Positions 1-64,000 of a stretch of DNA of 64,000 nt are shown here, piece by piece; the stretch's first letter is position 1; each line of letters opens with the position of its first letter. Below the pieces are notes generated by a model that saw only the letters and a program-made list of their open reading frames with translations, did no database searches and was not told the origin of the DNA. A program made the position numbers and the translations under genes. The DNA lies in the NCBI GenBank assembly GCA_016617785.1, contig JADILM010000004.1:868001-932000 (forward strand), in the 5' to 3' direction. Source of the DNA: Sporobolomyces roseus (taxonomy: Eukaryota; Basidiomycota; Microbotryomycetes; Sporidiobolales; Sporidiobolaceae).

Positions 1-81
1 TAGAGGCTCCGAAGGCTCTCAAGCATCCCTCGCAAACTTTGATTTGAGCATTCGCAATTTCCCGAAAGTATTCCCAATTCC

Positions 82-861
82 TCATTCCTGCTCCCTCGTA
101 TCCTTCTCGACCACCGCCCAGCTTTTACCCATGGCCTCCTCAATCTCCTTTATTTCCTTCGCAGGAGCAGATTGAGCGTGAAGCGCTTGATGTTTGGCTG
201 CATGTTCTTCGGGATCGAAATCAGAATACCTGCGGCGGAGGTGTGCGAAATGGTGAGGTTCGTGGAAGTAGCGTCCATTGTCGTGAGCCTGCAAATGACC
301 GACGAGATGTTCAACAAAAGACATTCGAGCGAAACGAGAACGAAACAACGGAAACTTACGGGATCTCGAGAACGAGAGGCCTCCCTCGATTCAAAGTGAT
401 CCATCCTGTTCTGCCTCCTGGTCCCCTGCCTGGGACGTCTGGCGGAAGGAGTCCAAGGAGTCTCATCGCGATTCTCCGACGTCTCTGGAGGGCGTTTAGC
501 CTTGCGAGCCTTCCGATACAAGCGATCGTCTTCTTCGAATCCTTCCTCTTCTTCATCCGAGAGGTTCTTAAACTTGCTCGTCGAGTCTGGATCCTCTTGT
601 TGACGCACTGAATCGCGAAGATCACGCTGAGGTCGTCGAATGCGAAGGACGCCGTGAGGAGGTCGCCTTCCGTTGTGACCCTCCACTGCGAATGGGTTCT
701 TCCTCTCCTTGGACCTACGCCTAGGCGAGCGAGCTATTGGACTAGCGATGTCGGACCGAGACGACGACAGAGGAAAACGCGAGGAGGCAAAGGGTTTCGT
801 CAGCAAGGGCGGAACAGTAGATTCAAAGGGAGAGGCTTACTCACTCATGATCGCTCTCCAT
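82..861 (-). CDS. Hypothetical basic/acidic low-complexity protein
   Basis: I do not recognise the family. A start at 861 gives MESDH, then a GTGAGT intron ending in GCTAG leads into a basic stretch (IARSPRRRSKERKNPF), a middle acidic block (SDEEEEGFEEDD) and a long charged region. A second intron (GTAAGTTT donor, TTTGCAG acceptor, roughly 310-357) joins in phase 0 to a C-terminal exon rich in His, Glu and Ala (FHEPHHFAHLRRRYSDF, then KEIKEIEEAMGKSWAVVEKD) and a TGA at 82. The protein is about 200 residues, with no membrane segment and no catalytic motif. The RS/SP content suggests a nuclear protein, which is inference only. It lies upstream of other minus-strand nuclear genes. The internal frame is well supported; the first exon less so. 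Confidence 0.5.
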
Positions 862-1276
862 GACCTGGAGTCGACGGTGAAGGAGGAGTGAAAGAGTAGG
901 AAGTGAAGAAACGAGAACTTTGCTTTGGCGGAGTTCCGCGGTTTATGCTGTCTAAACCCGTCGAAAACCACTGCTGTTCACTGCTTTTGATGGCCAGAAG
1001 AGCAGTAGTGAGCGTTGTAAGCTGTAGACGGCGATGTCGAATCTGCTCGCTCGCTCGACCCGTTCGGAGAAACTTGCGAAGAAAAACGAAATTTCACGAA
1101 ATTTCGAACTATCGCGCCAGCAACTCTAGTCTAGAAAGGACATCCATACATGCATCGATGCTGAAGTCAGTGAAGACGATCGATTCAGACTAGAGAGAAG
1201 GACGTACCCCATTCAAGCAAGCTCAAATCGCGGAAAGCTCTTGTATTGCTCCGCGATTCGCCTTCTACTTCGCCTT
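862..1276. other. Intergenic, nothing recognised
   Basis: I see no convincing reading frame on either strand. Short frames run through but have no splice partners or recognisable motif. It probably holds the promoter of the gene starting at 861 and the 3' region of the unresolved gene beyond 1277. Confidence 0.4.
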
Positions 1277-2008
1277 CTACTTCCTACGACGTTCTGGGTT
1301 AGATCCCCCTTCGATCGTTTCGACAGCTTCATTGTAAGCGTTAAGGACGCGATGGTGCTCGCTCGCATGAACCCCTCGCAACATGGTCTCGAATGTTTGT
1401 TCGTCTGGACCCTCCCTCCTCCTTCTTTGCCTGTTCGCCGTTGCGCCCTCTTGGTGTGGCAATCCGAGCACCTTCGAGCGAGCATTCTTCAGGTGTTGGG
1501 CAGGAGTAGCGGCTGATATGGCGAGACGACATTGTTCGTTTCGCGTTGGAGAGCGTCAGCGGATCGGCCGACCGACATGCTACTCTCTTGCGAACGTAGG
1601 GGAGGACGACGAGGGTTGGTAGGCAATTTGCTCACTCTGTGAAGGGAGATTCGCAAAAGAGAATCAGCTCAAATCGATCACCTCCTCCTCCTCAAGCAAG
1701 CAGATACACACCGTGTACTCCCAGATGACGAAGAGGACATCTCCTGGGCGTCGGATGGCCTCACGAGAACGTTCGACCGCTCTCCGAATAGTCTCGTCAA
1801 TGCTGACCATCTGCTAGCTCGACTGCTGATAGTCTCTGATTCTTGGAGCTGATGCCTGTCTTTGCCCTGAGTTTCTCCCTCTCCATCGGTCGAGTGGTGG
1901 CTTTGTTGGCGGTAAAAGAGAGAGAGGTAAGGGAAATACAAATCAGCGATGCTCCGAATGATGCAGAGAAAGAAAGCGAAGGACTCACTTCTTCTTCCGC
2001 AAAGGCAT
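1277..2008 (-). CDS. Possible small multi-exon gene, structure unresolved
   Basis: The segment 1277-1512 reads like a true 3' exon on the minus strand: after a CATATCAG acceptor with an upstream GCTGAC branch site it encodes a stretch with EQTFETMLRGVHASEHHRV and a terminal NPERRRK before TAG. About 500 nt upstream, an ATG at 2008 opens MPLRKK followed by a good GTGAGT donor. Between them two short frames look coding (one with RRAVERSREAIRRPGDVLF, one Ser-rich), but I could not join all parts in one consistent frame. It may be one gene with three or four exons, or two small genes. No family was recognised. It lies between the hypothetical gene at 82-861 and the ZCCHC10-like gene, on the same strand as both. 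Confidence 0.3.
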
Positions 2009-2405
2009 AGCAAGCGTGGATGAGAGACGAGACGACGGGAAGCGCAGGCAGGAGAGAGAATGGAGAGAGAGAGTAACGAAAGGATACGGGAACAGGAAAC
2101 AGGAGATGATTCCGGACTCCGTCTTGCTCCTCGGATCAGTCTGAATTTCGAGGATGGAAGGAAGAGAAATAGAGACAGAGAGAAAGAGACGCGACGGATC
2201 GACAAGTCATAGAAGCAGAGAACAGTCGGTGAAGTCGAGCGCGAAACAGTCACGAAACGGCGGAAAGAGGTGAAATCTTGAGGTATCTCCCTGTTGCTCA
2301 CGACGTAAACTCGACGAGACGACATTACAAAGGGAGATAGTACCTTTGACATCGATCGTACAACAACCTTTCTCCTCGTCACATTCGACCTCAGCCTCAG
2401 AAACC
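2009..2405. other. Intergenic, pyrimidine-rich on the minus strand
   Basis: A 234-codon minus-strand frame runs through here into the previous feature, but its sequence is Ser/Leu/Phe/Arg-rich with no motif, as expected when TC-rich promoter DNA is translated. I read this as the 5' region of the small gene starting at 2008 and the 3' region of the ZCCHC10-like gene. Confidence 0.4.
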
Positions 2406-3278
2406 CTAATCTCGTTCTACCGCTTTTCCCTTCCCCTTCCCCTCGTAAACCTCTTCCACCGATGGAGACTTAGCTCCTCTCCTCTTCTTCAAGACCGGTG
2501 ATCTTGAGCGACTCCTACGGCGCGAGACACTCCTCGAGTAACTCTTGCGACGGCGAGAAGGTGGAGAAGGAGATCGAGAAACCGAACGAGAAGGGGATCT
2601 TGAACGGGAGAGGGAGCGACCGCGTCTTGTCTTCTTCCCTTTAGGCGATAAGGACCTTGATCTTGACCTTGACCTTGATCTGTCACTTCCACTGCCCGAC
2701 CCACTCCTACTCCTTGAATCACTCCTACTCCTGCTCGACCCCGAACCTGATGAACTCGACCTTGATGAACCGCTTGAAGAAACTGAAGAGGATCTTGATC
2801 TCGAACGACCTCGTTTGGATTCTTTGGCGGCAGCTTCAGCAGCGAGTTTGGCTCGTTTCGCTTCATTCGCGGCTAGGATAGCGGCAGCGGTTCCCTCCCT
2901 AAAGTCCAAACACACTAGAGTCAATAACAGAGATTCATAGAGAGTAGAAAGAGCAGGCATACTTTGGTTCGAGAGCGGGAGGGAGAGATTGAGTTAATTT
3001 GGTTGCGAGTTTTGGATTCTTGAGGATCTGAGTTCGAGTTGGTCGTACTGCATATTGCCTATACACTCTCACGAATTCAATGATCAGCCTCGGATCGCCT
3101 TGAGAACATGGAGAAGAGGAGTGAAGACTCACCTCTGACCTTTGCAGTCTGCAGTGAAGTGACCCAATCCTAAGCACTTCTGACACTTGGTCGATGCTGT
3201 AGCCTCGCTCTGTTCCCTACTGTAACGCTGTCCTGGCTTTCCACCTGATCCTCCTACTTTGAGATAATTACCAAACAT
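2406..3278 (-). CDS. ZCCHC10-like zinc-knuckle protein with SR-rich tail
   Basis: Three exons fit well: 3278-3133, 3058-2963 and 2898-2406. Exon 1 carries a CCHC zinc knuckle, CQKCLGLGHFTADC (C-x2-C-x4-H-x4-C), about 35 residues from the start. Across the first intron the frame gives KGQRQYAVRPTRTQ, which parallels the conserved block after the knuckle in the ZCCHC10 family. A helical Ala/Lys-rich stretch follows (AANEAKRAKLAAEAAAKES), then a long Ser/Arg-dipeptide domain of about 100 residues and a basic end with GKGKGKAVERD. Family knowledge: ZCCHC10 proteins are small, conserved and poorly characterised nuclear factors; the RS domain suggests a role in splicing or RNA binding, which is inference. 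The start at 3278 is the only ATG ahead of the knuckle in a suitable place. Confidence 0.8.
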
Positions 3279-3592
3279 TGGGTTAAGTGCACGAACTAGT
3301 AGAGGAGCCGAGAGGGTTGTAGAGAGTTGTAGATTGAGAGTGGTGATGCTTTGAGATTGATTCGAGATGAGGCGAGAGTTTGGAGTGAGATGTGAGAAGG
3401 GATCGAGAGCAATTTCGCGCAAGTCGAAGAAGTGACATTCCAATCTCGCTATCCGACTTTGGATAGCTCTCGACGGAACATAGGCAAGCTCACTCGTATT
3501 CAAGGCCGAACAATCGAGACACGAAAGGAAGAGACAGGAGATGCAACGTTAAATTACTTTGCATTTTCAAAAAATCGTTCGCAACAACAGTA
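3279..3592. other. Intergenic between two minus-strand genes
   Basis: This holds the presumed promoter of the ZCCHC10-like gene and the 3' end of EAF7. A minus-strand frame extends upstream from the zinc-knuckle exon to about 3503, but its sequence is featureless, so I treat it as 5' UTR. Confidence 0.4.
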
Positions 3593-4870
3593 TTACTTCT
3601 TCTGTATTGGCTCAATCCCGAGTCAGCGTTGATCAGAGTATACAAGGAAGGATTCGACTCACCTTTGGTGGTCTCCCAACAGGTTTCTTCCCTGAACCTC
3701 CTGCACCTCTTCCCCTCCCTCGAGTACTCGGGGTAGATTGATCTCTTCTTCTCTCTGCAGCTGTCCGACTGTCCGAAGTAGCGACTGAAGCTGATCTTGC
3801 ATTCCTTCGTTTACTTGGTGGAGGTTTACGACTCGCTGTTAAAGGGCAAGATTAGTCGGGTTCGAGAGTTCACAAGAAAGTGAAACGCACCAGCTGCTTT
3901 CCGTTTCCTCCCCGTAGGTTCCGGTTCCTCTTCCTCCTCTTCCTCGTCAATCTGACTCGCAACCGTTCCTTCCTCAAGATTACTATCCGCATCTTCCCCT
4001 GCCGTACCTTCTCCCTCTTCCCCTTCGTCCTCCTCATCTTCCTCTTCCTCTTCATCATCTGTCAGGTCACTCAGTTCGCTGCCACTGTCCTCTTCCGTAT
4101 GATTCGTAGGTTTCGCTTTCTTCCGCCTAGGAGAAGCGATAGCAGCTTGAGCTTTTTCCGTCGCAACTCGTTTCCTCGGTGATCTAGTCATTCTTGTTCT
4201 TTCCTCCACCTCTACTTTCTTCTCCTCTTCCTCCTCAATCAGTTCATAGAACACTTCCTTCAGTGGTGCGTCGACGGGCGATTCTTCTCGATCTTCGGAA
4301 GTTCGTTTGCCTCGTTCGAAAGCGGTCGATAGGAGGTTCTCTTCAGGTTCGAGAGAGAATTCGGTTCGTGGGAAACTTCTTCCGTATACCTTGTCAGATT
4401 GCTCCGGGTTCGGAAGGAATAGTGTGAGGTTCGCGTTATCCTCCTCTGTGAAAGGGGGCATCGTCCCGCTCTCGATTTGTTCCGCTTCGTCTCCTTCTAC
4501 AGCTGCCAGCTCCTGTCGAGCTCTCATACTCTCGTTAGTCCAACAATGTCTTGAATCTATACGATCAGAAGAGAGAGAGACCCACCTGTTCTGCCCAAGT
4601 AGTTTCCAAAACTTTCTCATCGTAAACCTCCCTATACTTCTCCCACACCTGATCTACATCGACTGACTTCCCACTGTGATTCCTAATATCCTGTACTACC
4701 GCCAACACATGGAAATGTTTCTCGGGTCCTACGAGTCGGTGAGAGACGATGGAACGAAAGAATGAGAGTTCGCCTTGAGGGGTCGAAAGCCAATCGGGGG
4801 AAGCTGGAGGGAGGGAAGGGAGGGATTCTGTAGGAGCTGGTAAGGGTTCAGACCATTCTGAGGAGGCCAT
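3593..4870 (-). CDS. EAF7: Eaf7-type subunit of the NuA4 histone acetyltransferase
   Basis: Exon 1 (4870-4586) holds the conserved Eaf7/MRGBP domain at about residues 28-95: GELSFFRSIVSHRLVGPEKH followed by HFHVLAVVQDIRNHSG and VWEKYREVYDEKVLE. The family pattern is an aromatic/acidic helix, then a PVG-KHF-like turn and a second helix. After a GTGGGT intron come a long linker, several acidic runs (DDEEEEEDEEDEG type), basic patches (SPRRKKAKPT) and a tail with GRGGAGGSGKKPVGRPPK, which is AT-hook-like. The last exon seems to code only two lysines and TAA at 3593, after a CAATACAG acceptor. Family knowledge: Eaf7 sits with Eaf3 and Eaf5 in NuA4 (and the TINTIN module), acetylating H4/H2A at transcribed genes. 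Length about 370 residues. The tiny last exon is the least certain part. Confidence 0.82.
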
Positions 4871-6553
4871 AGAGAGGGAGGGAAAGGGGAGAGAAAGGTG
4901 ATCAAGAGGAAGAGATGAACGTTGCCTCGTAGGGACTGGGAGTGGTACGTTCAAGGTTTTGATAGTTTGCTGAGATGGTAGATAGCTCTATAGGAGTTGC
5001 AAGGTGGATCTTGAAGTGCGTATGTGGGGAGAAATTGAGGTTGGAAGATGAGGAGAAGTGCAAGGGGAGCGAGTGAGTTTGACTTGACTTCTGCCGGTGT
5101 TGTACGGGTCGATAGAATGCTGTTACTGAATAGAAAGAGACTAAGAAGTGTTAGGTCTCGTTCTGGTCTCTGTCGACTCCCAATTTGGTGATTCACAAAA
5201 TGAGGATCTTGCTGCCTCTCTCTCCCTCCTTCCTCTCACTTTCGAACCACTCCACCTCCATGTAGCCATCAAGAGTCGACCTCTAAGCGTATCGATGCTT
5301 CCTCCAAGTCCTGAGGTACTCCAACGCTTGCCTCGTTCTCCCGATTCGCCCAAAGATCAGCGGACTCGTGCGATCAGGTCGTAACCTGTATTGCCCGCAG
5401 GTCGACCACACCGAGCTTGTAGGAGCTGGATAAGAAGACTGCAGAAACTTCGAGCGGACGAGGAGGCTTCGATTCGACCCTCTGCGAGATTCGCTTCTCT
5501 TCCGTCGAATATTCGTTTTCTCTCGTGTTGTTGACCTGTGATCTCTTCTCTCTTCTCTTTGCCGCTACTTGGAGCTGCTAATGTGCAGCTGTCGAAGGTC
5601 TGGCGAGGATGTCACTTCCCGAGGGACGATAACCTGGAGGAGGAAGAGAATCGAGTTCTCGCAAAGGCGAGCGGATCATGGTGGATTGACCCGTCACGAT
5701 GTTGCATTCGAAGATAGGGCTAGGATAATCAGTCCGTCTAGGGAAAGCTCAGTATGGGACTCGCTTATGAATCGAGCATACTGACGATTTCTCCTTGTCA
5801 CTCACTACAGAATCGCTCATCTCGTCTTTGGTCTCGTCTTCCGATTTCCTTCCACTGTCGCAGCCGATCTCGACTTCACTCATATCCCGTCGACACAGCA
5901 ACTTCAGACAAGCGTTCGAAAACCGTCAATAATTCTCGTTGTTCGCCAAGATTCGCAACTTCAGACTGTTCATTCTATCCTTCAGAATCGGCAGTTCGCG
6001 AGCTGCTCGTCCTACAGAGGTGTACGCAACAGTGACTGGTCATGTCGCTCGTTGCCGTAATGGATTCTCTACAGCTTGCTCTTCGCCCGACTCAGCTTTT
6101 TGGGTTCCGTTTTTTCCTCGACTTTTCTCGTTGGTCACTTCCCACCTTTATCGGCCTTCGCTTCCCTCGACTGCTCACGACTGGACTACGATTGACCTAC
6201 CAACACAAAGTTTCAATCGAACTGGATTTCCGCGAAGCTCAAGTGTCTGACTTCGGATTTCCTTTCAATCCTTTCGTCTTTCGATCGACTCTTTCCCGTT
6301 CCTTTGCTTCTTTCCCGAAGTCCCGAGTGTCGGACTTGCGATCGGCGTGATGCACGTTTTCGGCCGCTGTGAGAGGCAAGTAAGGAACAGTTGGATGAAA
6401 AACGTTCCTCGACTTGAGACTTTGATTGGTTTCTCCAGCTTTTTTTCTCTTCTTCGCTTCGCGGGGTTTTTTCACCCCGATTCTCATTAGCCAAACGCGC
6501 TCTCTCCTTCTTCGTACACTGCACTCACTAGACGACCCTCTCCGCCTACAGCA
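4871..6553. other. 1.7 kb gap with unresolved coding-like minus-strand segments
   Basis: No gene could be assembled. On the minus strand several short frames look better than chance: one near 5585-5735 follows a CCCTAG acceptor and reads MIRSPLRELDSLPPPGYRPS; others lie at about 5390-5580 and 5170-5290 (DGYMEVEWFESERKEGE). They are separated by stops and plausible intron signals such as CGCTGATC. The plus strand shows equally tidy antisense frames, a side effect of TCGA-rich composition. The segment lies between EAF7 and the divergent NST-GT gene, so it must at least contain both promoters. A small unannotated minus-strand gene at about 5150-5800 is possible. Confidence 0.35.
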
Positions 6554-9494
6554 ATGGCGACCGCCTTTCTCTTACCTCTATACGTCGCAGTCGATACTTC
6601 AAGATCACTCATTACTTACAGTGTTTTACGCGGTGGAGCGGTTCTTTCTCCTTCGGCGATCACTTGCGCGTGAGTACATCCTTCTCTAGCTATCTCGAGT
6701 ACCAAAGTGAAGGAGATACGGGATAGTCAAGCTGATTCCTTGGTTCGCTTTTTCGTTCCATTTCATCAGCGCGGAGGGCGTGAAATTGGTGGTAGCCATC
6801 GGAGGAGTCTTGCATTCGACCAAAGGGAGTCTATCTGACCGGTTCCTACTCCCACCACCTCAACATGAAAGCCCTAGTCTCTTCGAAAAATGTCGACCGT
6901 ACCTCCGTTTCGCAACGCCCGCTGCACTCTACGGGTTCAACAACATCCTCTTCCTCGAAGCCCTTCATTACACTACTCCAGCTCTCCTACAAGTTTCCGT
7001 CCTATCAAAAGTGAGTCTTGAGCTGCGAAACGGGTTTACTCTGGAATTCCGGTTTGCTAATTCTCGCAACTAATTTAGCTCCCATTGACCGCGATACTTC
7101 ATCACCTCGTTATCCGAAGACGGAAAAGTCAATCGATGTGGTTATCTCTCGCTGTGTTGACGTGTGGAATGGCGGTCGCAGGTTGTCCTGAGCAAATTTG
7201 GGATCCAGAACAACGACGCAACATTCAGATCTTCGACTTTCTCACTGGCCCTTTGATCGGATTGACTATCGGGAGCGTCAGTGCATGTTCGAGTATTGTG
7301 ACGGAATTGATGTTGAAGGAGAAGGTGGAGTTTTGGCAAGCGCAAGTGTGGCTATACGGATGGGGATCGTTGTTTACGGGATTATTAGCTATCGGCGCAA
7401 ACTCTCGGGTAGTCCTCGACTCGCAATCAACCCTCGCATCCCTCCCCGCTTTCTTCCTCGTCGCTTCCGTCACTGCCGCAACCGGTCTTGTCGTCGCCCT
7501 CATCCTTCGTCAACGCGACAACCTCGTCAAACTCGTCGGAGCTTCCCTTTGCATCACTACCGTCTTCGTCCTACAACATCTTCTCTTCCCTCTCACCGAC
7601 GGTCTCGACTTCCGCACGACTTTCGGAATCGGTATTCTCACGGTGAGCTCGCTTTCTTCCTCAGTTCGGGACAACATTCGCTCATCTTTTCACCGATACA
7701 GCTCGCTACGTTCTGCTACAACTGGTACAAGGACAACGACGTCGACGATGAGAAACCCTCGGGAGTCTACCTTGAACTAGCTACGTCAGAAGACGGCGAT
7801 ACTCCCTCGGCCTCGAAAACCGAACTCGACGGCGAATCCTCCGAACACGCTCAAACACACTCTCCTTCCTCTATCTACAAACCCACGATCGGCAAACTCG
7901 CAGGAGCTCTCGGTTTCATCATTCTTCTTGCCTCTCTCGTCTCGCTCATTCCTCCAAACGAACGAAGTATCAAGAACGACGTTAACAACTTCTTCGCACC
8001 TCAAGGTATTAAACCTGCAGCGTGGGATGTGCCAATCCAGGATGCAGACTGCGTTCGGCGATACTCGGGAGGAGGAGAGGTCAACCACAACTCTTCGTTC
8101 CTCGCGGATCTTGACGAGAGAATCGTCGAATCTGGTTGTTCGGTATTCCCGATTCCTGACGCTGGGTTGATCGTAAGCTACCTTCTGCCCGTCTATCACT
8201 CTGAAAAACAGCTGATCTCGTTTACTTTCTCGCAGACTCATCTATTCTGGGCCGGAAAATGGCGAGATTCTTCTCACTCTATGACTCTCGACGCTTGGCT
8301 CGCTACTCAACCTTGGGAGACGTCAGCATCTCTCATCTGGTGGTATGAAGGAGATGGTCCTTCGGAGGACTGGGCCGATAAATACGTCGGAGCGGAATCG
8401 CCTTATCGAAACGTCGTTTCTTTCCGACGATTCGACGAAGCTATCGCGGAAGGGACTTGCTTGACGTCGATGAGGGAATGGATGGACGCCGAATATCGCA
8501 AGGAGATCAAATTGCCGGTTCCGACCCGGTCTGACTTGATTCGACTTCTCCTCCTCTCGAAATTCGGAGGAATCTGGTTAGACGCAGATTCAATCCCTCT
8601 CCGCGATTTCACTCCGCTCATTCGGGTCGGACCTGTCGCTCCGTCTTATGGAGGAGTCCTAAAGTGAGTTCAGTTTGTCTGGCTCATTTCCAAATACTCT
8701 CTGACCTCTTTCTTTGCGTTCTCGCAGCAACAACTTCCTGTCCTACGGTCCTGCTTGGTCAGGCGTCGGAGCTCGTGTTCTCGAGCTCGCTTGTCACATG
8801 CCCTATCCCGAAGAGGAGTGGAAGAAGCTGTATCCTGAGCTCAATCTCGGTGAGTGTCTTTCCTCGTCACTCTTTGCTGGACTTTGCTGATTCTCTCCGA
8901 TACTCCTCTGCCCTCAGTACACGCCTATTGGCTCTATAATGAAGGTGTGCCCATTATTGCCGATCTCTCCTCAAAGTCAACTAGGAGCTCATTTCTCTTC
9001 GAACGTTTCTACAGGCGTACACAAGTTGTGCAGAACGAAGGGATGTGGAGTCGGAGAGCTAGCGATCCAGCTTGTCGATGGAATGTTCTGGAGCTCACAG
9101 ACATTCCATCCCTGTGAAAGGACGGGAGAGACTGGACAATTTGGTCGTTCAAAGGCTCTTCCTTCACAATTGCACGGCCCGTTCACATGGCATGCTCGGT
9201 ACGTTTACATCGTGCTCTTCTACCCTTTCACAACAGTTGCTAACGTTCCCGCCTCGATACAGCATGACTCAACGATCCGATACCGTGAGCTTTGGGTTTC
9301 TCACTTTCCGTCTTCAGGTTATCAGAGCTGACTCTAGCCGCCTCTTCCTCGCTCTATAGGACGTATGCTACAATCGAGAGTCTGGAACTCTCCTCTCGGC
9401 TGTCAAAGCGCGAGTTGAGGGAGTACTCGAGCACAACCGACTCGGACAAGGTCGTGACCTCTTCCCTGGTCCTGGCTACGCTTCGCGTCTCTAG
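6554..9494 (+). CDS. Nucleotide-sugar transporter fused to a DXD glycosyltransferase
   Basis: Ten exons splice in frame: 6554-6669, 6770-7010, 7079-7642, 7702-8172, 8236-8663, 8728-8849, 8918-8944, 9015-9198, 9263-9284 and 9360-9494, summing to 2310 nt (769 residues). Residues 1 to about 320 are a multi-span transporter of the SLC35/UDP-sugar type: SRSLITYSVLRGG, AAEGVKLVVA, then FNNILFLEALHYTTPALLQV and LPLTAILHHLV, all landmarks of this family. A hydrophilic linker is followed by one more membrane span (GALGFIILLASLVSLI, near residue 380) and a lumen-type glycosyltransferase domain. Around residues 565-590 this has RSDLIRLLLLSKFGGIWLDADS, shown here as two parts: RSDLIRLLLLSKFGG and IWLDADS. 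That is the sugar-nucleotide/metal-binding DXD block of GT32 and capsule-synthesis-like enzymes. Inferred role: import and use of the same donor in the Golgi. The donor and acceptor are unknown. Confidence 0.8.
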
Positions 9495-10244
9495 ATAACG
9501 GACGCCTTGTACTCTTATCTTCATCAGACTATCCTCCTCGCTTGTACCTTAGCGGATCTTGTCTGGCGTGTATAGTTTCCCCTCTTTGTCATATTCATTG
9601 TAGAGGCGTTTTAGCGGTATTTTGGATCATAGACACCGTGTTGGACTGTTCGTACGGATTACTGTGTTGCAACAATTATTCTTCTCTCTCGCTCTTCGCA
9701 AACTCTCCAACGTTGCTCGAGCTCGAACTCGACGAAAATTTTCCTCTCGATTCCTCCTCGTCGCTCTCGCTCTTACGGTTTGCCGTTGCTCTCAAGGACG
9801 ATACCGACCTGCAAAGATAACGACAAGTAATCGGAAGATGGAACACAGCAAGAAAAGTAGCAAAGTGCCGGCTTTCGCGAAAAGAAAAATGGGGTCAAAG
9901 TGACAGACGGAACCGAGCCGAGTCTGAAAACTCCTCAGTCGATAAAGAGCTTCTCCCTCAAGGTCCAGTCGAGGTCAGAATCGGGTGGAGGAGAATACGC
10001 CTCGTTATTGCGAGGATTTTGCGCGGTCCTTGCGATAAAGGTCGTTGGTCGATCCAAATTCGACGAGCACGTAACAGTACGACGATATCGGTCGCAATCA
10101 ACTGAAAAGAAAAATTGCGTCTCTGATTGCGAATCTGCGGGGTTGCGAAGTTTATCACTCGAAAGTCGAGTCTTCTCGTCCGGTTTACTCCCGCTACATC
10201 ACTTCGATACCCAGGGCATCGAGCTCGTTACCTTTCGACACTAT
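9495..10244. other. Intergenic, probable 5' region of the kinase gene
   Basis: An open frame in phase with the kinase start runs from an ATG at 9900, so a longer N-terminus is possible. Its sequence has no motif and I prefer the ATG at 10245. The first half holds the 3' region of the NST-GT gene. Nothing else was seen. Confidence 0.4.
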
Positions 10245-13200
10245 ATGGCTACATCTGTAGCACCAAGGAACACATCACCAACTGCAGCTCGTCGTCCCAG
10301 ACCTCCTCCTCCTCAAAGAGTTCAATCGACTCAATACGCTGCGCCTACACTCTCTCGCCTTACAACAAAGACAAGATCATCCAGTGCATCTAGATTGTAC
10401 AGTCAAGACTATCTCAGTCCATCCTCCCCTTCTACTCCTCCTCTCGGTTCGATCAACGATTCAGCGTCATTATTAGTAGATAAGAAGACTTCGGCTCATC
10501 TTGGGAAAGACGGCAAGGAGTCAATCAAGAGTAGAGTCAAGGGCAAGGGCAAGGGCAAAGCAGTAGCGTTCGTCGTTGGGATACCGTCCTCGGGAGAAGA
10601 AGGAGATTTAGATGTTGATCAATCGGAACGCGAGGGAACGGCTACTTCTGAACGTGTTGGACCATTCGTGAACGGCTGTGATGGATACTCGCTACCACCT
10701 CAACGGCATAGTGAGCCTACGATCGACGAAATCATCCGTTCGCAGGTATGCATTCCCTTTAGTCTCCTTTCCCCTTGATCGCGATCGTTGACTAGTATAC
10801 TACCTCACAGATACGACAACCAATACGCTCCGTAGACTCGCTAGACCTCGATTCTCTTCTTCCCCTAGGAATCAGCGATTATTCTTTCGTCCTACAGCCT
10901 CCTTCTTCCGCCAAATCTGCCTCCAGTAACGTCGCTCAAAGCGGTACACCTCCAGCAGACGACGTAAACTCAATAGTGGACAGACCGAATCGAGTCAGCA
11001 TGGGGAAAGGAAAGTTTAGCGAAGTCTTACTCGTTAGAAAGGGAGATGCAGAGGTATGTTTGTGCAGAGATCTTGCCGTTACGCTTTCACTTGCTAATCA
11101 TCTCGTACCTTCATAGTTCGCGCTCAAGCATACCCCTCTACATCCGCATCATCCTCTGATTGCGAATCGATTATTGCGAGAACCGACTATTCTCGCTCAG
11201 CTGCTTCCTCATCCGAACCTCGTCAAGGTCAGCTCGCGGTTCATTCTCGCCTTTTCTGTGACACGTAGCTGACTTGCTCTCGTAAACAGGTCTTCGAGAC
11301 GATTCGAACGGGAGGCCATTTCTACCTCGTTGAAGAAAGTCTTCGAAGTTCGATAACTCTCGAGGCATTCGTCACATCCTTCCCTGGAGGAGTCCTGCCT
11401 CTGCCCGTCGCATGGAGTGTACTCGAACAGCTCTCGAGCGTCGTTCGAAGCTTGCATGAGCCCCTACGAGTAGTTCATCGAGATATCAAACCGGAAAACA
11501 TCCTCGTTCGCGTCACTCCACCTTCTCCCTCTTCGCCTCCCGAGACTCCTCCGACGGTGGTACTCAAACTTCTCGACTTTGGCCTAGCCACTCACTTTTC
11601 AGCTAGTGAACCGAAACTTACGACTTGTTGTGGTTCACCCGCTTATCACTCGCCTGAGCTGTGGAAAGGATTGAGGGAACCCAGCGGAGCGGTACCGTAT
11701 TGGGTGAGTCGCTACTTCTTGCACTTTCTATCATTCCGAACAATAGGCTGACCCGATCGGTATTGATGAATAGGGTCCCGAAATCGACATTTGGTGTTGC
11801 GGTCTCACTCTCCTACGATGCATCACACCAACTGGAAAGTACCCACTCGGTACCTCACATACCTCTCTCCAGTCGCTGTCCGATAAGATAGTAGATCGAC
11901 TTCTCGCCGTTCCCGACCCTTCGATCCGTCAAGTTCTCGCTGGATTCCTGCAACTCAGCGGGATGAAGCGTATGAAGGCCTTCGAGCGCTACTGTACTGC
12001 TCTCGCACGCAGAGCAACACCGGGAGAGGAATCGATGGAGGAGAATGGCGACCTCAAAGCGAAGAAAGAGTTCAAGACGACAACTTTCATTCCGACAGAG
12101 ATGACTCACAGACTAGATCTACCTCTCGATACTACTCTCGCGATGACGATCGGACCAAATCTCGAAGCAAGCGTCGTCGGAGATGAATTTACGGCCCCGT
12201 CTTCGTTTGGTCGAAGGAGCAAACGCAGTAGCTCCTCTCCAGTTCGCGAACTATACTCAGGACCAGCTCCGACTTCTCCTCGCATCTCTCCCACATTCGC
12301 TACCGCCTCGACCGCACCGGTCTCGACAGGAATGACCGTCGCAGCTTCGACTTCTCCCCCTCCTCAGCTCACTCCCGACCTCGTTTTCCACCCCGCTTCC
12401 TTCCCCGATTCTATGCCTCCTACCCCCGCAAGCCCTTCATCAGAAACCGTCTCCCTCCGACATCTCGCTTATCCTCCTCCGATCGAGATCGTCCTCCTCA
12501 ATCCTACGAATGAACCCGTTCGTCGAGCAATCAGCTATATCAAGTACTCTCTCCGCTGTGCGGGAATCCTATACCATGTCCGTGATGATACCCTCTCGCC
12601 AACTTCTGCTCTTACTCCAACTTCACCCCTCGGCGATTCACCAGCCTCGATGCCTCCTACTCCCTTCACCGGTTCTTTCCATCTTCCTACACTTCCCGAT
12701 CTCGACGACCCTACATTCTGCTCCTATCTCCAATGCGTCGTCAAACTCCCTCCTGCCCCCGAATCATCCTCGAAAGCTTCCTCTGCCCTCATCGCCGCTC
12801 TTCGTCCTCCTATTTCTCGCGCTCACACGACTGAATCGATCTCTGCGAAGCACGCTCGCAGTGCCTCGACTCCTGCTGCAACTGTCAAGCTCGGTCAACG
12901 CAAGAAGGAAACAGTCGAAGCTCTCACATTCTACCTCTCGATTCGCAAGGTCACCTTCCCTTCTTCGTCTGATCGCCCTCGACAGAGTAACGGGAGGAGG
13001 AGCGGCAGTGCGACACCGACAAGACGTCGCAATTCGAAGGATTCTCGAATTATCATCACTCTCTCAGATGATCGTGCCCTGTCCCTCGTTCGGGACGCTC
13101 TCGCTGTCGAACCCCTCGATACAGCTGTTCCTCCTACCCTCGTTCCAGTACCCGATACCTCTTCGGTAGACGGTCGAGGTCGAAGGGAAGCTCGTTCAGG

Positions 13201-13504
13201 ATCAGTTCTTTCGCCTCGATCACTCGAATCAGGATCTCGCGATGCAAGAGCTCGACGCCAAGACACTCTGCAACGCAATGGTTCAGACGAGCTCGCACCT
13301 GTTTCGGACGGGAAGAGCACAGCTGAGGGATTGGGGATGGATATGGGGCCTAGAAGGAGTGTCGATGAGGGAAAGAGTGGAGGAGGCGGAGGCGGATTAT
13401 TCGACTTGGCCGGATTCGTCGGTCGACTCGTCGGTGCGAATAACTCACAAGAAGCTCTTCACAAGCAGGGAAGGAGAGGGAGTGTTGCGAACGGTGGATC
13501 TTGA
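10245..13504 (+). CDS. Serine/threonine protein kinase with long disordered tail
   Basis: The first exon encodes a Pro/Ser-rich disordered N-terminus including a KGKGKGKAV run. The kinase domain spans several exons (about 10990-11960): glycine loop GKGKFSEVLL, ATP-anchoring lysine in FALKHT, helix-C glutamate in NRLLREPTIL, catalytic loop VVHRDIKPENILV, DFGLA, and the activation-loop end SPAYHSPELW. All key residues are present, so it should be active. A proline-rich insert of about 15 residues lies between the catalytic loop and DFG. The roughly 500-residue C-terminal exon (11963-13504 frame) is mostly disordered. It has one more ordered block (IEIVLLNPTNEP, YIKYSLRCAGILYHVRDD, ALTFYLSIRKVTF, SRIIITLSDDRALSLVRDAL) that resembles the KA1-like ends of CAMK-type kinases, which is inference. 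No specific orthologue was recognised. Confidence 0.8.
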
Positions 13505-13744
13505 CCTGTATTTGTGTTTTTCTCTTTCTATCTTCTCGCATTTCACTCTATCGCAACAGCTTAATCATTCTTTTGTCGTACTCTCTCTATCCGTGTCGTA
13601 ATTGTATCTTTCTGCTATCACAGCCTTTATCATCGTCGTCGTCGACCGCGGAACTTCGGAAACTCCGAAAACCTTCGCATTGACCATTCCCTTCTCTTCT
13701 ACCTCCCACTCACTCTACTCCTTCAGCTCCCCGATACTCGCGCT

Positions 13745-15729
13745 ATGGAGGTTCAACGACGTGATCTCATATCGTTACCGCCATTACCTCGCCCACCTCT
13801 CGATCTTCTCCTTTCCAGCTCTTCCGCCTCTTCTCAAAACGCAACCCTACCAGATCCCCAACTATCCGATCGTCTTTCGCACCTCGCGGCGACATATTCC
13901 CGCTTGATGGTGGCTCAATCGAGAGATGATTCTCAAGAAAATTATCCGGTCGCAATCTCAAGGCTGAATTTCAAGGGAGGTGGTCAAGATAATAGTGAAA
14001 CCGGATTATATGAGGGTCAAGGTAGCAGCGAAGATGAAAGGGGATACCTGAATCGAAGAGACTCGCATCCTGGCAAAGGACTTGAGAGAATGGTGATATT
14101 AAGCAAGCACCCGAAAGTCGTCGAGGTCAGTCGAAACCTTCGCTCAGGAGCTCTCCCTACTTTCCCTAACTCAGGCGATCGACGTTACTTTGACGAACAG
14201 ATCGAGATCAAGCATCACGCAGCAGTACTCGTTGTCAAGAATCGAAACAGTCCCGAGCTTGTCGTCGAGGTGAGTTTGCTGTTACAGCTTTTCAAGTCTC
14301 CTTGAGTCGCTCACCATCTCGTCAAATAGTCTATGCCTTTCTTGTCTCGTCTTGGCTGCCAACTGCTGTATCATGGCGTTTTCGGACACGAGAAATTGCT
14401 GGATTCTAGTCGGGTTGAAAAGGTGAGTCTGAAGTCGACTCCTATCTGCTCGAGACACTGGCTGACCAAGGCTTCTCCGATCGAGAAGCTATTTCGAAAG
14501 TGGTCGAAGCGCGAAGGTGAGCTTTACGTCGTCGATTCCTCGGTTGTTGGCTTTGCTGACGATTCGAGTTTTCAAGGGCGACGTTTTGACTCTCTGATTA
14601 ACCCGTTACATCGGATACAGAACTACATTCAAGCATATCACGGTGCGTGTTATCTCAACGTCATCGCGCTTGTACGGAGCTCACCCGGATCTTCGAGCGA
14701 GATAGTCGATTGCAGCGATCTGCTCGAACCTGATCTTTCTCGATATCCTACGCTCAACACCTTCTTCTTCCGGCAAGTCTCTGTAACATAATATCACGAG
14801 GATATGCGCTAATTCAGTGTTGATCGGACGTATAGAAAACTTCGGAAAGATGCAAGACCAATAGCTGATCCCTCGAATCCCTCAATCCTTTCCTCTGCTG
14901 CAGACTGCCGGCTGACAGTGTTCCCAAGCGTCAAGAGTGCTCAGAAACTATGGATCAAGGGTCGACACTTCACGCTAGAACAGCTTTTAGGGAGTCAAGA
15001 ATTGGCTCGAACTTTCAAGGATGGATGTGTCGCGATCTTCCGACTAGCTCCAGCAGATTATCATCGCTATCATAGTCCGGTCGATCGCCAGTCAGATCAC
15101 CTTACTCATTCTACGAGCGATGCTGACTCGTGCTCACCCTGCAGATGCAACCGTCGGAAGTACAGGACACCTCGACGGAAAATACTACGTGAGTCGTGAG
15201 CTAGCACTCTCAGATTACTGTTCTGACGCCGTCTCCACACAGACTGTCAACTCGCTTATCGTTCGAGATACACGATTCAATCCGCTCGGAGAGAACAAAC
15301 GAGATGGTTCGCATCTCCTTCCAACCTCCTTGATTGATGAAGCGAGACTTATGTACTTGTCCACAGTAACGCTGCTGCATTGTGCTCGACCCAAGGGAGA
15401 TGTCGCCTTTGTTCAGATCGGTGCTCTGCTGGTTTCGAGCATTCGACAAACTCAAGAACCCGGTACTGTGGTCGCAAGAGGCGACGAGCTGGGCTATTTC
15501 GCTTACGGTGGGAGTACAATCGTCGCAGTGTTTGAGCGAGATAGTGTAGAGTGGGATGAGGATCTCTTGCGGAACTCGTCGGGAGACAACGACCTCAAAC
15601 TGCCTCTCGAAACGATGGTCAAGGTAAGGATTTTTCCGTTTCTTTCTCTCTGACGAATTCGGTCGACGCTGACATTCTCACTCGATTGTGCGATAGATGG
15701 GAGAGAGGATTGGCACTTGGAGAACTTGA
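13745..15729 (+). CDS. Phosphatidylserine decarboxylase proenzyme (Psd2-like, no C2 domain)
   Basis: The enzyme makes phosphatidylethanolamine from phosphatidylserine. Signature blocks appear in order: FRLAPADYHRYHSPVD, then GKYYTVNSLIVRDTRFNPLG and GENKRDGSHLL, a hydrophobic VAFVQIGALLVSSI strand, and LGYFAYGGSTIVAVFERDSV. The GGST tetrad is the autocatalytic cleavage site at which Ser becomes the pyruvoyl prosthetic group; fungal Psd2 enzymes use GGST where Psd1 uses LGST. The gene has about nine exons; the last one gives MGERIGTWRT and TGA at 15727. The N-terminus lacks the C2 and EF-hand regions of yeast Psd2 and has no clear mitochondrial presequence or membrane span, so location is uncertain (endosome/Golgi by analogy). 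The first intron, near 14126-14174, has a weak donor and may be drawn differently. Confidence 0.85.
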
Positions 15730-15977
15730 CGGAACTTGCGAACCTTCTTTTTTTGCACTTGTTTACTGTTAATCTTAAGATTGAAGCTTGCACTTGATTG
15801 AAGTCGGCAGAGCGATTGTCGAGTTCCCTCGCTTCCGTCGATCAGTCAGCAAACTGAAGGGAAGATTAAAATAGCCTACTCGTCATTTCTCGACTCAGCA
15901 GAAGTCGGTCAACTTTTTTTTCGCTGTTTCCTGCCTCTTCACTTCACTCGCTTCGAATCGACTTAAACCTCACCAAG

Positions 15978-18735
15978 ATGTCCGATAACAGATCCGATTC
16001 ATCGGGACACACTTTGGCAGAATCACCAACTTCGATGCCGAAACCCGTCCACAAGAAACCCCTCGATCCTGCCGCAGAAATCGAGAGGGAGATCACAGAG
16101 TACGGCGCAGATTATCCAGCAGTAGCTACAAAATTCGCTCCCGGTACTGCAGAGCCGAAAGTCAGGGATCCCAGTCAACCTCACGCTGCACCGAACTTTC
16201 GACAGCCTCAACAAAGGAGGCTCTCTCGCTCAAGCTACAGAGGGAGACCTAGGGCAAACACTGGTGGAAGTACTTGGAGTTATGGAGATGCGCCTTCGCT
16301 GCATGTCGTAGACTCGGCGTTCGCAGACACTCATCGAGTTCTTTCGAGAAGAAGTCGTGAGTTCTCTCCCTCTTTCTCTCTGTTGTCTACTTCGCTGACA
16401 GAGTGTATATGTCATAGTCGAGCGACACGAGGAAGAGAGACACGAGGAGGAAGATAGTGAGGATGATGAGCGGGATCTGAACAAAGTCGATTGGGAGGAG
16501 AATGATCCTGAGAACCCTCAGAAGTAAGTGCTGACCCTTCGATACGCTCTCAGGAAGACACGACGAAACAAGTGGAATGTCTGAACACGATGGTTCCGAT
16601 TGAAGCGAGTGAAGATTCGTTCGTTCGAGATCGCTAAACTGATGAAACCCTCACAATCTACAGCTGGAGTCAATGGAAGAAATGGAGGACGATGGCCATC
16701 TGCTGCTTCCTCACCCTAGGAGTCACCTTCGCTTCCTCGGCGCCGTCATCTTCAGCTTCAATCATTAGTTCCGAATTCGGAGTCGGAAGTGTAGTTGCGA
16801 ACCTCACTACCTCCCTATTCCTCTGCGGATACATATTGGGCCCACTTATATGGGTTAGTCACTGTCTCTACCAGCTCGAATCGTCGATAATTGATCTCTT
16901 TGTCTGTAGGCTCCCGTTTCAGAGATTGTAGGGAGACGTCCCGTTTTCATTATCACGATGGCAGTTTTCGGGATCTTCCAGATCCAGTGTGGACTCGCAA
17001 AGAATATTGAGACTCTTCTGATTGGACGGCAAGTCACTGATCTGCTCTTCTTCAGAAATTCAGGATCTGACTTTTCGCCTTGAACAGCTTTCTCGCCGGG
17101 ACTTTCGCCTCTTCGCCTCTTACAAATTGCGGCGGCGTCGTAGCCGATATGTTCGGGCCTGTTGAGAGAGGACTAGCTATGTCTGTATTCTCGGCATCAG
17201 TCTTCATCGGTCCTGTCGTGAGTTTCGCAAAATACGCTCAAGAAAGAGACGCTGATCTCCCTTGATGACCCTTACTGACCTGCATCATGCTTTTTATCTA
17301 TAGATTGGTCCAATCATCGGCGGATTCACCATCATGAATCCTGGCTTGTCGTGGCGCTACGTTTATCTATGGATCGGCGTTTTCGCGGCAGTTTCCCTCG
17401 TCCTGATCCTGTTCCTGCTCCCCGAAACCTACCATCCTCAATTACTGAAGCACCGCGCGAAGAAGCTTCGCAAGGAGGATCCCGAGAAGAACAAGGACAA
17501 GTACGCCGATATCGAAAAGGCGGACTTCTCGATCAAATCTCTTATTGTACGAACTGGAGGTCGACCTGCGAAGATGCTTGTCACCGAGCCAATTCTACTC
17601 ATGGTCACCATCTACCTCTCTGTCGTGTAAGCTCTCTTGAAGCGGACTTCTATAGCCGATTTTACTTCCTCTCTTCTATCTCCCGCTGACAATATTTCTC
17701 TACACTCCACAGCTACGGTCTTCTCTACGGTCTCTTCTCTCTCTTCCCCGTGATCTGGGAGCTTAAACGAGGATTCAATCCAGGTGAATCAGGACTCGTG
17801 AGTTCCTCTTCGCTTCGTTCCTGATTTTGCAGTATCTCATTCCGTTTCCTTCTTTCTTAGATCTTCATCGGTGTAGGTGTTGGGACGACCATCGGAGCGG
17901 CGGCCAACGTCGCCATGCAGCGACATTATCGGTTAGTCCACTCTTACTATCTCTCTTGATCTTGCCTACATGACTGCCGTCTCTTCTCTCATCTTGCCAA
18001 CTAACGACCTGTCTTCATCTTCATAGCGAGCTCGTACCGAAGTGGCACGGTCACCCTCCTCCCGAAGAACGGTAAGTTTGCTTTCTCCCTAGACCTGCTC
18101 CTCGATGTCAATCCTTATCTTTTCTCCCACACAGACTCTATGGTGCTATTCTAGCTGGTCCTCTCTTGATCATCTCCATGTTCTGGTTGAGCTGGACAGG
18201 CAACTTTAGCAGTATTCATTGGGTACGTCCAATCTCCCGTCTTTCTGCACGTCACGATCCTGTATGCTGACTCCCTAGACTCTCAACAGGCGGTCCCGGC
18301 AGTTGCTACGATCATGCTCGGAGCCAGTTTCTCCCTAGTCTTCATCTCCTTCCTCTCCTATCTGTGAGTTTCATTTTCTTCGATTTCTCGAACTCCTTGC
18401 TGATGCTACCGTTTCTCATACTCTCTCTGAACAGCGTTGAGGTTTACTTGATGTACGCAGCATCAGCTTTAGCAGCGAATACGGTCATTCGATCAGCTGT
18501 AGCCGCCGCCTTCCCTCTCTTCATCTCGCAGATGATTTCAGCGCTCGGAGTTGGATGGGCAGGATCAGTCTTCGGTTTCGTTGGAGTCCTCATCGCTCCC
18601 TCTCCATTACTATTCTACATGTACGGATCTCGCTTCCGTACAAGCTCGAAATTCGCCCCTGCCATCGATCTCAAGCTCAAGGACCAGGTCGAGCGGGAAG
18701 AGAAGGAGAAGAACGATCACACCGAGAAGGCTTAG
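15978..18735 (+). CDS. MFS transporter, DHA1 (polyamine/multidrug) type
   Basis: Eleven or so exons encode a 12-span major facilitator. A hydrophilic N-terminal arm of about 170 residues ends in VDWEENDPENPQNWSQWKKW, the standard entry to the DHA1 group (Tpo/Flr1/Mfs1-like). Span 2 to 3 carries APVSEIVGRRPVFII, a form of MFS motif A. A long central loop (HRAKKLRKEDPEKNKDKYAD) separates the two halves. The second half includes YGLLYGLFSLFPVIW and VEVYLMYAASALAANTVIRS, also typical of polyamine/drug exporters. The tail is charged (REEKEKNDHTEKA) and ends at TAG 18733. Substrates cannot be read from sequence; proton-coupled export of polyamines or xenobiotics at the plasma membrane is the family expectation. 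The gene stands alone, without biosynthetic neighbours. Confidence 0.85.
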
Positions 18736-19184
18736 ATAGACGAACTACCTTTACTGTACCAATCCTTTACCTACATAGACTATCATACTTAGATGCTGTC
18801 CCCCTTAATACACTGTAAATTTCGTCGTCGTTGATTCCCATTTTTCTCAAGCGAGGAGGCGAGGGACCAGTCAGGCTTCGGCAAGAGACGATGGCGTGTG
18901 ACTGTGCGACGTCTCAACGTCGTCCTGCACAAGGTCTGGCAGCTCATGCGCTCTAGAGAAGGGGCAAGAAGAAACATTGGAGAACGTAATGGAAGGAAAA
19001 GATCGGCGACGAAGCAACACGAGCAGTCGAGTTGAGTAAGGCATTGTAGCGTATCCGAGAGCGAGTACAATACACTAGAGTAGATCTAACAAAGAAGAGC
19101 AAGGTGAATCGCAAGAGGTCAACCTGTGCGAATTTCTCTCTCTCCCTCTCTCCCACCCACCAAACTCCACCTGATCTACTAAAC
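18736..19184. promoter_or_regulatory. 3' region of MFS gene and porin promoter
   Basis: No gene seen. Just upstream of the porin ATG lies a CT-rich tract at about 19136-19156 (TCTCTCTCTCCCTCTCTCCC), a common core-promoter feature of highly expressed fungal genes. I found no clear TATA box. The assignment as promoter rests on position only. Confidence 0.4.
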
Positions 19185-20950
19185 ATGTCTGTCCCTCCCT
19201 CATGGAAAGATCTGTAAGCTCCTTCTTCCTTCATGCCACTCTCCACTCTTCGTTTCCTCTCCAGAGAGGACGTTGCTCCTCGGCACAATCCGGTTCCCTC
19301 CTCCCTCGAATTTTCCCTCGAGATCATTCTGCTGACCTTCTGAGAATGTTAATAGCGGCAAATCTGCCTCCGACCTCCTCAACAAGGATTACCCTCTCTC
19401 CGGTAACTCCCTCGAGGTCAAGGTTAGTCTTTTGAAACCCTTTCCCTTCAATCACAAATTCCGCGAATCATCGCGTCCCCTCGGCCTCCTACGATGGGCA
19501 GGGCGATCCGGAGCAGTTTGATTGGCCACAGAAGATATCAGAGTGGCTCTGTCGGCTAGGGAGGGAGATGGAGACGAACTGCAAAATGTCGGAAATCGGT
19601 TGGAGGAAATCGCAAATAATCAATCGTTACAAAGGAAAGGATGGAGTAACCTTCGAGGATCATAGGGACGATGCAGACAAGCAGCGAAAAGTTCGAGGAG
19701 ACTCGTCATCAACTCGAAAGTTCCGTCGAAATCTGACACTTAACTCTATTATTACCTTTCTTTTCACAGACTCGTGCCCCTAACAACGTCGCTTTCCGCG
19801 TCGCTGGTACCCGTGACGCCAAGTCGAACGCCATCGCTGGTGACCTCGAGGCCAAGTACGTTGACGCTAAGAACGGTGTAACTCTCACCCAAACCTGGAC
19901 TACCTCGAACGTTCTCAAGACTCAAGTCGAGCTCGAGAACCAAGTTGCCAAGGGTCAGTACCCATCACTTCTGTCGATGTATGAGCGAGACTGACATCTG
20001 AACGACTTCAAATAGGCCTCAAGCTCGACATCCAAGGTCACCTCCTTCCCGCTACCCAAGGCAAGTCTGCCTACGTCACTGCCATCTACAAGCAGCCTTC
20101 CCTCCACACTCGTGCCCTCCTCGACGTCTTCAAGGGCCCTACTTTCACCGCTGATGCCGTAAGTCTCGCACTGTCTCATTCTGTTGCAGATTTGGAAAAC
20201 TCACAACTCTTCTTTAATAGGTTATCGGTCGTGACGGTTTCCTCCTCGGTGCCGAGTCCACCTACTCCGTCCCCACTGGTTCCATCACCCGATACGCTCT
20301 CGGTCTCGGATACGCCGCTCCTTCTTACACCGTCACCGTTCACGGTCTCGCCAACCTCTCCGTCTTCTCCGCTTCCTACTACCACAAGGTCTCCAAGGAT
20401 GTTGAGGCTGGTGCCAAGGCTATCTGGGACTCCAAGTCTACTGCTTCCAACGTCGGTCTCGAAGTCGGAACCAAGGCTTACCTCGACGTACGTTTTACTT
20501 CGAATCTCTTTCTGCTCTTCATTTCGTACTCACACTTTCTCTCTTTCCTCTTATAGAACACTGCTTTCGTCAAGGCCAAGATCAACAACGCTGGTGTCAT
20601 TGCTCTCGGTTACACTCAAGCGTAAGTTGTTGCCGTTTTCTTTTCCGTTTTTCCCCAGGCGCTAACTTCTCTTCCTCATATTTCTCCTTCACTTCCTATC
20701 CTACCTGCAACAAAACATCGCTTCTCGACCATTCCTCCCCTCGATACTTACAAAAAACAGTCTCCGACCAGGTGTCAAGGCCAGTTTCGGTCTCGCCTTA
20801 GATTCTAGCAAGCTCGGCGATGCCAACGCTGCCGGATCCGCTTCCGCTCACCGTGTCGGTTCCTCCCTCACCTTCGAGGCCGTAAGTATTCACTCCTCAG
20901 ACACGCAACTTCCGAATACGCAAACTGACTGTGCCACTCTTCTCTAGTAA
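19185..20950 (+). CDS. POR1: Mitochondrial outer-membrane porin (VDAC)
   Basis: This is the voltage-dependent anion channel that passes ADP/ATP and metabolites across the mitochondrial outer membrane. The N-terminal helix is MSVPPSWKDLGKSASDLLNK, with first exons 19185-19213 and 19356-19422. Alternating beta-strand sequence follows through the gene: NNVAFRVAGTRDAKSN, GVTLTQTWTTSNVLKTQVEL, YAAPSYTVTVHGLANL, SASYYHKVSKDVEAGAKA. The end carries the eukaryotic porin signature region (ALGYTQALRPGVKASFGLAL) and SAHRVGSSLTFEA. Length is about 290 residues, matching fungal VDACs, with no insertions. The second intron is about 347 nt, far longer than its neighbours. The last exon appears to supply only the stop codon: GAG GCC is followed by a GTAAGT intron and then TAG|TAA at 20948. 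Confidence 0.95.
19423..19769 (+). other. Unusually long intron 2 of the porin gene
   Basis: The intron runs from GTTAGT to TTTTCACAG and is about 347 nt, while most introns in this window are 45 to 80 nt. The interior is purine-rich and not obviously coding: a plus-strand frame from 19568 runs through the acceptor without motif. I looked for C/D-box pairs and found CTGA near its 3' end but no convincing matching C box. An intronic enhancer or an H/ACA-type guide RNA remains possible. Confidence 0.6.
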
Positions 20951-21442
20951 ATTTGATGATCGTTTCCAAACGGCTCTTCTTCAACCCTTTCTCCCCTTTT
21001 CTCTCTATGTCATACATTCCGTTAGCAGTTTAGTCGAGTCGAAGGATGAGGTTGGAGGAGACGTTTACTCGTAGTCTATATTTTACTCTCTCTTCCTTCA
21101 TTCCTACACAATACAATACCAAAAAAGAGTTCTCACCCTGACATACTTCCGGCTTGCTGGACTTGTCGAGAGCTGCAACGAGCGCGCGAGAGATATCGCG
21201 AATCCGACCTTCGAGTGTTGCGAAATTTCGTAGGAAGTTCTTCTCGTCCATTCATTTCGCGCTCTCAAGACGCCGACGCGCTATCTCGGAATCACTACCA
21301 ACGTGCCCCGACTTCTGCAGCAACTGCAGATCACCTCTCTCCGCTCTACGTCGAGTTCGAAGCGAACCTGAATCGTCCCTCAACTTCACTTCGAATCGGT
21401 TGAATCTGAGCGCTCAGCGCGTGGGAAAAGGTAGCAGGAATC
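20951..21442. other. Intergenic between porin and PMS1
   Basis: The first 150 nt is a T/C-rich probable 3' UTR of porin. The remainder holds the PMS1 promoter. A 101-codon plus frame at 21154-21459 overlaps the PMS1 start region but lacks motifs. Nothing else was seen. Confidence 0.4.
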
Positions 21443-24400
21443 ATGTCTATTCAAGGTGAGCACTCCCTCGTTGTCCTCGACTGGCTCGTCATGATCAAGC
21501 TGAAACCTCAAGATTTATTGATCAACAGCGATTGATGTCGCCTCGGTGCACAGCTTGACGAGTGGACAAGTAGTCATCGATTTACAGACTGCTGGTGAGC
21601 TCCTCTGCCACTCTCGAACGCGTAGAGTCAAGTTGACAACCCCACTTTCATTTCGAAAATAGTGAAAGAGCTCGTAGAGAACGCGCTGGACGCTGGAGCT
21701 ACTTCAATAGGTACGCAAACGGTGTGAGCGCATCACGAGGAACGTAGCTGACAGCAGCAATCGACAGACGTCAAGTTCAAGGAACATGGAATCGATTCGA
21801 TTGAAGTTCAGGACAATGGCAAAGGGATTGATCAGGAAGACTGGGCTGGGATTGGTACGTCTAGGTCGTCTACTACTCAAGTACAGAGCTGATAACGCCG
21901 AGATGACAGCCTTGAAGCACCACACCTCAAAATTAGCTTCTTTTGCCGATCTGGCTCAAGTTTCGACTCTTGGTTTCCGAGGCGAAGCACTCTCTTCCCT
22001 CTGCGGTACCGCCAACCTTTCACTCATCACCTCGACCGTATCGACTGCACCCGCTGGTACATCACTCACTTTCTCTCGCAACGGAGAATGCATCGTAGGA
22101 GGAAAAGTTGCTCGTTCGAAAGGTACAACGATCAAGGTTGAGAAGCTATTCGAGTCGCTACCAGTCAGGAGGAAAGAACTGATCAAGAATGCTAAGAGGG
22201 AGTTTGGGAAAGCACTCGAATTGCTGCAAGCTTACGCTCTCATCTCAACGGGAGTCAGATTCGAAGTAAAGAACACGACGAAGAAGTGAGCCCTCGATCT
22301 CTCGTCTCTGCTCAAATGTCCAGTGAGGTGCTCACCGTTGCTATCCATCTAGCAAAACCATGACACACCTACAATCTCCCGCTTCTGCCTCTCTGAGATC
22401 CAACTTCTCTTCGGTCTTCGCTCCCAAATCGCTTCAAACTATGACAGAGCTCGATCTTACGCTCGAAGTAGCTGCAGACAAGAGTGTGTTGCGTTGGACA
22501 GAGGGTTCTGCCGAGTGAGCTTTCCCTCGTCCTTTTCCCTCGTCGTTTCGGTCGGAACTGATCCTGAGTGCTTTCAAATAGCGCGACAACGGAAGTCAAA
22601 GTCAAAGGGTTGATCTCGAAACCTACTGCTGGGAACGGTCGAACATCGGGAAATCGACAATTCTTCTACATCAATGGTCGACCTTTTCATCCTACCAAAG
22701 TGCGTGACGAAGTCGCTCCATCACTTTTGTCTCAGCTGATTCTGCGGATCCACGTCTTGCACAGATCGCGAAAGCTGTCAACGAAGTCTACAAGTCATTC
22801 GTCAACGGCTCGTTTCCGACGGTCGTTGCAGATTTTCAGCTCGCTACCGGTAAGTACCTCGCTCTCCTTCCCTAAACTATCTATCCTGATTTCATACTGC
22901 TCCATAGACGCCTACGATGTCAACGTCAGTCCGGACAAACGTACAATCTTCCTTCACAGCGAGGGGAATCTCATCTCTGCTCTCAAGGTAAGCTCACGCT
23001 TCATCGAATCTATCTGCTTTTCGACTCACGTCTTGCTTGTACAGGTCGCTCTCACCGAATCTTTCCAGCCTTCACAGTCGACTTTCGAGATGACCCAAAT
23101 CGGCGAAAAGGACAAGTCGAAAGGAGAATCGCGGGAGAAGAGCAGTCGACCTTCGAGCGAAGCCGACCTTGACGCAGATGCCAGCATGGAGAAGGAGAGA
23201 CCGAGTAAACGACGAAGGCTCGGGACGGCTGGACAGGAGGAACAAGGAGAGGAAATCGATGGGCCAGCAGATCAGTCAACACAGCAAGCTAGAGATGCGA
23301 TCCTCGACGACTCGATGGATGTCGAGGTAGACGCCGGTCTCTTCGCAGCTCGAGATCCCTCACAAGATTTCAATCTACCTCCAGAGTTTCAGGCTACAAC
23401 CGACGATGCTGAACAATCTTTCGAACTCCCTACTCCACCTTCTCCAATCCGAAGAGCAGTCTCAACTGGCAATACATCCTCTCCACCTCCTCAGTCTCGC
23501 GCCTCCTCTTCGTTCCCGCCGTCTCCAGTGCAAAATGGTCAGATCAATCCAATCCCCTCGACCTCTCAAACCTCTCCCGGAATCGACGAGGCGTCTCCTC
23601 AAGCCTCGACTTCCAAGGACCTACCTCTCTTCCGCTCTTCTCCCTCACCGACACCAGCTATCGACGACGAGCCAGTCGTTCCTCGATCCCCTTCTCGACC
23701 TCGACAACCTTCCCGTTCTCCCACTCCTCCTCCTCGGCAGCCTGTTGTGGCGAACAAGCTTCGACAGCCTCAATTGAACTTCGGCACGAGCTCCAGTAGC
23801 GACTTAAGCGAAGGAAAGAAAGATCGGAAAGGAAAGGGCAAAGAGAACGGGTTGAAGTCGATGCGAAACCTCCTTCAGAACTTTGTCAGACCTGGAGGAG
23901 CGGCACCAACACCACGAGGGAACGAATATGAAGACGATGGAGCTGGTGAAGAAGAGGAAGTGGATACACTGGAGTCGAGCGAAGACGAACGAGCACCGAT
24001 AGAGGAACCGAAATCGGAGACGAGGGAGCGAGGCGAGGTGGACGCGACGATGGATGAGTCGGAAGAGGATGAGCTACAAGAGACCGTCAATGAGCCGGGG
24101 GAGAAGCCGGAGGTTCGCGAGGTCGAGGATGATGAGGGAGACATCGAGATCGTCGAAGACAGCTTTCAAGCAGCATCACTTCAACCTGAACAGGACGACA
24201 AGGAGGACTCGGAAGACGAGCTCGAGATACTCGCTTCATCGTGCGCTTGCGTTCACGGATCGCCACTCGATGCAGCAGATGAATCGGAGAATCGCAAAGT
24301 CTCACGAGATTCTTCACCACCTCCAATACAGTTCGACCTACCCTTCGGAGCAGCACCTGCTGAAATCGCCGGTACCTTCGTCGCGGCTGACACGACGCTC

Positions 24401-25580
24401 GATTTCGACATGGCCTCCCTCGAAGCGATTTGGTCGAGTCCATCATTGTCAAAAGACGAAGCAGCAGATGAGGCAAGGCCCGAGGAAGCTTTCGAGATTG
24501 AAGGGGCTGGCATAGGGGAAGCGGATGACGCTGCTGCCGCGACACTTTCTCGAGTCGTTTCGAAGGAGGATTTCGAAGCGATGGAGATTGTCGGTCAATT
24601 CAACCTCGGGTTCATTATTGCTCGTCGCAAGGTCAGCAACAATGACGAAGCGACTGGAGATTTGCACGACGACCTGTTCATCATCGATCAACACGCTTCA
24701 GACGAAAAGTACAATTTCGAGAAACTTCAAGCAGAGACCATCATCCAATCTCAACGACTACTAGCGTAAGTCCTCCTTGCGACGTTTCCCACTATCGCCA
24801 GCTTATTGACAACTTGCGAACGTTACAGACCTCGAGTTCTAAATCTCCCTTCACACGACGAAATCACAGCTATCGAACATCTAGACCTCCTCCGCTTGAA
24901 CGGATACGACGTCGTAGTAGATGAAGATGCAGACGTAGGAGAACGAGTCAAGCTTCTCGCGCAACCGGTCAGCAACAAGACAGTCTTTGATATCGCAGGT
25001 GAGCTTTTCCTCCTCTCTTCTGTCGCAAAACTACAAGCTAAGTCGTCTAGCTCGTTCCTTTTCACCAGACTTTGAGGAGCTGCTCGATCTCATCGGCAAT
25101 CGGGCTGGGAATGAGGTCGTGAGACCTTCGAAGACGAGAAAGATGTTTGCGAGTCGAGCTTGTCGGAAATCAGTCATGATCGGAAAAGCTCTCAGTTCGA
25201 AACAGATGTCATCGGTGCGTTCAGCTCTCGTTACATCAGCTCGAATTCGATTGAGCTGATCCATTCCCCATCTGAATGCAGATCGTTCAACACATGGGCG
25301 GGATGGATCAACCTTGGGTGAGTACCTCCTACGTCTCCGTCGATCTCTCTTTGCTTACCTCGACTTCTGCGTCTTCAGGCTTGTCCTCATGGACGTCCAA
25401 CAATGCGATGGGTGAGCATTTGGCTAGTCTGTGCCTATAGTTCCGAAGCTGACCCGGTTCCGTCCTCCTCAGCTTGCTACTCTAGGTGTACTCCCCGCTG
25501 TCGACAAGCGTGCGAATTTGTCTTCGATCTTGAAAGCTTACGAGCTCGAGGAAAACTACGATACTGTTACGACTAATTAG
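21443..25580 (+). CDS. PMS1: DNA mismatch repair endonuclease PMS1 (MutL-alpha subunit)
   Basis: PMS1 pairs with MLH1 and nicks the error-containing strand. N-terminal GHKL ATPase: [36 protein letters not shown] (motif I with catalytic Glu and Asn), EVQDNGKGI (motif II), KHHTSKL and [12 protein letters not shown] (motif III). The transducer region includes [13 protein letters not shown] and [15 protein letters not shown] long acidic disordered linker of about 450 residues follows. The C-terminal endonuclease motif [12 protein letters not shown] matches DQHA-x2-E-x4-E exactly, and ACRKSVMIG and [10 protein letters not shown] supply the remaining metal-site blocks, so nuclease activity should be retained. 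The start at 21443 gives MSIQ, split by an intron after 13 nt. The stop is TAG at 25578. About twelve exons; a very confident orthologue. Confidence 0.95.
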
Positions 25581-25712
25581 TGTTTTGTTGTTGTACTCCG
25601 CTTCTCTCGTTCAAATCGCATTCTCGTTTGCACTCGCGTCGAAGTCCTATTAGAGTGAGAGAAGCTAAACGAGAGAAAGATTTGCACAACGACAATACGG
25701 CACAAACAAAAG

Positions 25713-25744
25713 TGAAAAACTGAAAAACTGAAAAACTGAAAAAC
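25713..25744. repeat. Four tandem copies of an 8-bp unit
   Basis: TGAAAAAC occurs four times head to tail, without mismatch, in the convergent 3' region between PMS1 and the J-domain gene. It is outside any coding region I can support. It is probably a simple microsatellite. Confidence 0.9.
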
Positions 25745-25876
25745 GAGCGAGGAGAGAAACTGCGTGTAAAGAGGGTGACAACGAACAGACTAGGGAAAAG
25801 GGTATGAGAGAAGAAGATCAAGAAGATTTGGGTATAAGTTGACGAGGCGTCGTTGAAGGGAGTGGGAAACAGGTTC

Positions 25877-27610
25877 TCAAGGCGGACTGGGTCGATCAGG
25901 TTCCTCTTGTGTCGGCGGATCCTGCGTTGACGCTGAAGTTGAGGAGGACTTGTTCGCTGTAGCGTCTTCTCCATCTTCCCAATTGCCTCTCGGACTGCTA
26001 GTCCCTCCAGTCCATCTCTCAGCTTTCTCCAACACCCGACAAGTCAAGACCAACATCCCTTTTGTCCGGACTCCCAAGATCCCCCTACTCTCCAACTGAC
26101 CACCTTTCCCCATTCCCCCGTCTCCTCCTTCGCTCGCACTCGAATAGCTGGCTTGAGCCGAAGTTGACGTCGAAGTATCTTCCCTCATCGCTTTGTCGAG
26201 AATTAGAGGAACCTCGACCATACACCTCGCAAGCTCCATCGTGAGCCGCAGACGCCCATAGAGATCGAAGTAGCTGAGTCGGCGAAGTGAGATCTGGATC
26301 TCGTACATCCTAATCAGACTGAATTTGAGGAGTAGAGCGTACTTCTGTCCAGCTGCTCGATAATCCCGGTCCGATCAGTACACATGATACTCATGTGAGA
26401 TAGAACAGAGGTTCACGAACCGAGTAGTACTTCTCGAGCTCTCCTGAAAGCGGATTCGAGATTATCTATCGCGTCTTCTCCTAAATTGAGTCCAGGCGAT
26501 CCTTCGTTCAATGCAGCTGTGGGTACGAGAGTTTATCAACACTATTCAATGAATCTGGCTGGTGAAGCGATTCTTTGACTCACTGACAAACACTCGAATC
26601 ATTTCGAAATCACCATGCAAGAATTCGTTGATCACGCTTCTTAGTACTCCATTCAACGTTTCATCCGCCGTCGTAGGGTCCACAGGTGTAGTCGGTCCAC
26701 CTGTACAGAAACCGCCTCGCTTCACAATGTCAGCAACGATGAGTCGCTACCGTCAAGCCGAGATTCTCAACGCACCCGTTTCGAAAGATCTCATTCCTCC
26801 TAAATCATAGATTCGACGTGAAGCAGGTTTGCTCAGTGTCTCGTAAGCGTAAGATAATCGTTGGAAAGCGGTAGTCGAAGGTGGGTAATGAGGAAGTTTG
26901 CTGTTTTTGCGAAAGGAGGGAGGTCAATCGTTAGCGATCAACACTTGGACTAAACCTTCTCCAGTTCTCCTTCATAGCTGTGGATCGGATGAGTGCGACA
27001 AGATGATGTGGACTCACTCTGGGTGACAGATTCTACTCCTCCCCAGGAATCCTCTCCTGATTTCCTCACTTTTAGCTTTCCTCGTAACTCCCAAAATCAA
27101 ATACAGCTCATCCGTCCCATTGATACTATCGACCAGATCCTCTGCTTCCCCTCTCCCATTCGCCGTTGAACCAGATGTGCTGGTTGAACTATTCGATGAT
27201 TGCGGTGCAGCGGATGAAGGGGAAGAAGGAGTTCCGAATTTCGATGAAGCGTTGTAGCTCGGTAACCTGGCTTTCGAAGAGCTTTGTCGAGAGAGTCGCT
27301 TTGCTGATGGAGAAGTCGTTGAATGAGAGTGGGAACCGGATGAAGGGGACGAGGAAGATAGGGGTTTGATGTTTTCTTTCCCCTCTGACTGGGTCGAACT
27401 GGTTGGATCTGGTCTCAGCACGTAGGAGGTAGCTATACAGCGTATCATACGAGAGTACAGAGGAGGGAGGGAAGAGAGCAAGTTCAGTCATTTCAGACTG
27501 AATTGATCAAGGGAAACAAAGGGTGCACAAGGAAGGGGAGACTGACCAGTAGAGAAAGCATAAGAAGCTCCTTGAGATGCTACTGCACTCGCGTAACTCA
27601 AGATTGCCAT
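25877..27610 (-). CDS. J-domain (DnaJ-type) co-chaperone with novel C-terminal region
   Basis: Exon 1 begins at 27610 (MAILSYASAVASQGASYAF). After a Ser-rich linker, the J domain occupies DELYLILGVTRKAKSEEIRR, then RSRICHPDKLPHY, then FQRLSYAYETLSKPASRRIY. The HPD triad that stimulates Hsp70 ATPase is intact, with an intron inside the Asp codon (CCA GA|C), so the triad is hidden unless that intron is spliced. Downstream, GGFCTGGPTTP and NGVLRSVINEFLHGDFEMI are followed by a helical region (AGQKYALLLKFSLIRMYEIQ, LRRLSYFDLYGRLRLTMELA) and a Ser/Thr/Pro/Glu-rich end. There is no G/F region or zinc finger, so it is a class C (type III) J protein. The C-terminal half matches no family I can name. 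Location and client are unknown. Confidence 0.75.
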
Positions 27611-28181
27611 CGACTCCACAAAGGGAGGATGGACGAGTGAAAGATGAAGCTGATTAGGAGCACTTTGGGTGGAATGTCTTCAGTGGGCCTGCTTGATTCG
27701 GTGTGGTCTGTGTTGGGCAGGGCGGTATATGGTGAAAGAGCGAGAGGAGTCGAAGAAGCGAAGAAGGGAGAAAGTTGCGAGAACGATTTCAACTTCAAAA
27801 GAATTCGCAAGTGGTCCACTGGTCCAGGACAGCATCCGATCAAACTTGGAGGCGATTTCGCTCATTTCGCGTTACTGATGCGCCAAGAGCTCTCTGGCGA
27901 TGAAGCAGGCTCAGCCGTGTGCGTCGTTCAAGTAGATTGCGGTCGTTCGAGGTTTCGCTTCTTTCGCTCGCGAGTCGAAACTGTGGCTCATTCTCTCTCG
28001 AGCAACATCACTCGACCTCTCCGACGCTCGCGAAGACGTCGATAGTGGTGACTCCGACAGTACAGACGGAACGAGTTTAGTAGGAACGGAATTTGCGGGT
28101 CGAACTTCTTACGAAGCGTAAGAACAAATCCGAGCAAAAGTGTGTACGAAACGATCAAGTCTAGTCTAGTTCGTCCAAACT
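27611..28181. other. Intergenic, promoter of J-domain gene
   Basis: A plus-strand frame at 27644-28045 (133 codons) crosses this stretch. It ends in an Arg-rich run and lacks any motif; I do not support it. The segment should contain the J-domain gene promoter and the 3' end of the GPI-type gene. Confidence 0.4.
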
Positions 28182-29107
28182 CTAGTACATAGCAACAAGT
28201 ACAGTTCCGAAAGCGAGAGCGATCGATCCAACCTTGACTCCAATCGACATAGCACCAGATCCCTCGTCGGAATTTGCGGCATTCGATCCACTTGCCTTGG
28301 GCGCATTCTGAGTCGCCGAAGCTGGGTTCCTAGGAGTATTGACGGAGGTGACTACGACTTGAGAAGCGGTCGAAGAACCCTCGGGGAGAAGACTTGCGGA
28401 TTCAGATCCAGATGCGGCGGGATCAAAGGACGATTCTCCTCCTTGTGCAGCACCGGTAACTTGAGCGGCGAGGGCGGACCAGGCAGGACTAGTATAGGAG
28501 TGTTAGTAAGATAGGAGAGGGAATATGGAAGAGACCGGCTCACTCCTTCGCGATATACGAGGAAACTTCAGGATTTTGATAAGCTGAGGAGAGAAGCGCC
28601 TGAGCTCCGATAGCTGCTCCAGACTGTAGATCGGAGATGTTCTACTTAGCCTGTCACAATCTCGCTCAGAAGAAGCCCGAACTTACGGGATCAATCGCGC
28701 CTTGCGAAAGTAGACTTTGAACAGCTGCAGCGTTGTTCGAGGTGAAAGCCGCAACTGCACTCGGTACTCCACTCGCTCCAGTATCCCCTACTCCTCCAAC
28801 TGCAGTAGTCATCGATCCACTCTCAACTCCAACTGCTGCCGTAGGTTCTCCTCCCGTTCCAACGAGAGAATCAGTTGCCGAAGTTCCTCCTCCGACAGCG
28901 GGATCAATGGGGGTCGACTCAACTCCTCCAGCTACGCCAGTAGGAGAACCAACGGCAGGGTCGACAACGGAAGAGACTCCTTCTCCTTGTGCTATGAGAG
29001 AAAGAGGGGAGGTCTGAGCGGGAATAGACGACGGGATTAGGAGGGGAGGACTGACCAGCTACGAGTGCAGAGAGGGTAAGGATAGAAGCGATAGTGAAAG
29101 AGCGCAT
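28182..29107 (-). CDS. Secreted, probably GPI-anchored Ser/Thr/Ala/Gly-rich protein
   Basis: The start at 29107 gives a classical signal peptide, MRSFTIASILTLSALVAG, interrupted by a GTCAGT intron just after the hydrophobic core. The mature part is low in charge and rich in Ser, Thr, Ala, Gly, Val and Pro (VVDPAVGSPTGVAGG, TDSLVGTGGEPTAAVG). It has one more ordered segment (SNNAAAVQSLLSQGAIDP, ALLSSAYQNPEVSSYIA, SPAWSALAAQVTGAAQGG). The C-terminus has a small-residue site near GSNAANSDEGSGAM followed by a hydrophobic tail, GVKVGSIALAFGTVLVAMY, ending at TAG 28182, as expected for GPI attachment. No enzyme motif is present. Inferred to be a cell-wall or surface mannoprotein. Four exons. The family was not recognised. 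Confidence 0.75.
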
Positions 29108-29118
29108 GATGTAATCTG

Positions 29119-29604
29119 TTGAAAAGGATGGTAGGGGAGAAGTGGGAGAAAAGAGGGAAAGAGGCAAAGAGAGGAAACGTCAGCGTTCGTCCGTCTGTCT
29201 ATGCTGCGAAAAAAGCGCTGAGAGACCATACTGAGAACGTTGTTCGTAGCTTGTCTGGCCGTCTCAACGTGTCGAAGGGAAACGGGCTTCAAGGAGAGAG
29301 CACACTTGCGTTCGCGATTGAGGTTACAGAGTTGCAAGAGAAGGGAGAGGTAAAGGACAGAATGGAGAAGGAAAGGCCTCTATACACCATCTCCGAGCGA
29401 TTCCGCGGTCTGTCTGTCGGCGTCGAATTCGAGAGAAGAGAGGAGAAGTCGGAGGAACTCGAGCTATCGAGGGCATTACATACCGCATTTGAGTACATCA
29501 GCGCTCTTGCTACGAAGTCGAAGGAGCTGTCGACAGAGACCAGCGAACCGAAGGAGAGGGGTCGTCCGAAAAAGTTAAGAAGGCAAGCTCAACGAAGCCT
29601 TTAG
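29119..29604 (+). CDS. Possible orphan ORF with AT-hook-like end
   Basis: This is a single-exon open frame of 161 codons starting 12 bp from the ATG of the divergent GPI-type gene, which makes a true start here awkward. The sequence is highly charged and locally helix-like (FERREEKSEELELSRALHTA, FEYISALATKSKELSTE) and ends in PKERGRPKKLRRQAQRSL, whose RGRPKK core resembles an AT-hook. It lacks recognisable introns and homologues I can name. It could be a real species-specific gene starting at a later Met, or antisense-open promoter DNA. I rate it as possible only. Confidence 0.3.
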   Translation: MKRMVGEKWEKRGKEAKRGNVSVRPSVYAAKKALRDHTENVVRSLSGRLNVSKGNGLQGESTLAFAIEVTELQEKGEVKDRMEKERPLYTISERFRGLSVGVEFERREEKSEELELSRALHTAFEYISALATKSKELSTETSEPKERGRPKKLRRQAQRSL

Positions 29605-30248
29605 AGCTTCTCCTGTGGTCCTACTTGCTTGTACTAAGCAGCACGTATCACAGCAGACCAGTTGGGTATATTCGAGGGTCGGAGGGGAGCGTTGATGAGC
29701 TGAGTTTGAAGCCGTTCCTCTCAACTACGAACACTTTTTGGCTTGACATGTGAAAACGCTCTCCTTATTTTTGATGCTCTGCAACTTGCACGTCTCGCCG
29801 CTTCGTCTTTCGACGCGGGCGTACTGAAGATAGCCCGGAGAATCGTCGAGGAGTGACAAGACAGCAGAAGACAAAGAGTGAAGCAAAAGCAAAACTCCCG
29901 CAGATCTGAGCTACGACCAACAACGATATCGCTTGCTCGTTCGGAAGAGAGACACTCTAAGGGAGTGGAGTGTAGTGATATCCCCAGTGTCTTGAGAAAC
30001 CTCATCATCATATAGTCCTTATTCAGGCAAGAGTAAGCGCTGTTTCAGCACTTTAGCCAGGGGAGGCTCGCATGCATTCTCCCTCTTCTTCCCCAGTCTC
30101 AAAAAAACCTCCCCGTCAAGTTTTTACCGTCGATCAAATTCATGACGGGGGTTTGAAACTTGAAAAATTGCGATTTCGTCTCTCTTGTCCTGCCAACTCA
30201 GCCCGACCTCTTCTCTTCTTTCACCTATCCAAGCTAGACGTTCCAAGA
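29605..30248. other. Intergenic upstream of the aquaporin
   Basis: A frame in phase with the aquaporin ATG extends upstream to an ATG at 30072, so the protein could be 59 residues longer. Its sequence is uninformative and I place the start at 30249. The remainder shows no gene. Confidence 0.4.
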
Positions 30249-32222
30249 ATGTCAGAACTACCTACTCATGTCGACAACAAGCACAGAACAGATGTTACAG
30301 TCCCATCTCACCACCGGGGAGGAACATATTTGAGGAAGCACTTGGGAGTAGGAGCGCACAAGGGAGATAGGAATGCACAGAGGTTGCTCAAGTCCCGTAA
30401 GCTCTATCCCTTCAGTGAAGAGAAAGGAGGGAAGGAAGGGAAGGGATGAAAATTAATCTTTCTCTCTATTTCCGATCAATCTTGCAGATGCGATCGCTTT
30501 CCTGGGAGAATTCGTTGGAACTACCTTGTTCTGCTTCTTTGCGTTCTCTGGAACAACTGTAGCTTCATTGCCGGCGACCTCAGTAACAGATTCAGGAGCG
30601 ACTTCAACGCAAGGAGCCGTTCAACCTTCTCCGAATACTTCGTCTCGTGAGTCTTCCCTAATTTTGTCTGACTTCCTGGGATCTCTTGATCGGCTCTACT
30701 TGTGCGGGATACTGACTATATCTCGCACACAGTGTTATATGTCGCTCTCTCTTTCGGTTTCTCTTTGGCTGTCAACATTCAAATCTTTGCTGGAGTTTCT
30801 GGAGGTGTTTTCAACCCTGCGATCAGTTTCGGATTAGCTTTGATCGGCGCTCACACTCCCGTACGAGCTATCATCCTTACGACTGGTGAGCCTTTCTCAG
30901 TCCCTTCTCTACTACTCAAGTTCGCCCGCTGACAGGGACAATTCTTCTGAAAAAACAGCACAAGTTCTCGGAAGTATCGCTGGTGCAGCTATTACCTCTG
31001 CTCTTCTCCCTGGGTGAGCACACAGTCCTTCTATACGAGAGATTGGCGGATGAGCTGACAAGACTCGAAACGATTCAGTCCTCTCAACGTTCGTACAACA
31101 CTCGTCGCCGGTACTTCGGTCGTTCGAGGTCTCTTCATCGAGATGTGAGTCTCGCTTCTGCTCCTTTGTCAACCCTTATCGACTATTACTGACTCGATTT
31201 CTTCGACAGGTTCCTCACCGCGATTCTCATGTTGACTGTGTAAGCATTCTTTTGGGCGATTCGAACGCATTTCGCGATGACTGACAAATCGCTTTTGCAA
31301 ATAGTCTTGTCCTGACGGTCGAGCAATCCGCTATCGGAGCCAAGAGTGCTGGGGCATCCGTGGCTCCGGTAGCTATAGGTCTGGCACTCTTCCTTGCGGA
31401 GTTAGTCGGAGTCTTCTACGTAAGCTCAATACGCATCGTCTCTCCTCTCCCCTCCTTTGCATCCGGAAGGGCTGACACTCTTGCCTTCGATAGACTGGAG
31501 GATCGCTCAACCCTGCGCGTTCAATCGGACCTGATATCGTCATTGGTACTTTCGATTTCTATCACTGGATCTACTGGCTCGGTCCTGCTATGGGTCAGTT
31601 TCCCCTCATCTTCACACCAAAGATTCGAGATTGACAAGATCCGCTTCGAGTCACGCAGGTGCAGCGCTTGCCGTCGTCTTCTGGAAAGGTATTCAATGGA
31701 TTCACTTCGAGTTGGGACCTCGAACAGGAGTGAGTTCTTTTACCTGCCCTGAATACGCCGGACGCTTCACTGACGCCGTTCGACCTTAATGTGTAGGGTA
31801 CCCCCGACGCCTCGAAAATGCTCCTCGAGAACCCCGACGAGAAGGAGCACGCTGGAGGCGACATCAACGGTCAAGGCTCGACTCCAAATGACGGTAACGG
31901 TCTCGAGCGCGTTACGAGTGATACTGCTTCGATCTCTTCAGTCATCATGGACCCGCAACCTGTCGACCGAATGTCGCAGCTGGAACAATCGAACCATCGC
32001 ATCGAAGCGATGTTACAAAACCTCATGAACGGTGGTGGATCTCCTCTCAGCACGATTGGATCTTCAACTGCCGCAGGGAGCATCACGAGCCCAAACCAGA
32101 GGAAGTTTTCAACGGAACAAACTCATCATGAGGATAGTCTTCACGGACAAGATCATGTTCAACCTGTCGCTAGCAGAGGTAGTCAATACTCGGCTCACCA
32201 GCAAACTTTCGGACACAACTAA
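30249..32222 (+). CDS. Aquaporin / MIP-family channel
   Basis: About nine exons encode six spans with two NPA half-helices: [14 protein letters not shown] after span 2 and [14 protein letters not shown] after span 5. The Arg following the second NPA is the conserved selectivity-filter residue. Span 1 is [20 protein letters not shown]. The loop after SLNPARS has GP rather than the Asp pattern of glycerol facilitators (FNPAR with D), so a water-selective (orthodox) aquaporin is more likely; this is inference from family knowledge. Both termini are unusually long: about 65 hydrophilic residues before span 1 and about 140 after span 6, the latter Ser/Gln/His-rich ([18 protein letters not shown]) and ending QQTFGHN before TAA at 32220. 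These tails could carry gating phosphosites. Confidence 0.9.
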
Positions 32223-32604
32223 GTATCCTAGACTCTCAATCTCTCATCGCATAACTACCTTTCTCCCATCGTTCTCAAATTTCGAATGTTCATACCTCGC
32301 AAACCTCGACCCTCCCTCTCCCTCTCGCTTCCGAACATAAACTCTTATCTAACGTATATATATACTTCCTACCCTAATTCACTCCCTTCTACCATACCTG
32401 TATCCACTCCTTTTTTCTTTTTAGCTTTTTTTTCTTTTTCGAGTTCTTGCAAAGGAAACCCAATTTGTTCGACTCTCCTTTCCCCAGAAGACCCGAGAGG
32501 CACGAGACAACTGCGAATGCATTGAATGGATATTGTTACAGTCTATTCTTGTGGTCGTCGTCGCTACGAGATTCTTCTGCGAATACTTATCTTCGTCTCG
32601 AATT
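32223..32604. terminator. Convergent 3' regions of aquaporin and EMC7
   Basis: An alternating ATATATATA run lies at about 32356-32364 and dense T tracts occur at about 32410-32440, consistent with transcription end/polyadenylation signals for the two tail-to-tail genes. No coding frame is supported. Confidence 0.4.
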
Positions 32605-33600
32605 CTACTTTCGTTTCTTCCCCTTCCCACCTCCTCCAGTCCTTGTTCCGGTGGACGATGCAGACGTTGAAGCTTGAATCTTTGCGGGTGCTAGTACTGG
32701 AGGTCCGGGTTCTACTTCTTGATCCATACTAGTCGCTGAGCCGGAGAGGAATTTCGAAAAACTTGATGAATCGAAAGATTGAAGTGACTACGATCAATCC
32801 CAACCTCTATCAGTACGTTCCGCGGGTCGATGGAGAGAGAGACTGAAGCGTACAGCCATATTCTTATGCATTTCCTTCTGACTCTGTTGAACTTCCCTCA
32901 AAGTTTCTGGATCCAAGTTCTCCATCAATTCAGGGATCGCGACGACCATGATCAACCCAAGACCGATCAACCAGATCAAAGGGTTCGATTTGAGCATATT
33001 GATGAGCGACATTGATGGGGGTGGTAAATCATCTAGAGGGAATTCTTGAATGGGTCGAATCACTTAGCAAACCACCCTAACCTCGTCAGCTCACGGTAGG
33101 AGGAAAAGGGAAGGAAGGAGATGGAAAAGGGCATTACAGAGTGGGTGTGGTAACCAACTACCAGGATACATTCTCATGAACCTCTCATCGAATAATCCAG
33201 TTTGAATCCCTTCCGCCTCACTAACTCTGACGAAATAAGATTGAAACTCGTACTTCCTACTCTCTATTCTCAATACGTAATCCCCGTTTGGAACTGGTTT
33301 GGTGAATTTGAAATGGTAGGGATCCGAGGAGGAGGGAGGGGAGGAAGTGGATCCGTAGATTTTGGCTAGTTGAGTGTAACCAGATTTACCACCGAGTGTT
33401 ATTTGGGCGGTGAGGTCAAGGGGAGAGGTGTGGTTGGATAGGAGGAGCTGTCCTCGGATCTGGGGAGTGGAAGAAGGGGAGAAAGCGAGAGAGAGGGGAG
33501 ACACAAGAAGGACGAGGAGGGGAATCAATCGACTATAGAATGCAACATGGATCAGAATTCTAGTTCCTGCGAGTAGATCAGAGCTAGCTTACCTGATCAT
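32605..33600 (-). CDS. EMC7: ER membrane protein complex subunit 7
   Basis: EMC7 is a lumenal beta-sandwich subunit of the ER insertase for tail-anchored and multi-span proteins. The first exon is only 8 nt (33600-33593, ATGATCAG). After a GTAAGC intron ending CTATAG the frame gives the signal peptide MISRLIPLLVLLVSPLSLAF. The lumenal domain then reads QIRGQLLLSN, FKFTKPVPNGDYVLRIESR, KYEFQSYFVRVSE, RFMRMYPGSWLPHPL, the DUF2012/EMC7 pattern. A later exon carries the membrane span NPLIWLIGLGLIMVVAIPEL and the cytosolic helix NLDPETLREVQQSQKEMHKN, closely resembling animal EMC7. The last exon ends GTRTGGGGKGKKRK and TAG at 32605. The ATG exon is outside any long ORF, so a simple finder would start at an internal TTG. 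Confidence 0.88.
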
Positions 33601-33731
33601 CTCGTTGAATGAAGTGAATGGGGAGAGACTGACTTGTTGATCAATTTCAACGACGAACAAACGAATCTTACAACCGACACTCGACTCTCGATTCAGCCCG
33701 GCTCAAGTTAGGCTACAATCAAAGAGTGGAT

Positions 33732-36700
33732 ATGAGTGCAACAGGTGAGCTCTCTTTCCTCCCTTGCCCTCTCTCGCTGATTTAAAACTGATTCCCCTTT
33801 TCCCACCTCGCTTCGTCGCAGCACCTCATCCTCCCGCATCACAAACAGGTCAAGCACCTACCACCGTACCGATATCCTCTACTCAAGAACAACTACAACA
33901 AGTGAAAGATGCATCCCTCGTTCGTTTTCCTCTCTCTCTCTCTCTCTGTCTCCCCACTTTTCCCAGACTGAAACCTCCCTTCTTCACAGGGCGCAACTGT
34001 TCATTCCTTCGATCCCTCAGCGACTCCTCAAGAGAAAGCTTCTCAAATCTCGAATGGACCTGCGAGTGCGAACCGAATGGATATGTCTGGAATTCCTTCA
34101 TTGCGAGGTCCAGAACTGAGGGAATTCAAAGAGAAGGGTGGGGAAGGGTTGACGAGTGATATTGGAACGTCGGGGGAACGGATCGAGGTTACTACTGGAT
34201 TGGATGGAGTTGAGAGGGCGAACAAGGAGGAAGGGGAGAAGGTTGATGAGGTTGAGAGAGCTAGACAGAGTAGGATCGACGAGGGAAGGTTGAACGAGGA
34301 GGATGGGACGGAGAATCCTCCAGGAGCTATGCCGAAGAAGGAAGCGGAACCGAATATGATCAGAGAAAGTGCGTCGAACGAGATTCTTTCCATCAGATCA
34401 CTCACAGAGCACTGATTGCGAGTGTCTCTTTCTCCACAGTTCCTTCATGGTTCCAGATTGGATGGACAGGTCAAGATCGAAGTTTGTTCTTGTCACCAGA
34501 AGAGAAAACGAATAGAGCAATCCTAGAAGATTTCGTCTCCGATGCTTACTATGGTCAATGGTAAGTCTCTCCTTCGTTCCTCCTTTACCCTCACTCACTC
34601 CTTTCAACGTGTAGGTATCATAATGCGGGTATCATGGTTTTCTGCGTCGTTTCAACTCACTTCATTACGCTGTTCGGAGGGGGTTGGGGTTGGTTGATCG
34701 TCATCCTCGCGGTTTGTGCGACTTATTATCAGACGAGTGTGAGGAGGGTCAGGAGAAATACTAGGGATGATATGGCGAGGGAGGTGGCGAAGAAAGGGTT
34801 GAAAACGGATGTCGAATCTGCTACTTGGATTAATTTGTTCCGTAAGTCAACAGTACTTCATCGCGCTAGACTCAAACTGACTCCCGCCTACACACACAGT
34901 CACGAAGTTCTGGTTGATATACGAACCCGTGTTGTCGAAGACGATCGTGAGTCAAGCTCGAGTTCCATACTTTCATCTTTTTTTTTTTCGAAAACTGAGC
35001 TTTTCGAACCCTCCTTCTCGAACACCACTGATCAATCCGCATTATTCGACATCCTCGTCTATAGGTAGCATCAGTCGATCAAGTCTTATCAGTCTCGACT
35101 CCAGCTTTCCTCGATTCCGTACGACCATTTCCTCATTTCAGCTTATTTGGGAGGAGAAGCTGAGATAGTCGAAAGTTGATACAGATTCGTATGACGACCT
35201 TCACACTCGGAACGAAGCCTCCTCGACTTGACCACGTTCGAACCTTCCCCGATACCGAAGATGGTGCGTCGTCGCCGTTTCTCTCCTCTTTTCCTCGACC
35301 TGTTCGCTGATCTCTCACGCCTGAACGAACAGACATTGTATTGATGGAGATGAAGCTCTCCTTCGTACCGAACGACGTTCTCGACATGACCCACGCCCAA
35401 GCTGCTCGAAAAGTCAACCCGAAAATCGTCTTGAACGTGCGATTCGGAGTTGGACCTGCGAAAGTTGGAAAAGATATTGTCGTCGAAGATCTTATGTTCA
35501 CTGGAGTTATGAGAATCAAGTTGAAGTTGGTGAGCAATTTCCCTCACAGTAAGTTCACCTCTCTTTGTCAACGATTCCTTCAAGAGAGAGAACTGACGAG
35601 TTTTGAGGGTGAATGATTAGTTCAAACTGTTGATCTATCCTTCATGCAGCCACCCGACTTTGATTTCGTCCTGAAACCCGTCGGATTCGACTTATCGCTC
35701 ATTCCAGGTTTGACACCATTCATCACTTCGACTGTTCACTCAATCCTCGGTCCAATGATGTACGATCCAAACTCGTTCACTCTCAACCTCGAACAACTCC
35801 TTTCGGGCGCTCCACTCGATACTGCGATTGGTGTTCTAGCGGTTACGGTTCACAATGGAAGGGGAATCAAGGGAACGAAAATGGGAGGTGGAAATCCAGA
35901 CCCTTATATCAGTTTCGCGATCAATGGAAGAGCTGAATTGGCTAGGACTTCAACTTGTCATTCTACGTGAGCATTCCCTCTTTCTTGCTCTTCTTCGATT
36001 CCATCCTTGAACCTGTCAGCTGAATCTCAACGCTCGTCCTTGTCCAGTGCCGCACCTCGATGGAAGAATGAAACCAAGTACATCTTACTCAACAACCTGA
36101 ACGAATCCTTGACCATGACCGTCTTTGACGAGAACTCGAACCGATCCGATTCCAACTGCGGTATCGCATCTTTCGATCTCAAGACTTTGGAGGAGGACGC
36201 CGAACAGACGGATGTGAGTGGAGAGGTACAGCTCGAAGGGAAGTCAAGGGGAAGGATTAGATTCGACGCTGTCTTCTCGCCGGTTTTGACCGCTAAGAAA
36301 TTACCGGATGGAACTGTAGAACCCGTTCCTGAGACAAGTAAGCATTCGATGTACTCGTATCCTCAATGAATTGATGCTGATACATTTTTCGACTTCTTGC
36401 AGTCTCTGGAGTTGTTCGACTTGTCGTTCATGCTGGAAAGGATCTCGATGCTAGAGGTCGAGCGATCAATCCCTTCTTCAAAGTCACTCTCAACAACCGA
36501 CCTATTCATCGATCTCAAACTCTCAAACGTACACCGAACCCAATCTGGGAACGCCCTACCGAATTCCTCGTCACTGCGAAACCAAACGCTGTAATCGGAA
36601 TCGAAGTCATGGACGACAATTCGATCCTCTCGGACAGTCACTTGGGAATGGTCAAGATTCGATTAGAGGACATCATCGAATCGAACAAGAAAGGAAACGA

Positions 36701-39700
36701 TTGGTTTCCGTTGAGTAATGCTAGGAGTGGGAAAGTGAGGTTGACGGCAGAATGGAAACCTGTCGTTATGCCTGGTGCTATCAACGGTGCCGCTCTCTAC
36801 ACTCCACCAATCGGAGTCGTCAGGTTCTTGTTCAAGAGGAGTGTAGGATTGAGGAACGTCGAGATCAAAGGAAAGAGTGATCCGTATGTTAGGGTACTTT
36901 ATCACGGCGTCGTTGTTGCTCGAACCGTCGTTCACGATAACAACCTCAATCCCGAATATGACGAGTGAGTCATGACCGTCTTCCTTCAGCCTTCGAACGT
37001 CAATGCTGATGGTAGATGATTTCTCAGAATCGTTTACGTCGAAGTTCACTCGACTCGAGACGTCTTCCCTATCGAAGTCATGGACTACCAATCGAACACG
37101 AAGGATCGATCACTCGGAAACATCCTCTTCCCAGTCGCTCCACTCATCTCGGAAGGTCCTGACAAAGTAACGAAACCTTGGATCGGAACTGGCAAAGTGT
37201 CGAAGAATGAACAACTCAAATCGGATTGGAAGAAACCTGTCAAAGGTTAGCTTTCTCTCGAGATCTGCTCAGCTCTTCACTCTCGTGTCTGGAACTGATT
37301 TGTCGGAGGACTATTAGGCAGCATCGAATTTGAAGCCGAGTTCTTCCCTTGCGCTAACCTCAAAGACGTATCGTTCAAGATCCCCGATCCTACTGCATCT
37401 CGTATCACCGAAGAAGGAGACAAAGCTGGTTCTATCGCCGAAACCGCTAGTATCAACGAATCTTTCGTTTCACCCGCTACTTCTCCCGTCGGAATCGTTC
37501 ATCCTCCTTCGGCTACTACGAACGGAAGTGCCAGTACAACCGCTTCTGCTACTCCCAAGACAAACGGAGCTGGATCGGCGGGTCTATCGAGAGTTGGATC
37601 GGTCATGGGCAAGGAGAAACCAGCGAGAGAAGGGATCACAATGTCGAAACAGGAATTGCTGAGATCTCAAACTGGTGTACTCGCCTTCCAAGTGAGTCGT
37701 AGTTCTTCCGATTGAGCTGCTTCGACCTCGTGCTGAACATTTTGCTTTTCTAGGTCATTTCTGGTCAACTACCGAAAAGAGGATGTCGACTCGAAGTTCT
37801 GTTCGACGATGGATACTGGCCAGCTTACTCGACGGAACCTTCTCGTTCTGCTCACACCACTTGGGATGAGATCGGAGAGATCGTTATCCGTGAACTCGAT
37901 TTCAGGTGAGCTCCCCTTCTTGCCCCACTTCCCGTTCATTCACTTACGGGTCTTTCCACCGACAGTCAAATTACTTTCCAACTCAATACTGCCGAGAAAG
38001 AAACTCGAGAAGATGTCATCGCTCAAGCAACTGTCGATTTACCTACTTTCCTCGAAGATTCGCTCGACAAAGTCGCTACTATCGTTCTTGAACCTATCGA
38101 ACACGGTCACTCTCGAAGTACGATCACTATCATGGCCAAGTACATCCCTATCGATATGCAAATCCTTCCTCGAGAGAGTATCAAGAGTGAGTTCCGTTTG
38201 GCTCTCCTCTCGCTTCGACCATTGAGCTGACTCGTTCGTTTGTATCACTAGATGCTGGTATCCTTTCTGTACGACTACAAGGGGCTCAAAATCTTCCTTC
38301 TGCTGATCGAAACGGGAAATCTGATCCTTACGCATTGTTCGAACTCAACGGGAACAAGGTGTTCAAGTCTCAAGTCAAGAAGAAGACGCTCGCACCGGAA
38401 TGGAACGAGAACTTTGAGTGTCCGGTGATTAGACGAGATAATGCGGAATTGATGCTCGAGGTTTGGGATTGGGACAGACTTGGTGCGTTCGAATTCCTTT
38501 CGCATTCCTCGATGGACGAGTGTTGAAATCGTTTCGAGCTGCACAGGCGGAGACGACGAACTCGGACGAGCTCTGATCGATCTCAATCAATTGAGCGATG
38601 AGAATGGAAAACTCGTTACTTCTCCCGTGAACCTCACTGTCGAATTGAAAGACTTCAAAACTTCGAAACCTGCCGGTACCGCCAAATTGAGCATGTTCTT
38701 CCGACCTGAATTCGTTCGTACTCCTCGTCGTTCGACCGGAACTGTCACTGGCGCGATCGGTCGAATTGGAACCACGATTGGAGGAGGAGCTCTCGCCGTC
38801 GGAGGAGGAGTCATAGGAGCTGGAGGAGCGATTGGGAAAGCAGGAATTCATGGAGTTGGAACTGTTGGAAAAGTTGGTTATCAAGGGGTTGGTGTCGTCG
38901 GAAAAGCTGGCGTACATACCGTGGGAAACGTTGGGAAATTCGGTATCAAAGGCGTGACAGGAATCGGAAAAGGAGTGGGAACGGTTGGGAAAGGAGTGTA
39001 TGGTGGAGCTCGTCGATTAACCGGTCACGCAAGAACCAAAAGCGGAGATGTGGTTCCTATCGCACTCGACGACGAAGGTCGACCTATCCTCGACGCCTCT
39101 GGAAGTCCCCTCATCGTCGATGGAGCAGGAAACGTTATCGGTAGTGGAGAAAGCCTCGAACCTCTCGTCGAAGGTGTATCAATCGGAGGCGGAGGAGCAG
39201 GAAACGGTCTAGGAGAAGGAAGAGAAGGAACACTTCGAATTCAAGTTGGATCATTGACTGGATGTGGAGAAGAGGGAGAGAAGAAGGCGGTTCAGATCAA
39301 GTTGAATGGTGGTAAAACGATTCTCGAAACTCATTCTCACAAAGGTGATGCTTCGGGAGGAATCACTTTCAACGATTCAGCAATGATCAAGTCAGATGGC
39401 GGACAACTAGATCTCGATATCTCTGTCATGTACGTCTCGTCTCTTTCTCGGCATAATCTCAACTCCCTCTTGCTGACCTTGACATCGATGCGTACAGTCA
39501 CAAGAAACGATTTGGTAGTGATGAAGTCCTCGGCACAGCACAAGTCTCTGCTCTCGACTACGTCAACGCTCTCTCACCCGAACAAACCCTCAACCTCCCA
39601 ATCTCTGGTGCGATTCCTGGTTCTCTCGAACTCGTTCTGTCTGTACGTGTTCTTCTGCTCTCTCTCGACGAGTCTTCTCCCACCTCACGGCCCTATCTTT

Positions 39701-39899
39701 ATAGTTCCACGCTCTTCCGAACGTTCCAGGAGGAGGCTCAGTATCCGAGTACGATGCCCGATCTCTCGCTGGTTCAGTAGGACCCGGAGGAGGAGGCTCC
39801 ATGATCGGCTCACCCTCGCCGAAACAACGTTCTCGCTTCTCGAGTGGTCGATTCGGGAGATCTCACAAAGAGAAGGAAACTACTCCTCAACTCGAATAA
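33732..39899 (+). CDS. Tricalbin / extended-synaptotagmin, SMP plus multiple C2 domains
   Basis: This ER-plasma membrane tether and lipid-transfer protein begins MSAT at 33732 and has a disordered N-terminus of about 200 residues. A membrane hairpin follows (NAGIMVFCVVSTHFITLFGG, GWGWLIVILAVCATYY). The SMP lipid-binding domain spans about 34930-35780: WLIYEPVLSKTIVASVDQVL, FTLGTKPPRLDHVRTFPDTE, QPPDFDFVLKPVGFDLSLIP. At least five C2-like units follow: GVLAVTVHNGRGIKG..NPDPY (35840), a degenerate one (36405), FLFKRSVGLRN..GKSDPY (36830), LSVRLQGAQNLPSADRNGKS (38260), and a terminal one (39228); a further weak unit lies near 37670. A Gly-rich GxGKxG repeat lies before the last C2. About 1,750 residues and fifteen or more exons. 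Stop TAA at 39897. Confidence 0.92.
38770..39015 (+). repeat. Glycine-rich GVGxVGK-type amphipathic repeat in the tricalbin
   Basis: About ten imperfect units of six to eleven codons read along the lines of GIHGVGTVGKVGYQGVGVVG, then KAGVHTVGNVGKFGIKGV and TGIGKGVGTVGKGVYGGARR. Gly recurs every two or three residues with regularly placed Lys and Val/Ile, which would form a flexible, amphipathic, positively charged strand. It lies between the C2 domains at about 38260-38700 and 39228-39640. Confidence 0.8.
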
Positions 39900-40590
39900 G
39901 CTCTTAACTCCTCTGCTTTCATATCTCGCTTGTCATTTTACCCCCTTCGTTGCCTTTGTTTCGTACCGTTACCCATTTGATCGTTCTCCTTCTCTCGCTT
40001 TGCTGTACGTAGCGAACAGACAAAAACAGATCTTTTCTCCCTGCTTACCCAATTTTTCGAGTCTCATTTTTCCTTCTCTCGTTCTGTAATGGAAATATAC
40101 ATACCCTGCTTCTCTCAATTCTGTCGCTGTAGTCGTCATCTCTCGAGAAGTCTTCTCTCTCTGATACGCTGGTATGTGACTTTGCATCCTGATTTCAACG
40201 ATCTGTACGGCAAAGTCTGGATACTGCTGGCGGGTGACGACGACAAATCCGTATACCTATCAGGACTCTACCGACGTTCTGACACCATCTGCTTCAAGTA
40301 CGAAAGGTGCCTCGGGGGTCGGATAATCGTCGCTGCAGCGATTCGTTGAAGTTTTCGCACAGCGAAGTCACTCGACGACGTGATATGGCGTAGGTCGAGC
40401 TAGATAAGACAGATACGTCTCCCTTGAATCGGGATCAACCTGCGAGCGCAGCGACTTGGAATCATTAGTTCGTGAGCGAGATGCATGTCTCTAGGAAGAA
40501 AGAGAACGGGGACATACGAGATCTGCGTCGGGAAGCGACTGTCTTGCTGTTCACTGATCCTCGCCCAGCGTCATCTTATCCCATCCTCAA
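39900..40590. other. Intergenic, convergent end of tricalbin and MED31
   Basis: The first 200 nt is T/C-rich, as expected of a 3' UTR. Small frames on both strands show no motifs. Nothing recognised. Confidence 0.4.
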
Positions 40591-41192
40591 TCACTTCTTG
40601 TCTCCATCCCCATTAAATACCTCTCCCTCTGCCGCAGTCGAAGGCGTTTCTTTCTCCCTCCACCCAGCCCAATGCGCCACCTGTTTTCCTGCCAAATCTT
40701 GAGCCATCAGGGGTTGTTCCTTAATCGCCGTCCTGAAACTTTTGCCCGTTTCTCCTTCGGCAGTAAGGAGCGAGAGGTGGTGGAGACATTGAGGGTATTG
40801 GAGGAATCTCGAGTATTTTGGCTGGCGGAAATAGAGGAGGTATTGCAAGTAGCTGTAAAGAGCGGGGGATTTCAGCATGGAGTGTGAGAGGGTGAGAGGG
40901 AGGAGAAAGCTACTTGAGGAAAGGTTCGGAATCGAATAAACCTTGTTGTGCGAGATCTGAGGCAGTAAAAGCTGGGTTTAGCTCGCATCAGGTTGGCTAA
41001 ACCTGCCTTAAAGACTCACGTTGAAGGTAGAATGGATTCGCTAGACACTGAACGAACTGAGAGAAGGGGAAACATTGAATCAGCGAGACGGCATAGAGGA
41101 GAGAGAGCGAGGATAAAGGTTACTTCGACCTCTGTTTCGAATCTAACTCTGTTCTGATCTCGTTCTTGCTGGGTAGGAGTCGCTTCTGACAT
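40591..41192 (-). CDS. MED31: Mediator complex subunit 31
   Basis: MED31 (Soh1) links the Mediator head and middle modules to RNA polymerase II. Four exons: the first begins [20 protein letters not shown] at 41192. The second encodes [12 protein letters not shown], the third [13 protein letters not shown], and the fourth [20 protein letters not shown] then [10 protein letters not shown]. These follow the family's conserved core almost residue for residue. The join between exons 3 and 4 (AA|GTAGCT to TTTACAG|C) is essential: without it an artefactual start inside the intron seems to open the last exon. After the core the protein continues about 60 residues ([30 protein letters not shown]), the usual MED31 C-terminal helix plus an acidic tail. 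It is about 135-140 residues long. Divergent from ERG26 with 259 bp between starts. Confidence 0.93.
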
Positions 41193-41451
41193 GCTGAACA
41201 CGAGTTGAGCGACTTGGAAGATGAGATTTGGAAGAAAGGCGAGGAGGTTGTGGATTCGGTTAAGCGCGCTACTAGTCGATATTTGTAGTAATGGGAATGC
41301 CCTCAATCTGCTTTTGGGAGTTTCAAGTGATTGGAAAGAGAACAACTCGAGGCATCAGATTCTCGTTCGATCTCTTGTTCTTCCACCACTCGCTCAGTCT
41401 CATCAATCAACTCAGTAAACCCTCAAGAATACACTAGAGATACTTAGCAAC

Positions 41452-43127
41452 ATGACTGAATCATACCTAGTCATCGGAGGTACGCTCTTGTTCCTCTAAT
41501 TCGTGGCTCCACTCTTCCCAAGTTGGCTCACTCCCCTCGTCTCGCTGTCAACAGGGGAAGGGTTCTTGGGATCCACAATGGTCAAGACTCTCCTCGCTCG
41601 CTACCCAAACGCATCAGTATCGTCCCTCGATCTCGTACAACGACATTTCCCTGATCAACTCTCTTCCTCTTCAACTTCTCGCAAATGGACTTTCTACTCT
41701 GCCGACTTGACATCACTCGAATCCTTATCTTCAGCAATCAAACAAGCTGGAGCAACCACGGTGTTCCATACCGCTTCCCCTTGGACTGGTTCGGGTAAAG
41801 AGGTGTGCGAGAAAGTAAATGTTCAGGGAACTCAGACAGTCGTAGACGCTTGCGTGCAGGAGGGAGTCAAGAAATTGGTGTTCACGAGTAGTGCGGGAAC
41901 TGTTTATAACGGCGTCGATCTCATCAACGTCGACGAGAGGATGCCTTTCCCTGAGGAAGAATTGGACGCTTACAACGTAACAAAGGTCAGTCCCGCTCAA
42001 TATTCTATTTGAGTCAGTCGGGAAGCTCACTCGCAGCTACGAATGGTGACTAGGCGAAGGCGGAGCGAATCGTACTCGAGGCGAACGGGAAGAATGGATT
42101 ACTCACAGTCGCTCTCCGTCCTGCCGGCATCTTCGGGTGAGTGCATTCTCTGCTCCCACGCCGAACGTTTCTTCTGACACCAACCTTGATTATGTAGTCC
42201 TGGAGATCGTCAAGCACTTCCCGGAGTTATGGACGTCCTCAAGTCAGGCAAGACGAAATTCCAAGTCGGATCGAACGAGAACCTATTCGACTGGACCTAC
42301 GTCGACAACGTAGTTCACGCTCACATGATCGCCTCTGAACGACTCTCTCACGTCTCGACTCCCGACGCTCTCAACTCTCGCGCACTCCCGATCGACTTGG
42401 ACGTCAAACGAAGAAAACTCCCTACTTCAAACTACCGCCCTCCTTCCCTACTCGAACAAGAATTGAAACTCGACCCAAGTTTCAAGAATGATGAAGAAGG
42501 AGATTTACCGTTATTGGCAGGTCGAAATCGATTCGATCAATTCTATCACTTACCAGCTTACGCCGCATCAGACGAACAAGAGAAGAACACGATCACTGAA
42601 GAAAAGGAGGAGGAGGAAGTACCAAGTTACGAGGAAGACTTGACCGTAGCAGGTCAAGCATTCTTTGTGACGAATGGTTCCCCAATCCCATTTTGGGATT
42701 TCCCTCGTGCCGTGTGGGCAGCTTACAACAAACATGAACCGAGTTTCGTCATTCCTTTACCGGCACCCGTTGGACTCATGTTTGCTGGGATTGGGGAAAC
42801 AATCGCTGGATTGATGGGTAAAACTCCTAATTTGACGAGGGGTAAAGTCGTTTACTCGACAGTGAATCGTTACTACAACATCGAGAGGGTGAGCCATACC
42901 CTCTTCGATCACTCTCCGTATGGAACGTAGCTAATAGGGAACAACTTGTTAGGCTCGACGAGTTCTCGGATACGAACCAATCGTCGGAGTGGAAGAAGGT
43001 ATCAAGCGAGCAGTTGCCGTGAGTTTCCCTTCACTCTATTTCAATGTCGCGAATACTTACCACCTCTCCCGCACTTTCGCAGTGGTACAAGGAGAACGAA
43101 GCGCAAATGACTCCCAAAAAAGCTTGA
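41452..43127 (+). CDS. ERG26: Sterol-4-alpha-carboxylate 3-dehydrogenase (decarboxylating)
   Basis: This short-chain NAD(P)-dependent enzyme acts in C4 demethylation of ergosterol precursors with Erg25 and Erg27 on the ER. The Rossmann start MTESYLVIGG is cut by an intron before EGFLGSTMVKTLLARY, giving a GG-x-GFLG nucleotide-binding motif. Further landmarks: DLTSLESLSSAIKQAGATTV, VFHTASPW, NVQGTQTVVDAC, the catalytic Ser in VFTSSAGTVYNG, and the catalytic pair in AYNVTKAKAE (Y-x3-K, with the Lys at the end of an exon). ALRPAGIFGPGDRQALPG and FDWTYVDNVVHAHMIASERL follow. An acidic insert (EEKEEEEVPSYEED) of about 80 residues lies between the substrate domain halves and lengthens the protein relative to yeast Erg26. 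The C-terminal part includes FFVTNGSPIPFWDFPRAVW and VLGYEPIVGVEEGIKRAV. Ends TGA at 43125. Confidence 0.9.
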
Positions 43128-43485
43128 TCGCATTCCCTTGACTTTCCCTGTCCTTTCTTCTGTCGTTCTCTCATACCCATCTCCTTCAACAATTTCGTCA
43201 GATAGTCAACTAGATATCGTTTCTCGCTCGTAGTGCAGTCCTCTTCGTGTAAAATTGAATCTTGGGTTTTCGCATCGCACTTTCTCTGCCGCCTCAGTTC
43301 TCGCGGCCTCTCATCGCGAGAGCACCTCTGTGAGCTTCGCCCCGGAGTAGCGTTGTCTCCCATGTTCGCTGCGAAATCTTCCTGCACCGCCTCAGCGTTT
43401 CGGGAGCTTCCTTCGAATTCCATCTTCCTTGACTACTTACCACATCTCGCTCTGACAGCTCGCTCGGACAAATAGAGACCCTCCT
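43128..43485. other. Intergenic, 3' region of ERG26 and next promoter
   Basis: Nothing recognised. Frames crossing on both strands show no motifs. Confidence 0.4.
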
Positions 43486-45220
43486 ATGCCCCTAGACTCG
43501 AATCGTAAGCTCACACATTCCATCCCGCAGCTCCTCGCTGATCCTTCTGTTTCATCAAACTTTCCAGTCTTCGTTCTCCTCGTACGCCCACGACCCAACG
43601 AATCCGGATGGATAGACTTCATAGTAGATACTGCGACTCAAGAGACGTTATATTCTGCTCACAAAGTACGTTCTCCCTTTCTCTTGCACCCGAGAGATCT
43701 GTCCCTCAACTTGTACCCCTCTCTCTCTCTCTAGGATCCTTCAACCTCAGTCTATACACTCTGCGATCCCCTCACTTCTACTTCTTACGGCACACTCTTT
43801 CACCCTCCACCTTCGCTACCGAATGCGACCACTCCAAACCCGAAATTGAGGAGTATCGCACTTGAGCATCCAAAAATGGAAACGATATTGAGGAATTCAG
43901 GAGGTTTGAGTTGGCAATGGGAGTTTGAATGGGAAGAAACGAAATACGTTTGGGGGAGAGACGTCGTTGGGTTACTCGGAAGTGAAAGAGGCTATACATT
44001 GTCTGTCGTTCGTTCACTTTCTTTTAGGTCTTTGCATTCAAGCCAAGCTGATCAAAGGCGAAGTCGGTTTGTCAGTCGAGGAAACCTGATCCGAATTACC
44101 CAGTCGTGAGCTTCAGACCGGGAAAGAAAGGAGGTTCAATTGAGATTCTTGACTATAACTTCGCTGTGAGCTCTCACGTTCCCTCAGTCATATTGTCAAC
44201 TTGCTCTGATTGTATCCATGTGAGCCTCGCAGCGAGTTGAGCCAGCTATCCAAGATAAGAAAGGTTCGTCGCTTGCTTCCTCTGTTCTCGACTCTAACCT
44301 TCAACTAAACCTCGCTCGTCGTCATCAGGTCTCGAGATCACTTTCCTCCTCTCGCTCTGCTTCTTCATCGATCCTCTCTTCGGCTCATCCTCTCCCGCAA
44401 CTCCCTCATTCGCACCCTCTCCAATCTCGATTCCCGCTCCTCCGCCTCCCTCGACATCGAGACCAACGCCTCCAATACCTGTTCCTCCCGCGCCTCCAAC
44501 GAGAACGGCAACGAGGAGTAGGTCGCTAGCTACGAACGAGATTCAAGTGGATTCAGATTCGGACGAAGCGGTTGAACGATACTGTTCGAATTGTCTCGCA
44601 CTACTCGAGGTAGGTTCACGGGTCTACACTCATCGTCGACGTCCATGTGCTGATGTATTTGATCCTTGCTTCTACAGGACGCAGCGCTTATGTATCTGCT
44701 TCTAACGCCTTCTACACCCCAACACGCTGGAACTGTTGTCAAATTGGCTGAGAAAGTGAAAAGGAAACGATACAAAGCTAGTGGGGAAGAGCTCAAGCTA
44801 TTTGTTGACGACGGTAGCGATGATCAAGGATCAAACGAGACGACGCAGAAGGGGAAGAAGAAAGGAGATTGTGAGTTTGCAATTTCGTCTCTTCAGATCT
44901 CTCTACGTGTACTTACGAGAGCTCCTCGAATAGATGCACCGCCCACGAACCTCAAGATTTACTTGTCTCGCCTCGAACTCGCCGAACTTCTCCCAACTCA
45001 CAATCGAAGGAAACCATCGATTGCGAAACCTCCAATTCGACCTCCAATCAATTTCGATGACCCTCCTCCTCCTCTTTCGCGCCCTACTGTACCTTCCTCG
45101 CTCCAACCCCCGAACGCGCAGAAACTGAGAAGGAAAGGAGAGGAAGATCTGCACGCGAACGGGAAAGAAGGAACGGGTTTGAACGGGAAGAAAAGTGGAA
45201 GTTGGTTCGGTCGGACTTGA
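43486..45220 (+). CDS. Uncharacterised basidiomycete-type protein with a LURP/tubby-like fold pattern
   Basis: About seven exons from the ATG at 43486. The N-terminal block contains FIVDTATQETLYSAHK and SVYTLCDPLTSTSYGTLF. A tryptophan-rich beta region follows (SWQWEFEWEETKYVWGRD), then PDPNYPVVSFRPGKKGGSIE and ILDYNFARVEPAIQDKKGLE. I associate this order (FEWE..Y.W.R, then PDP.Y.V..FRP, then IxILDYN..R....DKKGLEI) with a widespread but functionally unassigned family of Agaricomycotina and Pucciniomycotina proteins. It resembles the beta-barrel plus central-helix logic of LURP-one/tubby C-terminal proteins, which is inference. The C-terminal half is Pro/Ser-rich, with a CSNCLALLED segment, a basic stretch (KVKRKRYKASGEE) and no membrane span. 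Ends with GSWFGRT and TGA at 45218. No function is claimed. Confidence 0.7.
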
Positions 45221-45989
45221 TTGAACCCACTTTGTCTCCCTCGCAACAGACTCTCAACGTTCAAAGATCTGTATACAACCCCTTGAGAGGAGTTTGAACC
45301 GTTCGTAAGGGAAGATTTGAGGCGAAAGCGGAAACAGCGGAAATCCGCAACTTCCACGTCTGCTATTGAGCCTGGACGGGTCAATACGGAGAAAGAACGC
45401 ACAGAGGCGAATAGAATAACGGTCGGAAGCGGTCTGAATGAGGCGTTTTGTCTCTCATGCGAAGTTATTGCGAAGTGTTCTTTTTCTCGTTTTTTTCTGA
45501 ACCCCTTCACGTACCTGTACTGTCGAAGCAATTCATTCATTCTATTCAAGCCCATGACAGCCATTCGCGAATACTAGACTAATCGATCTACACGATAGCT
45601 CATTGGGACCTTTACAAGTTATTGCCGTGAACGGATATCGATCTTTGCTCGAAGTGACGGGGTGCAGAGCTCGTACAAGCTTCTATCGTCGTGACTCGTC
45701 GTTGGAAGGCAGTTACGTGACGGTGCAAGGCTCTTCTCAAGTAGTTGATTCGAGAGCAATCGGAACGAAACGAAGGAAAAAGATCGACAACTAGAAAAAG
45801 CCTCGTGTTGAGAACTCAGAGTCGACGAGACGCAACGGGTGAGCCGCAGAAATGTCGCACTTCGTAGTTAACAGCCTCTACTAGAAGTTCTCGGCTTTGT
45901 CCGTTCGTTCGATTGACCAGAAGCAGGTTGAGATTGCGAAATAGTACAACAAGTAGTTTGATATGTTCCTTTCATTTCTTGAAAATAGT
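45221..45989. other. Intergenic, nothing supported
   Basis: A plus frame at 45603-45794 (63 codons) and others on both strands are open but carry no motif or convincing splice sites. The stretch includes the 3' ends of the two convergent neighbours. Confidence 0.4.
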
Positions 45990-46334
45990 TCATTTCGACT
46001 TCTTCATCTGCAGAGAGTAAGGATGATTAGGTCATCAACCTTGTGAGAAAGAGATAAGAGAAGGGAGAGACTCACTGCGTTTGCAACACATGATCTAAAC
46101 GCTTGAAACTCGGCTTGACACATGTTCTTCTCTACCTCTTGATAGCGTGAACCAATGCACTTGCCGTAGATTGCTCCCTGTTGGAATGGGTGGAGGGTGA
46201 GTCGACAGAAGGGGCGATCTCTAAAGTACTTTCGATTCTCAACGTACGGTCTCTGAACAAGCAGCTACTGCCTGAGGTAGCTTTGCCAATGGTCTGTGCT
46301 TCACTGCAGCAGATCTAATAGAGGTACTGGTCAT
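45990..46334 (-). CDS. Twin-CX9C complex I assembly factor, NDUFAF8-like
   Basis: Three exons (46334-46248, 46177-46076, then a last exon coding MKKSK and TGA at 45990) give a 68-residue protein. It starts MTSTSIRSAAVKHRPLAKLP and holds two exact CX9C pairs: CSETGAIYGKC and CQAEFQAFRSC, separated by twelve residues. The order LP-x4-AC...YGKC...KNMC-x2-EF-x3-RSC matches human NDUFAF8 (C17orf89), which works with NDUFAF5 in assembly of NADH:ubiquinone oxidoreductase. Twin CX9C proteins are imported into the mitochondrial intermembrane space by Mia40, although NDUFAF8 is reported to act with a matrix-side partner. All splice sites are consensus (GTACGT, CCAACAG, GTGAGT, CTGCAG). The exons are too short for ordinary ORF cut-offs. 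Presence implies that complex I is retained. Confidence 0.85.
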
Positions 46335-46805
46335 GCCTCGAAGTGGGTGAGAGTCTTGCAGGAGGAGGTACTGTAGAACTTCAAGACGGATCATTCGTTC
46401 GTGGAATTTCCAATCGGATTTTGAGGCTAGACTATTGCAACCGGTTCACTTACCGGGTTGCAGAATTCAGAGCCAATTAACTTTCTTCAGGCACACGAAG
46501 GGGTCCGTCGGCACTTCGACGAAATCTGGAGAATTGAAGCAAATCTTTCGCACTTTTTTTCCCTCCTGCAGCCCAATTCTCTCTCCCTTCTACCACATTG
46601 CGACCTGGTTCTTCCTGATCCTTCACAAGAGCACACCCACCCGCCAGAGCAGACACCTTCGGTAGACCAAGCTTCATCGACATAACTACTTCTTGCCAAA
46701 CTCTCTTGCCTTTCTCTCGTCCGTAGACTCGACTCGGGAGACCCGCTTGACATCCTTCAACCTCCCACTCTATCACACGCTCACACACTCGAGGACGTCC
46801 CAAAG
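46335..46805. promoter_or_regulatory. Divergent promoter region
   Basis: Lies between the start of the NDUFAF8-like gene (minus) and the Ser/Pro-rich gene (plus). Minus-strand frames (for example 46477-47112) cross it and the neighbouring exon but have no motif. No TATA element was seen. Assigned by position only. Confidence 0.4.
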
Positions 46806-47771
46806 ATGGCGCCTTATCAATTCCCTGCACCACCACCTTCGACTCCAACTGGAATGATGGATTTCGAATCGCACCCTTCTTCATCCTCTGGGTTCTTCTT
46901 CTCAACCCTTCCAAGCCGGTTTGGTGAGCAATACATCGGCACGAGTTCGAACGCAGATCCGGGTGAGTTCGCTTTTCGTTCATGTCTCTCTTTCGATTTC
47001 GCTGTTGCCGCAAGAAGACTGACTTCGTTGTCTTGAACTGTTCCCTCTTCTTCCACGGTTCACTCGTCGATAGATCTACCACACAACTACACACCGATGC
47101 GCAAGAACTCATTAGGACTCGACTCGATGCGAGAAGACAACGACGAAACTTTCCAATTCACTCCTTCGTCGTCGCTGTCAAACTCTCCTCCACTCGTACC
47201 CTTCTCCTTCCCTACACAAACGACAGAATACTCTTCAGCTTGCCCTCCCTCACCTCCATTGATCGCTCTATCGATGCCATCCTTCTCCTCGAACCCCTCA
47301 TCACCCTCTGCGAAGCTTCCCTCATCGGTCCGCCCTCAAAGACCAGTCGCCCACCCGCTCGCATCGAAACTCCGTCTCGAAATGACTCCTCTGCCCGCCT
47401 TCGAGCTCCCACTGCCCGACGTCGAGATGTCCCCTCCGTTACCATGGACGACTCTTTCTCGACCAAGCGAAGAACATTTCTTCCGACCGACTTCGTTCGC
47501 CGCCTCACTGAAACAAGGGAGGAAGAACAGTCTCGTCGATCTTCCTATTGGTCCTCCAACTCCACCGCTCACGCCAAACGAAGAAGTACCTCCGTTCGAT
47601 TGGGAGCGAAAACTACCTGGTGCTCTCGAAGGAGAAGAAGTGGCTCGTGGAAGGTCACAGAAGGTTACGCCGCTGGCAAAGGTTAGTCTTTCCACTTCGC
47701 TTGCACTCGAAATAGAGCAGCTTACTGACGATCTTTCGTATTCTGATTCTCAGCGTCGACGCTTCAACTAA
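46806..47771 (+). CDS. Ser/Pro-rich hypothetical protein
   Basis: Three exons. Exon 1 (from 46806) encodes MAPYQFPAPPPSTPTGMMDF and ends at GAT CCG G with a GTGAGT donor. Exon 2, after GTCGATAG, runs DLPHNYTPMRKNSLGLDSMR, then a long Ser/Pro/Leu-rich stretch (PSSSLSNSPPLVPFSFPT, LPAFELPLPDVEMSPPLP) and PIGPPTPPLTPNEEVPPFDW. Exon 3 adds only RRRFN and TAA at 47769. Total about 265 residues. No domain or membrane segment is visible. RKNSL occurs twice, a basophilic-kinase-like context, which suggests a phosphoregulated scaffold (inference). The family was not recognised. Confidence 0.65.
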
Positions 47772-48845
47772 ATCTCCTCTCACTTCCACCTCTCCCCGCC
47801 TCTGCACAGCACACTCGTTCTCTCGTTCGGATCTCTTATTCACATCGCATAAAACATCGCAAAACATCATCATCACTCGTCAAAAGCACTTTCACTTTCT
47901 TTCGCACCCACTCTCGGAGCTTTCACTCTAGACTTCTTTGCTACTTCTTCTCATTCTCGTCCCAGATTACCCTCATTTGTCGTTGTTCATAATCACTACC
48001 ACTACTACTCACGTTACCCACTCGTCGCCAGTCCTTTCTTTCAGTCTCTCTCGTTTCGGGATGTAGGATTACACTTCATTCTTGTAGCATCAGCACCCAT
48101 TGTTTACACTCCCTAGTCGTTCTTACCCAGCAATCATAGACCGTGTCGTTCTCAGCACTTGACGCCCTTCGCACGAGAGAGCTCGAAAACTGGATTCCTG
48201 CGAAATCCTCTTGGCTACAATCTCAATTTATAGCTTGTCGGGGTCGCGTCTGGGTCTCCCGTTCTCCGCCAGAGAAGAGTGGGCAACGATAACTCGGCAG
48301 TATCGGGAGAAACAAGCAAGAAAAGGTGGAGAATCTTCCGAGAACTGGCTCTTCGCAAATTAGCATTCAAGCTCGGTGTCTGGGTATGTCGGAACGAACG
48401 GGAAGTTTTGTCGGTAAGAGTGGGTACTGTACATAGATCAACGAAGGGGACTGAAGCGAGGGTAAGATTATCGGAAGCAAGGGAAGATGAGCGGACGAGC
48501 CGTTCCTTGAAGGAGAAACTGGGATGTGTGCGAAGGCATCGAATGCCACCTTGACAAGGCAGAGATTGTCGACGAGCTGCACAGCAACTCTAAGCCTTCC
48601 GAACACGCAGACCAGCGCAATACCAGCGAGAAAGGAAGAGATCGTCAAGAATCGAGATTGAAGCGAAATATCGGTCTGAGCTGAAAGTTTTCTCTACCAA
48701 TTTCTACCACCACGACCAGAGGGCGAAGCTTTCCGTCAGTCTCTGCCTCGCTCTCGCTCTAGGCTGTAGAAGAAGACACAAAGGATAGAACGATGCAATT
48801 ATGCTTAAAAGATGCTTTGCACTCCTTTTCCCTTTCCTTCCTCGC
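47772..48845. other. 1.07 kb gap between convergent genes
   Basis: The first 350 nt is T/C-rich and probably 3' UTR. Between 48279 and 48680 there are open frames on both strands (for example a plus frame near 48510-48680 reading KAEIVDELHSNSKPSEHADQ), but none has a start, splice partner or motif that I can support. Confidence 0.4.
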
Positions 48846-51800
48846 TTACGTTCCAAACACACCAGACTTGACCCATGCTTCTGGTAATTCCCCAACTAGA
48901 TCATACCAAGTCCTCTCAACCGCGACCAATTCGTTCCCACCCATAAACTCGAACAAACACAAAGGTTGATACTTCCTCGTCACTTTGATGTCAACCGCAG
49001 CTTGTTTCGCTCCTCCTCCTGCTGATTCGAGAGGTAATGGTTCATCCTCTTCTCGTGCTCGTTTTCGATCCGCTTCTAATCGGTACTGTTTCTTTCCCTT
49101 CTTTCCCACAACACCGTTTGATTGAGTCGATGCTCCGAAATTGGTGTTTCTCAATTCTTCGAGATCAATCTTTCCGACCCAGTTCGCACCCCATACTAAA
49201 GCGACGATTCCTTTGTTTGAAGAATTGGGCTCGAAGGTGACGCCTAATGAAGGTTCTCGGATGTCTGTGAGAGTGTTGTATTTCGAAGAGGAGAGGGGAA
49301 GGGACCAGGGGTGGAAACGTCGTGAGGCGAGACCGTAAAGGAGTAGAGTGTTGTTTGAAAAAGTGAGGAGGAGTGTGGGTTCGAGAGTCGAGGAAGAAGA
49401 GGTAGGAACGAAAGCGAGAGAAGTCGGGATGGAGGGTGGTGTAGGGAGAGTGAGGAGGTGCTGTGAAGGACGAACTCTTTGGTATCAGCAATGAGTGTGC
49501 AAGCGATACAGGAGGAGCCGCTCTTACCTTTCGACTGGATAAATCGTAAACTTCCACTCTTCTCTCCAAATCAGCAGTAGCCAACCATTTCCCATCCTGC
49601 GACACACATAACGCAACGATCGAAGTCGAGTTCTTCGATGTCGAGCCCCCGGACACGTTCTCATCCTCGTCACTGTCAGATTCATCTGAAGCATCCCCAT
49701 TCATTTCGACATCTCCATTCGTTCCGTTGACGAGTTTCGTCTGTTTCTCTGCGAACGATTTCGCTCCTTCTCCAAACACAGCTACTACCTCGACTTCTCC
49801 ATCTGTATCTTGAGGTAGTTGAACGACGGCAACACTCGTTCCGAAAGCGGTCGAGAGGACCAGTCGGCAAGAATCTCGAGAGAACGTGATACAGGATGAA
49901 CCGGTTCCGAGGGAGGTTGGGAGGGAGGCTGCGAGAGTCGAAGTGAAGGTCTTTGATCGTTTTGGAACGAGATCACCATTTCGCTATATAATGAGGAAAT
50001 CGTTAGTTACAAGATGAGTGCAAGAGTCAGAAAGATCAAACTTACGGAGACGAGTCGGAATAGTTTCGTTTCGTACAGATCTGAGACGACTAGCCATCTC
50101 CCATCAGGGCTGATACCACTCGAAATGAGATTCGTTTGGAGCTGTGAAGACGCAAACCCGGATATCAGCTTTGAGAACGAAAAACTGATAAACGGAATCG
50201 CTTCCTCACCTTTAATTCCAAATCGACCAGTTTCTCCCAACCCGTTGCTTCGAGTTCTCCATTGCCACCTTTCTCCGGTTCCCCTAATCTCCAAATACTC
50301 ACTCCTCTCTCTCCCTTTCCAACCAGCAATCTCCCATTCTCACCCGGATTTGTCGTGATATCGAAGGGTTTCGCTCGTTGAGGAACGTAGGACTGTCGTC
50401 GATGAACGGTCGATTCGAAAGTGATTGAAGGGTTGTTCGAAACTGGATTCTCGAGTGCAACTGATTGTTTTCGTTTCGTCGGTAGAGGAGGTGCAGCGAC
50501 TGGAGTGAGGATGAGGGAGAGGTCGAGTCCGGCAGATGTCATGATTGGTACGAGGGAGGATTTCGAGGAGGAAGAGAGAGAGGGTTCGTAAGGTGGTGAA
50601 ACAACGATTGCTCGTACGTCGTGAGAGTGTAATCGTCGGCCAGAAGATTGAATCCATCGAGCATTGTCACCTCTTGAAGAAGTGACGGAAACTTGTCGGT
50701 ATTCGACTGTCTTTTGATCGATTCCTGAAGTGAAAATCGATGTCCCATCCTGTACATCCACCTTCCTCGTATTAGTTCCAGTTCTATCTGTATACGACAG
50801 ACGAGTGAACGTACGCTTCCAACTCCCAAACACAATACATCCGCTTTGTGTCCTCTGAAACTGTACAATTGAGTACCCATCTCTCCGTCCCAAAATTTGA
50901 CATTCCCCATCGAATCACCACTCACGACCGTTCCATCTCCCAAGCTCGCAATAGCCCAAACCACCGTATGTTCGCCTTTGAGACGATCGAGAGTCATTCG
51001 TAGAGTTGGTCGATAAGGAGTGGTCGAAGTCAAAGAGAGGGGTGCGTCGAATCGTCGAATCGTCGAATTCGAGAGTCCCGCTAGGAGGTAGGATTCTCGG
51101 GGGGTCGACTGAGTCGAAGCGAAGGAAGTAGCTGCCACTTCGCAATCCTCTATCAGCGAGTGCACCTCCTGATTGAGAGAGACGAAAAGAGACATACCTT
51201 TCCCTTTCCCTTTTCCCTCTACCATTTCCACATCTTCTTCGTCTTCGTCTTCCACCTCGGCAACGTGAACTGGTAAACCCCAAGCCAAACTCAACGCCCT
51301 AACTTTACCCATCCCACCAATCTCAATTTTCCCCATCAACTCCAACTCTCCATCCAAAATGTTGAGTAACCTGATCGTTGAATCTTCACACGAAATAGCT
51401 AGAGTCGCGTTACTTGGACTAGCAGCTAACGCAAAGATAGGGGGTAGAGTCGGTAACGTAGACTAGAAAAAAAGCCCTCTCACTCATCAGCTTTGTGCGA
51501 AACCACTCTCGAAAAGAGAGAATAAATCACGTACTTTGATCATTCCGGTTGCTTTGCCAGCGCCTAATCCTCCCCATTCCCACTCGACCAATTCACTCCC
51601 GACTCCTCCAACTCCAAACAACCTGACTCCTGCACCTCTCCTCAATCTGTCCAATTCTTTCTTTGCTTCTTCTGGTTCACCCTCGTACAGTGAGAGGTCG
51701 GAGGGAGATAGGGTAGTTTGATGTGTCCAGGTCAAGTGGGATAGGAGGGAGATGGGTTTGGTCGAAGAGGAAGAAGAGGAAGAAGGTAAAGGGAATGAAC

Positions 51801-52150
51801 AAGGTAATGTCTAACTCGGCACTCTCTCTCCTCATCAGTTTTTAAGCAGTCAAAGAGTAAGAATGGGGGTGGGGGCATACACGGTAGTTTACCCAACCTT
51901 GGTATCCACCCCAAACCATTAATTCGACTGTACCATTACTTCTTCCAACTGCCAATACTCCCCTCTCTCCACTTGTCCCACCTAATCCTAATTCACTAGC
52001 ATCGTACGTTGAAGGGGTCAAGGCGAGTGCAGTGATGGAAGAAGGAGTGTAAGAAGGGAATCGACAGCGATGTAAAGAGACTGTTCTGTTCGAGGTTGAA
52101 CGCTTCGAGGGTGCACTCAGAGATTGCGTCGATAATATCGAGGGATCCAT
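48846..52150 (-). CDS. UTP4: UTP4 (cirhin), WD40 subunit of the SSU processome
   Basis: UTP4 belongs to the t-UTP/UtpA subcomplex that binds nascent pre-rRNA in the nucleolus. The N-terminus carries the family hallmark VSLHRCRFPSYTPSSITALA, where yeast and human UTP4 have HRCRF-x-(D/E)YTPSAI. WD40 blades follow on successive exons: GVLAVGRSNGTVELMVWGG, VVWAIASLGDGTVVSGDSMG plus NVKFWDGEMGTQLYSFRGHK, ADVLCLGVG, and later SHDVRAIVVSPP. A second propeller includes SQDGKWLATADLERRVEVYD. The C-terminus, KYQPLCLFEFMGGNELVAVE then RTWYDLVGELPEAWVKSG, matches the conserved end of cirhin. Acidic serine linkers (DESDSDEDENVSG) separate blades. Ten or so exons; start 52150, stop TAA 48846. About 900 residues. 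Confidence 0.9.
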
Positions 52151-52429
52151 GGGTGCTCCTAATGTGCTCTGAGCGAGAGCTGGGATGGTACTGTTGAAGG
52201 ATTGGTCAAGGGAATCTTGATGAGCTTTTTCGCCTGCAAGAGAAATTCTGCATACATTCGAAGTTTCGATTTCGCACGACTTTTTTTCGACTGGGAAACG
52301 ATCCCATCTGATATGTCTGTTGGCCGACTCAGTTCACAAAGCGATTGGAACCTCTCGGGACTCGACAAACGAACACGTTGACTCGGATATTCACAACAGT
52401 TGAGAGTAGTCTATCATCCATGTCCCTCC

Positions 52430-54153
52430 CTACTTTCGTATCTCTACCCTCCTCCTCTCCCTCACCAACACTTCTTCCCTCCTCCCTTTATCCTCGCCTC
52501 CATTCCCGCTCTCCTCATAAACAGCTCGAATCAATTCTTCCTCAATCCATTCATCTTCAGAAACTGCTTGTCCTAGTACCATCCTCGCGTCGGTTGAACC
52601 TACTTCAGAGAGTTCTTCGTAGGAGAGGAGGGAGGAGGGAGTCAGGGTGTGAAGGATCTCGAGGAACGAATGTGATCCTCCGTAAGCTCGAGAAATACCT
52701 AACAGAATCGTTCTCATACTTCTCATCAGTGAGATCGCAGAGGGGGGCAAAAAGAGAAGATGATGCGTTACCAGTATCAATCAAGAGTACCCTCCCTTGA
52801 CATCGAGAGAGGATCCCTTCGAAATGTGGTGTATGACCCATAACCAACCTCTTCACTCCCATCATCTCACAAGCCCTCTCTACTCTTTGACAGATCTCCT
52901 CTTCCTCCAACATCGCCCACTCCCTATTCCACATCGGTCCTTTCTCACTCCAGAAATATCTCTGCTCCGTCGTTGCTCCTCGAGGTAAACTCATCGGAGC
53001 ACCTGGCGAGTCCAACAAAGACTTCATAATCTCTGATCCAATCCTATTGATTTCCGAGATAGGTGATTCGGTTAATGGTAGAGTGTCGAGGTATTCAGGA
53101 GTGATTCCGCCATGTACGAAAGAGATTGCTCTGTTTGCGAACGGATCGTTGGAAGTGGAAGTGGAAGTGGAAGGTAGGAAAGGATTTGGTTCGGAGAGGA
53201 ACCTTTGATCGGAGGAACCTTTTCGAGTGATTGGGAATGAAGTGACGAGAGAGGAGGAAGGGAACTTGTGAGAGAGGTAAGGGACTCGAGCCGTGATTGA
53301 ATAGTTTGAACGCCATTCCTGTCCGATCCAACCGGTTAATAATGCTTCTCGTCGATTACGTTCACCTCCGAATGAACTGCGAGAGAGAGGGGGGGAGTGA
53401 GCTTGCGAGAAGAGGAAGGAAGGGAGAGGGAAAAAAGGCAAGTTACGCGATATCTTGTGGGTTGACATAACGCCAATCTCCTAGTGCATTCATCTGTATC
53501 GACGAGCACACATCTTGCTTGATCAGCTCACAAGCCAATCTCGACCTCGCGAAGTGACAAAAAGGTTTGACCCCCTTACAATCTCATGATTCCCTAATAA
53601 GCTAACGACGGTGCCACCTTTCTTCTCAGCGTCCCCCCTCAACCCCTGCATGAATCTATAACAAGCGATCGTGTCTTTCCCTCTATCTACAATGTCACCG
53701 GTCTGTACCAAGATGGTTTCGTTGCCAATCCATTGACCTTTCAGATCTATCAATTCGGCTTTTCGTAGGATCTTTGTCAATGCTGTATAATCTCCATGAA
53801 TATCTCCGACTGTTTTCTCCACAGATGAAGGTCAGCTCTTGGTAGGAGATGGGAGAGAGAGAGAGAGGGAGAGAGGCGTTACTGGCTACTATTCGATGTT
53901 TAATGATTTCTTTCTGTCCTCCCTCATAGACTAGAGGTCTTTGTATCGGCACATTTGAAAGAGGAGTCGAAGATTGTTTTGTTCGTAATGATTGGGGAGT
54001 TGGAGTAGAGTGAGGAGTTTTAGAGAGTGACGGTGGTCGATGAGTTGTGAGGTAGAGTAAGAGTGAACCAAACACGAATACTGATAGTAATAGGTATCGA
54101 TTCGTATGTGGATCTTGAATCGTTCCTCTGGACCCTGTTGTCAATCTAGGCAT
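52430..54153 (-). CDS. Membrane-anchored Shewanella-like protein phosphatase (PPP/calcineurin-like)
   Basis: The N-terminus is short and cytosolic (MPRLTTGSRGTIQDPHTN), followed by one membrane span, LLLSVFVFGSLLLYLTT, so a type II anchor with the catalytic domain in the lumen or outside is predicted. The metal-dependent core has the PPP motifs: VGDIHGDYTALTKILRKAEL, LVQTGDIVDRGKDT, VSLLGNHE, then ISFVHGGITPEYLDTLP and RLVMGHTPHFEGIL. The spacing and the HGG form (in place of the SAPNY region of PP1/PP2A) fit the bacterial-type Shewanella-like group found in fungi, plants and protists. A Ser/Thr insert (STSTSTS, from a GGAAGT repeat near 53150) interrupts the middle. The C-terminal 110 residues are helical and charged. 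Substrates are unknown. Start 54153, stop 52430. Head-to-head with VPS37, 116 bp apart. Confidence 0.85.
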
Positions 54154-54269
54154 CTTCAGACTAAGCTGGTGAGAGGTAAAAGGGAGAGGTTCAAGTTCGC
54201 TCGCTTCATCTCTTTCACTTACTATCGCTCTCGGATCTCTCTACTACCTCACCGAGGAGCTAGAATACC

Positions 54270-55159
54270 ATGTCCTTACCACCACCTCCACCCGCAAACC
54301 CAAACTTGTCCTCCTCTTCCCCACTCCCCTCAATTTCATCTTCCTCTCAACTTCCTCCTCTTCAAGCCCCACACGACTCCTCTCAAGACTCTCAGATTCA
54401 AGATTCACTATCCCGCGATTTCCCTGAAACTTCAAACCTCTCGTAAGCGACCCCTCACCTCCTCTCGAGGAACAATGACGATATCTCAACTCACGACTTG
54501 ATTATTGTGCAGGAAGGAAGACCTACAATCGTTATTGGAAGACCCAGCATACTTTGACGCATGGTTCAATACTCAACTCGCACAAGCTCGTTTGTTACAC
54601 GAAGCGGTAGAAACTCAAATTACTGACAACTTGGAATTAGCTCGTACGGGTTTACTCTCTCTCTCTCTCATAAACAAACTCACTCTCTACTCCTCAGCTG
54701 ACGAGTGCTCCCAGCTTTGGGGTGTGGTATGTACAGAGAAAAGTCAAGATTTGAAACCTGAACTAGAAGCTTTGAGAAGAGAAACGAAAGATTTGTTTGA
54801 CGAAGCTGAGGAACTCAAACTTCGTTCTCACTATCTATCAGAAGCACAGCAATCTTCCTACTCTGTCCGTTGACCCTCTCCTCTCTTCCCGTTCCCCTTC
54901 GAACTCCGTTCACTGACCCTTTCGTGTGTGAGTTCGCTAGAGGTTCTCTTATAATTCACAATTATCTCGATTGAGAGCAGCAACTACTCTACAAGAACAT
55001 TTGAGTGAGAGTTTGGTACAGAGTTTATTGGACGGTCATACTGGGGAAGGAGAGTTGGAGAGTTGGATCAAACAGTATAGGGATGTGAGAGGGGTTTGGT
55101 ATAAACGAAATATTGGATTAGGGAAATGGGACGAAGGCAAGGTCGTTTGGGAGACATAA
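54270..55159 (+). CDS. VPS37: ESCRT-I subunit VPS37 (Mod(r) domain)
   Basis: VPS37 is a structural subunit of ESCRT-I, which sorts ubiquitinated cargo into multivesicular bodies. A Pro/Ser-rich N-terminus (MSLPPPPPANPNLSSSS) is followed by the coiled Mod(r) domain over four exons: KEDLQSLLEDPAYFDAWFNT, QLAQARLLHEAVETQI, TDNLELAR, LEALRRETKDLFDEAEELKL, and finally EGELESWIKQYRDVRGVWYK and RNIGLGKWDEGKV. The latter is the typical C-terminal pattern (F/W-I..YR..R..YH/K R), with the expected length of about 230 residues. Small introns at 54443-54513, 54645-54697 and 54865-54965 join in frame. TAA at 55157. The start is the first ATG and lies 116 bp from the divergent phosphatase gene. Confidence 0.82.
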
Positions 55160-55360
55160 ACAGCACGACCATCTGGAGGGAACAGTAATTGTAGTGCGTA
55201 AGAGAACAGTGTTGTTGTATAATCGAGGATTTGAACACATGTTGCGAAGTGCGAGATGAGTATATGCATATTTTTGAAAAAGTTCAGAAGCTTGATGGGT
55301 GAGAAGAGGTTATCCCTTTCCTCATCTCCCACTTCGCCCTCAGTAAACCGCTAGTCAGCT

Positions 55361-58300
55361 ATGCCAGGTAAGAAACGACCTTCCTCAGCCAAGACGTCTG
55401 CCTTGTCGAAACGACACAAGTCAGGAGGATCAGGAGGTAGCAAACCTTCCACTTCATCAAACAACAACAACAACAAGCGACCTTTCAACGCACCTCCCAC
55501 TGAACGAGCACCCAAAGCATCTACTTCTGCGTTTGCTAGTGCTCCTACTCCAGGTGGGAAAGGCAAGTATAAAGCGCTGGATGGGGTCAAGAAGGATAAG
55601 AAAGGTAAAGGTCCTGCGTTCATTACAGTGCCGGGAATCAAGAGGGACAAGAACAGTAGTGATGAAGAAGAAGATAGCGAGGAAGGCGAGGGGGAGAGTC
55701 AAGAAGAGAGTGAGGATGGGGATATGCAAGTTGATGAGGAATTACAAGATGGAGAGGGAGTCGAATTCTTGACCACATTGGATCAAAAGGGTATCTCTGC
55801 GTAGGTTTACTTCTACACTCTCTTTCAACTCTCACGCTGACAAATGAATGTAGTTCTCGACCTGCGATTGCCGAAGCATTCAAAAAAGACAAGAAAGAGT
55901 TACCTTTACAGAACCAACGCAAACCATCTTCTTACTCTATCCCAACTCCCGCACCTTTACCAACGAAATCAGAGTTGAAGGCGATCAAGAAGAAGGATAT
56001 CGAAAAGAAGAAGAAACGGAAATTGTTGGGACATGATTACGTTTCTTCTGGTGGTTCAGATTCAGAGGAAGGAGGGACGGGAGGGAAATTGAACCCGAAT
56101 GGAGAATTGGTCGATGATTTGGAGAGTGATGATTTCGCGTTTGGGAGTGGAGACGATAGTGATGATTTGAGTGTCATGAGTGATTGGAGTGAGAAAGATG
56201 TTGGGGAAATGAGCGATATGAGTGATATGTCGGATATGGATGACGAGGACGACGAGGACGAGGAAGGGTTATGGAGTGATGAAGATGGAGAAGGAGAGGG
56301 AGCAGGAGAACCAAAATTCGATTCAGAGGAGGAACTCGGCGAGGACGCAGACGACGAATCAGTGTACGATTCTCTCGACGACGACGACGAGCCACCACCC
56401 ATGGTCAAGAAAGTCAAGAAGGTCTCGAAAGAGGGAGATCTCGAAGCAGCGTACGAAGCACGACCAGCAAAAATCAAGGAACCTAAAGCACGACCGACGA
56501 AACTCCCTACCATCGAAAACGGCAAAGTGGTTCGCTCGACTGAAACCCTCGACGTTGCTCCCGATTCAGAAGACGATTTCACGGAGGAGGAGGAAACGAA
56601 ACCGAAGAAAGAGAAGGAATATCGAAGTGATCCTCTTGGTCAACGGTTCGGACGACCCGCGGTGAGACAACTGTTGGAGATCAAGAACAAGAAGGAGAGG
56701 GTACAGAAAGCGAGGGAGGAAATCGCGGATTTGGGAAGAGAAGCTGCTGGAACTGGAGAGGGAGAAGGTGGACTCAATTTACTCAAGAGGCTGTTGTCCC
56801 TCATGGCTCCCAAATTTAACTCGTCCTCGGCGGCAAAGAGTGCGGGAGAGAAAGCTATCATCATTGATCGGGAGATTCGAGTTATGGCTCTCGTCAGTTT
56901 GTTGGCGGTCTTCATCGATGTCGTTCCGTGAGTCGATACGCTTCTTCATCTACTTCCGACGATCCGGTGCTGATGAAGATACCTTCGCCACTCGCAGTGG
57001 ATACCGTATTCGTGCTTTGACAGCAGCCGAGAAGGAGATCAAAGTCAGTCAGATCGTAGCTCGACAGCGAGAATGGGAAGACGGTCTCGTTTCGACTTAC
57101 AAGAAGTTCTTGGAAGTGTGCGAGCATGAAGTGACCGGTGAGTTTCCTCGCTGGGTTCTAGCTGTCGAAGAACATCGCTAATCTTTCCCGGTACTCGCAG
57201 AGGATTCACCTCTCGCTCCCGCTGCTCTCCACTCCCTCTGTACCCTCGTCAAGGAGAAGCCAGATTTCAATTTCGGTGTCAACATTATGGACATCGTTGT
57301 GAAGCGAGTTGGTCGAAAAGGATGGGATGATGTGAGTTTCCGCTTCACTCGCCTATTCTTAGATTCCATAGCTAATAGAGCGCATCATACAGGGTCACCA
57401 AATGTGCCTCGACACGATTGTTCACCTCTTCCAAACTGACAAGACGACTACCGCTTCGAATTCACTCCATCTCGTTCGACTCCTCTCCCGACTAGTTCGA
57501 GCACGACACTTTGCTGTTCGACCAGAAGTCATCTCTGCACTACTCAACCTCCGACTCAAGGACGAACTCGGAGGAGGACGTATTCGAGCGTCTGCCGATG
57601 CTGTGTTCCGAGAGAAGGAGGGAAGGAAAGGAATGGTTCGATGGAATCAAGAGAAGAACCACAAAGGTCGAAGAGGTGGCAAAGCGAAAGAAGCGATGGC
57701 AAAGAAGGGTAGTAAGAAAGCTCGAGAGGCGAGGAAGGAACAGTACGCGGTCGAGAAAGAAATGCGAGAGGCGGAAGGAGAGATCAATAATGAAGAGAGG
57801 GAGCGAAACATGACGGAAACCCTCAAGCTCTTGTTCGCCCTTTACTTCAGGATCGTCAAACTCGATTACCGATCACCACTACTCCCTGCCGCTCTCGAAG
57901 GTCTCGCTCGATTCGCTCATCTCGTCAATATCGACTTTTTCAGAGATTTGCTCGAAGTTCTCAAGGGGATCATCAAGCGAGGTGTCGAAGACGCTGACGA
58001 CGAAGACGAAGACGAGGAGAGTGGTGCCACTTCTTCAGCAATCCGAAATGATACGAGGGAGAGGCTTCTTTGTATCGTGACGGCTTTCGAGCTATTACAA
58101 GGTCAAGGTAAGTATTCTCCAATCTCTCCAACTCCGCTCCCTCTTGACTCTTTTTGTGCGTGCTCAACTAGGAGAATCACTCAATATCGACTTAGGAGAA
58201 TTCGTTTCCGCTCTTTACGCCATCATCCTCCCTCTCGCTCTTTCGCCGACTTTCGAAGAAGCTCCTTATCTCGCTCGCAACTCGATGACCCTCTCCCATC

Positions 58301-58692
58301 ACCAAACCCACAAACTAGCTCAAACCGAAGCTGATCTCCTCTTCCGAGCTCTCTCCGCCGTCTTCCTTATTCCTCGATCCCTTCCCTCAGCGGTTCGAAC
58401 GATGGCATTCTCGAAACGACTCCTCACTTCCGCTCTCAACTGGCCTCCAACATCGCAACTTCGCACTCTCGGTTTCCTTCGTTCACTCTTGATCAAAGAG
58501 CCCCGACTCGAAGCGATGTTCGAAACTTCGGATCGACGAATCGATGGACGATGGAAAGGACACGTCGACGAGCCAGAGACTGCTCAACCAGAGTCGACTT
58601 GTTGGTTCGAGGGTTTCTTGTTGTACAAGCAACATCCCGATGCCAAAGTGAGAGAAGAAGCGAAGAAGTTGATGACTTATCACAAGGAGTAA
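55361..58692 (+). CDS. NOC3: Nucleolar complex protein 3 (60S ribosome biogenesis)
   Basis: NOC3 forms heterodimers with NOC2, helps to move pre-60S particles from nucleolus to nucleoplasm, and in yeast is linked to replication initiation. The N-terminus is basic (MPGKKRPSSAKTSALSKRHK), followed by long acidic runs (EEDSEEGEGESQEESEDGD, DMDDEDDEDEEGLWSDED). The conserved NOC3 block begins around 56820: AGEKAIIIDREIRVMALVSL and LAVFIDVVP, spliced to GYRIRALTAAEKEIKVSQIV, then REWEDGLVSTYKKFLEVCEH. The CBF-type region includes LMAPKF early and HFAVRPEVISALLNLRLKDE plus a basic GRRGGKAKEAMAKKGSKKAR. The C-terminal part (SLNIDLGEFVSALYAIILPL, RALSAVFLIPRSLP, CWFEGFLLYKQHPDAKVREE) matches the family end. 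Six or so exons. TAA at 58690. Confidence 0.92.
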
Positions 58693-58758
58693 ATCTTTTG
58701 TCGTTACCTTTCGTTCTTTTGTCTATTGCAACGCAACACAATTCGCATTCACTCGTAC

Positions 58759-61047
58759 TTAGAGTTTGCTACTTCTGTCGAGACCGTAAACGAGTGCCCG
58801 TTCCATCTTCATCCCTTCCTTGATCTCCGCTTCACTCGCTTTCAATAATCCTTTCAAACCAGCGACGTTCGATTTGACTCCTCCACTCTCGACCCATTTC
58901 GCCACGATCCACTTGTCGAGTTCAGCCTCTGGTCTTCCTTGTTGATTGCTCCAGATGGCTTGTTCGAAGAGATAAATAGTTGATGCGACGTATCCGATTA
59001 GGAAGAGGAGAGGTCGAGAAAGACGAGGATCAGCCTGCGTTGTCAGATAGCGCTTGGTGACCTCTTGCAGTAGGTCGAGTCGATCTCCCGTCGTAGAGAC
59101 TGCTGAATCGAGACCGATGTTGTGAGGCGTCGCTTCGAGGATTGAGCGAGACCACTACAAGAGTAGCATGAATTCAGCTCACGTTGTCCACTTTCTGATA
59201 ATAAAGACTGACCTCGACGAATGAGCGTATCGCTTCACCCTTGGACTGCAAAATGACTCGAACGACATCGAGTGACAGAACCGAGGTCGTACTGTCGAGT
59301 CGAAAGCACGATCAGCATTCGCAAATTCAGATCAGAGGGGACCTCAACTTACCCTTCCCAGATACGCTCGACATTGGCATCAGCGATGAGCCTAAAAAAA
59401 AAGGAAAGCAGATCAGCCGAGTCCAGAATAAGGGAAACGATGCAAAGAAAGCTCACCGTCCAAATTGGTTCTCGCTCATGTACCCTTGACCTCCGAGTGA
59501 AGCCATGAGATCCGGCAGCTCAGTCGTGCTTAGTTCGGCACAGAAGCTCTTGACTACTGGGGTGAGCAGCCTCAATCTCCACTGCTCTTTCGGATCGAAA
59601 TTGACTCCGAGCGCCTCACTCCTCCCGAGGAGATGAATTGATCCAAATACGAGGTGTAGCAGAGCGCGGTGTGTCAGCTCGGGCTTCAGCAAGGCGTTCG
59701 TATGCATCGAGTTGTCGCCGAGAAGCTGATTGTGATTGCCCGCGATGTGTCGAGTTCGAGCGTACTCCTTCGACATGACGAGGCATCGGCGAAGAGACGC
59801 AACTCCGGACATTGCAGAGTGAAGTCGGGTGATGTTGAGGACGGTAGAGATTGTGCGGACTCCGGATCCGAGCGGACCGACGAGTTGGGCTCGACAATTC
59901 GAAATCGATAGCTCTGCCGTGGGAAGCGCCTGATTAATCAAGGTCTCGTGAGTGACCGACCATAAGGAGTGGACGGATTCGAGATGCTCACCTTTGTTCC
60001 GAACTTCTTCTTCAAACGATGAACAAAGACGCCGTTTGTTTTTCCCTCGTCGTCTCGCAGTTTGACAAAGAACAGTGACAGTCCCTTTGACCCAGATCCT
60101 TCTCCACCAGTACGAGCTAGTGCTAGAGCACAATCTCCATCCGTAGCCGAGCTGAACCATTTGAATCCATCGAGGATAAAGTCGTCTCCGGGCGAAACTC
60201 GTTTCGGGTCTACAGGATGAGCCACAGTCTCCGTTAATCCAAGATCAGAGCCTCCTGTCCTTTCCGTCATCCATTGACCGGCTATCCAGGCGTTCCGGGG
60301 GTCTAGACTGCGTTTATAGCGAGTTTTTCAGCTCAACTAAGCGAAAAATATGGAATCTTTTCGTAGTACCTTGTCAGCCTAGGCAAGATATCTCGCTTCA
60401 TGTCATCGGTCCCCGCCAGCTCTATGACCCGAGCTGCACCGTCTGTCATCGATATTGGGCACCCAACGTCTGGTCCGCACTATGTAATCAGCGAAAGTCG
60501 CCGAATGATCGCAAAATTCGAACGAAGCGTACAGAGTCCATCAGGCGCAAAGAGGTAGCCCTACGAGGTTGAAGTCAGTTTCAGTTCGCCGTGAAGAGTA
60601 TAGGGGCACGGCGAACTCACCTTTGCGAAACTACGGATTCTACTATATTCCCCCTCCTTTCTCTCCATCGCAATCGAAACCATTCCTTCTTCCACCGCGA
60701 CTTTCTTTAGCTCCCTCCATCCTTCAGAGGTCTTGAGCTCGTCGACCCGTCTCCCAAATTGATCATACTGCGTGAGCGTTGGTTCGACGGATCCCGGCGA
60801 AGAATCAATTGTTGAAGCGAGTTGTCGAATCGCTGTCATTTCGAGAATTCAGTCAGAGTGCGTAATTAGAAGCCATAGGAGACTCACGACCAGCTAGTCG
60901 AACCTCAAACTGCTTCAGCTCTTGATCGACTTGTTGGAATATCTGCGGGGGAAGGAGTCTCTCCAGCAAGCACTGGAAGACAGGGTCCGTTGTGTAACCT
61001 GGCGGAATTTGTAGAGGTGGTTGTTGAAATCCTTCTGAGATGAGCAT
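58759..61047 (-). CDS. AidB-like acyl-CoA dehydrogenase with peroxisomal SKL signal
   Basis: This is an FAD-dependent acyl-CoA dehydrogenase of the AidB/ACAD11-like branch. Exon 1 starts MLISEGFQQPPLQIPPGY. The middle domain includes WIAGQWMTERTGGSDLGLTE and DDFILDGFKWFSSATDGDC, typical FAD/acyl-CoA-binding strands. The C-terminal helical domain has NITRLHSAMSGVASLRRCLV, then ELPDLMASLGGQGYMSENQF, and IADANVERIWEGTTSVLSLD, the hallmark of the AidB group (GG-x-GYM...ADANVE-x2-WEGTTSVL). The protein ends VYGLDRSSKL and TAA at 58759: the terminal SKL is a canonical type 1 peroxisomal targeting signal. An in-frame ATG at 61200 would prepend an Arg/Ser/Leu-rich, acid-poor stretch resembling a mitochondrial presequence. 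Nine or so exons. Substrate chain length cannot be read. Confidence 0.88.
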
Positions 61048-61665
61048 CGTCAGGTGCGTTGTGAGGAGGAGAGAATGGAAGGAGAAGAGAAAAGCCGATC
61101 CGAGTCTGCTTCGAAAAGTGGTGCCTCGGGTGAAGGGGCGGAAAAGAGCGAAGAGAGAAGAACGACGGAAGCTAGATTCGGTGGGTAGGCATTCGACCAC
61201 CCTCGGGACAAAGCCGTCAATAAGATTGCTCGTGAAAAGGAAATAGGTCGAGCGGAACTACGAGGACAAAGTAAGGAAGCTATTAATCGAAGGGGGGAGT
61301 GCGTAAGGAAGAAAAAGGGTATCGAGGAGGGGTGTGAACGACATTAGGGCAAAGAAAATATAGGCGGTGGGTAAATGGGAAAAGGAAGAAACAGGAAGTT
61401 ATGAACAGAGGAAAGGACAAGGTAGCGAAAGGGTGAACTAAAGCAAGCTCTCTGTATAATAAGTAGGTGAATGAGAGGGCAACGTCTGAAAAAGTGAAAA
61501 GGGTATGTCGAGTAGACCAAGAAAACGATCGGGAGAGGGAAAGGGTCTGTGAGGTCGAATATGACAATGAATCGGTGGGATTAGGAGTTAGATGAATCAT
61601 GAGAGTGTCCTTGAATCGTCCGTGACAGTCTGCTCGCGAGATCGTGCGAGTAGTAGAGATTATCG
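61048..61665. other. Intergenic, ACAD promoter and RhoGAP 3' end
   Basis: A minus-strand frame of 313 codons (61283-62224) covers much of this, but over 61670-62100 it is the wrong frame of the RhoGAP tail, and the remainder is motif-free. Only promoter and 3' UTR functions are inferred. Confidence 0.4.
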
Positions 61666-63748
61666 TCAAGGTTGAGGTGTAATCTTTTTCGTCCGAGTCC
61701 ATTTCGGGCCTTGTTGCTGACTGCTCGCAGATGATGAAGATTTCGACATTGGTGAGGAAGTATCCTTCGTTGTCGTTGCGGCGGAAGGTGGAGGAGCTAT
61801 CGGGACTGGTGGAGGTTGTTGTTGATGCAGAGATTGATCGGTGCTCGCTCCAGATTTCCGTGCTTTCTTCGAAGTCGTTGTCGCGATAGATGCGTTCGTA
61901 GATGTCGATGTTCGCGGAGCGGAAGGTGCAGAAGGGGCATATAGTTTCGAAGGTTCGGGAGATCTCGATGGAGGGGAAAGAGAGGGGGGAATAGCTGCGA
62001 CGGCGGGAGCTGTGTGATTCGGTTGAGATTGGAAAGAAGCGATAGTAGGAGGTTGAGGAGATCCAGCGGCTGTTGTTGAAGATATCCCTCAGATCATTGT
62101 TCAGCTGAGAAGAAGGGAAAGCTTCACGAACGAGATTCTCCTCTTTCATTCCTCGCTTTCCGTTTCCCGCTCGAACTTCCCCAAGTCTTACTTCGCTTGA
62201 CCTTCCCACCTTCCTTCCCTGCATCTGTACTCTTTCTCAGCCGTCTTCGTTCTATACTTTTGTCACTCCCTCTTCTCGCCAGCTCGGCACCTTTCAATCT
62301 CTGTTCCTGCTCCTTCTCGACCGCTAGAGTTCCCCCTAGATTTGGTGATGGTACAGCAGTCGAAGGTGCAGTCGATATCGGGGTCGACGAACTAGGCTCT
62401 ACTCCCTTCTTCTTTTGTCGTTCCGCATCTACTGGAGGTTCCAATCCAATCATGAAGTGACTTTGTTGCTCTATCAGGAATTCCAACACTTCTTTTCCCT
62501 TTCCATGTTCTCCTGCTTGTTCCTGAGCGCCTCCACCACCTGCGCCTCCAATTCCAGGTGACGACACTCCTGGACTACCAGGCAATTTCCCTTCGACGAA
62601 ACCGGGGAATCCAAGTAACGCTCCATGACTTCCTTCTCGTCGAGATGAGACTAGTCCAGGTTGGAAGACGACAGCGAGATTCGACGCTGTCATGAGATTC
62701 TTGGCGGAACATCTGGCGAAAACGGAAAGGAAATCGAGGAGGTAAAGGAGAAGATATCGAGATGCTGGAGGAAGGAGGGAGATTAGGTGTCGGTAAGCTG
62801 CAACTGAGTCTGCGATAGGTTGTGGCCGTTCTATGGAAAAGTATAAGGGTGAGCTGTGCGAGTTCGTGGATGAATTCGTAAGGAAAAGTGGAAACTTACG
62901 AAGAACAGCGGTGAAATCGAGGTATAATCCAGCAGGAATGACAGGTTCCTAAGATTCAACGAAAGTGTCAATCTCCAATCGACGAACAGAGAAGAAAGGA
63001 AGGGAAGGGAAGCTTACGGGTAAAGAGTTTAGATATCTTCGAAGTACACTCGCTGCATCGTGAACGCTGTAACCCGTCCAATCGAAGTCTTTCCCATACC
63101 GCGGTGGTTCATCAAACACTATCTGTAACTGATTGATTCGTTTGTTTGACCCGGAAACCCTGAAAATTCCCTCAGTTTGAGTTGCTGAATGAGGGAAGAG
63201 AGGATTTTTTTTTTTGCGATGTGATCGAAAATAAAAAGAGGGGTTTCGTTTGAAAGTTGGGTAGGAATCGATGGAGGAATAGTGTAACAAGAGTTTGTCA
63301 GTCAATGGAACGGTGAATGAAGTGAGGCGATGAGAATGCACCTGTTTCTTTAAGCATCATACCGCATTTCGCTACTACGATCGGTACATAACCATAAACA
63401 TATTGTTTCCCATCTCTGTAAATCCCAATTGATCAGTCTATCAGCAAGAGAGAGAAGGAGGTGAGAGACTCACGCTCCAACCATGCTAATCGCAACACTC
63501 GCATACTGGAGACTCTGTTCCAAACTGACTCCAAACACTCTACCTTTGCCATCTTTACCTCTCTCGAGACCTCTACCCGGTGGAATATAATTCGAAGTCG
63601 CTCCTCCTGGTTGACCGAGATTGAGTGATCTTGTATTCGAACTTGATGAAGTCTGATTCTGATTCTTCTTGCTGTCCTTGCTAGTAAACATTTTCCACCA
63701 TTTCACTAATGAAGCCTTGGAGGGCGGTGGTTGATCATAGTCGGCCAT
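61666..63748 (-). CDS. Rho GTPase-activating protein, Sac7 type
   Basis: A GAP that turns off Rho-type GTPases controlling cell wall and actin. The first exon from 63748 is basic and Ser-rich (MADYDQPPPSKASLVKWWKM) and ends VFGVSLEQSLQYASVAISMV. The following exons give YVYGYVPIVVAKCGMMLKET, then the RhoGAP core with the arginine finger in ATQTEGIFRVSGSNKRINQL, FDEPPRYGKDFDWTGYSVHD and AASVLRRYLNSLPEPVIPA. The order matches Sac7/Bag7. LIEQQSHFMIGLEP closes the GAP domain. The tail is Ser/Lys-rich. A 44-nt intron (GTTCGT to CTGAG, about 62087-62130) is inferred near 62110: it replaces a stop after NERGES with a further 140 Ser/Pro/Ala-rich residues ending KWTRTKKITPQP and TGA at 61666. Without it the gene would end at 62124. 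Confidence 0.85.
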
Positions 63749-64000
63749 CTAATGGCGACGAGAGAGAGAGAGAGGGAAAGGGAAGAAGGGGAGAGAAAGA
63801 AATGACAACAAAGTTGAACCTTGATTGTATGCTGGACTCGGGGTACTGCTGAGAGGGTCGTGAGAACTAGGTGCCAGCTACTAGAGGCTAAGCCGTATGA
63901 GAGCGGTTGTCGGAAAGTGGGTGGTGAGAAGGAGGTTCGAGAAAAAGGGGGAGCGAATCTCTTCTCCTTTGCTTCTCCTCCTTATCTTCGCTCTTGCTCT

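Follow-up and report, generated by a model that had tools for sequence, protein, structure and literature searches.

The gene described here lies on the forward strand at positions 6554-9494 of the window, by which we mean the whole stretch of Sporobolomyces roseus DNA that was analysed (64,000 nucleotides). The sequence-only reading had proposed ten exons and 770 codons with no internal stop. Re-splicing reproduced this model, giving 769 codons followed by a TAG at 9492-9494 (Table 1), and all nine introns are of the GT-AG type and 59-100 bp in size. The N-terminus of the protein (MATA.LL.LY, exon 1) is common to its relatives.

Table 1. Coordinates of the fused gene, its parts and the second fused gene of the same genome (window positions unless a contig is given)
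Feature	Position	Strand	Description
Exon 1	6554..6669	+	38 codons + 2 bases; transporter half begins
Exon 2	6770..7010	+	transporter half; place and phase of intron 1 match the C7 paralog
Exon 3	7079..7642	+	transporter half, codons 120-307; within the PF04142 span
Exon 4	7702..8172	+	single open exon that runs from the end of the transporter through linker and extra membrane span into the lumenal half
Linker	7738..7896	+	residues 320-372, poorly conserved
Extra (11th) membrane span	7897..7953	+	residues 373-391, hydropathy 2.35
N-glycosylation sequon, Asn437	8089..8097	+	sequence motif
Exon 5	8236..8663	+	transferase-domain core (PF04488, residues 538-593)
DXD motif, Asp580-Ala581-Asp582	8581..8589	+	sequence, in the frame of the spliced model
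Exon 6	8728..8849	+	transferase half
Exon 7	8918..8944	+	27-nt micro-exon encoding VHAYWLYNE, the codons at both ends being split; cf. FYWLYNE in P0001
Exon 8	9015..9198	+	transferase half
Exon 9	9263..9284	+	22 nt; cf. ARMTQHADTD in P0001
Exon 10	9360..9494	+	carries the TAG; C-terminus DLFPGPGY common to relatives
Second, diverged fused gene	C7:226982-230016	-	spliced: 789 aa, 11 exons, DVD motif

The spliced protein matched two Pfam profiles above their curated cut-offs, namely PF04142 (SLC35A-type nucleotide-sugar transporter; residues 22-314, 71.8 bits against a cut-off of 27) and PF04488 (DXD glycosyltransferase; 33.1 bits against 23), and scored marginally below the cut-off for PF05704. 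The proposal that an SLC35-type transporter and a DXD transferase are encoded by one gene was thereby upheld. Hydropathy analysis of the window protein detected just six of the ten transporter spans. In the neighbourhood, 10 of the 96 open reading frames of at least 130 aa were compared with Pfam, introns being ignored; two of the ten had a match, neither of them glycan-related, and no glycan gene cluster was seen among the ten. A phosphatidylserine decarboxylase domain was noted at 15048-15650 (+) of the window, as well as an open reading frame with MutL-type mismatch repair domains at 22568-24766 (+), the C-terminal domain of which falls marginally below the cut-off.

The junction of the two halves sits in one open exon, exon 4, which is enclosed by an open frame at 7192-8667, and the join is therefore independent of any splice choice. 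Moreover, the window protein has no methionine from residue 198 to residue 479, exon 4 included, so that no in-frame ATG is available for a separate membrane-anchored transferase. This absence is a trait of the window gene and not a general one, as 18 of 26 relatives carry a methionine opposite residues 321-464 of P0001, the relative from Sporobolomyces salmoneus.

A search of 5.8 billion proteins returned 29 matches to the window protein, 22 of which contain both Pfam domains according to precomputed annotation. The species-named matches belong to the genera Sporobolomyces, Rhodotorula and Rhodosporidiobolus and to no others, and the expectation that related species would share the fused architecture was borne out. 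The window protein can be aligned in its full length (100%) with P0001, at 76% identity. For further comparison 26 of the 29 matches were aligned (alignment A1), P0013, P0024 and P0029 being excluded as short or truncated. At E <= 0.01, PF04142 was detected in all 26 of these relatives and PF04488 in 23, which shows that the fusion is not a chance event. The single additional membrane span that had been placed between the halves is present in every one of the 26. The fused proteins were not assigned to the subfamily of NCBIfam model TIGR00803 (nst; cut-off 55.85), for which P0001 scored 20.1 bits and P0014 22.7 bits, with no match in P0034.

A profile built from six transferase halves matched ten proteins. 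Three of these (P0033, P0034 and P0036) are distant open reading frames that are 35-41% identical to the first row of the query, and they show the same order of transporter end, linker, span and transferase. On the tree of transporter ends they cluster apart from the species-named sequences (support 0.994), and they do so too on the transferase tree, from which P0036 was excluded and where P0035 joins them (support 0.997). Because these distant sequences share the junction yet group apart, the fusion probably originated before the species-named set diversified. A full-alignment search for the fusion beyond the Sporidiobolales, in which the 7995 candidates with the most shared words were scored, listed 28 proteins, of which only P0030 was new. 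Two proteins deviate from the common architecture: P0035 (445 aa) is an apparent transferase with an anchor of its own and without a transporter, which may be an incomplete model, and P0031 (JCM5350_000821, 357 aa), annotated without a transporter, begins ahead of the span.

The genome itself was searched as well (22.4 Mb in 15 contigs). The matches to P0001 listed there comprise the window gene and one other place, on contig C7, which holds the second fused gene (Table 1); among these matches the window gene's own group is represented by one copy. The model of the C7 paralog includes an 11-nt micro-exon. Five introns, two in the transporter half and three in the transferase half, are common to both genes and identical in phase, four of them at the same alignment column and one two columns apart. 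Since these five introns are shared, the two genes probably descend from one fused ancestor. At the other five places with PF04142, no relative of this transferase half was found within 4-5 kb around each, and none of the other five PF04488 places coincides with a PF04142 place.

The AlphaFold model of P0001 was used to stand in for the window protein. It consists of ten long helices, an eleventh (residues 371-388) and a GT-A fold. The linker has a low pLDDT (26-43 for residues 321-360) and a mean column identity of 47% (P0001 residues 321-371, alignment of relatives). Structural matches of the transporter half, a low-confidence region with pLDDT blocks of 40-73, include the CMP-sialic acid transporter and SLC35B1 and are consistent with the ten-helix transporter fold. 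The C-terminal half matches GT-A enzymes (Foldseek, VIA-align), among them the UDP-sugar enzymes UGGT, glycogenin and LARGE1. Kinship to bacterial toxin and effector transferases was considered and rejected, the weak sequence matches and the GT-A fold matches being taken to reflect the common DXD/GT-A signature.

The sequence-only reading had also placed the transferase in the lumen, and this part of it was sustained only to a degree. In its favour are the even number of transporter helices followed by one further span, eight cysteines of the transferase half that are invariant wherever aligned, and the fact that in 25 of 26 relatives the lumenal half contains one or more sequons. The transporter half also holds conserved cysteines (Cys190 is invariant and Cys278 nearly so), and thus cysteine conservation by itself is no proof of a lumenal position. 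The net charge is about equal on both sides of the extra span, so that the positive-inside rule leaves the placement unsettled.

Residues of the transporter half were mapped via alignment to the CMP-sialic acid transporter, in which the equivalents of Y94, N98, K120, Y213 and K271 presumably contact the nucleotide. Conservation of these positions in the 26 relatives is high: Y94 is kept in 22 (F in three, one gap), N98 and K120 in 25 each, and Y213 and K271 in all 26. The fused protein has Gln209 opposite an Asn which we take to line the pocket of CMP-sialic acid transporters. Kinship with the SLC35A family, which we assume to be informative about the substrate class, points to a pyrimidine-nucleotide sugar as the cargo of the transporter half. 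The further claim that the fusion identifies the donor does not yet follow, as kinship leads only to this class.

Another phenomenon observed in this study concerns relatives with several copies; in the window's genome, the matches listed include one copy of the window's group. Four Sporobolomyces species have two near-full-length copies each from this group. In all four, the transporter halves (residues 40-320) are 93-100% identical within the species, and identity falls to 58-83% in the linker, stem and transferase segments. The sets compared were P0001/P0010, P0002/P0009, P0003/P0005/P0013 and P0004/P0006, the record of P0006 being without its first 24 residues. Between species, the transporter halves of the type pairs are also close (85-96%). 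Between the S. carnicolor copies P0003 and P0005 there is a difference at residue 38 and no other until residue 308. Codons 39-307, identical in these two, correspond to exons 2 and 3 in the structure of the window gene, with the borders exactly at 38/39 and 307/308. P0013, a third, shorter copy from this species, shows three differences from P0003/P0005 between residues 47 and 296 and many outside.

Topology tests on protein sequences, for which the pairs were chosen after the trees had been viewed, rejected pairing by species on the transferase data in S. carnicolor (p 6.6e-7), S. salmoneus (p 0.0046) and S. pararoseus (p 1.4e-5), but not in S. koalae (p 0.117). On the transporter data, with the identical P0003/P0005 rows left free, two groupings that followed the type of transferase were rejected (p 1.8e-6 and 3.2e-56). 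The simplest reading of these patterns is that the transporter cassette has likely been subject to gene conversion, the transferase diverging freely. A transporter that is nearly uniform within a species and joined to diverged transferases would fit one shared donor and several acceptors.

The D-x-D motif is kept in 22 of the 26 aligned relatives. The remaining four, P0025, P0026 and P0027 from Rhodotorula and P0028 from Sporobolomyces pararoseus, retain the transporter positions and, wherever aligned, the lumenal cysteines, and are candidate pseudo-transferases. Such natural variants may separate the functions of transport and transfer. We tentatively envisage in the Sporidiobolales a modular family of one-polypeptide import-and-transfer proteins, in which the cassette (about residues 39-307, exons 2-3) would be homogenised by gene conversion, so that one donor would be common to the copies of a genome, and the transferases would diversify for acceptors; some Rhodotorula copies without D-x-D might control or aim the transporter. 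This broader picture is possible, although we would sooner doubt than assert it.

The fusion of transporter and transferase is real and conserved. As to its function, we infer, with reasonable though not strong confidence, a single Golgi protein whose SLC35A half imports a pyrimidine-nucleotide sugar and hands it to its own lumenal transferase. The N-terminal ten-helix half would bring in the nucleotide sugar, most likely a UDP-sugar, and pass it, near the transporter exit, to the C-terminal GT-A half of the PF04488 type, which would be kept on the lumenal face of the Golgi membrane by the eleventh span; the donor would in this way be supplied locally.

Several other readings have to be weighed against this local transfer. 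The transporter half might serve as a Golgi anchor or assembly platform, with the transferase drawing on the common lumenal donor pool and no channelling taking place. The poor conservation and low model confidence of the linker would agree with such an arrangement; however, the transporter is the best conserved part of the protein (mean column identity of 71%, against 64% for the transferase half), which exceeds the needs of a mere anchor, and its K and DN..K positions persist where D-x-D has been lost. We therefore regard a pure anchor as unlikely. Loss of the motif bears also on the idea that some family members have a non-enzymatic lumenal half, which binds the acceptor or regulates the transporter. 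P0025, P0026, P0027 and P0028, with their retained cysteines (where aligned) and transporter positions, are what would be expected from it, but the intact D-x-D of the window gene and of 22 of 26 relatives does not fit a non-enzymatic reading of the window gene, and we consider this alternative very unlikely.

It might also be supposed that the donor of the transferase differs from the cargo of the transporter (GDP-mannose, for example) and that the fusion is a historical accident. Gln209, which replaces the Asn of CMP-sialic acid transporters, could be cited in its support; against it stand the UDP-sugar enzymes among the structural matches listed for the transferase half and the retention of the fused order across divergent clades, and the chance that the two substrates differ appears slight. 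Finally, adjacent transporter and transferase genes could have been merged by annotation or by a sequencing error, as the annotation of P0031 without a transporter and the anchor-plus-transferase form of P0035 might suggest. This explanation was rejected as having next to no probability, given the open, methionine-free junction exon, the same junction in three named genera and in further open reading frames, and a fused paralog with five introns in common. A fused protein with local transfer of the donor is the reading that we prefer.

These findings may be of use beyond the locus itself. Whether a transferase is fed by a dedicated transporter or from a common lumenal pool has been debated on the basis of fluorescence and pull-down experiments with separate proteins. 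Since the halves are fused, and have been kept fused across genera, the question of coupling becomes testable by point mutants in one polypeptide. In addition, the transporter half provides a way to find out which donor a fungal transferase uses.

Compared with known systems, the transporter half resembles the SLC35A transporters (PF04142; CMP-sialic acid transporter structures 6i1r and 6oh2-6oh4) in profile, transporter fold and the K and DN..K positions. Identity to the solved members is about 20%, a Gln stands at one position where the solved CMP-sialic acid transporters have Asn, and the fused protein continues beyond the transporter with an eleventh span and the transferase domain. The transferase half is like the PF04488 glycosyltransferases in its profile score above the cut-off, its DXD motif and its GT-A fold (the fold as seen in the relative P0001). 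The DXD glycosyltransferases of PF04488/PF05704 are, we assume, those of CAZy family GT32, of the Och1 kind. Transferases of the PF04488 type are normally separate proteins with a single N-terminal anchor of their own; the fused protein differs in that its anchor is the eleventh span behind the transporter, and its eight invariant cysteines set it apart from these enzymes.

The sequence-only reading knew of no characterised enzyme with this order, in agreement with which we found no description of a natural transporter-transferase fusion among the open-access papers listed, judged by titles and the beginnings of abstracts. A study of SLC35 genes in Rhodotorula toruloides makes no mention of a fusion in the parts consulted (PMC12628781). 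The closest functional counterparts are mammalian complexes of SLC35A2 and SLC35A3 with transferases (UGT8, Mgats and B4GalT1), for which, according to the portions of the reports consulted, a coupling of donor import and transfer has been proposed (PMC6453868, PMC9368800); such complexes also appear in the consulted part of PMC11994309, and the section of a review that we consulted describes the role of transporter-transferase interactions as not fully understood (PMC9368800). The pairing of functions is the same, but the mammalian complexes consist of separate, non-covalently associated proteins and involve other transferases, whereas the yeast protein joins the two covalently and one-to-one in a single polypeptide, which may act like the mammalian complex.
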